This document shows, one piece after another, positions 1-20,886 of a stretch of 20,886 nucleotides of DNA (position 1 is the first letter of the stretch; every line of letters starts with the position of its first letter). The position numbers were made by a program, and so were the translations under genes. The notes beneath the pieces were generated by a model. The model saw only the letters and a program-made list of their open reading frames with translations, was not told the origin of the DNA and searched no databases. Source of the stretch: a virus; the IMG/VR virus record IMGVR_UViG_3300034355_001151, positions 1 to 20,886 of that record; one strand, 5' to 3'.

Positions 1-444
1 TTAATTCTCCTTAAATATATCAACTGTCTTAATAGTCAGTTCTTTTGTTTCTTCGTTGAAAGAAAATTTCAATTTCTCTTTGGAATCAACATCGAGCGTA
101 TGATCTCCCATCTTTACCGTTTTGGCAGTTTGAAAATTATCAAAATCTACTCCACTGTATATAATGTTGTGGAGATTAAGATAACCACAGTCAATTCCGA
201 TTATGTAGGCATCCATTTCGAAAGAAAATAGATTATATAAAATATACCTATATGAACCGCGCAGTTTTACATCCCCCTCATATATCTTAGACACTACATA
301 ATAAAACGCTTTCAGTTTATCATCATAAGAAAGATTATTCCAAAACTCAGTTGCTTCCGATTTATATCTTTCTTGGTATTCTTGCATTACTTTTCTGAAT
401 TCTTCCATTTCTGAAGAATCAAATAGATTTTCTGTATTACTCAT
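1..444 (-). CDS. Hypothetical phage protein, 147 aa
   Basis: I do not recognise this family. The protein is soluble-looking, with an acidic, helix-prone N-terminal third (SSEMEEFRKVMQEYQERYK) and a beta-rich C-terminal half (TLDVDSKEKLKFSFNEETKELTIKTVD). No signal peptide or membrane segment is visible. An in-frame ATG five codons upstream exists, but I choose the ATG at 444 because it forms a TAATG junction (1-nt overlap) with the preceding gene's stop, the same arrangement as at the next junction upstream. The stop TAA is at 1-3, so the gene is complete. It is the last visible member of a four-gene run (1229 to 1) below the promoter at 1255-1283. Being a gene is fairly sure; function is unknown. 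Confidence 0.75.
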   Translation of the reverse strand: MSNTENLFDSSEMEEFRKVMQEYQERYKSEATEFWNNLSYDDKLKAFYYVVSKIYEGDVKLRGSYRYILYNLFSFEMDAYIIGIDCGYLNLHNIIYSGVDFDNFQTAKTVKMGDHTLDVDSKEKLKFSFNEETKELTIKTVDIFKEN

Positions 445-668
445 TATAGCGAATCCCAATCAAGTTTCATTCTATCTTGAATTTCGCAAAATAATTTTTT
501 AAACTCTTTGCGAGGCATATTATCTACCCAATCTTTTAAATCTTTATTATCATTCAATACAATATCCAAGTCTTCTTCATCAACTTCATCATAACCTTTA
601 TAATCAAGATAAACTAACCAATTTTTCAATTCGTTGATTAAGGTTTCTTTATGATTATTGTCGCTCAT
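444..668 (-). CDS. Small acidic hypothetical protein, 74 aa
   Basis: Unrecognised small protein rich in Asp, Glu and Lys, with a strongly acidic middle (DEVDEEDLDIVLNDNKDLKD) and a Trp-containing helix at each end (NELKNWLVYLDY, CEIQDRMKLDWDSL). It is probably a compact helical cytosolic protein. Stop and start junctions on both sides are TAATG 1-nt overlaps, which indicates translational coupling within the 1229-to-1 operon. Short acidic proteins are common in phage early regions and can act on host enzymes, but nothing in the sequence points to a specific target. Confidence 0.75.
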   Translation of the reverse strand: MSDNNHKETLINELKNWLVYLDYKGYDEVDEEDLDIVLNDNKDLKDWVDNMPRKEFKKLFCEIQDRMKLDWDSL

Positions 669-931
669 TATTCGCCTCTGAGTGCTTCTAAAGAATAATC
701 TAAATACATTCCACCGTCTTCTGTTTCGATAAACTCCGCATAATCATCTAAAATTTCTATTTCCATATCGTCGTGTGTTAATAGATAATCTTTAAAATCG
801 TAATCTTCATCATAAATTCTAGCATAATATGCATCCCTTTTTCCAGTTTCAAAATTATAACTAGGAATAAGACACGCTTTTATACCTTTTGCTGGGAATC
901 GTTTTTCAATTTTTGAGGTTGAATCGCTCAT
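668..931 (-). CDS. Acidic hypothetical protein, 87 aa
   Basis: Unrecognised. The N-terminal third is basic and beta-prone (KIEKRFPAKGIKACLIPSYN) and the rest very acidic (DEDYDFKDYLLTHDDMEIEI, DDYAEFIETEDGG), ending YSLEALRGE. No membrane segment is seen. The ATG at 931 lies inside the 3' end of the preceding gene (26-nt overlap), and the stop overlaps the next start in TAATG, so it is embedded in a coupled operon. The strong charge would suit a protein that mimics nucleic acid, but that is only speculation from composition. Confidence 0.75.
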   Translation of the reverse strand: MSDSTSKIEKRFPAKGIKACLIPSYNFETGKRDAYYARIYDEDYDFKDYLLTHDDMEIEILDDYAEFIETEDGGMYLDYSLEALRGE

Positions 932-1229
932 AATTTTCCTTCATTCGTTTACGTTCTTCATCGGATATTGGTGTAGGATTATCCATGCGATGTTGCAATC
1001 GTTCTCCATCCTCTCCAGTAACGATGTTAGCATCCTTTAGCAGTTGCTGAACTTCAGTATCAAGACACTCTTGATATCCATCCTCAAATCCTTTTGAATG
1101 AGCAACCATGACCATCCAATAACTCAGACCGTCAGAAACAGTTAATTGCTGTCCTTTTATGCCAGAATTGTATTTTTTGAAGAGCTTGTCGGCTTCTTCA
1201 ACTATTTCTAAGTATAGTTTTTCGTTCAT
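906..1229 (-). CDS. Hypothetical protein, 107 aa; first gene of the 1-1229 operon
   Basis: Unrecognised, mostly helical cytosolic protein. It has an N-terminal helix (MNEKLYLEIVEEADKLFKKY), a Trp/Met-rich middle (DGLSYWMVMVAHSKGFEDGY) and a charged C-terminus (SDEERKRMKENYERFNLKN). The GFEDGYQE stretch resembles the repeated G-x2-x-G-Y helices seen in many short phage proteins, but I cannot name a family. It is the first gene after the promoter at 1255-1283. Its 3' end overlaps the next gene by 26 nt. Confidence 0.75.
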   Translation of the reverse strand: MNEKLYLEIVEEADKLFKKYNSGIKGQQLTVSDGLSYWMVMVAHSKGFEDGYQECLDTEVQQLLKDANIVTGEDGERLQHRMDNPTPISDEERKRMKENYERFNLKN

Positions 1230-1241
1230 TGTTCAAATTTT

Positions 1242-1273
1242 CCTGTAAAAACTCATTTTACCTTATTTACAGG
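1242..1273. repeat. 8-bp inverted repeat spanning a -10 box, possible operator
   Basis: CCTGTAAA (1242-1249) and TTTACAGG (1266-1273) are perfect inverted repeats centred on the -10 hexamer of the promoter at 1255-1283. One arm lies in the spacer and the other just past the -10. The placement suits a dimeric repressor site, although an accidental palindrome in AT-rich DNA is possible. Confidence 0.4.
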
Positions 1274-1283
1274 TAATTGTCAA
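1255..1283 (-). promoter_or_regulatory. Sigma70-like promoter for the 1229-to-1 operon
   Basis: On the minus strand: -35 TTGACA (1278-1283), 17-nt spacer, -10 TAAAAT (1255-1260), in the 67-nt gap upstream of the ATG at 1229. This is a near-consensus host-type promoter. Its sequence differs from the repeated promoter cassette found elsewhere in the window apart from the core hexamers. Confidence 0.8.
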
Positions 1284-1296
1284 ACCATTTTGAGAT

Positions 1297-1479
1297 TCAT
1301 ATTTTTGAAGATTGTTTAGGCTTCTCGTTGAACTCTTTTTCTGTATATTCTATGTCATTCAAATACCAATAACGATCACCATCAGGATATTCAACAGCAG
1401 GGCCATCTTCTCGGTGACGCAGATCGTTTAAATACCACTCACGATCACCATTATCAAAAACTTTTACTGTTTTTTTCAA
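1297..1479 (-). CDS. Short YwqK/MORN-like repeat protein, 60 aa, apparently frameshifted copy
   Basis: Last and smallest member of the HREDGPA repeat family here, with only one full repeat (HREDGPAVEYPDG) between two WYLN half-units. The shared C-terminal module ending LLGYxVKVVK is missing and replaced by KPKQSSKI. Paralogues begin ATG-ATT-GAA-TAT-ACA. Here a run of seven A residues puts the expected ATG out of frame, giving a 9-codon reading that ends in TGA. The body is open only from a TTG at 1479-1477, directly after the previous gene's stop and 8 nt from the GGTGG ribosome-binding sequence inside that gene. It could be a working gene with a TTG start or a decaying copy. Confidence 0.5.
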   Translation of the reverse strand: MKKTVKVFDNGDREWYLNDLRHREDGPAVEYPDGDRYWYLNDIEYTEKEFNEKPKQSSKI

Positions 1480-1854
1480 TCATTTTACCACCTTTACTGT
1501 ATAACCCAATAATGCTTCGATTTCTGCTACTGTTAGTTCTTTTACTTTAGAAGTCTTCTTAATGAATTCTTCTTCTGTATATTCTTCGCCGTTCAGATAC
1601 CAATAATGAGCGCCATGTGCATATTCAACAGCAGGACCATCTTCACGATGGAGATTGCCGTTGAGATACCACTCACGATTGCCATTTGCATATTCAATAG
1701 CAGGACCATCTTCTCGGTGATAATTGTCATTCAGATACCAATAACGATCACCATTTGCATATTCACAAGCAGGACCATCTTCTCTGTGGTATTTGCCATT
1801 CAGATGCCAAAAACGAGTACCATTATCATAGACTTTTACGGTGTATTCAATCAT
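1480..1854 (-). CDS. YwqK/MORN-like tandem-repeat protein, 124 aa
   Basis: Three 23-residue repeats of the form HREDGPAxEYxxGxxxWYLNGxx (residues about 20-90) follow an MIEYTVKVYDNGTRFWHLNG start and are closed by EYTEEEF and the common tail KELTVAEIEALLGYTVKVVK. Similar G-x-W-Y-x-N-G repeats occur in MORN_2/YwqK-type proteins and are expected to form successive beta-hairpins. The function here is unknown. The ATG at 1854 has a good ribosome-binding site (AGGAG, about 6 nt away) and its own promoter copy at 1886-1913. It is the only member besides the 4487 gene with an independent promoter. Its 3' end carries the GGTGG ribosome-binding site for the 1479 gene. Confidence 0.85.
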   Translation of the reverse strand: MIEYTVKVYDNGTRFWHLNGKYHREDGPACEYANGDRYWYLNDNYHREDGPAIEYANGNREWYLNGNLHREDGPAVEYAHGAHYWYLNGEEYTEEEFIKKTSKVKELTVAEIEALLGYTVKVVK

Positions 1855-1885
1855 TTCAATCTCCTAAAGTTCCAACCACAAGACT

Positions 1886-1913
1886 ATTTTACTACACTCT
1901 ACAGAAAAGTCAA
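1886..1913 (-). promoter_or_regulatory. Repeated early-type promoter cassette, copy 1
   Basis: Minus strand: -35 TTGACT (1908-1913), 16-nt spacer, -10 TAAAAT (1886-1891), followed by the conserved leader GTCTTGTGGTTGGAA. It drives the 1854 gene. The -35 end overlaps the stop region of the upstream gene (ends 1910). Confidence 0.8.
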
Positions 1914-2092
1914 GCGTTGAGAGGATGATAGGAAAAATGTCTTTCTAAGTTGTGTTCTTGTAAAAATTCTTCTAGTCCACGATCAATTATCTTCTTTAGG
2001 TCATCGTCTGAAAGAAGATCACCTATAGACTCACGAATCCGAGTCTTTAATTTTCCTTCAAAAGTTTCATTAGTTTGAATTTCATTGCTCAT
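1910..2092 (-). CDS. Hypothetical helical protein, 60 aa
   Basis: Unrecognised. The N-terminus is polar (MSNEIQTNETFEGKLKTR), followed by two helix-prone segments (IGDLLSDDDLKKIIDRGLEE and FLQEHNLERHF). No membrane segment is visible. The ATG at 2092 lies 11 nt inside the preceding gene. The gene closes the long transcription unit that starts at the 4521-4549 promoter, and its stop overlaps the -35 of the next promoter cassette. Confidence 0.7.
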   Translation of the reverse strand: MSNEIQTNETFEGKLKTRIRESIGDLLSDDDLKKIIDRGLEEFLQEHNLERHFSYHPLNA

Positions 2093-2504
2093 TATTTTTT
2101 ACTTCCTCATAATTCTCAGCATATTCAAAAATGTAATCAGGAAAATTATATCCTGCTTCTCTCAACATTGTAAGGGTGGAAAGTAATTCTTCTTTATCAA
2201 CCACATTAAAAATTTTTCCATCATACGCTAATCCAATATCCTTATATTCAGCATTTTCTTTTAACCAATTAACTCTTTTATTGCTAAGTAAAACATAATT
2301 TTGTACCCACCTATCTCGAGATTCTTTATCATTTTTATCAAGAAAATTAATCTCTCCCCAATCAGGAACTTTGGGAGCAAGATGTTCGTTAATTCTTTTT
2401 CTACGAGCAACCACAATCGTAACACCACCAGCACAATCATCATATATGTAGAGGTCACTTGTGTTATTATTAGGACATATTGTAGACCATCTACACCAAC
2501 TCAT
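2082..2504 (-). CDS. Hypothetical protein, 140 aa
   Basis: Unrecognised. The N-terminus has two Cys residues and several Asn (MSWCRWSTICPNNNTSDLY), followed by a beta-prone core (GGVTIVVARRK), a Trp-rich charged middle (DRWVQNYVLLSNKRVNWLKE) and a C-terminal acidic tail (FEYAENYEEVKNNEQ). The ATG at 2504 overlaps the stop of the preceding 43-aa gene in an ATGA junction. It sits in the same unit as the repeat-protein genes but contains no repeat itself. Confidence 0.75.
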   Translation of the reverse strand: MSWCRWSTICPNNNTSDLYIYDDCAGGVTIVVARRKRINEHLAPKVPDWGEINFLDKNDKESRDRWVQNYVLLSNKRVNWLKENAEYKDIGLAYDGKIFNVVDKEELLSTLTMLREAGYNFPDYIFEYAENYEEVKNNEQ

Positions 2505-2632
2505 TTCTCAAACCACCGTATTTTTGAATTGGTTTTTTCGTATTCTTCGACGATTTGGTCAAGAGTCCATGCTTCGTCTTGCCAGAAAACAAAATCTGCC
2601 TTTTCTGCTAATTCTCTAACTTTAGGATTCAT
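2501..2632 (-). CDS. Small hypothetical protein, 43 aa
   Basis: Short gene between the repeat-protein array and the 2504 gene. It encodes a charged helical peptide beginning MNPKVRELAEKADFVFWQDE and ending TNSKIRWFEK. ATGA overlaps at both ends (start inside the 3003-to-2629 gene's stop; stop inside the 2504 start) and a GGT-type ribosome-binding sequence in the upstream gene support it as real. No family is recognised. Confidence 0.65.
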   Translation of the reverse strand: MNPKVRELAEKADFVFWQDEAWTLDQIVEEYEKTNSKIRWFEK

Positions 2633-3003
2633 TTTACTACCTTTATCTGATAACCCAACAAAGATTCAATCTCTGCTACAGTGAGTTCTTTTGCCTTAAC
2701 AGTCTTCTTGTTGAATTCTTTTTTTGTATATTCTGCACCATTCAACCACCACTCACGAGTACCATCAGCATATTCAATAGCAGGACCATCTTCCCGGTGA
2801 CACTTGCCATTCAAATACCAAAAACGAGTACCATCAGCATTTTCAATAGCAGGACCATCTATCCGATGACGCTCGCCATTCAGATACCACTCACGAGTGC
2901 CACTTGAATATTCAACAGCAGGGCCATCTTCACGATGGCGCTCGCCATTCAACCACCACTCACGAGTGCCACTATCATATACTTGTACAGCGTATTCAAT
3001 CAT
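2629..3003 (-). CDS. YwqK/MORN-like tandem-repeat protein, 124 aa
   Basis: Family member with three repeats: HREDGPAVEY, HRIDGPAIEN and HREDGPAIEY, each followed by G-T-R-x-W-[WY]-L-N-G. It ends in EYTKKEF and the shared tail LTVAEIESLLGYQIKVVK. It differs from its neighbours in WWLNG units (Trp for Tyr). A 159-bp stretch of this gene (2702-2860) is identical to one in the 4047-to-3742 gene. ATG start with a 4-nt ATGA overlap with the preceding gene, whose last codons supply the ribosome-binding site. Confidence 0.85.
   Translation of the reverse strand: MIEYAVQVYDSGTREWWLNGERHREDGPAVEYSSGTREWYLNGERHRIDGPAIENADGTRFWYLNGKCHREDGPAIEYADGTREWWLNGAEYTKKEFNKKTVKAKELTVAEIESLLGYQIKVVK
2702..2860. 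repeat. 159-bp exact direct repeat, copy A
   Basis: Base-for-base identical to 3815-3973, an offset of 1113 bp. It covers the 3' part of the repeat domain plus the EYTKKEFNKKT segment of the gene. Identity at synonymous positions implies recent gene conversion or duplication. Confidence 0.9.
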
Positions 3004-3305
3004 TTTACCACCTTTACTGTATAACCTAATAATGCTTCAATGTCTGCTACAGTGAGTTCTTTTACTTTAGAAGTCTTCTTGAGAAATTCTTCTTCGGTAT
3101 AACCTGTATCATTCAAATACCACCAACGCCTACCACCAGCAAATTCAATGGCAGGACCATCCTCTCGATGGAGTTTGTCATTCAACCACCAAATACAAGT
3201 ACCATCAGCATATTCACAAGCAGGACCATCCTCTCTATGGAGTTTGCCATTCAACGTCCAACAACGATTACCATTATCAAAGACTTTTACTGTATATTCA
3301 ATCAT
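3000..3305 (-). CDS. YwqK/MORN-like tandem-repeat protein, 101 aa
   Basis: Family member with two repeats (HREDGPACEYADG, HREDGPAIEFAGG) flanked by WTLNG, WWLND and WYLND units, then EYTEEEF-like GYTEEEF and the tail LTVADIEALLGYTVKVVK. Start MIEYTVKVFDNGNRCW. ATG start overlapping the previous stop (ATGA) with AAGGTGG just upstream, inside the preceding gene. Expected to be a small beta-repeat protein in the cytoplasm. No enzymatic motif is visible. Confidence 0.85.
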   Translation of the reverse strand: MIEYTVKVFDNGNRCWTLNGKLHREDGPACEYADGTCIWWLNDKLHREDGPAIEFAGGRRWWYLNDTGYTEEEFLKKTSKVKELTVADIEALLGYTVKVVK

Positions 3306-3745
3306 TTTACCACCTTTATCTGATAACCCAATAATTTTTCGATCTCTGCTATTGTAAGTTCTTTTGTTTTGAAAGTCAACTTGAGAAATTCTTCTTCAGT
3401 ATATTCTACGTCGTTCAAATACCAATAACGACTACCATCAATATCTTCAATAGCAGGGCCATCTATCCGATGACGCTTGCCATTCAAATACCAACAACGA
3501 GCGCCATTGGCATATTCAATAGCAGGGCCATCTTCTCGGTGACGACAGTCATCCAAGTACCAACAACGAGTGCCAGTTGCATATTCAGAAGCGGGACCAT
3601 CTTCTCGGTGAAGATTGCCATTCAAATACCATTGACGAGTGCCATCAGCATCTTCAACCGCAGGACCATCTTCCCGATGGAGTTTGCCGTTGAGATACCA
3701 AAAACGGTCGCCCCTGTCAAGGACTTTTACTATATATTCTATCAC
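3302..3745 (-). CDS. YwqK/MORN-like tandem-repeat protein, 147 aa, GTG start
   Basis: Four repeats (HREDGPAVED, HREDGPASEY, HREDGPAIEY, HRIDGPAIED), one unit reading WYLDDCRHRED where others have WYLNGxxHRED. It ends in EYTEEEF and LTIAEIEKLLGYQIKVVK. The start is GTG (3745), in a GTGA overlap with the previous stop, where sisters have ATGA. The AAGGTGG ribosome-binding sequence is the same. Its N-terminal segment (MIEYIVKVLDRGDRFW) aligns with the other copies, so the GTG start is well supported. Confidence 0.85.
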   Translation of the reverse strand: MIEYIVKVLDRGDRFWYLNGKLHREDGPAVEDADGTRQWYLNGNLHREDGPASEYATGTRCWYLDDCRHREDGPAIEYANGARCWYLNGKRHRIDGPAIEDIDGSRYWYLNDVEYTEEEFLKLTFKTKELTIAEIEKLLGYQIKVVK

Positions 3746-4047
3746 TTTACCACCTTTACTTGATAACCCAGCAATGATTCAATTTCTGATACTGTTAGTT
3801 CTTTTACTTTAGCGGTCTTCTTGTTGAATTCTTTTTTTGTATATTCTGCACCATTCAACCACCACTCACGAGTACCATCAGCATATTCAATAGCAGGACC
3901 ATCTTCCCGGTGACACTTGCCATTCAAATACCAAAAACGAGTACCATCAGCATTTTCAATAGCAGGACCATCTTCACGATGGAGATTGCCATTCAAGTAC
4001 CAATAACGGTCGCCATAATTATTAACTTTTACTTTGTATTCAATCAT
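3742..4047 (-). CDS. YwqK/MORN-like tandem-repeat protein, 101 aa
   Basis: Two repeats (HREDGPAIENADG, HREDGPAIEYADG), then the WWLNGAEYTKKEF segment and tail LTVSEIESLLGYQVKVVK. Half of the gene is identical in DNA to part of the 3003-to-2629 gene (3815-3973), while the N-terminal codons (MIEYKVKVNNYGDRYW) differ. It therefore looks like a mosaic of family members. ATG start in an ATGA overlap with the 4487-to-4044 gene. Confidence 0.85.
   Translation of the reverse strand: MIEYKVKVNNYGDRYWYLNGNLHREDGPAIENADGTRFWYLNGKCHREDGPAIEYADGTREWWLNGAEYTKKEFNKKTAKVKELTVSEIESLLGYQVKVVK
3815..3973. repeat. 159-bp exact direct repeat, copy B
   Basis: Identical to 2702-2860. See that entry. The two copies lie in the same direction within different members of the repeat-protein gene array, so recombination between them would delete or duplicate 1113 bp (two to three genes). 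Confidence 0.9.
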
Positions 4048-4487
4048 TTTACCACCTTTACCGAATAACCCAATAATGCTTCAATCTCTGCTACTGTTAA
4101 TTCTTTTACTTTAAGGGTTTTCTTGTTGAATTCTTCTTCGGTATATTTTACACCGTTCAAAAACCAATAACGAGTACCGCCAGCAAATTCAATAGCGGGA
4201 CCATCTTCCCGATGACGCCTGCCATTCAAATACCAATGGAGAGTGCCACTTACATATTCAACAGCAGGACCGTCTTCTCTATGCAATTTACCGTTTAAAT
4301 ACCATTCAAGATCACCATTTGCATATTCAACAGCAGGACCGTCTTCTCTATGCAATTTACCGTTTAAATACCATTCAAGATCACCATTTGCATATTCAAC
4401 AGCAGGACCGTCTTCTCTATGCAATTTACCGTTTAAATACCAATAACGATCACCATTATCTTCAACTTTTACTGTATATTCAATCAC
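4044..4487 (-). CDS. YwqK/MORN-like tandem-repeat protein, 147 aa, lead gene of the array
   Basis: Four HREDGPA repeats, the first three nearly identical (HREDGPAVEYANGDLEWYLN), closed by KYTEEEF and LTVAEIEALLGYSVKVVK. I place the start at the GTG 4487-4485: it has AGGAG about 7 nt upstream and its context matches the ATG of the 1854 gene base for base. A longer reading to 4514 would start inside the conserved promoter leader. First gene of a unit of five overlapping repeat-protein genes plus three others (4487 to 1910). The internal 69-bp DNA repeats show recent expansion. Confidence 0.85.
   Translation of the reverse strand: MIEYTVKVEDNGDRYWYLNGKLHREDGPAVEYANGDLEWYLNGKLHREDGPAVEYANGDLEWYLNGKLHREDGPAVEYVSGTLHWYLNGRRHREDGPAIEFAGGTRYWFLNGVKYTEEEFNKKTLKVKELTVAEIEALLGYSVKVVK
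4261..4442. repeat. Perfect 69-bp tandem DNA repeat (2.6 copies)
   Basis: Units at 4261-4329 and 4330-4398 are identical, and a third matches for its first 44 bases (4399-4442). 69 bp equals one 23-residue protein repeat. The lack of synonymous change indicates very recent slippage or unequal recombination inside the gene. Confidence 0.9.
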
Positions 4488-4520
4488 TTCAATCTCCTGT
4501 AAAGTTCCAACCACAAGACT

Positions 4521-4549
4521 ATTTTGCTACAATTTACGAAAAAAGTCAA
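4521..4549 (-). promoter_or_regulatory. Repeated early-type promoter cassette, copy 2
   Basis: Minus strand: -35 TTGACT (4544-4549), 17-nt spacer, -10 CAAAAT (4521-4526), followed by the same leader (AGTCTTGTGGTTGGAAC) as copy 1. It is one base longer in the spacer and weaker in the -10 than the other copies. It drives the repeat-protein array from 4487. Confidence 0.75.
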
Positions 4550-4740
4550 CCGATCTCTTTAACACCGAGTCCGGCGAGGAATCCTTCGGTCCGTCCGGCG
4601 GTGTAACCTTCTTTGTAGATCATCTCACGGAAGGCATCACACCATTCTAGGAATTCAGAATAAGTGATCTTACCAACCTGGAGCTCACCATATACCTCTG
4701 CCGGTTGTTTGACTCTCATGACCAGATTTTGATAGTTCAT
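4546..4740 (-). CDS. Hypothetical protein, 64 aa
   Basis: Unrecognised small protein, MNYQNLVMRVKQPAEVYGEL, then a Trp/Tyr-containing helix (YSEFLEWCDAFREMIYKEGY) and a Gly-rich end (TAGRTEGFLAGLGVKEIG). The GY-x-x-G-x-x-E/D-G pattern recalls the 1229 and 7269 proteins. Last gene of the 6176-to-4546 unit. Its stop overlaps the -35 of the promoter cassette at 4521-4549. The start ATG is preceded by CAGG in a junction sequence duplicated upstream of the 4960 gene. Confidence 0.7.
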   Translation of the reverse strand: MNYQNLVMRVKQPAEVYGELQVGKITYSEFLEWCDAFREMIYKEGYTAGRTEGFLAGLGVKEIG

Positions 4741-4742
4741 GA

Positions 4743-4761
4743 TATTGTACCTGAATTTAAT
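4743..4761. repeat. Duplicated gene-junction sequence (with 4966-4984)
   Basis: 19 bp matching 4966-4984 with one mismatch. On the minus strand each copy gives the end of one gene (ISD or ISN codons, then TAA), ATTCAGG as a likely ribosome-binding site, and a short gap to the next ATG. It suggests that a gene-plus-junction unit was duplicated. Confidence 0.6.
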
Positions 4762-4960
4762 CTGATATCAATTCCAGTTCGGTGATTGAAAAATCAGGAC
4801 GTAAAAACTTTTTCTCTGCTTCCCTTTCTTCAAATGATTTCCAGAATAACATATCATTCATACGAAAATCAATATAGGTTTCTGCTAATTCTTTTGAAGC
4901 ATATACACCCATAATTTCGGGTTCATCGTCTTGGAGATACTTTACAAGATAAACTTTCAT
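4757..4960 (-). CDS. Hypothetical protein, 67 aa
   Basis: Unrecognised. Starts MKVYLVKYLQDDEPEIMGVY and continues with a charged helix (ASKELAETYIDFR) and DFSITELELISD. The beginning (short beta strand, acidic turn, VYASKELAE helix) is the layout common in short phage proteins of the type 'xxYxVxx...gvf.s.e.A..y', also seen in the 58-aa and 51-aa proteins at 6441 and 6912 in this window. No function can be inferred. Confidence 0.7.
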   Translation of the reverse strand: MKVYLVKYLQDDEPEIMGVYASKELAETYIDFRMNDMLFWKSFEEREAEKKFLRPDFSITELELISD

Positions 4961-4965
4961 GTTGC

Positions 4966-4984
4966 TATTGTGCCTGAATTTAAT
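4966..4984. repeat. Duplicated gene-junction sequence (with 4743-4761)
   Basis: Second copy of the stop-plus-ribosome-binding-site junction, here between the 5168-to-4980 gene and the 4960 gene. One mismatch to 4743-4761. Confidence 0.6.
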
Positions 4985-5168
4985 TGGATATGTTCCATTT
5001 CAAGATTTCATCCTTCAGATTCAGGATCATATCCTGTTTGGTTTCGGGCAAACCCTCAGAGGCAGCCTCGCCCTCGATTTGGTCGATTAAATCAAGAATG
5101 TATTTTGCATCAACCATTACTCTGGTTTGACCAATGACAAAGGGTCGGACTATTTCATCTAAGTTCAT
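4980..5168 (-). CDS. Hypothetical protein, 62 aa
   Basis: Unrecognised small helical protein, MNLDEIVRPFVIGQTRVMVD, then a helix DAKYILDLIDQIEGEA and a C-terminal helix DMILNLKDEILKWNISN. No membrane segment is seen. The ATG at 5168 overlaps the stop of the 5476-to-5165 gene in an ATGA junction, so it is translationally coupled. Confidence 0.7.
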   Translation of the reverse strand: MNLDEIVRPFVIGQTRVMVDAKYILDLIDQIEGEAASEGLPETKQDMILNLKDEILKWNISN

Positions 5169-5476
5169 TTCTGTTCACTTAGCATTTTAATAAAAGTTTT
5201 CTTTTCACAAACACCATTTCCGCCCAATGATCTTTGAATCATCCAAAAGTGAACGCATTTCCACAATCTTACAATATATATCAAATCTTTTTCAGTATTT
5301 TCCCAAAGAGTTTTTCGGATTTTCTTTTCCACTCTCTTCTCAAAGCCTCCCTCAACTTCAAGGTCTTTTTTCTTGGGTTTCGTAGAAAGATGAATCCCCA
5401 CAGCAACACATACTCCAAGAGCAATATTCTCGGGAAACTCTTTTTTAAGATCGTTGAACAATTCTGGATAGATCAT
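5165..5476 (-). CDS. Hypothetical protein, 103 aa
   Basis: Unrecognised. The N-terminal part contains a weakly hydrophobic stretch (ENIALGVCVAVGIHLS), a basic linker (TKPKKKDLEVEGG, KRVEKKIRK) and an aromatic-rich helix (DLIYIVRLWKCVHFWMIQRS). Four Cys residues are scattered and do not form an obvious zinc site. ATG at 5476 with AGGAG 7 nt upstream. Overlaps the next gene by 4 nt. AT-rich, unlike the two genes just upstream. Confidence 0.7.
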   Translation of the reverse strand: MIYPELFNDLKKEFPENIALGVCVAVGIHLSTKPKKKDLEVEGGFEKRVEKKIRKTLWENTEKDLIYIVRLWKCVHFWMIQRSLGGNGVCEKKTFIKMLSEQK

Positions 5477-5510
5477 CTTTGTCTCCTAAATTTCACGTGA
5501 AAAGCTTTTC

Positions 5511-5804
5511 TTACCTTCGCATATCATAGATGTGCAAGGCTTTGGCGAAAAATTGCGGCTTCTCACCTTCGGCAGCGCGATTGCCGTTTTCGAAAACAGC
5601 AACCAGAAAGGATGATGCCAAGCGCATTGCTGCTGCTGGGTGAACAACCGCAACGCCGTCGAATGCGCCATGATTCGTCACGAAATCAGGGCAGACGCTA
5701 AAAGCATCTGCGTCCCCGACGTGGATGAGTTCGATGCCTTGTTCGGTGGCAAGAGCCAGTTGATCAGCGGTGGGGACGTGGCGGCTAATGAATGCGAATT
5801 TCAT
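5511..5804 (-). CDS. Hypothetical protein, 97 aa, in a GC-richer patch
   Basis: Unrecognised compact alpha/beta protein. A first strand MKFAFISRH is followed by a helix (TADQLALATEQG) and a second strand ELIHVGDADAF, a pattern resembling the opening of a Rossmann-like fold. The sequence goes on with AFDGVAVVHPAAAMRLASSF. No catalytic motif can be assigned. G+C is about 52-57% in two 60-base lines, against about 32% in a nearby line, so codon use differs from the neighbours. The ATG at 5804 is 3 nt after the upstream gene's stop. Confidence 0.75.
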   Translation of the reverse strand: MKFAFISRHVPTADQLALATEQGIELIHVGDADAFSVCPDFVTNHGAFDGVAVVHPAAAMRLASSFLVAVFENGNRAAEGEKPQFFAKALHIYDMRR

Positions 5805-5807
5805 GAC

Positions 5808-6176
5808 TTATACTCCAAAAAATTTACGAACGTTGTCATTGGCGCAAGTAGCAGCGGCAGCTACCAGTTCTTCCCATTGTGGGAGTTTCTTGAGTTGGTA
5901 AACAGCATATCCGCGATAGCTGGGAGTGAATTGGCCAGATTGCCAATATAGTTCGCCGTTGATGGCGACATCAACCCGGTAGCCAGTGCCCGACAGGCAC
6001 TTCAGCATATCACGAATATGCAGGGGCATTTCGTGTTCGTGTTTAGGCTGTGGGGCCATAACGGGTTTGCCCATCATGGTTTGACGAACGGCGGGATCAA
6101 CCCAATGATCCCGATTGACCTTACCAGACAAGTGATCAGTCCAGCACTGGTTATTGTTTTCTCTAATATCGGCCAT
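5808..6176 (-). CDS. Hypothetical protein, 122 aa, in a GC-richer patch
   Basis: Unrecognised. The N-terminus is polar with Trp and His (NNNQCWTDHLSGKVNRDHWV), followed by an MMGKPVMAPQPKHEHEMP linker, a helix (HIRDMLKCLSGTGY), a strand pair (RVDVAINGELYWQSGQF) and a C-terminal helix (PQWEELVAAAATCANDN). ATG at 6176 with GGAGAC about 7 nt upstream. First gene below promoter copy 3. With the 5804 gene it forms a block richer in G+C than its surroundings, suggesting joint and recent acquisition. Confidence 0.75.
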   Translation of the reverse strand: MADIRENNNQCWTDHLSGKVNRDHWVDPAVRQTMMGKPVMAPQPKHEHEMPLHIRDMLKCLSGTGYRVDVAINGELYWQSGQFTPSYRGYAVYQLKKLPQWEELVAAAATCANDNVRKFFGV

Positions 6177-6211
6177 GTTTGTCTCCCTATCTCCGTTTGA
6201 ATTTAGAAACT

Positions 6212-6239
6212 ATTTTACTACAATCTACAGAAAAGTCAA
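6212..6239 (-). promoter_or_regulatory. Repeated early-type promoter cassette, copy 3
   Basis: Minus strand: -35 TTGACT (6234-6239), 16-nt spacer identical to that of the 6728-6755 copy, -10 TAAAAT (6212-6217). The leader after the -10 diverges (AGTTTCTAAATTC) from the other copies. Serves the six-gene unit 6176 to 4546. Confidence 0.8.
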
Positions 6240-6264
6240 GAGGAACGAACAAGCAACATTATAT

Positions 6265-6441
6265 TCACTTCTTATATAGACTCTTCAAACATTCATTATC
6301 GGACAAATGACATTCATACCCTTTTTCTTCCATCAACTCCCGATAATCACAAGCATCAAAAAATTTAGTAAACTTCTTCCGTTCTACTAATACCGGATCA
6401 GTATCCGCTGATAGCTCCCAAGTATATACTTCATAGGTCAT
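6265..6441 (-). CDS. Hypothetical protein, 58 aa
   Basis: Unrecognised small protein starting MTYEVYTWELSADTDPVLVE, with a central helix (FFDACDYRELMEEKG) and a Lys-rich end. Three in-frame ATG/GTG-type starts lie close together. I choose the ATG at 6441 because GGAG lies 7 nt before it, whereas the ATG at 6447 is only 2 nt from that site. The last codons of the upstream gene provide the site. Short 'strand, then F/A-helix' layout as in its neighbours. Confidence 0.65.
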   Translation of the reverse strand: MTYEVYTWELSADTDPVLVERKKFTKFFDACDYRELMEEKGYECHLSDNECLKSLYKK

Positions 6442-6443
6442 TT

Positions 6444-6695
6444 TCATTCTCCAAAAAACCATGCCTGATAGTAGGAAGTACGATCAGGAGACACACTGGT
6501 AATCTTCCAATTACATTCCTCACAGAATGCAACGGCTTCTTCCTTGGTCGAAAATGCGTGAAGGCTAAAATCATCAGTGTTATCTGCGACGATTGCCCAC
6601 AACAATTCTCCTATGTCCTTGTTATGATCTATATGGACTGAGAAGTCCGGTTTGCTAATGATTTTGATTGCTTCTATATAAGTTTCTTCTAACAT
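6444..6695 (-). CDS. Hypothetical protein, 83 aa
   Basis: Unrecognised. Starts MLEETYIEAIKIISKPDFSV, then an acidic middle (DIGELLWAIVADNTDDFSL) and a segment HAFSTKEEAVAFCEECNW of the type 'aFsTkEEAvaFce', common in small phage proteins with an alpha/beta hairpin. A GTG 12 nt upstream is in frame, but it overlaps the GGAG ribosome-binding site, so the ATG at 6695 is preferred (6-nt spacing). First gene of its unit, below promoter copy 4. Confidence 0.7.
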   Translation of the reverse strand: MLEETYIEAIKIISKPDFSVHIDHNKDIGELLWAIVADNTDDFSLHAFSTKEEAVAFCEECNWKITSVSPDRTSYYQAWFFGE

Positions 6696-6727
6696 TTCAG
6701 TCTCCACGTTTTTCTAACCACAAGACT

Positions 6728-6755
6728 ATTTTACTACAATCTACAGAAAAGTCAA
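6728..6755 (-). promoter_or_regulatory. Repeated early-type promoter cassette, copy 4
   Basis: Minus strand: -35 TTGACT (6750-6755), 16-nt spacer, -10 TAAAAT (6728-6733), then the shared leader GTCTTGTGGTTAGAAAAACG and GGAGAC ribosome-binding site. It drives the 6695 gene. The -35 touches the stop codon of the 51-aa gene upstream. Confidence 0.85.
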
Positions 6756-6756
6756 G

Positions 6757-6912
6757 TCAAAAAGAACTAACAAACTGACCAATATGGACTTCGTATTCCC
6801 TCGATTTCGGTATTTTGTTAAAATATTTTTGCGCTTCCTCAAGCGTCGAAAAATACTCTAACACCTGTTCAATTTCTTGACCTCGCCAAAGTTTATATAC
6901 ACAATATTCCAT
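6757..6912 (-). CDS. Small hypothetical protein, 51 aa
   Basis: Encodes MEYCVYKLWRGQEIEQVLEY followed by a short helix (FSTLEEAQKYFNKI) and EYEVHIGQFVSSF, stop TGA at 6757-6759. It has its own promoter copy (6945-6972) and GGAG 7 nt before the ATG at 6912, within the same leader sequence as the 6695 gene. The 'Y-strand, F-S-T-x-E-E-A helix' pattern matches other small proteins here. Function unknown; being a gene is well supported by the signals. Confidence 0.75.
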   Translation of the reverse strand: MEYCVYKLWRGQEIEQVLEYFSTLEEAQKYFNKIPKSREYEVHIGQFVSSF

Positions 6913-6944
6913 CTTTGTCTCCACGTTTTTCTAACCACAAGACT

Positions 6945-6972
6945 ATTTTACTACACCTTTCAGAAAAGTCAA
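6945..6972 (-). promoter_or_regulatory. Repeated early-type promoter cassette, copy 5
   Basis: Minus strand: -35 TTGACT (6967-6972), 16-nt spacer, -10 TAAAAT (6945-6950), then GTCTTGTGGTTAGAAAAACG, identical to copy 4 through the ribosome-binding site. It serves the single 51-aa gene. Confidence 0.85.
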
Positions 6973-6975
6973 GCG

Positions 6976-7269
6976 TTAATTATCAAAATCTACGCTATCA
7001 AAACACTGTCTGATTTCAATAGAAGCATCACAAACACCAGAAACATATCCTTTCCAATAATAATCTTTCATCATTTCCTCGTCTTCCAAAACACCATCAC
7101 ATCTGCCCCTCACTGCTTGATAACATTCTTGAATAATCAATTCAGCAAACTTTTCCACTTGCGGATAATAAGTAGAATCTACTATTCCGTCACCAAACTC
7201 ACCGGCGTGTTCATTGAGTATAATATCCAGTCCAGATTGCCTGGTAAATTCAGCAATTTTTTCGTTCAT
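6976..7269 (-). CDS. Conserved-type phage hypothetical protein, 97 aa
   Basis: Starts MNEKIAEFTRQSGLDI and includes VEKFAELIIQECYQAVRGRC, a pattern (FAELI-x-x-E-C) I know from many small phage proteins of unknown function. A second helix carries GVLEDEEMMKDYYWKGYVSG. No catalytic residues can be named. The ATG at 7269 is preceded by a GGAGAA ribosome-binding site. It is the last gene of the 8229-to-6976 unit. Confidence 0.75.
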   Translation of the reverse strand: MNEKIAEFTRQSGLDIILNEHAGEFGDGIVDSTYYPQVEKFAELIIQECYQAVRGRCDGVLEDEEMMKDYYWKGYVSGVCDASIEIRQCFDSVDFDN

Positions 7270-7309
7270 CGTTCATTCTCCGTGTAGTTTCGCAATTCTT
7301 CCGAAATGT

Positions 7310-7591
7310 TCATGCGTTAGTTGTGCGATATTCCAGATCAAAGTCTGCATCAACGATCTTTTGACCGTATTTTGCTAATTCCCAAAACAAATTAGAATCA
7401 ATTTCGTCCTGGAACGGCCTTGATCCAATGAACTTTAGATCATACCCTTCTTTGCTCTTTTCCCATCTGGCTAACGTATAGCAATATTCATGTTCGCTGT
7501 TGCTGGAAGGATTCCAAGCAATAATCTCAGGGAACCTGTCTGGTAATTGTTCGGTTCCCCAACGAAATTCTAAATTTTTGATTCTTTTCAT
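7310..7591 (-). CDS. Hypothetical protein, 93 aa
   Basis: Unrecognised. MKRIKNLEFRWGTEQLPDRF, then SSNSEHEYCYTLARWEKSKE, ending DADFDLEYRTTNA. Aromatic and charged, probably mixed alpha/beta. The ATG at 7591 overlaps the preceding stop in ATGA, so it is preferred over an upstream alternative reading inside that gene. Translationally coupled to the 8229 gene. Confidence 0.75.
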   Translation of the reverse strand: MKRIKNLEFRWGTEQLPDRFPEIIAWNPSSNSEHEYCYTLARWEKSKEGYDLKFIGSRPFQDEIDSNLFWELAKYGQKIVDADFDLEYRTTNA

Positions 7592-8229
7592 TCGCCATTC
7601 ACTCCTATTAGTTTCTCCCAGTTGTCCCATTCAGTAACTTGAAACGATAATCTCAGATAGAGCTTGGGACTATCTGGATATTTAGAACCATCAACATAAA
7701 ATCCACCAGTAGCAATATAATAATTTGCTACCTGGTTTGGGTCATTGTCTGCTTTTTTGTTTACGGCATCTACAACGTCGTTAAGTAATTCTCTTGCTCG
7801 GTCGCGAAGTTGATCAATACTAGGAATACCGATACCATACCAATTCCAATTAAGAAACGTCATCACTTCGTTTGCCCTATGAAACTCAAAGTTTTCAAGA
7901 ATGTAGTCAATATCGGATTTAACTTCGTCTTCTATCTCTGACTTTATTCTGTAGTGTGTGTTCTCATACCACGTTGGATAATTAGTGGTTAAGTCTCGCC
8001 AAACGTCGTTGCCATCCATAAATTGCACAGTTTCGCCGCGTTCATAAGCGTCAATAATGTCTTGATGCTTATGTTTTACACGATACTCACAATCTTCGAC
8101 CCAATTTGGATGTGGCGCATCCACCCAAGGAGTCTCCTTCAACCAAGGAATCTCCTTCAACTCAGTTTTCATTTGAATCTTAGCACCGTCTGCCCAGGCT
8201 TTAATTAAATCACAGTGTTTATGCTTCAT
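7588..8229 (-). CDS. Phage protein with two N-terminal copies of a Trp/Tyr motif domain, 213 aa
   Basis: Residues 1-100 hold a duplicated module of about 45 residues: [HK]HxDxIxAxxxGxxxQ ... W ... P-x-W-x-[ED]-x-x-[EH]-Y-R-[VI]-K. The copies run from HKHCDLIKAWADGAKIQ to CEYRVK and from HKHQDIIDAYERGETVQ to THYRIK. Modules of this kind recur in phage proteins of unknown function. The C-terminal 110 residues (DYILENFEFHRANEVMTF onward) are unrelated and mixed alpha/beta, ending in beta-rich KLYLRLSFQVTEWDNWEKL. ATG at 8229 with GGAG 6 nt upstream; an in-frame TTG four codons earlier overlaps that site. First gene of the unit below the promoter at 8264-8292. Confidence 0.75.
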   Translation of the reverse strand: MKHKHCDLIKAWADGAKIQMKTELKEIPWLKETPWVDAPHPNWVEDCEYRVKHKHQDIIDAYERGETVQFMDGNDVWRDLTTNYPTWYENTHYRIKSEIEDEVKSDIDYILENFEFHRANEVMTFLNWNWYGIGIPSIDQLRDRARELLNDVVDAVNKKADNDPNQVANYYIATGGFYVDGSKYPDSPKLYLRLSFQVTEWDNWEKLIGVNGE

Positions 8230-8263
8230 AGTTTTCTCCAATCTGATTTATTGAACAAATGCC

Positions 8264-8292
8264 ATTGTATCTGACCTTTTATTATTTGTCAA
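8264..8292 (-). promoter_or_regulatory. Consensus-like sigma70 promoter
   Basis: Minus strand: -35 TTGACA (8287-8292), 17-nt spacer, -10 TACAAT (8264-8269), 35 nt before the ATG at 8229 and just downstream of the terminator at 8305-8331. Not a copy of the repeated cassette. It starts the 8229-to-6976 unit. Confidence 0.85.
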
Positions 8293-8304
8293 GCGATGGA
8301 TATG

Positions 8305-8331
8305 AAAAGGGCGATAAATTATCGCCCTTTT
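8305..8331 (-). terminator. Intrinsic terminator, copy 1 (after HNH gene)
   Basis: Stem AAAAGGGCGAT / ATCGCCCTTTT with a 5-nt AT loop, symmetric so it can act on both strands. It lies 3 nt after the HNH gene stop. It forms part of a 48-bp sequence (8305-8352) repeated exactly at 9250-9297. Confidence 0.85.
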
Positions 8332-8352
8332 TCGTTATTCAGAAGTGATTAT
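8305..8352. repeat. 48-bp direct repeat, copy 1, flanking the HNH cassette
   Basis: Exact match to 9250-9297 (945-bp offset). It contains the terminator plus 18 nt that encode the last residues of the HNH protein (IITSE, stop), whereas at copy 2 the same bases contain the glycosyltransferase stop codon in another frame. Hallmark of a terminator duplicated on insertion. Confidence 0.9.
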
Positions 8353-9159
8353 CCAATCCTTGAATGATTCAATTTTTCCTCTCAACAAGGAACCAATCCG
8401 ATATTGTTGCCATTTAGCCGCCTTTATGTTGTCAACGAATTGATCTCTGGTTCCAACAAAAACTTCTTCAGTTACAGTGTTTTTCAGAGTAAAAACTGTT
8501 AAATCTATACAATATCCAAAATGATTTTTTCTCATTCCACCCGATTGTCCAATTTTCCCACACACCGGACACGTTACTATTTGCTTGCTTGGGTTTAGGT
8601 CTCCCATTTTTGATATGCTGCATTTTTTTCTATTTTCATCAGATCGCTTGGCTCCCTTCCAATAAATTCTTGCTCTCTCTTTTGCATACTCGGAACACTT
8701 TTTCCCATACATCGGATTATTTTCTCCTGTATGCTTTTCTTTCATGTATTCAGAATGCAAATTGGCAGCTCTTACACGCAATTCAGCAACTTCTCTTAAC
8801 ATTTCCGGAGACAAATCTTCTTCATATATTCGTTGATGTCTATGATCTTGTTTGTTGAGCATTCTCACCAAAGCCGCAGAAAGTTTTCGTTCGGATTGAG
8901 TTTTTTTGCAGAATTTTACTAGCAATACGTGAGCTATTAAATGCTCATAGGCAGTTAGCCACACTTTGTTCGCCAAAGAATTATCACCGCCTATACACGT
9001 TGGTATAATATGATGATGTTCACAATATCCTAGAGCTTGTTTGGCCGTTTTTCTCGGAGAATCTTGCGATACTCTAATGATTGCATTTGATATGAGAGTG
9101 AAGTACTCATTGTAAGCCTCGTTTTTAACGAAGTCATTATGTTCGTGATAAATATTCAT
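8335..9159 (-). CDS. HNH homing endonuclease with NUMOD3 motifs, 274 aa
   Basis: HNH core at residues 46-82: CEHHHIIPTCIGGDNSLAN, with further His at 73 and 77, giving the H-H...N...H metal-binding nuclease signature. NUMOD3-type DNA-binding motifs follow (GENNPMYGKK about 145-154, GDLNPSK about 186-192). A likely zinc site is C197-x2-C200 with H213 and C217. The C-terminal region (FVGTRDQFVDNIKAA ... LLRGKIESFKDWI) fits a NUMOD1/IENR1-like helix-turn-helix. Such proteins cut DNA site-specifically and spread their own gene. It is free-standing here rather than in an intron, and lies between two copies of the glycosyltransferase terminator. ATG at 9159 with AAGGAG 8 nt upstream, inside a small hairpin. 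Confidence 0.93.
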   Translation of the reverse strand: MNIYHEHNDFVKNEAYNEYFTLISNAIIRVSQDSPRKTAKQALGYCEHHHIIPTCIGGDNSLANKVWLTAYEHLIAHVLLVKFCKKTQSERKLSAALVRMLNKQDHRHQRIYEEDLSPEMLREVAELRVRAANLHSEYMKEKHTGENNPMYGKKCSEYAKERARIYWKGAKRSDENRKKCSISKMGDLNPSKQIVTCPVCGKIGQSGGMRKNHFGYCIDLTVFTLKNTVTEEVFVGTRDQFVDNIKAAKWQQYRIGSLLRGKIESFKDWIITSE

Positions 9160-9166
9160 GCTGATT

Positions 9167-9188
9167 GCTCCTTAATAGCGATTAGAGC
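9167..9188 (-). promoter_or_regulatory. Small hairpin covering the HNH ribosome-binding site
   Basis: On the minus strand, GCTCTAAT can pair with ATTA-AG-GAGC (8 base pairs, 2-nt bulge, 4-nt loop). The second arm contains the AAGGAG ribosome-binding site of the HNH gene, so translation could be dampened. The stem is short and its effect uncertain. Confidence 0.4.
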
Positions 9189-9221
9189 CAGTGGGTGTAC
9201 CATCACCGCGACTGACATTAT

Positions 9222-9229
9222 TATTTATC
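9222..9229 (-). promoter_or_regulatory. Possible late promoter (GATAAATA) for HNH gene
   Basis: GATAAATA on the minus strand, one mismatch from the T4 late motif TATAAATA, 63 nt before the HNH ATG in a 90-nt gap lacking a sigma70 promoter. The terminator copy at 9250-9276 isolates the gene from upstream transcription, so a promoter in this gap is expected. Confidence 0.4.
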
Positions 9230-9249
9230 AATGTAATAAATTGATGTGA

Positions 9250-9276
9250 AAAAGGGCGATAAATTATCGCCCTTTT
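9250..9276 (-). terminator. Intrinsic terminator, copy 2 (after glycosyltransferase)
   Basis: Same AAAAGGGCGAT / ATCGCCCTTTT stem as at 8305-8331, with its T-rich tract, 17 nt after the glycosyltransferase stop. It is probably the original terminator from which the HNH-linked copy derives. Confidence 0.85.
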
Positions 9277-9297
9277 TCGTTATTCAGAAGTGATTAT
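9250..9297. repeat. 48-bp direct repeat, copy 2, flanking the HNH cassette
   Basis: Exact match to 8305-8352. It includes the stop codon of the glycosyltransferase gene (TAA at 9294-9296 read on the minus strand) and the terminator. Confidence 0.9.
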
Positions 9298-10196
9298 GCT
9301 TCTTTCTTCTTTTTGGCTGCTGCCTTCTTTTTTGGCTTGGACTCAACCGAAGGAGGAGGTGCTGCTCGCTCTTCGCTAATGGAGGTAGGTGCTTGTGGCG
9401 TATGTGTCGGCACCTGAGTGGCCTCGTTTGCTGTCTGTTCATTTGCATAAATCAGATGCAAATCTTTATATACTTGATGTTGCGCTTGATAGTCAAATAC
9501 ATAGGTACCGGAGTGGCGAAGTAGAACTCTCTTATCTACCCACACTTTACCACCAATATCTCTCCAATATTCTGAGAATGCCCAGTCCTCGGAGTAGAAC
9601 CTACCTTCGCGAACAGGGGTATCAAAATATGTCTTCATATATTGATTTAGTTCAGGTGGTAGACCAATGTCATTATTGAATGGTTTAACCATAGGGTGAC
9701 TGTTTAGCTTCTCAAATACATGACGCTTGATTAGCATAAATCCTGTTCCAGTTTTAGATACTTCTTGAAGCCCATCTGGGCCTTCTTCGGCCCCTTCAAA
9801 ACCATTTACACACCACTTTACCGGAATAGACTTCATTGGATATAGACCACCGATAATATCAACATCACGACATAACATAACCATAAGATGCCATGGTTCC
9901 CAGCCGATGTCACTATCTACGAACATCAAGTGTGTCGCGTCGCTATTAGCAAGAAATTTAGCACTTAGTGTATTTCTTGCACGAGTAATCAATGATTCAT
10001 TTGTCATTGTTTCAAGAGTCCAATCAATGCCCAATTGACGCGCTGCGTTGGCCCACTTGATATAGGACATGAAAGTTGATTCAGTTAGCATTCCACCGTA
10101 ACATGGCATCGCAAAAGCAACTTTCGTTCCCCTTAAATAATCAACATTTACTTGAATTTGACCTTGATTGTTTTGTTCTTGTGTTTGTTCTGTCAT
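9294..10196 (-). CDS. Family 2-like (GT-A) glycosyltransferase, 300 aa
   Basis: GT-A features: a first strand VAFAMPCYGG (residues 26-35), the segment ESLITRARNTLSAKFL, and the metal/nucleotide-sugar DxD motif in MFVDSDIGWEPWH (D94, D96). Then come DVDIIGGLYPMK, the acceptor-region KTGTGFMLIKR and the late EDWAFSEYWRDIGG that supplies the catalytic acid in such folds. It would transfer a sugar from a nucleotide donor, perhaps to phage DNA, a virion protein or a host surface glycan; the target cannot be told. The C-terminus is a low-complexity Pro/Thr linker and a Lys/Ala tail (KPKKKAAAKKKKEA). It lies downstream of a nucleotidyltransferase, a plausible functional pair. ATG with AAGAGG about 8 nt upstream. 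Confidence 0.85.
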   Translation of the reverse strand: MTEQTQEQNNQGQIQVNVDYLRGTKVAFAMPCYGGMLTESTFMSYIKWANAARQLGIDWTLETMTNESLITRARNTLSAKFLANSDATHLMFVDSDIGWEPWHLMVMLCRDVDIIGGLYPMKSIPVKWCVNGFEGAEEGPDGLQEVSKTGTGFMLIKRHVFEKLNSHPMVKPFNNDIGLPPELNQYMKTYFDTPVREGRFYSEDWAFSEYWRDIGGKVWVDKRVLLRHSGTYVFDYQAQHQVYKDLHLIYANEQTANEATQVPTHTPQAPTSISEERAAPPPSVESKPKKKAAAKKKKEA

Positions 10197-10228
10197 TTTT
10201 TTCCTCTTTAAAAATTGTTGTATAGAAC

Positions 10229-10241
10229 ACGCAACTTGCGT
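10229..10241. repeat. Short palindrome in the glycosyltransferase leader
   Basis: ACGCAA-C-TTGCGT, a perfect 6-bp inverted repeat in the 84-nt gap upstream of the glycosyltransferase. Could be an operator or weak hairpin. A loose -10-like TATACA follows at about 10219-10224, with no convincing -35. I see nothing else in the gap. Confidence 0.3.
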
Positions 10242-10280
10242 TAAATCTATTTACGCACAGATTGGTATACGTGTTAAATT

Positions 10281-11060
10281 TTACCGCTCAGAGCGGTAGT
10301 TTTTGTTTGATTTGGTTTTTGGCGCGATTGGAGATAGTTTTGCTTTGGATTCAGCCAGTAGAATGCTTTCAAGTGTATCACTTAATCGCTGTTTTTGGCT
10401 TTCAGATAGCTGATTTACTGCCTCTTTGTCTTTTGATATAGCAGCCATATCAGCCGCCTTTTTTGTTACTTCAAGTTTTTTATCAAATATTTCCTTAATA
10501 GCCGGATCATATTCGCCATATAGATCAACGATGATGTTTTCTTTTGAGTTATCATCACTGTCAATATACATTTTTCTTAATTCAGAGGCAGAAGTGACCT
10601 CTTTGTCAAGAATCTTAAATTCAATAGTGGGAATGGTGATGATATATCCATGCTCTGTCATGGGCAAACAATCATCTAAATCATCTGGTAGTTTCTGAAA
10701 ATAAGTAGAAGAACCATCTTTTTTCTTGCCAAATTTGAATCTTGGTTTTTCATTGCCCATATCCTTTTCGGACACTGCGAAGATCAAAATAGTATCTTCT
10801 GGGTTGGTGACATTGTCTGTTATTTCATTTGCGGAATATGGATTTTTTGTTTTTACGATATGACTACTTGGAATATCCAATGAGGTCATCATTTTTACTT
10901 TATCTGAGAATGAAAATGGCGAGGTAACAGGAGCTTGAACATCACTGGTTGCGATGTAAACACTGTCCTCGCCAAATTCATCTGCTAATAGATCGTATGA
11001 TGATTTGTGTCCCTTGTGAAAGGGATGAAATCTTCCACTTAAAATAACTAAAATGTCCAA
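10281..11060 (-). CDS. HxGH-type nucleotidyltransferase (cytidylyltransferase-like), 259 aa
   Basis: The N-terminal LSGRFHPFHKGHKSSYD holds the HxGH signature (H15-K-G-H18) of the nucleotidylyltransferase superfamily (NadM/NMNAT, TagD, CoaD-like), which joins a nucleotide to a phosphorylated substrate with release of pyrophosphate. SASELRK (157-163) stands where the family has its ISST-x-[IV]-R-type motif. The conserved fold ends near residue 190. Residues 195-259 form a Lys/Gln/Ser-rich helical extension (ITKKAADMAAISKDKEAV-like) found in phage versions. T4-like marine phages often carry such 'cytidylyltransferases'; substrate is unknown (NMN, choline-phosphate or glycerol-phosphate types are all possible). 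ATG at 11060, 3 nt after the previous gene. A hairpin (TACCGCTC/GAGCGGTA) overlaps the stop codon. Confidence 0.8.
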   Translation of the reverse strand: MDILVILSGRFHPFHKGHKSSYDLLADEFGEDSVYIATSDVQAPVTSPFSFSDKVKMMTSLDIPSSHIVKTKNPYSANEITDNVTNPEDTILIFAVSEKDMGNEKPRFKFGKKKDGSSTYFQKLPDDLDDCLPMTEHGYIITIPTIEFKILDKEVTSASELRKMYIDSDDNSKENIIVDLYGEYDPAIKEIFDKKLEVTKKAADMAAISKDKEAVNQLSESQKQRLSDTLESILLAESKAKLSPIAPKTKSNKNYRSER

Positions 11061-11063
11061 TGT

Positions 11064-11426
11064 TTAATACGTTATAGTGATTGAATCAATAATGCCTTCG
11101 GAGAAGCCTTCAATCTCTGCCTTCATCCAAACAAAATTTCCTCGAATTGAAAATGTAAATACGCCCGATTCTGGAATCTCCAATGCTCTGAACTCTTCTG
11201 TTTCAAACCACATCGCGCTTTGCCAAGATGTTTCAAGTGATGCTCTGAGCCGAATAATTCCCTTGAATTCTTGTACTCTGATTATTACTGTTTGTAGATC
11301 ACCAAGCCCCTGATAATAATTTGCTGCTTTTACAGCATTACCATCAAAGTCCATAGAGCTACCGTCATAGTTACCAGATGGTACTCCATGCACAGTTCTA
11401 TCTAAAAGAGAGTATGAGGTAATCAT
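11064..11426 (-). CDS. Beta-rich conserved-type phage protein, 120 aa
   Basis: Predicted mostly beta: LQTVIIRVQEFKGIIRLRAS, then SAMWFETEEFRAL, GVFTFSIRGNFVWMKAEIEG and IIDSITITY. The N-terminus reads SYSLLDRTVHGVPSGNYDGS, followed by SMDFDGNAVKAANYYQGLGD. The motif GNFVW-[ML]-[KR]-A-x-[IV]-x-G-F is one I associate with small beta-sandwich proteins of marine T4-like phages, possibly virion parts, but no function is established. ATG at 11426 overlaps the preceding stop in ATGA. Confidence 0.75.
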   Translation of the reverse strand: MITSYSLLDRTVHGVPSGNYDGSSMDFDGNAVKAANYYQGLGDLQTVIIRVQEFKGIIRLRASLETSWQSAMWFETEEFRALEIPESGVFTFSIRGNFVWMKAEIEGFSEGIIDSITITY

Positions 11427-11593
11427 TCTAATTCAGATTCTATGAGAACTTGGTCCTTGTCAGATAGCAATTCAGCTACGATTGCTTCAATCTGAGCAAC
11501 CAATTCTTCTGTGAGAATATCTGATTCAGATGAGTTATTAGCAATCATCTTGCTAACAGTGAGTTTAAGTGTGTTTGAGATTATTTGTGCCAT
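11423..11593 (-). CDS. Small helical protein, 56 aa
   Basis: MAQIISNTLKLTVSKMIANN followed by an acidic amphipathic helix (EELVAQIEAIVAELLSDKDQ). Unrecognised, possibly a small coiled-coil. The ATG at 11593 is chosen over a TTG eight codons upstream, which would overlap the preceding gene. The ribosome-binding site is weak for both. ATGA overlap with the next gene. Confidence 0.65.
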   Translation of the reverse strand: MAQIISNTLKLTVSKMIANNSSESDILTEELVAQIEAIVAELLSDKDQVLIESELE

Positions 11594-11601
11594 GTCACTA
11601 T

Positions 11602-11742
11602 TTAGCTTTTTTCCCAAGTTTCAATTTGCTCTACAACTCGTCTGAGTTCCCATAATAGCATACTGGGCGATTCGTTGTCAATAGCATTTGACATTATGTC
11701 AATCTTTTCAATTAAATAGGTCAATTTTTCTGAATCAGTCAT
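11602..11742 (-). CDS. Small hypothetical protein, 46 aa
   Basis: Encodes MTDSEKLTYLIEKIDIMSNA, then IDNESPSMLLWELRRVVEQI and ETWEKS; stop TAA at 11602-11604. AGAGAG lies about 5 nt before the ATG at 11742, immediately after the clpA stop (9-nt gap). Helical throughout. No family recognised; compact fit between its neighbours supports it. Confidence 0.65.
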   Translation of the reverse strand: MTDSEKLTYLIEKIDIMSNAIDNESPSMLLWELRRVVEQIETWEKS

Positions 11743-11751
11743 TTTTCTCTC

Positions 11752-13758
11752 TTACATATCAATCAGTAATTGTTCTGAAACAGAATCATTCACTGTAAAT
11801 TCAATCTTATCATCAATCACGTCGGCAATCAGTGAACAATTTGATAGGCGTTCAAATAAGATTTTTTTACTCAATGGAATCTTCACTAATTCATCAATCT
11901 TTCTGGAGATGGGTCTGGCTCCTAATTTTGAGTCAAATCCCTTTTCTGCCAGTAAATCAATAGTCGCCTCGCTAAGAGTTAGCTTGATATTCTTATCATT
12001 AAGTGAATCTTGTAGAACCTTGATGAATTTCAACACTACCTTCTTTATAGCCAACTTGTCTAACTTAGTAAATTTACAAACACAATCTATTCTGTTCCGA
12101 AGTTCTGGCTTAAAGAAGTCCTTCATCGCCTTGTCTTCTTGCCCAGTTTTTTCCAATTGAGTACCAAAGCCGATATTATTTAGCTCATTATCTCTTGCGC
12201 CTAGATTGGATGTCATGATAATGATTGTATTTTTTAGGCTAATGGTTTTACCATTGCTTGAAGTAATTCTTGCATCATCCAGCATTTGTAACATGATATT
12301 CAACACATCTGGGTGAGCTTTTTCAACTTCGTCAAACAAAATAATACTGTATGGATTTTTGCTAACATCCGATATTAGTTTGCCTCCCCCTACTTGTCCG
12401 TCATCAAATCCAACATATCCAGGTGGTGAACCAATTAGGCTTGAAACATTGAATTTTTCCTGATATTCGCTCATATCATACCGAAGAAGCGGCATATCAA
12501 GATGTTCAGAAAGCAGTTTGGCTAATTCTGTTTTGCCGCACCCAGAAGGGCCGGTAAACAAAAAGCTCGCAATCGGTTTTGTCAGAGTTCCTAATCCACT
12601 GAAGTTAATGTAAATCCGTTCAAGAACACTGTTAACCGCTTCTTCTTGGCCATATAGCTTTTGCTTAATATTATCTTCAAGGTCAACAATTCTTTCAGTG
12701 GGTTCATTCTGAAGCCTGTCTACTGGAATTGATGTCAGCTTGCTTAGTTGAGAGATAATTTTTTCTCTATCTACAATGACATTGGATACGTCGTGTGCTC
12801 GTTCGTACGCGCAAGCGCCGTCTAATACATCAATTGAACGATCTGGGTTATGCCTATCATGAATATATCGGCTACCCATTTCAACGGCTGCATCAATTGC
12901 TTCACCATCAATCATAACACCATGGAATAGTGCTAATCTAGGTGCAAGTCCGCGTAAGATTTCTTTTGTTGTTTCTTGATTTGGTTCGTCAATAGCCACT
13001 CTTTGGAATCTACGCATCAATGCCCTATCTTTTTCAAATGATTCGTAAAATTCTTCCCATGTCGTAGAGGCAATCACTTTAAGTGTTCCCTTGGTAATTG
13101 CTGGTTTAAGCATATTGGCGAAGTCTAAGCTGGAACTTGATCCAGAACCGGCTCCTCTCATAGTATGAGCCTCGTCAATAAAAAGAATGGCATCTTCTTT
13201 TGTTTCTAAAGCAGAAATTACTTGCTTGAATTTTTCCTCAAAATCACCACGATATTTTGATCCTGCCACCAATGTGCCAATTTCCAATGACCACACTTGA
13301 TGATTTTTTATAAATTCTGGCACTTCGTCGTTAGCAATTTTTTGAGCTAATCCCTCAACTATTGCCGTATTATGATGGTATATTCCGCTTGGTGTACAAT
13401 ACTTATGAGGGAAAGGCAACGATACGTCATAGACTTCTTGTTCGCCTAAATTTTCTACTTTAACTATTTTTAGTGATCCTTGTTTACTGTCCACCTGCGA
13501 TGTATCAGATATGAGAACAGGATTTTCATTGTCAAATACAACGTGTTTGGTTGAACAAGTCAAAGTATTACCATCGTGAAAATAATATTTCGCAACATCA
13601 TGCTTTTTCTTCACAAATGCTAAGATTGGCTCAGAAGAGTTGGGTGCGGCAATCTTGATATTATGATTGATAGTAACCGGAGATTCATACGGGATATCAT
13701 CTATTCCCAAAATGTTAAATAATTTTTTAATCGGTATGTCAAATGTTTTCGTGGTCAT
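11752..13758 (-). CDS. clpA: Split-intein C-fragment fused to C-terminal part of ClpA unfoldase, 668 aa
   Basis: Residues 1-130 are the intein C-fragment: block B-like CSTKHVVF (S69, H72), block F EVYDVSLPFPHKY and the C-terminal GIYHHN. Thr131 starts the C-extein TAIVEGLAQKI, the direct continuation of the broken P-loop. ClpA features follow: Walker B1 ILFIDEAH (191-198), arginine region RRFQRV, Walker A2 GPSGCGKT (403-410), pore/sensor segments GSPPGYVGFDDGQVGGG, Walker B2 ILFDEVEKAH (473-482), IGF tripeptide (529-531) in the loop where E. coli ClpA has IGL for ClpP binding, and GARPISR near the end (sensor 2). After trans-splicing to the 16023 product, this gives a 747-residue two-ring unfoldase, close to E. 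coli ClpA (758). ATG at 13758 with AAGGAG 9 nt upstream, inside the endonuclease gene (20-nt overlap). Confidence 0.95.
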   Translation of the reverse strand: MTTKTFDIPIKKLFNILGIDDIPYESPVTINHNIKIAAPNSSEPILAFVKKKHDVAKYYFHDGNTLTCSTKHVVFDNENPVLISDTSQVDSKQGSLKIVKVENLGEQEVYDVSLPFPHKYCTPSGIYHHNTAIVEGLAQKIANDEVPEFIKNHQVWSLEIGTLVAGSKYRGDFEEKFKQVISALETKEDAILFIDEAHTMRGAGSGSSSSLDFANMLKPAITKGTLKVIASTTWEEFYESFEKDRALMRRFQRVAIDEPNQETTKEILRGLAPRLALFHGVMIDGEAIDAAVEMGSRYIHDRHNPDRSIDVLDGACAYERAHDVSNVIVDREKIISQLSKLTSIPVDRLQNEPTERIVDLEDNIKQKLYGQEEAVNSVLERIYINFSGLGTLTKPIASFLFTGPSGCGKTELAKLLSEHLDMPLLRYDMSEYQEKFNVSSLIGSPPGYVGFDDGQVGGGKLISDVSKNPYSIILFDEVEKAHPDVLNIMLQMLDDARITSSNGKTISLKNTIIIMTSNLGARDNELNNIGFGTQLEKTGQEDKAMKDFFKPELRNRIDCVCKFTKLDKLAIKKVVLKFIKVLQDSLNDKNIKLTLSEATIDLLAEKGFDSKLGARPISRKIDELVKIPLSKKILFERLSNCSLIADVIDDKIEFTVNDSVSEQLLIDM

Positions 13759-15238
13759 AAATAAGAAACTCCTTACATTTATTAATTTCTGCTATTGGAT
13801 CAATGCTAACATCATGAGACCATACTGTCAACACTTTAAACCCTAACGATTCAATGATTTGAATTCGCTCTTTATCATTTTGATGGATTTGTTCTATAGA
13901 TATTTTTAAGCTAGGGTGGATATCGGTGACCTCAAAAAGTCTGTTATCGCCATGCCAATAACTTCCATGATATTCTATTATTTTGTTTTCCATTTTAAAA
14001 TCCACAAAGTAAATGCCATTCTCGTGTGATATTATCCACTCTCTTGATTTTGCGCCATGAACTGTTTTTTTGGCAATGTCATCCGGCAAAGTCAAATCTA
14101 ACATCATGAAAAAATCTCTGGATTCTCTTGAAATGGATACGTTTGCACTATGATATGATTTGCGTATGGCAACTGCTTTTTCATATCCACGAGAATCCAC
14201 CAATTCCATGAACGTTCTTCCCTTTGATTTATTGATTGCCTCGCGTTCTTCTTCACTATGAGCCATCCAAGTATTTAATCGTTCTCCCATCATTTTTTCG
14301 TACCTACGTGTACCCTCTATATTGCCGTATCTGCGAACGAAATACTCATGATCTCTGGATTGAATTTTTTTAATAATATCACGAGAATCATCCATTGAAA
14401 AACCTTTCTTAATCCAAAAATCCAATGAGCGAGGAGACGGTTCCCCACGAATCACATCGGCTGCAAATTGACTGCTTCTCTTTTGGAAAATTTTTTGCTG
14501 AGTTTTGGCAAATTCAATGTCGTATCCTTTTGATATCCAATATTCAAGTGTATTGGGAAAATTTTTATAGGCACAATCACTGAGTACTCGATTTTTGGCG
14601 CTCTTTATAGAGTGTCCATTATCTATTCCAAATCTCGCTACACAATAATCCAATGAATAATGGTGGCTATTTAAAACTGTGTTTAATCTATTCAATAATG
14701 ATTCCGAAGAATGTTCTCGCGAATTTAAAATATCTACTAAAATACTTGTAGCATATACTGTCTTTGATTCAGGAATAGTATTAAATATTATGTCAAGTTC
14801 ATTCAATATCTCGTCCGACAAATTCTTTTTCAATCTATTCTTTACGTCTTTTTTATTCAAAAAACGATTTCTTGCGTAATCTTCATTTATAGTTGATTTC
14901 ATCTTGTCAACTTTGCCGTAGAATTTTCTTTTTCCACTTTTCTCGCCAAATAATACAGTAAATCTTTCTAATGATCCGGGTTTCAGTGAATGCAATTCAT
15001 TGAATTTAGTAAATAATTCATTTTCAGAATATCCGGTCATCAGCAGATTACATAATGTTGTTATTTGAGTTCCCGACGGGGGTTTATCATAGACCTCCAT
15101 AAATTCCCCCATAAATTTTTCTACTTTAAAGATAGTATCTGTTGGTAAAAAATTTTCAGAAGCCGATAAAAACTTTTTAACCGAAGAAATCTCATGAAAT
15201 TTACTTGCTCGCTGTTTGGGGGTCAGTTTGGGATTCAT
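13739..15238 (-). CDS. Vsr-like (EDxHD-type) homing endonuclease between split-clpA halves, 499 aa
   Basis: C-terminal nuclease region, residues 395-480: D413 in YFVDFK, E422-Y-H424-G, W428-H429, D455 and G466-F-K-V-L-x-V-W473-x-H-D476. This resembles very-short-patch-repair (Vsr) type nucleases and the endonuclease family reported with fractured split-intein genes (Dassa et al. 2009). Residues 60-345 contain repeated DNA-binding-like units such as LEYWISKGYDIEFAKTQQK and LDFWIKKGFSMDDSRDIIKK. It would cut intein-free clpA alleles and drive copying of the whole insert. The gene lies exactly between the intein halves, its 3' end carrying the ribosome-binding site and start of the clpA C-part. 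The ATG at 15238 has AGG 7 nt upstream in a hairpin arm. Confidence 0.88.
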   Translation of the reverse strand: MNPKLTPKQRASKFHEISSVKKFLSASENFLPTDTIFKVEKFMGEFMEVYDKPPSGTQITTLCNLLMTGYSENELFTKFNELHSLKPGSLERFTVLFGEKSGKRKFYGKVDKMKSTINEDYARNRFLNKKDVKNRLKKNLSDEILNELDIIFNTIPESKTVYATSILVDILNSREHSSESLLNRLNTVLNSHHYSLDYCVARFGIDNGHSIKSAKNRVLSDCAYKNFPNTLEYWISKGYDIEFAKTQQKIFQKRSSQFAADVIRGEPSPRSLDFWIKKGFSMDDSRDIIKKIQSRDHEYFVRRYGNIEGTRRYEKMMGERLNTWMAHSEEEREAINKSKGRTFMELVDSRGYEKAVAIRKSYHSANVSISRESRDFFMMLDLTLPDDIAKKTVHGAKSREWIISHENGIYFVDFKMENKIIEYHGSYWHGDNRLFEVTDIHPSLKISIEQIHQNDKERIQIIESLGFKVLTVWSHDVSIDPIAEINKCKEFLIYDHENI

Positions 15239-15240
15239 AA

Positions 15241-15295
15241 TTCAACCTATATGTTTAGTATATTATATTTATACTTAAAGAACATATAGGTTGAA
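15241..15295 (-). promoter_or_regulatory. RBS-sequestering hairpin upstream of homing endonuclease
   Basis: Perfect 15-bp inverted repeat, TTCAACCTATATGTT (15241-15255) and AACATATAGGTTGAA (15281-15295), 25-nt loop. On the minus-strand RNA the downstream arm holds the AGG ribosome-binding site (15248-15246) of the endonuclease ATG at 15238. Read-through RNA from clpA would fold and hide it. No U-run follows, so it is not a normal terminator. Confidence 0.85.
15266..15273 (-). promoter_or_regulatory. T4-type late promoter TATAAATA inside the hairpin loop
   Basis: Exact TATAAATA on the minus strand within the loop of the 15241-15295 hairpin. With T4 spacing, transcription would start near 15260, after the upstream arm, giving an RNA with a free ribosome-binding site for the endonuclease. 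Confidence 0.75.
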
Positions 15296-15303
15296 TTTTA
15301 GGA

Positions 15304-16023
15304 TTAAATCTCAAACTCTTGTAGTTGCAACAATTGCTCTTCTGATAACGTTGATATATCAATTTCTACACGAACAATCTCTTCTGAACCCAAGCACTTA
15401 CCGCAACCTGGTTCCCCGACGAGTAACACGTTCGCCTTAAATCGTCTTGCCAACACAGTGATCATTTCGTCTAATTCCCCCGAACGACCAATCAATGGCT
15501 CAAGTTTGTTCTTATCTGCAAGGGCGGTTAATTCAACACAATATTCTTCAAGGATTTCTTGAGCTTGCGTATCAGTTACCTTTACAGCATCTTGCTTATA
15601 ATTCTTTTGCCAATGTGATATAAACTCTTGCTTAGTGAATCCGTGCTTTAGCATGAAGTAATGCGAATGGCTATTAGTTTCTGCCAATAATGCAAGATAT
15701 AAATCTAATGTAGTGGCTGATCTTCTACCAGTAAACAATACTTGAGTTAATGCTCTATTAAAGCATCGTTCAAGCGCATTAGTCTTTTTTGGTTGATAGC
15801 TGCTATTTGATCCGGCATAGGGTGCAATAGTATCAAGATAGGAATCAATCTCACTATCAATGTTGTCAATGTCTACACCGTATTCAGCAGATAGTTTTCT
15901 AAATGGCGCATGTCTGATAAGCGATAAAAGCATATGCTCGGTCAGAACATATTCATGATCCTTTTCTTTTGCTAATTTTACTGCTTGTTCAATGATTGTA
16001 CTGATTTCTGGATTATGGTTCAT
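15304..16023 (-). CDS. clpA: N-terminal part of ClpA fused to short split-intein N-fragment, 239 aa
   Basis: Residues 1-145 form a Clp N-domain-like region (EHMLLSLIRHAPFRKL; ALTQVLFTGRRSATTLDLYL). ELTALADKNKLEPLIGRSGE then leads into the first AAA+ ring. The extein stops at LLVGEPGCGK (209), i.e. Walker A up to its Lys. Cys210 begins the intein N-fragment CLGSEEIVRVEIDISTLSEE and ten more residues (codons 15307-15396), ending at TAA. The fragment has eight acidic residues and one Arg. Residues 1-209 alone lack a complete P-loop and cannot bind ATP normally, so splicing with the 13758 product is needed. The gene follows dnaJ after a 54-nt gap. Confidence 0.95.
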   Translation of the reverse strand: MNHNPEISTIIEQAVKLAKEKDHEYVLTEHMLLSLIRHAPFRKLSAEYGVDIDNIDSEIDSYLDTIAPYAGSNSSYQPKKTNALERCFNRALTQVLFTGRRSATTLDLYLALLAETNSHSHYFMLKHGFTKQEFISHWQKNYKQDAVKVTDTQAQEILEEYCVELTALADKNKLEPLIGRSGELDEMITVLARRFKANVLLVGEPGCGKCLGSEEIVRVEIDISTLSEEQLLQLQEFEI

Positions 16024-16077
16024 TTTATTCCCTATTTTGAGATCGTGAAGTTACTTTATCACTTCCTTGGTTTCTAA

Positions 16078-16875
16078 TCAAATGTTTTGTTCAAATCTGA
16101 TTAGATTTAATAATTCTTCCGGTATATGAGTGGGCATAGATGATTTTATTTTCACCAACAGATCACCTCTAGAACCAACACCGTTGCGAATCGGCAAGCC
16201 TTGGCCTCGCATTCTGAGGATTGACCCTGGGTTAGTTTTCTCTGGAATTGTCAACATCATAGTTTCGTTTTGAATACCACGAATGAATACTTGTTTTCCT
16301 AATATACAGTCCCAAATTGATACTTCGTGTTCCGTTATGACATTGGCTCCATCTATTTTCCACTGTGGATTAACATGATGCCTAAATGTAACAATAACAT
16401 CGCTCCCATCAGGCCCAATATTAGGATATTGCAATGTTTCGCCATCCGTTACGCCTTGCGGTATTTCTATTTCTGCGACAATGTTACCTTGGGGAGTTCC
16501 GATGCTCACCGGCCTACGACCACCCGCAAAGACATCCTGAATTGTCAACCATAAAGTTAATTTTAGTTGTGTTCTTCTTGGTTGAGCGTGGGCTTGATGA
16601 AATCTTGTTTGGTTGAATATATTGAATACTGATTCAAAGTTAAATTCTTGACCACTTGCACCAAAATTCATATTAAATTGAGCTTGAGGGTTATCGTATT
16701 GCGCCTTTGATTGTGGATCGCTCAGAATAGAATAGGCTTTTTGTACTTCTTGAAATTTTTCAGTATCGCCACCTTTGTCTGGATGATATTGCGCTGCCAT
16801 CTTTCTATAGGCACGTTTAATCTCATCGGCATTGGCCGTTCTTGGTATTCCTAAAGTTTGATAATGATCGCTCAT
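16078..16875 (-). CDS. DnaJ/CbpA-like J-domain co-chaperone, 265 aa
   Basis: J-domain at residues 1-65 (DHYQTLGIPRTANADEIKRA) with the essential HPD at 31-33 (YHPDKGG), which stimulates Hsp70 (DnaK) ATPase. A short Gly/Phe-rich linker (FNMNFGASGQEFNFESVFNI) follows. No Cys-rich zinc finger is present, so it is class B (CbpA-like). Residues about 100-260 are the two beta client-binding domains, including LWLTIQDVFAGGRRPV, EIPQGVTDGETLQYPNIG and RMRGQGLPIRNGVGSRGDLL, family hallmarks. At 265 residues it is a little shorter than CbpA (about 306). It presumably recruits host DnaK. Next to clpA, suggesting joint protein remodelling. ATG at 16875, 8 nt after the upstream stop. Confidence 0.93.
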   Translation of the reverse strand: MSDHYQTLGIPRTANADEIKRAYRKMAAQYHPDKGGDTEKFQEVQKAYSILSDPQSKAQYDNPQAQFNMNFGASGQEFNFESVFNIFNQTRFHQAHAQPRRTQLKLTLWLTIQDVFAGGRRPVSIGTPQGNIVAEIEIPQGVTDGETLQYPNIGPDGSDVIVTFRHHVNPQWKIDGANVITEHEVSIWDCILGKQVFIRGIQNETMMLTIPEKTNPGSILRMRGQGLPIRNGVGSRGDLLVKIKSSMPTHIPEELLNLIRFEQNI

Positions 16876-16883
16876 GTATCTAT

Positions 16884-17177
16884 TTACTGGTTCTGTGGCT
16901 TCTCAAATGAAAATTTGAATTTTCTCTGATTTGGTATTTCCCATAGGTTAGTCCATCCAAAATCACAAGACATTTGAGCATGAGCACTGTAATTTAATTG
17001 TACCATATCGTCCAGTGTCCAATTTTTTCTGATTGAGTTTTTGTCAAGTAAAATTGGGGTGTATGTATCGGGACTCAATGTGGCTTTTTCATCACAATCA
17101 AGGATGAGAGGAGAATGGGAGCAAGCGGTTAACGTGACCGCAAAAGCTCCCGTGCATAGACGTAATTTCTTATTAAT
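16884..17177 (-). CDS. Second lipoprotein, about 97 aa, apparently with a non-canonical ATT start
   Basis: Conventional reading gives only 64 residues from a TTG at 17078. The frame is open further upstream and there encodes an excellent lipoprotein signal: INKKLRLCTGAFAVTLTACS, with basic start, hydrophobic core and lipobox LTAC, followed by SHSPLILDCDEK. Reading back, the frame closes (TGA) two codons before an ATT at 17177-17175, and no ATG, GTG or TTG lies before the signal. GGTGAG is just upstream. An ATT start (as known for infC) or a base error at this codon are the options. The mature part is about 78 residues with many aromatic residues (NWTLDDMVQLNY, FGWTNLWEIP). It overlaps the other lipoprotein gene by 49 nt in another frame, like Rz/Rz1-type lysis genes. 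Confidence 0.55.
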   Translation of the reverse strand: MNKKLRLCTGAFAVTLTACSHSPLILDCDEKATLSPDTYTPILLDKNSIRKNWTLDDMVQLNYSAHAQMSCDFGWTNLWEIPNQRKFKFSFEKPQNQ

Positions 17178-17398
17178 TTCTCACCGCCCGCGTCGGCTTC
17201 AATTTTGTTTCCATTAATTTTAATGTGAATCTGATTGTCAAGTGGGGGTAGCTCAATCACTGATAATTTAGGACATTCGGTCTTTGGACATTCTGGAACA
17301 GATAGCTTAGGGCAATTGTTAATCGGAATATCCTTTGGTCCTACTTGCACACACCCACACAGAATACTACATCCAAGCAAGAATGTCAATACTCTCAT
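17129..17398 (-). CDS. Lipoprotein of the lysis cluster (spanin-like), 89 aa
   Basis: Signal peptide MRVLTFLLGCSILCGC with a lipobox (L-C-G-C16), so the mature protein probably starts at Cys16 and is anchored in the outer membrane. A Pro/Cys-rich repeat follows (NCPKLSVPECPKTECPKLSV), then VIELPPLDNQIHIKINGNKI and a charged end (KLIRNYVYARELLRSR). Outer-membrane lipoproteins next to holins in phages are typically o-spanins that complete outer-membrane disruption, but no clear i-spanin partner is visible here. ATG at 17398 overlaps the holin stop (ATGA). Confidence 0.7.
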   Translation of the reverse strand: MRVLTFLLGCSILCGCVQVGPKDIPINNCPKLSVPECPKTECPKLSVIELPPLDNQIHIKINGNKIEADAGGEKLIRNYVYARELLRSR

Positions 17399-17694
17399 GA
17401 CCGACCTTGGTCAATAATATCACTTAAATCAGATGATTCATCAAGATGAACGGGTTCTGGAATCGGTTCCGAAACGGGTTCTGGTGAAATTTTATCATGA
17501 ACAACCTGAGTATCGCCGGCTTCTTTGAAGAATACACCAATCAGACCAGATACCGCAAGACCAGCAATAACAATAGCTTCCTGTTGCTCGTGAGTTAACC
17601 CAAGCCCTACTGCGGTAAGAATCATAACCAATCCTCGCCAAGTACTCGGCTCACTTAATACTACACCAAAATTTTTCCATAGCTTCTTGAACAT
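17395..17694 (-). CDS. Holin-like protein, 99 aa
   Basis: Two hydrophobic segments, about residues 20-36 (WRGLVMILTAVGLGL) and 42-57 (EAIVIAGLAVSGLIGVFF), separated by the short THEQQ loop. A basic N-terminus precedes them and an acidic, Pro-rich C-terminus follows (PEPVSEPIPEPVHLDESSDL). The pattern 'PSTWRGLVxxLTAxG-x-x-L-x-x-EQQEAIVxAGLAxxGLIGVF' matches a widespread phage holin type that forms inner-membrane pores for lysis timing. ATG at 17694 with GAGAG upstream. Followed by two lipoproteins; no endolysin is visible in the window. Confidence 0.8.
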   Translation of the reverse strand: MFKKLWKNFGVVLSEPSTWRGLVMILTAVGLGLTHEQQEAIVIAGLAVSGLIGVFFKEAGDTQVVHDKISPEPVSEPIPEPVHLDESSDLSDIIDQGRS

Positions 17695-17704
17695 TTTTCT
17701 ACTC

Positions 17705-17941
17705 TCACGCCTGTCTTTTTAGCAATTGTACTGCTAATTCAACACCAAGATTAGCAACAGACTTGCTCAGTTTAAGTCCAATTACTTGAATTTCATCCAA
17801 TACGCCATCTCTTTTTTCTGCACCAGAGATTTCTTTATCAGCCCATCTTTCCACAACAGCGATGATTCTTTCAAATGCACCAGAACCTAAGATCAGGCGA
17901 GCCAACATTTGAATGGCTTGTTTAATTACAATGTTACCCAT
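17705..17941 (-). CDS. Small protein of the lysis cluster, 78 aa
   Basis: MGNIVIKQAIQMLARLILGS starts an amphipathic, mildly hydrophobic helix; then FERIIAVVERWADKEISGAE and a C-terminal helix (SVANLGVELAVQLLKRQA). No full transmembrane segment is certain. It has the strongest ribosome-binding site in the area (AGGAGGTGAATT-ATG) and precedes the holin by 10 nt. Function unknown; position suggests a lysis accessory or a structural protein. Confidence 0.75.
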   Translation of the reverse strand: MGNIVIKQAIQMLARLILGSGAFERIIAVVERWADKEISGAEKRDGVLDEIQVIGLKLSKSVANLGVELAVQLLKRQA

Positions 17942-17960
17942 AATTCACCTCCTAAGTGTG

Positions 17961-18482
17961 TTAGAGTCCAGCAGCAGTGAGTAATGCTCTAATATCAGGA
18001 TCGCTTCTGTCCACATAGGATTTAATTGGCAATCCAGCCGCAATTCTCACTTCATTTAATTCTTTATCAAATTTTTCTTTATATTCAGCCGGTGAGCATG
18101 GAACTCGTTCTTTGAATTCCTCCTTATCAAACGGCGCTTCCTTACGACGATAAACCATAGTCCAATCATCGGGTTGAAATTCAGTCAATGTATTCATATC
18201 AGATAACAATTGCCAAACATTAAAAGGCAATGTGCTTCTTCGCCTCAATTCAACATAAACCAAATATCTTCCAGGTCGTAATTCACCAGGACTCATATCG
18301 GCATCAATTACCCAATCATATCCTTTCTCAAACCATGACATTAAATCTTTTGCAGCCTCTTTATCTCTTACAAAGAATGATACAACCACAACGTCTTCTG
18401 GATCGCCTAATTTTGGAACAAAGGCATCAACGAATATAACTGGTTTTACTAAATCAACTAAAGCTTTGTATTCTAATGACAT
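17961..18482 (-). CDS. Conserved-type phage protein, 173 aa
   Basis: Alpha/beta protein: DVVVVSFFVRDKEAAKDLMS, WVIDADMSPGELRPGRYLVY, VELRRRSTLPFNVWQLLSDM and EFQPDDWTMVYR. A Lys/Glu-rich C-terminal region follows. I believe this pairs with the 18482-19042 gene in T4-like marine phages, but no function is known to me. ATG at 18482 overlaps the stop of the upstream gene. Downstream lie the lysis genes. Confidence 0.75.
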   Translation of the reverse strand: MSLEYKALVDLVKPVIFVDAFVPKLGDPEDVVVVSFFVRDKEAAKDLMSWFEKGYDWVIDADMSPGELRPGRYLVYVELRRRSTLPFNVWQLLSDMNTLTEFQPDDWTMVYRRKEAPFDKEEFKERVPCSPAEYKEKFDKELNEVRIAAGLPIKSYVDRSDPDIRALLTAAGL

Positions 18483-19042
18483 TATACGAATCCTTCATCG
18501 CGATATTGTTCATCATCCAATCCTTGCTCGTAAGCAGAATCCAATTCAGCGACATCAATTGTTTTATCTTCAAATTCAATACTTCCTGTTTTGATTTCGG
18601 AAATCAAACGCTTAGGAATAGTAATCTCAACCAACCAAACGGGTTGATTGACAATTCTTGCTTTATGAGTACCCGGTCGATAATCACTGGGTGTATTGAT
18701 CTTAACTGGCACCTTCATGTCGGTTTTCTTGAATTTTACTTCGCAATCAAATGGCAATAATCTACGCGCACCTCTTGGATCAGGCATAAGATTTTCCGGC
18801 CACATGAAGATGCAAGATATTCTATACTTTGAGACAACTGGCCCGGAAACTAATTCGCCTATTTCCCAATTTTTAAACGCATATAGATCAAGCTCGTCCA
18901 ATACTCGTTCAAAATCAAGCAAAGATACCAATGAACTATCGCTATAATAGATATTCTTGATATTCTCAGAAATTTGCCAGAAGTCCTGTGCCGATCTAAA
19001 AATAAAACTGTCTATTGATTTTTCCATAGACGTATTTATCAT
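18482..19042 (-). CDS. Conserved-type phage protein, about 186 aa, start uncertain
   Basis: Recognisable stretches include LLDFERVLDELDLYAFKNWE, then FMWPENLMPDPRGARRLLPF and GTHKARIVNQPVWLVEITIP; probably a mixed alpha/beta structural or morphogenesis protein of T4-like phages (inference). Start choices are ATG at 19042 (MINTSMEKS), ATG at 19027 or an upstream TTG at 19108 that would add a hydrophobic leader (LTFLLLILCSLM). None has a good ribosome-binding site. GATAAATA at 19033-19040 lies right at the start region. Overlaps the 18482 start by 1 nt (TAATG). Confidence 0.7.
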   Translation of the reverse strand: MINTSMEKSIDSFIFRSAQDFWQISENIKNIYYSDSSLVSLLDFERVLDELDLYAFKNWEIGELVSGPVVSKYRISCIFMWPENLMPDPRGARRLLPFDCEVKFKKTDMKVPVKINTPSDYRPGTHKARIVNQPVWLVEITIPKRLISEIKTGSIEFEDKTIDVAELDSAYEQGLDDEQYRDEGFV

Positions 19043-19208
19043 TTCAAATTGATATTGCATCAAAGAACATAGAATCAATAAGAGGAATGTTAGCCCAGTA
19101 TTTAGCAAATTTCTATTCAGTTTAAGTATAGTGTTTTGGTTGAGTGAGTTATCGTAAATAATTTTGCGGGTACATGATGTATCCGTTTTTTACAAAAGGA
19201 GAACTGTT

Positions 19209-19943
19209 TTGAGTAAGAATCGCGCAATAAAGCTTCAGAAGAAGTATTCCGAAATTGACAATGTAGTAAGTATTGACACCGCCCACAAGCACCACAGTCA
19301 TAAAAAAATTGAGATCATTCCTAGAACTCGCAATCAAGAAAAATTAGTGCTAGCGTTGGCCGATGTTGAACAACACGTAGTAATCGCAACTGGTCCGGCT
19401 GGTTCGGGTAAGACCTACTTATGCCTATTGAGAGCTATTCAAGCGTTACGCAACAATGAATGCAAACGTATTATGATGGTTAGGCCCGCTGTCGCAGTTG
19501 ATAACGAAAGTCATGGATTTTTACCGGGAGATTTAAATCAAAAACTTGAACCATGGTGTTTACCACTATTAGATATCTTGTATGAGTTTTATAAACCTCA
19601 TGAAGTGAATAAGATGATTGCCGATAAAATCATTGAATTAACGCCATTGGGTATGGTTCGTGGCAGAACATTCAAGGATGTTTTTTTGATTGCCGATGAA
19701 ATGCAAAACAGTTCTCAAACCCAAATGCTCGGATTGTTGACGAGAATCGGTGACAATTCAAAATTTGTAATTACAGGGGATGAGGCGCAAACGGACCGTA
19801 AAAAATGCATCAACGGTCTGACCGATTTGGTCAATAGATTGAATCATTCACCCATCAGAGGTATGACCACAGTTGAGTTCACGATCAAAGATGTTCAGAG
19901 ACATTCATTGATTGGACCAATCATTGATTTGTACGATATGTAA
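19209..19943 (+). CDS. phoH: PhoH-family ATPase, 244 aa
   Basis: P-loop ATPase: Walker A GPAGSGKT (62-69), VRPAVAVDNESHGFLPGDLN, Walker B FLIADEMQN (159-167) and TGDEAQTD (189-196), the full PhoH-core signature. PhoH proteins are common in phages infecting marine and other Gram-negative bacteria; a role in RNA/phosphate metabolism or RNA helicase activity has been proposed. The start is TTG at 19209 (LSKNRAIKLQ) because AGGAG lies 7-8 nt before it; an upstream TTG at 19164 lacks such a site. Only plus-strand gene in the window, divergent from the 19042 gene and convergent with the methyltransferase. Confidence 0.93.
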   Translation: MSKNRAIKLQKKYSEIDNVVSIDTAHKHHSHKKIEIIPRTRNQEKLVLALADVEQHVVIATGPAGSGKTYLCLLRAIQALRNNECKRIMMVRPAVAVDNESHGFLPGDLNQKLEPWCLPLLDILYEFYKPHEVNKMIADKIIELTPLGMVRGRTFKDVFLIADEMQNSSQTQMLGLLTRIGDNSKFVITGDEAQTDRKKCINGLTDLVNRLNHSPIRGMTTVEFTIKDVQRHSLIGPIIDLYDM

Positions 19944-19949
19944 TTTATA

Positions 19950-19980
19950 ATACCGGAGAGATATTGTGTCTCTCCGGTAT
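19950..19980. terminator. Hairpin terminator between phoH and the methyltransferase
   Basis: 12-bp perfect stem ATACCGGAGAGA / TCTCTCCGGTAT with a 7-nt loop, followed by ATTCTTTTTA on the plus strand, so it best terminates phoH. On the minus strand only an A/T-mixed tract follows. Probably serves both convergent genes. Confidence 0.85.
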
Positions 19981-19993
19981 ATTCTTTTTATGG

Positions 19994-20886
19994 TTAAAGT
20001 ACAGTTATATTTTTAAGAGGGTTGATATAATTTCCTTCGGAACGCAATGTCACAAACTTCAAGTTATTTTCGGACATAATCAGTGATCGTATCTCACTAA
20101 GCTCACGTTCAGTGCCAAGAACATAATTAGCTTGTCTTCCAACACCCTTATTTGTTATTTCCATGTTATTATACAAATTACCAGATGCAGGAATAACCAA
20201 CTTTAGTTGCCCGTGATGACCGATGCTCTGATCACACCATAAACTTCTTCTATCGGATGCTCCGGAATAAAAAGTTTCAAAAATATGCGTGTCTGTTTTT
20301 TCTTTGGACCAATGATGTGAATTTATAGATGGCTCCGTTGATCCTGCAAACCAATTCACAGTCATTCTATGATTTTCGCATTTTTTCAAAAATTCAATAG
20401 ATTCTTCTGAAAATTGTTTGTTATTGGCAGGAATGTCATCCACGTGAAAATTCACGTCAAACTCTCCGCGAATGCTGGTAATACCAGAATATTTTCTTTT
20501 TATTAAATGAATTGCAGAAAATGTTCCGCCATTTCCGCCGACACCGGGAAAATGTTTTTTAACATCTGGATTAACATAAACTAAATCATTTGGTTGTATA
20601 TATTTCCATGCGCCTCTTTCTGAACGATTCATCCAAGTTGCAGGAATAATAAACAACATATGTCCGTTATCAGCAACCACGTCATTGCTCTTATCTAAGA
20701 AATTTACCCAAAGTGGCGCACCGATATTTCTTACTTTTCTTGATCTATTATAGGGTGGATTGCCCACCACGATGTCAAATTTCATATCTGTTTCCCATGT
20801 CAAAAAGTCGGCTCTGATGACATTCTTGAACCGGCCATGCAACATCATGCGATTAGTTGCCCATATTGCCTTATCAAGAACATATA
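19994..20886 (-). CDS. N6-adenine DNA methyltransferase, C-terminal part (5' end outside window)
   Basis: The reading frame is open to the window end (IWATNRMMLHGRFKNVI upstream of an internal ATG at 20848), so the N-terminal AdoMet-binding part lies outside. Visible is the catalytic motif IV in FDIVVGNPPYNRSR, typical of gamma/Eco57I-like N6-adenine methyltransferases that modify adenine in DNA. LFIIPATWMNRSERGAWKYI resembles motif VI-VIII. The C-terminal 150 residues (SINSHHWSKEKTDTHIFETF onward) would hold target recognition. It may protect the phage from restriction. Convergent to phoH. Confidence 0.9.
   Translation of the reverse strand, partial: YVLDKAIWATNRMMLHGRFKNVIRADFLTWETDMKFDIVVGNPPYNRSRKVRNIGAPLWVNFLDKSNDVVADNGHMLFIIPATWMNRSERGAWKYIQPNDLVYVNPDVKKHFPGVGGNGGTFSAIHLIKRKYSGITSIRGEFDVNFHVDDIPANNKQFSEESIEFLKKCENHRMTVNWFAGSTEPSINSHHWSKEKTDTHIFETFYSGASDRRSLWCDQSIGHHGQLKLVIPASGNLYNNMEITNKGVGRQANYVLGTERELSEIRSLIMSENNLKFVTLRSEGNYINPLKNITVL

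What the first reader, a model, noticed from the sequence alone, without database searches (positions are those of the whole stretch)
11752..16023. Fractured clpA: trans-splicing intein inside the first Walker A motif of a phage ClpA
Seen directly: the upstream gene stops after GEPGCGK plus a Cys-initiated 30-residue tail. The downstream gene begins with 130 residues ending in HHN and then continues TAIVEGLAQ, the exact next residues of the P-loop. Both reading frames are intact and the joined product is 747 residues, the size of ClpA. Known: fractured genes (split inteins with an endonuclease gene between the halves) were described from metagenomes for other proteins. I know of no described case in phage clpA. 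Neither half alone has a complete first P-loop, so unfoldase activity should depend on splicing.
Basis: partly seen in the sequence, partly recalled or inferred. Interest (0 to 1): 0.92.

Follow-up and report, generated by a model that had tools for sequence, protein, structure and literature searches.

The report
Phage ClpA gene split by intein
In this phage fragment the gene for the protein-unfolding motor ClpA is broken inside its first ATP-binding loop into two genes whose ends look like the two halves of a self-splicing protein element, with a DNA-cutting mobile gene between them; a near-identical phage carries the unbroken gene, and nine other viral contigs break Clp genes at the same point, one of them into three pieces.

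Summary
On the minus strand, clpA is interrupted after Lys209 of the D1 Walker A motif (GEPGCGK|T) by 2,028 bp: a 30-residue Cys1 intein-N tail, a free-standing 499-aa endonuclease gene, and a 130-residue intein-C ending HHN|T. The joined exteins give 747 residues.

A 7-kb IMG/VR contig (L001), about 96-97% identical in DNA and 99% in ClpA, has the exact empty site. The 77 other ClpA relatives in which both sides are seen are also contiguous there. The intein-C profile matches solved inteins. The endonuclease's modelled catalytic domain resembles I-Bth0305I and Vsr, the nuclease type of 'fractured genes'.

So this is a fractured gene with an atypically split intein. The kind is known, but I found no report in a Clp gene. 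Pattern scans found nine more viral contigs with clpA or clpC fractured at the same P-loop; in one, ClpA is in three pieces, both P-loops being interrupted by sister split inteins.

A 17-bp perfect hairpin would hide the endonuclease's ribosome site in read-through mRNA, as in T4 I-TevI and mobE; it ranks first among 111 ORF starts tested. Splicing itself is inferred, not shown.

The parts
15304..16023 (-). ClpA N half: Clp_N domain and start of D1 AAA+, plus IntN tail (239 aa)
   Evidence: Clp_N Pfam 41.5 bits, NCBIfam ClpA positions 4-220
15397..16023 (-). N-extein, ClpA residues 1-209, ending GEPGCGK
   Evidence: 99.5% identical to contiguous ClpA in L001
15304..15396 (-). IntN: CLGSEEIVRVEIDISTLSEEQLLQLQEFEI and stop (30 aa)
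   Evidence: absent from L001; with IntC aligns to the contiguous clamp-loader intein of LR756508, E 8e-23
15239..15297 (-). 17-bp perfect inverted repeat (arms 15239-15255 and 15281-15297); RNA hairpin covering the Shine-Dalgarno-like AGG of the endonuclease gene
   Evidence: z -7.4; strongest of 111 ORF starts
15266..15273 (-). TATAAATA in the hairpin loop; possible late-type or -10 promoter element
   Evidence: only copy in the window, 1.8 expected; not enriched in relatives; weak
13739..15238 (-). free-standing endonuclease gene, 499 aa, related to the endonucleases between other fractured genes
   Evidence: (vsr E 0.0047)
13754..14041 (-). endonuclease C-terminal catalytic domain (residues about 400-495), Vsr / I-Bth0305I-like
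   Evidence: model confidence about 70-83 in most of the domain; Foldseek 3r3p prob 1.00, 1cw0 0.95, 1vsr 0.97
13769..13774 (-). AAGGAG, Shine-Dalgarno of the C half, lying inside the endonuclease ORF
   Evidence: sequence
11752..13758 (-). ClpA C half: IntC plus the rest of D1 and D2 (668 aa)
13369..13758 (-). IntC, 130 aa, ending GIYHHN
   Evidence: alignment A1; PDB profile search: Pho RadA intein 1.5e-7, DnaE, gp41-1, VidaL
11752..13368 (-). C-extein, TAIVEGLAQ onward, 538 aa, with D2 Walker A GPSGCGKT (12552..12529) and IGF ClpP-docking-type loop (12174..12163)
   Evidence: 99.3% identical to L001; motif positions

Best explanation
This is a fractured clpA gene. An atypically split class-1 intein (IntN 30 aa, IntC 130 aa) sits at Lys209|Thr of the D1 Walker A motif, and its endonuclease is a separate gene between the halves. 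Shown by sequence: both exteins and the catalytic intein positions are intact, the insertion is precise, and an intein-less allele exists. Inferred: (1) the two halves are translated separately, the C half from its own AAGGAG site; (2) IntN docks on IntC, Cys210 starts the acyl shift, Thr+1 attacks, Asn130 cyclises, and the exteins join as ...GEPGCGK-TAIVEGLA..., giving a 747-aa ClpA whose first P-loop exists only after splicing; (3) the endonuclease cuts empty clpA alleles of co-infecting phages at or near the same P-loop codons so that repair copies the element in; (4) its mRNA hairpin keeps the endonuclease off in read-through transcripts from clpA and lets it be made only from transcripts starting inside the loop. 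The element persists because precise loss is rare and the site is too conserved to escape cutting.
For: Intact ORFs and exact junction. Empty allele L001 and 77 further contiguous relatives. Extein divergence from L001 is mostly silent: 38 synonymous against 5 non-synonymous codons. Invariant intein residues H72, V109-Y110-D111, H118, G125, H129, N130 across six inteins. Profile hits to solved inteins. Endonuclease catalytic domain like I-Bth0305I and Vsr. Same layout in Vibrio phage vB_VmeM-32 gp41, Pseudomonas phage Paride uvsX and nine clp contigs. Hairpins in front of sense-strand endonuclease genes.
Against: No splicing data. The block B Thr of TxxH is not kept (STKH here, GSKH or DENH in relatives). 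Pfam Intein_splicing is below its cut-off (17.9 against 35.8 bits) and NCBIfam intein models do not fire. The AlphaFold model of IntC alone is poor (pLDDT 36). The fold match of the endonuclease has E near 0.1 and rests on a three-sequence alignment. The promoter inside the hairpin is weak evidence.
Confidence: 0.88

Rival explanations
1. The halves do not splice but associate non-covalently, as the genes-in-pieces NrdA of phage Aeh1 does after a mobE insertion, and the intein ends are relics.
For: Endonuclease-split phage enzymes can work as separate chains (PMC2988022).
Against: The break is between Lys and Thr of a P-loop, which non-covalent assembly would have to rebuild, and the intein catalytic residues are kept across inteins only about 25-35% identical.
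Confidence: 0.05
2. Decaying gene: the phage has lost ClpA function and the insertion is tolerated.
For: The contig is a 20.9-kb fragment, so another clpA copy cannot be excluded.
Against: All three frames are open and the exteins show mostly silent change against L001; ClpA is a widespread gene in a comparable group of large aquatic phages (24 genomes, PMC12619734).
Confidence: 0.05
3. Assembly chimera joining a fractured locus to an unrelated clpA.
For: Metagenome contig; no reads available to me.
Against: The insert lies at exact codon positions, its flanks match L001 without any change from -45 to +429, and the layout recurs in nine other contigs.
Confidence: 0.02

Closest known systems
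Fractured genes (Dassa et al. 2009, doi 10.1093/nar/gkp095; not held here, known from citation and general knowledge)
   Same: split intein halves flanking a free-standing endonuclease gene of the Vsr-like / EDxHD type
   Different: host gene is clpA; described hosts that I recall are helicase gp41, ribonucleotide reductases, IMP dehydrogenase, terminase; none found in a Clp gene
Atypically split inteins (PolB16 OarG, PMC10189870; VidaL, AceL-TerL)
   Same: short IntN, long IntC
   Different: IntN here is 30 aa against 15 in PolB16 and about 15-25 in general; different extein
Contiguous mini-intein in the clamp-loader small subunit of huge phage LR756508
   Same: closest sequence found, 32.5% over 163 aa, E 8e-23; same GK|T P-loop position
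   Different: one chain, no endonuclease, different AAA+ protein
Vibrio phage vB_VmeM-32 fractured gp41 helicase
   Same: same order N half, endonuclease, C half with overlapping ORFs; start-site hairpin
   Different: helicase host gene
T4 I-TevI, segB and Aeh1 mobE regulation (PMC2988022)
   Same: hairpin hides the ribosome site of the endonuclease gene in read-through RNA
   Different: promoter inside the loop only suggested here

Membership tests
Split class-1 intein | Cys/Ser at intein position 1 | tested here: met
   Cys210 of the N half
Split class-1 intein | Block B TxxH | tested here: inconclusive
   His72 kept in all six, Thr at -3 not kept
Split class-1 intein | Blocks F and G: VYD, His, penultimate His, terminal Asn | tested here: met
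   invariant V109 Y110 D111 H118 H129 N130
Split class-1 intein | Cys/Ser/Thr at +1 and exteins that join into one known protein | tested here: met
   Thr; empty allele L001 identical at the junction
Split class-1 intein | Similarity to solved inteins | tested here: met
   Pho RadA 1.5e-7, CatC 2.7e-6, gp41-1 0.0016
Split class-1 intein | Curated intein HMM above cut-off (an annotation threshold, not a biochemical criterion) | tested here: not met
   PF14890 17.9 bits against 35.8
Split class-1 intein | Trans-splicing activity | not testable with these tools
   needs expression
Fractured gene | Free-standing endonuclease gene between intein halves | tested here: met
   13739-15238 between the halves
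Fractured gene | Endonuclease of the Vsr-like / EDxHD type | tested here: inconclusive
   I-Bth0305I prob 1.00, TM 0.71 by target, Vsr prob 0.95-0.97, but E 0.09-0.27; conserved D413, E422, H429, D455
Fractured gene | Homing: cuts the empty allele | not testable with these tools
   empty allele exists (L001), cutting unknown
ClpA unfoldase | Clp_N, two AAA+ modules, no ClpB middle domain, IGF/IGL loop | tested here: met
   IGF at 12174; 747 aa
Hairpin-regulated phage endonuclease gene | Hairpin covering ribosome site | tested here: met
   z -7.4, first of 111
Hairpin-regulated phage endonuclease gene | Late promoter inside the loop | tested here: inconclusive
   TATAAATA present, not enriched in relatives

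The most novel reading that the evidence does not exclude
Clp P-loops are a preferred home for split inteins in large phages, and the dependence of the unfoldase on trans-splicing (of both ATPase rings in the three-piece ClpA of L112) acts as a timing or condition switch on viral proteolysis rather than as a mere parasite.
Probability: 0.1. Interest if true: 0.82.

Novelty: new member of a known kind. Interest (0 to 1): 0.62.

Why it matters
It adds the Clp protease unfoldase to the genes that phages appear to assemble by protein trans-splicing, and shows that this is a recurrent state (10 contigs, about three intein lineages) and not a single curiosity. The three-piece ClpA needs two sister split inteins to pair correctly inside one protein, a natural test of intein orthogonality. 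The filled and empty alleles form a ready natural pair for a homing test. The element also offers new split inteins with short N parts for protein ligation.

Tried and rejected
T4 late promoter: TATAAATA occurs once in the window against 1.8 expected and is not enriched upstream of genes in relatives, so I keep it only as a hint. Co-conversion of divergent donor flanks: no sign near the site, since there is no difference from L001 between -45 and +429. IntC structure by AlphaFold: unusable. Close relatives of the window's IntC in IMG/VR by pattern: none; alignment A1 was too divergent to scan with. ClpA of Pseudomonas phage Paride looked like an intein hit but is contiguous. Two pattern hits, L088 and L091, are chance reading-frame matches. 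A loose HN-T pattern search in large relatives gave only background.

Full report
Observation. The window is a whole 20,886-base IMG/VR virus record. On the minus strand three ORFs follow each other: 16023..15304 (239 aa), 15238..13739 (499 aa) and 13758..11752 (668 aa). The first ends ...VGEPGCGK followed by a 30-residue tail that begins with Cys210. The third begins with 130 residues ending HHN and goes on TAIVEGLAQ. The exteins join to 747 aa. The whole insert is 15396..13369, 2,028 bp.

The protein. The N half has Clp_N and ClpA positions 4-220; the C half has ClpA positions 219-728. There is an IGF loop of the ClpP-docking kind at window 12174 (its role is general knowledge); the motif is found in 74 of 80 relatives. 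It is a ClpA, not a ClpB.

Empty site. The 80 best IMG/VR relatives of the C half were compared with all parts. None has the intein; in 78 of them, L001 included, both sides of the site are seen and the gene runs straight through. L020 and L028 start inside or at the C part. L001 is nearly the same phage: 96-97% DNA identity, ClpA halves 99.5 and 99.3% identical, and it carries the joined 48-nt junction letter for letter. Differences in clpA are 38 silent and 5 amino-acid-changing codons, and none lies between -45 and +429 of the insertion point, although outer flanks differ by several percent. The insertion or its loss is therefore recent (inference).

The intein. Six IntC sequences share L13, K51, H72, V109-Y110-D111, H118, Y120, G125, H129 and N130. 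A profile of these matches solved inteins: Pho RadA 1.5e-7, CatC 2.7e-6, DnaE, gp41-1 0.0016, VidaL 0.013. Single-sequence HMMs are below cut-off. The Thr of block B is missing, as in the relatives. The closest relative of the intein is a contiguous mini-intein at the P-loop GTGK|T of a clamp-loader subunit in the 484-kb phage LR756508 (E 8e-23). So the split point lies near the N end, the atypical layout described for PolB16 (PMC10189870) and others (PMC12707363).

The endonuclease. Weak HMM hits point to Vsr, DUF559 and a PHROG endonuclease. Its relatives lie between the halves of other fractured genes: gp41 of Vibrio phage vB_VmeM-32, an SbcC-like gene in L086, and uvsX of the cultured Pseudomonas phages of the Paride group. 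They share Y/F-W-x-x-K/R-G repeats and D...E-Y-x-G...H...D. AlphaFold gives a usable catalytic domain only (pLDDT about 70-83 in most of it), whose best PDB matches are I-Bth0305I (prob 1.00, TM 0.71 by target) and Vsr (0.95-0.97), with E-values of 0.09-0.27.

Fractured clp genes recur. A scan of viral contigs for GEPGxGK-Cys and for His-Asn-TA[IV]xEGLA gave, besides chance and contiguous hits, nine further contigs whose clp gene is cut at the same D1 K|T: ClpA in L112 and L116, ClpC-like in L092, L113, L115, L117, L118, L119 and L120. IntN is 24-35 aa, IntC about 115-160 aa. An endonuclease gene lies between the halves in the window, L112, L113, L116 and L120 (antisense in L112 and L116; broken in L113 and at the first site of L112) and is absent in L092, L115, L117 and L119. 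The same scan of one genome for each of 84,980 bacterial and archaeal species found only three, all contiguous and Ala1-starting at the same site (Planctomycetia, Thiotrichaceae, Thiorhodospira). L112 is the most striking: three ORFs, 4068-4778, 5842-7197 and 8272-9459, make ClpA-N, D1 and D2, with split inteins in both Walker A motifs and an antisense endonuclease gene in each gap. Its two inteins are 41% identical and fall in one clade with that of L116 (support 100/98). In the tree the clp inteins form about three lineages (window near the clamp-loader one, though weakly placed; L112 and L116; the ClpC group), so the P-loop was probably occupied more than once.

Control of the endonuclease. 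Its start is preceded by a 17-bp perfect inverted repeat with a 25-nt loop; the stretch folds at -23.2 kcal/mol, z -7.4. Among 111 ORF starts in the window and relatives it ranks first (z -9.2), and five endonuclease genes of fractured loci are in the top eleven. Similar hairpins precede the endonuclease of vB_VmeM-32 gp41 (z -6.8), L086 (-5.5), L120 (-4.0) and Paride uvsX (-4.0), not L113. T4 I-TevI, segB and Aeh1 mobE use such hairpins with a late promoter placed so that late transcripts cannot form them (PMC2988022). Here TATAAATA lies in the loop, but that motif is not enriched in relatives, so the promoter is a guess.

Verdict. This is a real fractured clpA with an atypically split intein. 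The kind of system is known; the Clp host gene, its recurrence and the three-piece form were not found in the papers I could search, with the limit that Dassa 2009 is not held. Splicing, homing and hairpin control are inferred.

Noticed in passing
window 8335-9159 and repeats 8305-8331 / 9248-9278: A free-standing HNH/NUMOD3 endonuclease gene sits between two copies of the same terminator-like repeat; L001 lacks about 944 bp here and has one copy, so this is a second endonuclease-gene polymorphism between the two phages.
   Followed up: partly
L112 4068-9459: ClpA encoded in three pieces, with split inteins in both Walker A motifs and antisense endonuclease genes in both gaps; a ClpS-like gene lies just upstream.
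   Followed up: partly
L113 5214-11002: A fractured clpC-like gene is followed directly by a fractured IMP dehydrogenase gene with its own endonuclease gene.
   Followed up: no
L118 1-1894: ClpC fractured in D1 also has Cys right after the D2 Walker A (GPTGVGK|CFCSDTK...); the contig ends inside, so a second intein is likely.
   Followed up: no
L127 2600-5645 (Pseudomonas phage Paride): Cultured phage with uvsX fractured inside its Walker A (GESG|SGKS), a short Cys-started IntN, an endonuclease gene between the halves and a start-site hairpin; annotated only as two UvsX-like genes and a hypothetical protein.
   Followed up: partly
L084 733-2700 (Vibrio phage vB_VmeM-32): uvsX also fractured, with a SegG-like gene between the halves, beside fractured gp41.
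   Followed up: no
L103, L104, L105, L097: Contiguous, endonuclease-sized inteins beginning with Ala (class 3-like) at the same Walker A site of ClpB-type genes in bacteria and a virus.
   Followed up: no
window 1297-4514 (-): Array of paralogous small genes built of WYLNGxxHREDGPA repeats.
   Followed up: no

Follow-up and report, generated by a model that had tools for sequence, protein, structure and literature searches.

The window, a 20,886-nucleotide stretch of viral DNA (IMG/VR record IMGVR_UViG_3300034355_001151), carries a homing endonuclease gene within clpA, between the halves of a split intein. Its leader points to a switch governed by transcript source, a reading we hold to be probable: the Shine-Dalgarno sequence (SD) would be hidden in RNA read through from clpA, and a promoter in the hairpin loop would free the endonuclease late. 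Read-through RNA has both arms of the hairpin and would fold to hide the endonuclease SD, while translation of each clpA half would begin independently at its own start codon. At the late stage of infection, RNA polymerase carrying a phage gp55-type sigma factor would initiate inside the loop, at about 15260, and we propose that the short late leader, lacking the 5' arm, would allow endonuclease translation. As read from the DNA, endonuclease production is probably confined to the late phase of infection.

A mobile unit in clpA

A relative (L004, 7 kb) that is 96-97% identical in both flanks lacks exactly the segment listed first in Table 1. Its empty site, GGTAAG/ACGGCA (the slash marks the break), is the clpA Walker A motif, broken at GK/T. 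Hence a single mobile unit comprises IntN, the spacer with its hairpin, the endonuclease and IntC. The intein halves lie exactly at the extein junction, with an IntC that ends in HHN/T, and by its sequence the split intein is of the atypical type with a short IntN and a long IntC. A query of viral contigs with IntC gave no close copy, and its best matches were inteins. The preliminary description had called the endonuclease split-intein-linked, and the flanking IntN and IntC bear this out. The C-terminal half of clpA has its own SD, TAAGGAG, within the 3' end of the endonuclease gene, so endonuclease translation is not required for its production.

The profile matches of the endonuclease were exclusively to Vsr, though weak, and the three best PDB matches of its predicted model were 1cw0 and 1vsr (both Vsr) and 3r3p (I-Bth0305I), with Foldseek E values of about 0.2 and probabilities of 0.90-0.98. 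Residues D413, E422, G425 and H429 were invariant in 34 sequences. From the conserved D, E and H and the model, the protein is predicted to belong to the EDxHD (I-Bth0305I/Vsr-like) group, in agreement with the earlier statement that its family differs from that of I-TevI.

Table 1 Features of the clpA locus, in window positions
Feature	Position	Strand	Basis
Whole mobile unit (IntN tail, hairpin spacer, endonuclease, IntC), 2028 bp, at clpA GK/T	13369..15396	-	L004 empty site
clpA N-terminal half + 30-aa IntN (CLGSEEIVRVE...; IntN 15304-15396)	15304..16023	-	Clp_N 1.5e-10, phrog_4871; empty-site junction
EDxHD/Vsr-like homing endonuclease (predicted), 499 aa	13739..15238	-	phrog_13076 endonuclease; TIGR00632 vsr 0.005; Vsr/I-Bth0305I matches
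130-aa IntC (13369-13758) + clpA C-terminal half	11752..13758	-	phrog_4871 2e-197; IntC best matches inteins, E 0.001
5' arm of hairpin, AATTCAACCTATATGTT	15281..15297	-	Repeat search + RNA fold
TATAAATA late-promoter-like loop element	15266..15273	-	TAAATA begins at -33 from ATG; lineage core TAAATA, peak -40..-21
Predicted late transcription start	15259..15262	-	Inferred from T4 spacing
3' arm of hairpin, AACATATAGGTTGAATT, bears SD	15239..15255	-	Repeat search + RNA fold
Endonuclease Shine-Dalgarno region, ATAGGTTGA	15242..15250	-	SD accessibility analysis
dnaJ-clpA gap, candidate sigma-70-type promoter for clpA, TTGATT-17-TAAAGT	16024..16077	-	Weak in window (4 mismatches); conserved in relatives

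Two other regions of the window also drew attention. A NUMOD3-type endonuclease gene (8335-9159) has near-identical terminator-like hairpins on either side, at 8304-8333 and 9250-9278 (AAAAGGGCGATAA and TTATCGCCCTTTT), which look like a terminator duplicated around an inserted homing gene; L004 also has a copy close to the same place. At least six paralogous small genes, with repeats like YLNGxxHREDGPAxEYxxG, form an array at 1297-4514.

The leader hairpin and the late promoter code

On the minus strand, 65 nt lie between the stop codon of clpA-N/IntN (15304-15306) and the ATG of the endonuclease (15238-15236); an inverted repeat with a 25 nt loop, the top-ranked pair of the window, occupies 59 of them. 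The preliminary description had reported a perfect 15-bp repeat; the repeat is indeed perfect, but its length is 17 bp. Upon Markov-1 resampling of the window (n=200), the longest repeat obtained was 14 bp and 17 bp was reached in 0/200. The folding that had been suggested as a check was run on minus-strand RNA 15310-15220 and placed the SD in the hairpin at -23.2 kcal/mol (z -7.4), a stability matched by 0/200 shuffles; the loop is predicted to form a second, inner stem (AGUAUA/UAUACU). As the preliminary description had it, the downstream arm holds the endonuclease ribosome-binding site: ATAGGTTGA, with AGG as its SD core, comes shortly before the ATG. The predicted unpaired probability of the SD was 0.001 in read-through RNA and 0.38-0.48 for starts at 15261 or 15259, varying with the folded length. 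An RNA started at the predicted site would be without the entire 5' arm.

The exact late-promoter motif claimed for the loop is also present, and it is the only TATAAATA of the window. One copy against 1.8 expected by chance is an unremarkable number, and the weight of the motif rests in its placement. Raw TATAAATA counts per genome were dropped as a test, since they proved uninformative (even T4 gives 32 vs 24 for the reversed control), and a strand- and position-resolved hexamer test was used instead. Upstream of genes in four relatives having clpA about 72-74% identical, TAAATA was the top strand-biased hexamer (104 sense vs 39 antisense); its occurrences peaked sharply at 21-40 nt upstream of the starts and were preceded by C or A. 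The TAAATA of the window's loop falls inside this peak. The same hexamer ranked first in phage PA5oct, which also encodes a gp55-type late sigma factor. Such a factor (phrog_12791, E 1e-63 to 1e-73) was found in 8 of the 20 relatives searched, including 7/7 above 230 kb, the shorter records being possible fragments; the window record is itself a 20.9 kb fragment with no sigma gene in it. The strand bias and position of TAAATA together with the gp55-type sigma of the relatives support a T4-type late promoter.

The proposed switch supposes that a clpA transcript precedes that of the loop promoter. Within the dnaJ-clpA gap of relatives, an exact TATAAT, TATACT or TACAAT was present in 53/67, and a sigma-70-type promoter with at most 3 mismatches was found before 67% of relatives' clpA genes vs 21% of shuffles. 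The window's own candidate in this gap is weak (Table 1). The conserved sigma-70-type promoter of this gap was seen in many large uncultured phages (L005-L083), often also with TAAATA about 75 nt upstream of clpA. The genes upstream of the window's clpA include virion-type genes, which are likely late, and clpA RNA may in part be late as well; the switch would then sort by transcript source, not by time alone.

Recurrence in other split genes and competing readings

EDxHD endonucleases were gathered from viral contigs and phages and clustered at 80% identity, giving a discovery set (n=92) that takes in the window itself. We scored perfect stems of 7 bp or more over the SD, together with a TAAATA placed so that the RNA would begin upstream of the SD and lack half or more of the 5' arm. 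Stems covering the SD were found in 12/92 endonucleases vs 13/630 other genes of the same loci, and the full geometry in 8/92 vs 2/626 (p 2e-6), with 0/92 for the antisense motif. Among the bearers of an SD stem, the motif was rightly placed in 8/12 endonucleases vs 2/12 control genes (p 0.018). An independent second set gave 1/49 (L373) vs 0/350 (p 0.12 taken alone), and both sets combined 9/141 vs 2/976 (p 3e-7). Recurrence is thus significant in the discovery set and weak in the replication set by itself. One discovery match (L226), where the motif is implausibly distant, may be due to chance, and the strict perfect-stem criterion misses leaders with G-U pairs or bulges (L335, possibly L411). 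A thermodynamic survey of SD accessibility by folding was not significant (7/92 vs 29/626, p 0.17) because AT-rich leaders yield noisy values. Applied to T4, the survey test passed six genes, including I-TevII and gene 49 (named from the T4 annotation) and one that, from its protein sequence, we take to be lysozyme e; the test thus detects known cases. Only 1/919 genes passed in the four relatives of the window, and the majority of EDxHD endonucleases are without such a leader.

Hairpin-bearing endonucleases were found in split recA/uvsX (PA5oct EST35_0208-0210, where the IntN is only 17 aa), gp41/dnaB helicase (L175, L335), terL (L195, L238, L255), polB (L373) and a gp46-like gene (L001, without an exact TAAATA), and the arrangement is also present in the Straboviridae phage VmeM-32 (L104). 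The exact TATAAATA occurs in the window and in L175, L195, L255, L335 and L373. The arm sequences differ wholly between elements, which share only complementarity to the respective SD. One and the same helicase gene harbours the homologous elements L175 and L335, 49% identical in protein sequence. The hairpin (z -4.0 and -7.2), the identical loop core TATATAAATAT and TATAAATA are retained in the two elements; between them an A-U pair is replaced by U-A, one compensatory change in one sequence pair. The timing control put forward in the preliminary description retains its sequence premises: an SD in a hairpin, the lineage promoter TAAATA at its usual distance, a gp55-type sigma in eight relatives, a sigma-70-type promoter before clpA in relatives, and a geometry that recurs in the nuclease family.

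The survey also turned up arrangements of separate interest. EST35_0208 and EST35_0210 of PA5oct (MK797984, 134722-137728; L103:2139-5145), which the annotation calls hypothetical and structural protein, prove to be RecA/UvsX halves divided by a short-IntN split intein, and the EDxHD endonuclease EST35_0209 lies in between; GATAAATA sits before EST35_0209. Within 8 kb, L001:1-7714 has gp41-like helicase and gp46-like ATPase genes, each with a split intein and its own EDxHD endonuclease. A degenerate hairpin scan of DNA gave 19 stretches, mostly chance occurrences in coding sequence, with one real-looking non-homing case; in L086, L093 and L094, of a different viral lineage, the exact TATAAATA lies in an SD-hiding hairpin before a non-homing 221-aa P-loop protein. 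The leader of a small gene of the window (906-1229; minus strand 1220-1285) has an 8-bp stem with TAAATA overlapping the 5' arm, its SD overlap being marginal and its fold no better than shuffles. Caulobacter phage Cr30 (L107:2520-2590) has a strong endonuclease-leader hairpin away from the SD, then a tiny ORF (ATGAATACTTGTATCTAA) before the start.

The hairpin could instead be a plain attenuator that lowers endonuclease translation on every transcript regardless of timing, with TATAAATA unused or an AT-rich accident. Such an attenuator would fit the almost complete concealment of the SD in read-through RNA, the SD hairpins of some relatives (such as L165 and L166) that have no TAAATA in position, and the loop of L001, which holds only TATATATA; by our own estimate the octamer would occur by chance in a loop this AT-rich with a probability of about 0.03. 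We nevertheless consider it unlikely, given the excess of rightly placed motifs over control genes, their absence in antisense, the agreement of the loop motif with the promoter code and position of the lineage, and its retention in the covarying pair. Translational coupling, whereby ribosomes terminating at the IntN stop would open the hairpin and the endonuclease would be made in step with clpA-N, seems distinctly improbable. The stop codon is just 6 nt upstream of the 5' arm and other family members (e.g., L110, L112) overlap their upstream genes, but with the usual footprint a ribosome halted at the stop would cover few of the 17 pairs, and the gap is longer elsewhere (L001).

We give very little credence to the inverted repeat being a protein-binding site (operator), an RNA-processing site or a terminator rather than a ribosome-binding site switch. 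T4 I-TevI does bind an operator over its own late promoter (PMC2988022), but the best 18-nt match of the spacer to the homing site was 12/18, equal to that of random window regions, and a homing-site-like operator, the autorepression feature of I-TevI, was rejected. No U run follows the stem, and the arms differ wholly between elements yet retain their pairing with the respective SD. The switch by transcript source remains our preferred reading.

Comparison with known systems

The I-TevI gene of the T4 td intron encodes a GIY-YIG enzyme, and its SD stays inaccessible in the long early or middle transcripts until an adjoining upstream late promoter gives RNA without the 5' arm (PMC2988022, PMC3014915). 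The precedent invoked by the preliminary description is therefore established, and the window leader, as read from its sequence, resembles it in having the SD in the 3' arm and a late-promoter sequence placed to drop the 5' arm. Unlike I-TevI, the window endonuclease resides in a split intein in clpA and not in a group I intron, appears to be an EDxHD/Vsr-like nuclease, and has no homing-site-like operator in its spacer. According to Gibb and Edgell (reviewed in PMC3014915), I-TevI is translated late so that ribosomes stay clear of the intron RNA while it folds. Splicing of split inteins takes place at the protein level and needs no RNA folding, so this protection cannot apply here and a delay would have to serve something else. 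If the switch is real, the timing or toxicity of cutting would be the better general explanation. The broader proposal is evenly balanced in our judgement: that split-intein endonucleases of T4-like and jumbo phages repeatedly and independently evolved a ribosome-binding site hairpin with a built-in late promoter, the delay serving a purpose other than intron RNA protection. PA5oct has the same arrangement in split recA/uvsX, which makes a cultured Pseudomonas phage available for testing this.

Dassa et al. 2009 reportedly defined fractured genes, in which atypical split inteins occur with EDxHD endonucleases. The window element is like these (I-Bth0305I-type) in its short IntN and in the intein halves flanking a free EDxHD/Vsr-like endonuclease gene; what differs in the present description is the putative regulatory leader. 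A text search combining split intein, homing endonuclease, late promoter and hairpin found no paper, most subscription papers being beyond the reach of the search.

Outside introns, the endonuclease genes mobE (HNH) of Aeromonas phage Aeh1, which also splits the host gene nrdA, and segB of T4 have SD-sequestering hairpins (PMC2988022); these HNH or GIY-YIG enzymes have no split intein, unlike the window's EDxHD endonuclease. The T4 genes for lysozyme e, soc and gene 49 form a hairpin on early RNA whose 5' part is removed by a late TATAAATA promoter (PMC3014915); the leader logic is the same, although these are not homing genes. Such control is thus known in several families (GIY-YIG I-TevI, I-TevII and segB; HNH I-TevIII and mobE) and in e, soc and 49 (PMC2988022, PMC3014915). 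Hence convergent control of homing genes, as proposed in the preliminary description, is not new in itself. On the sequence evidence, the EDxHD endonucleases would be the third nuclease family with this control, in a new residence, the split intein, and outside the T4 family proper.
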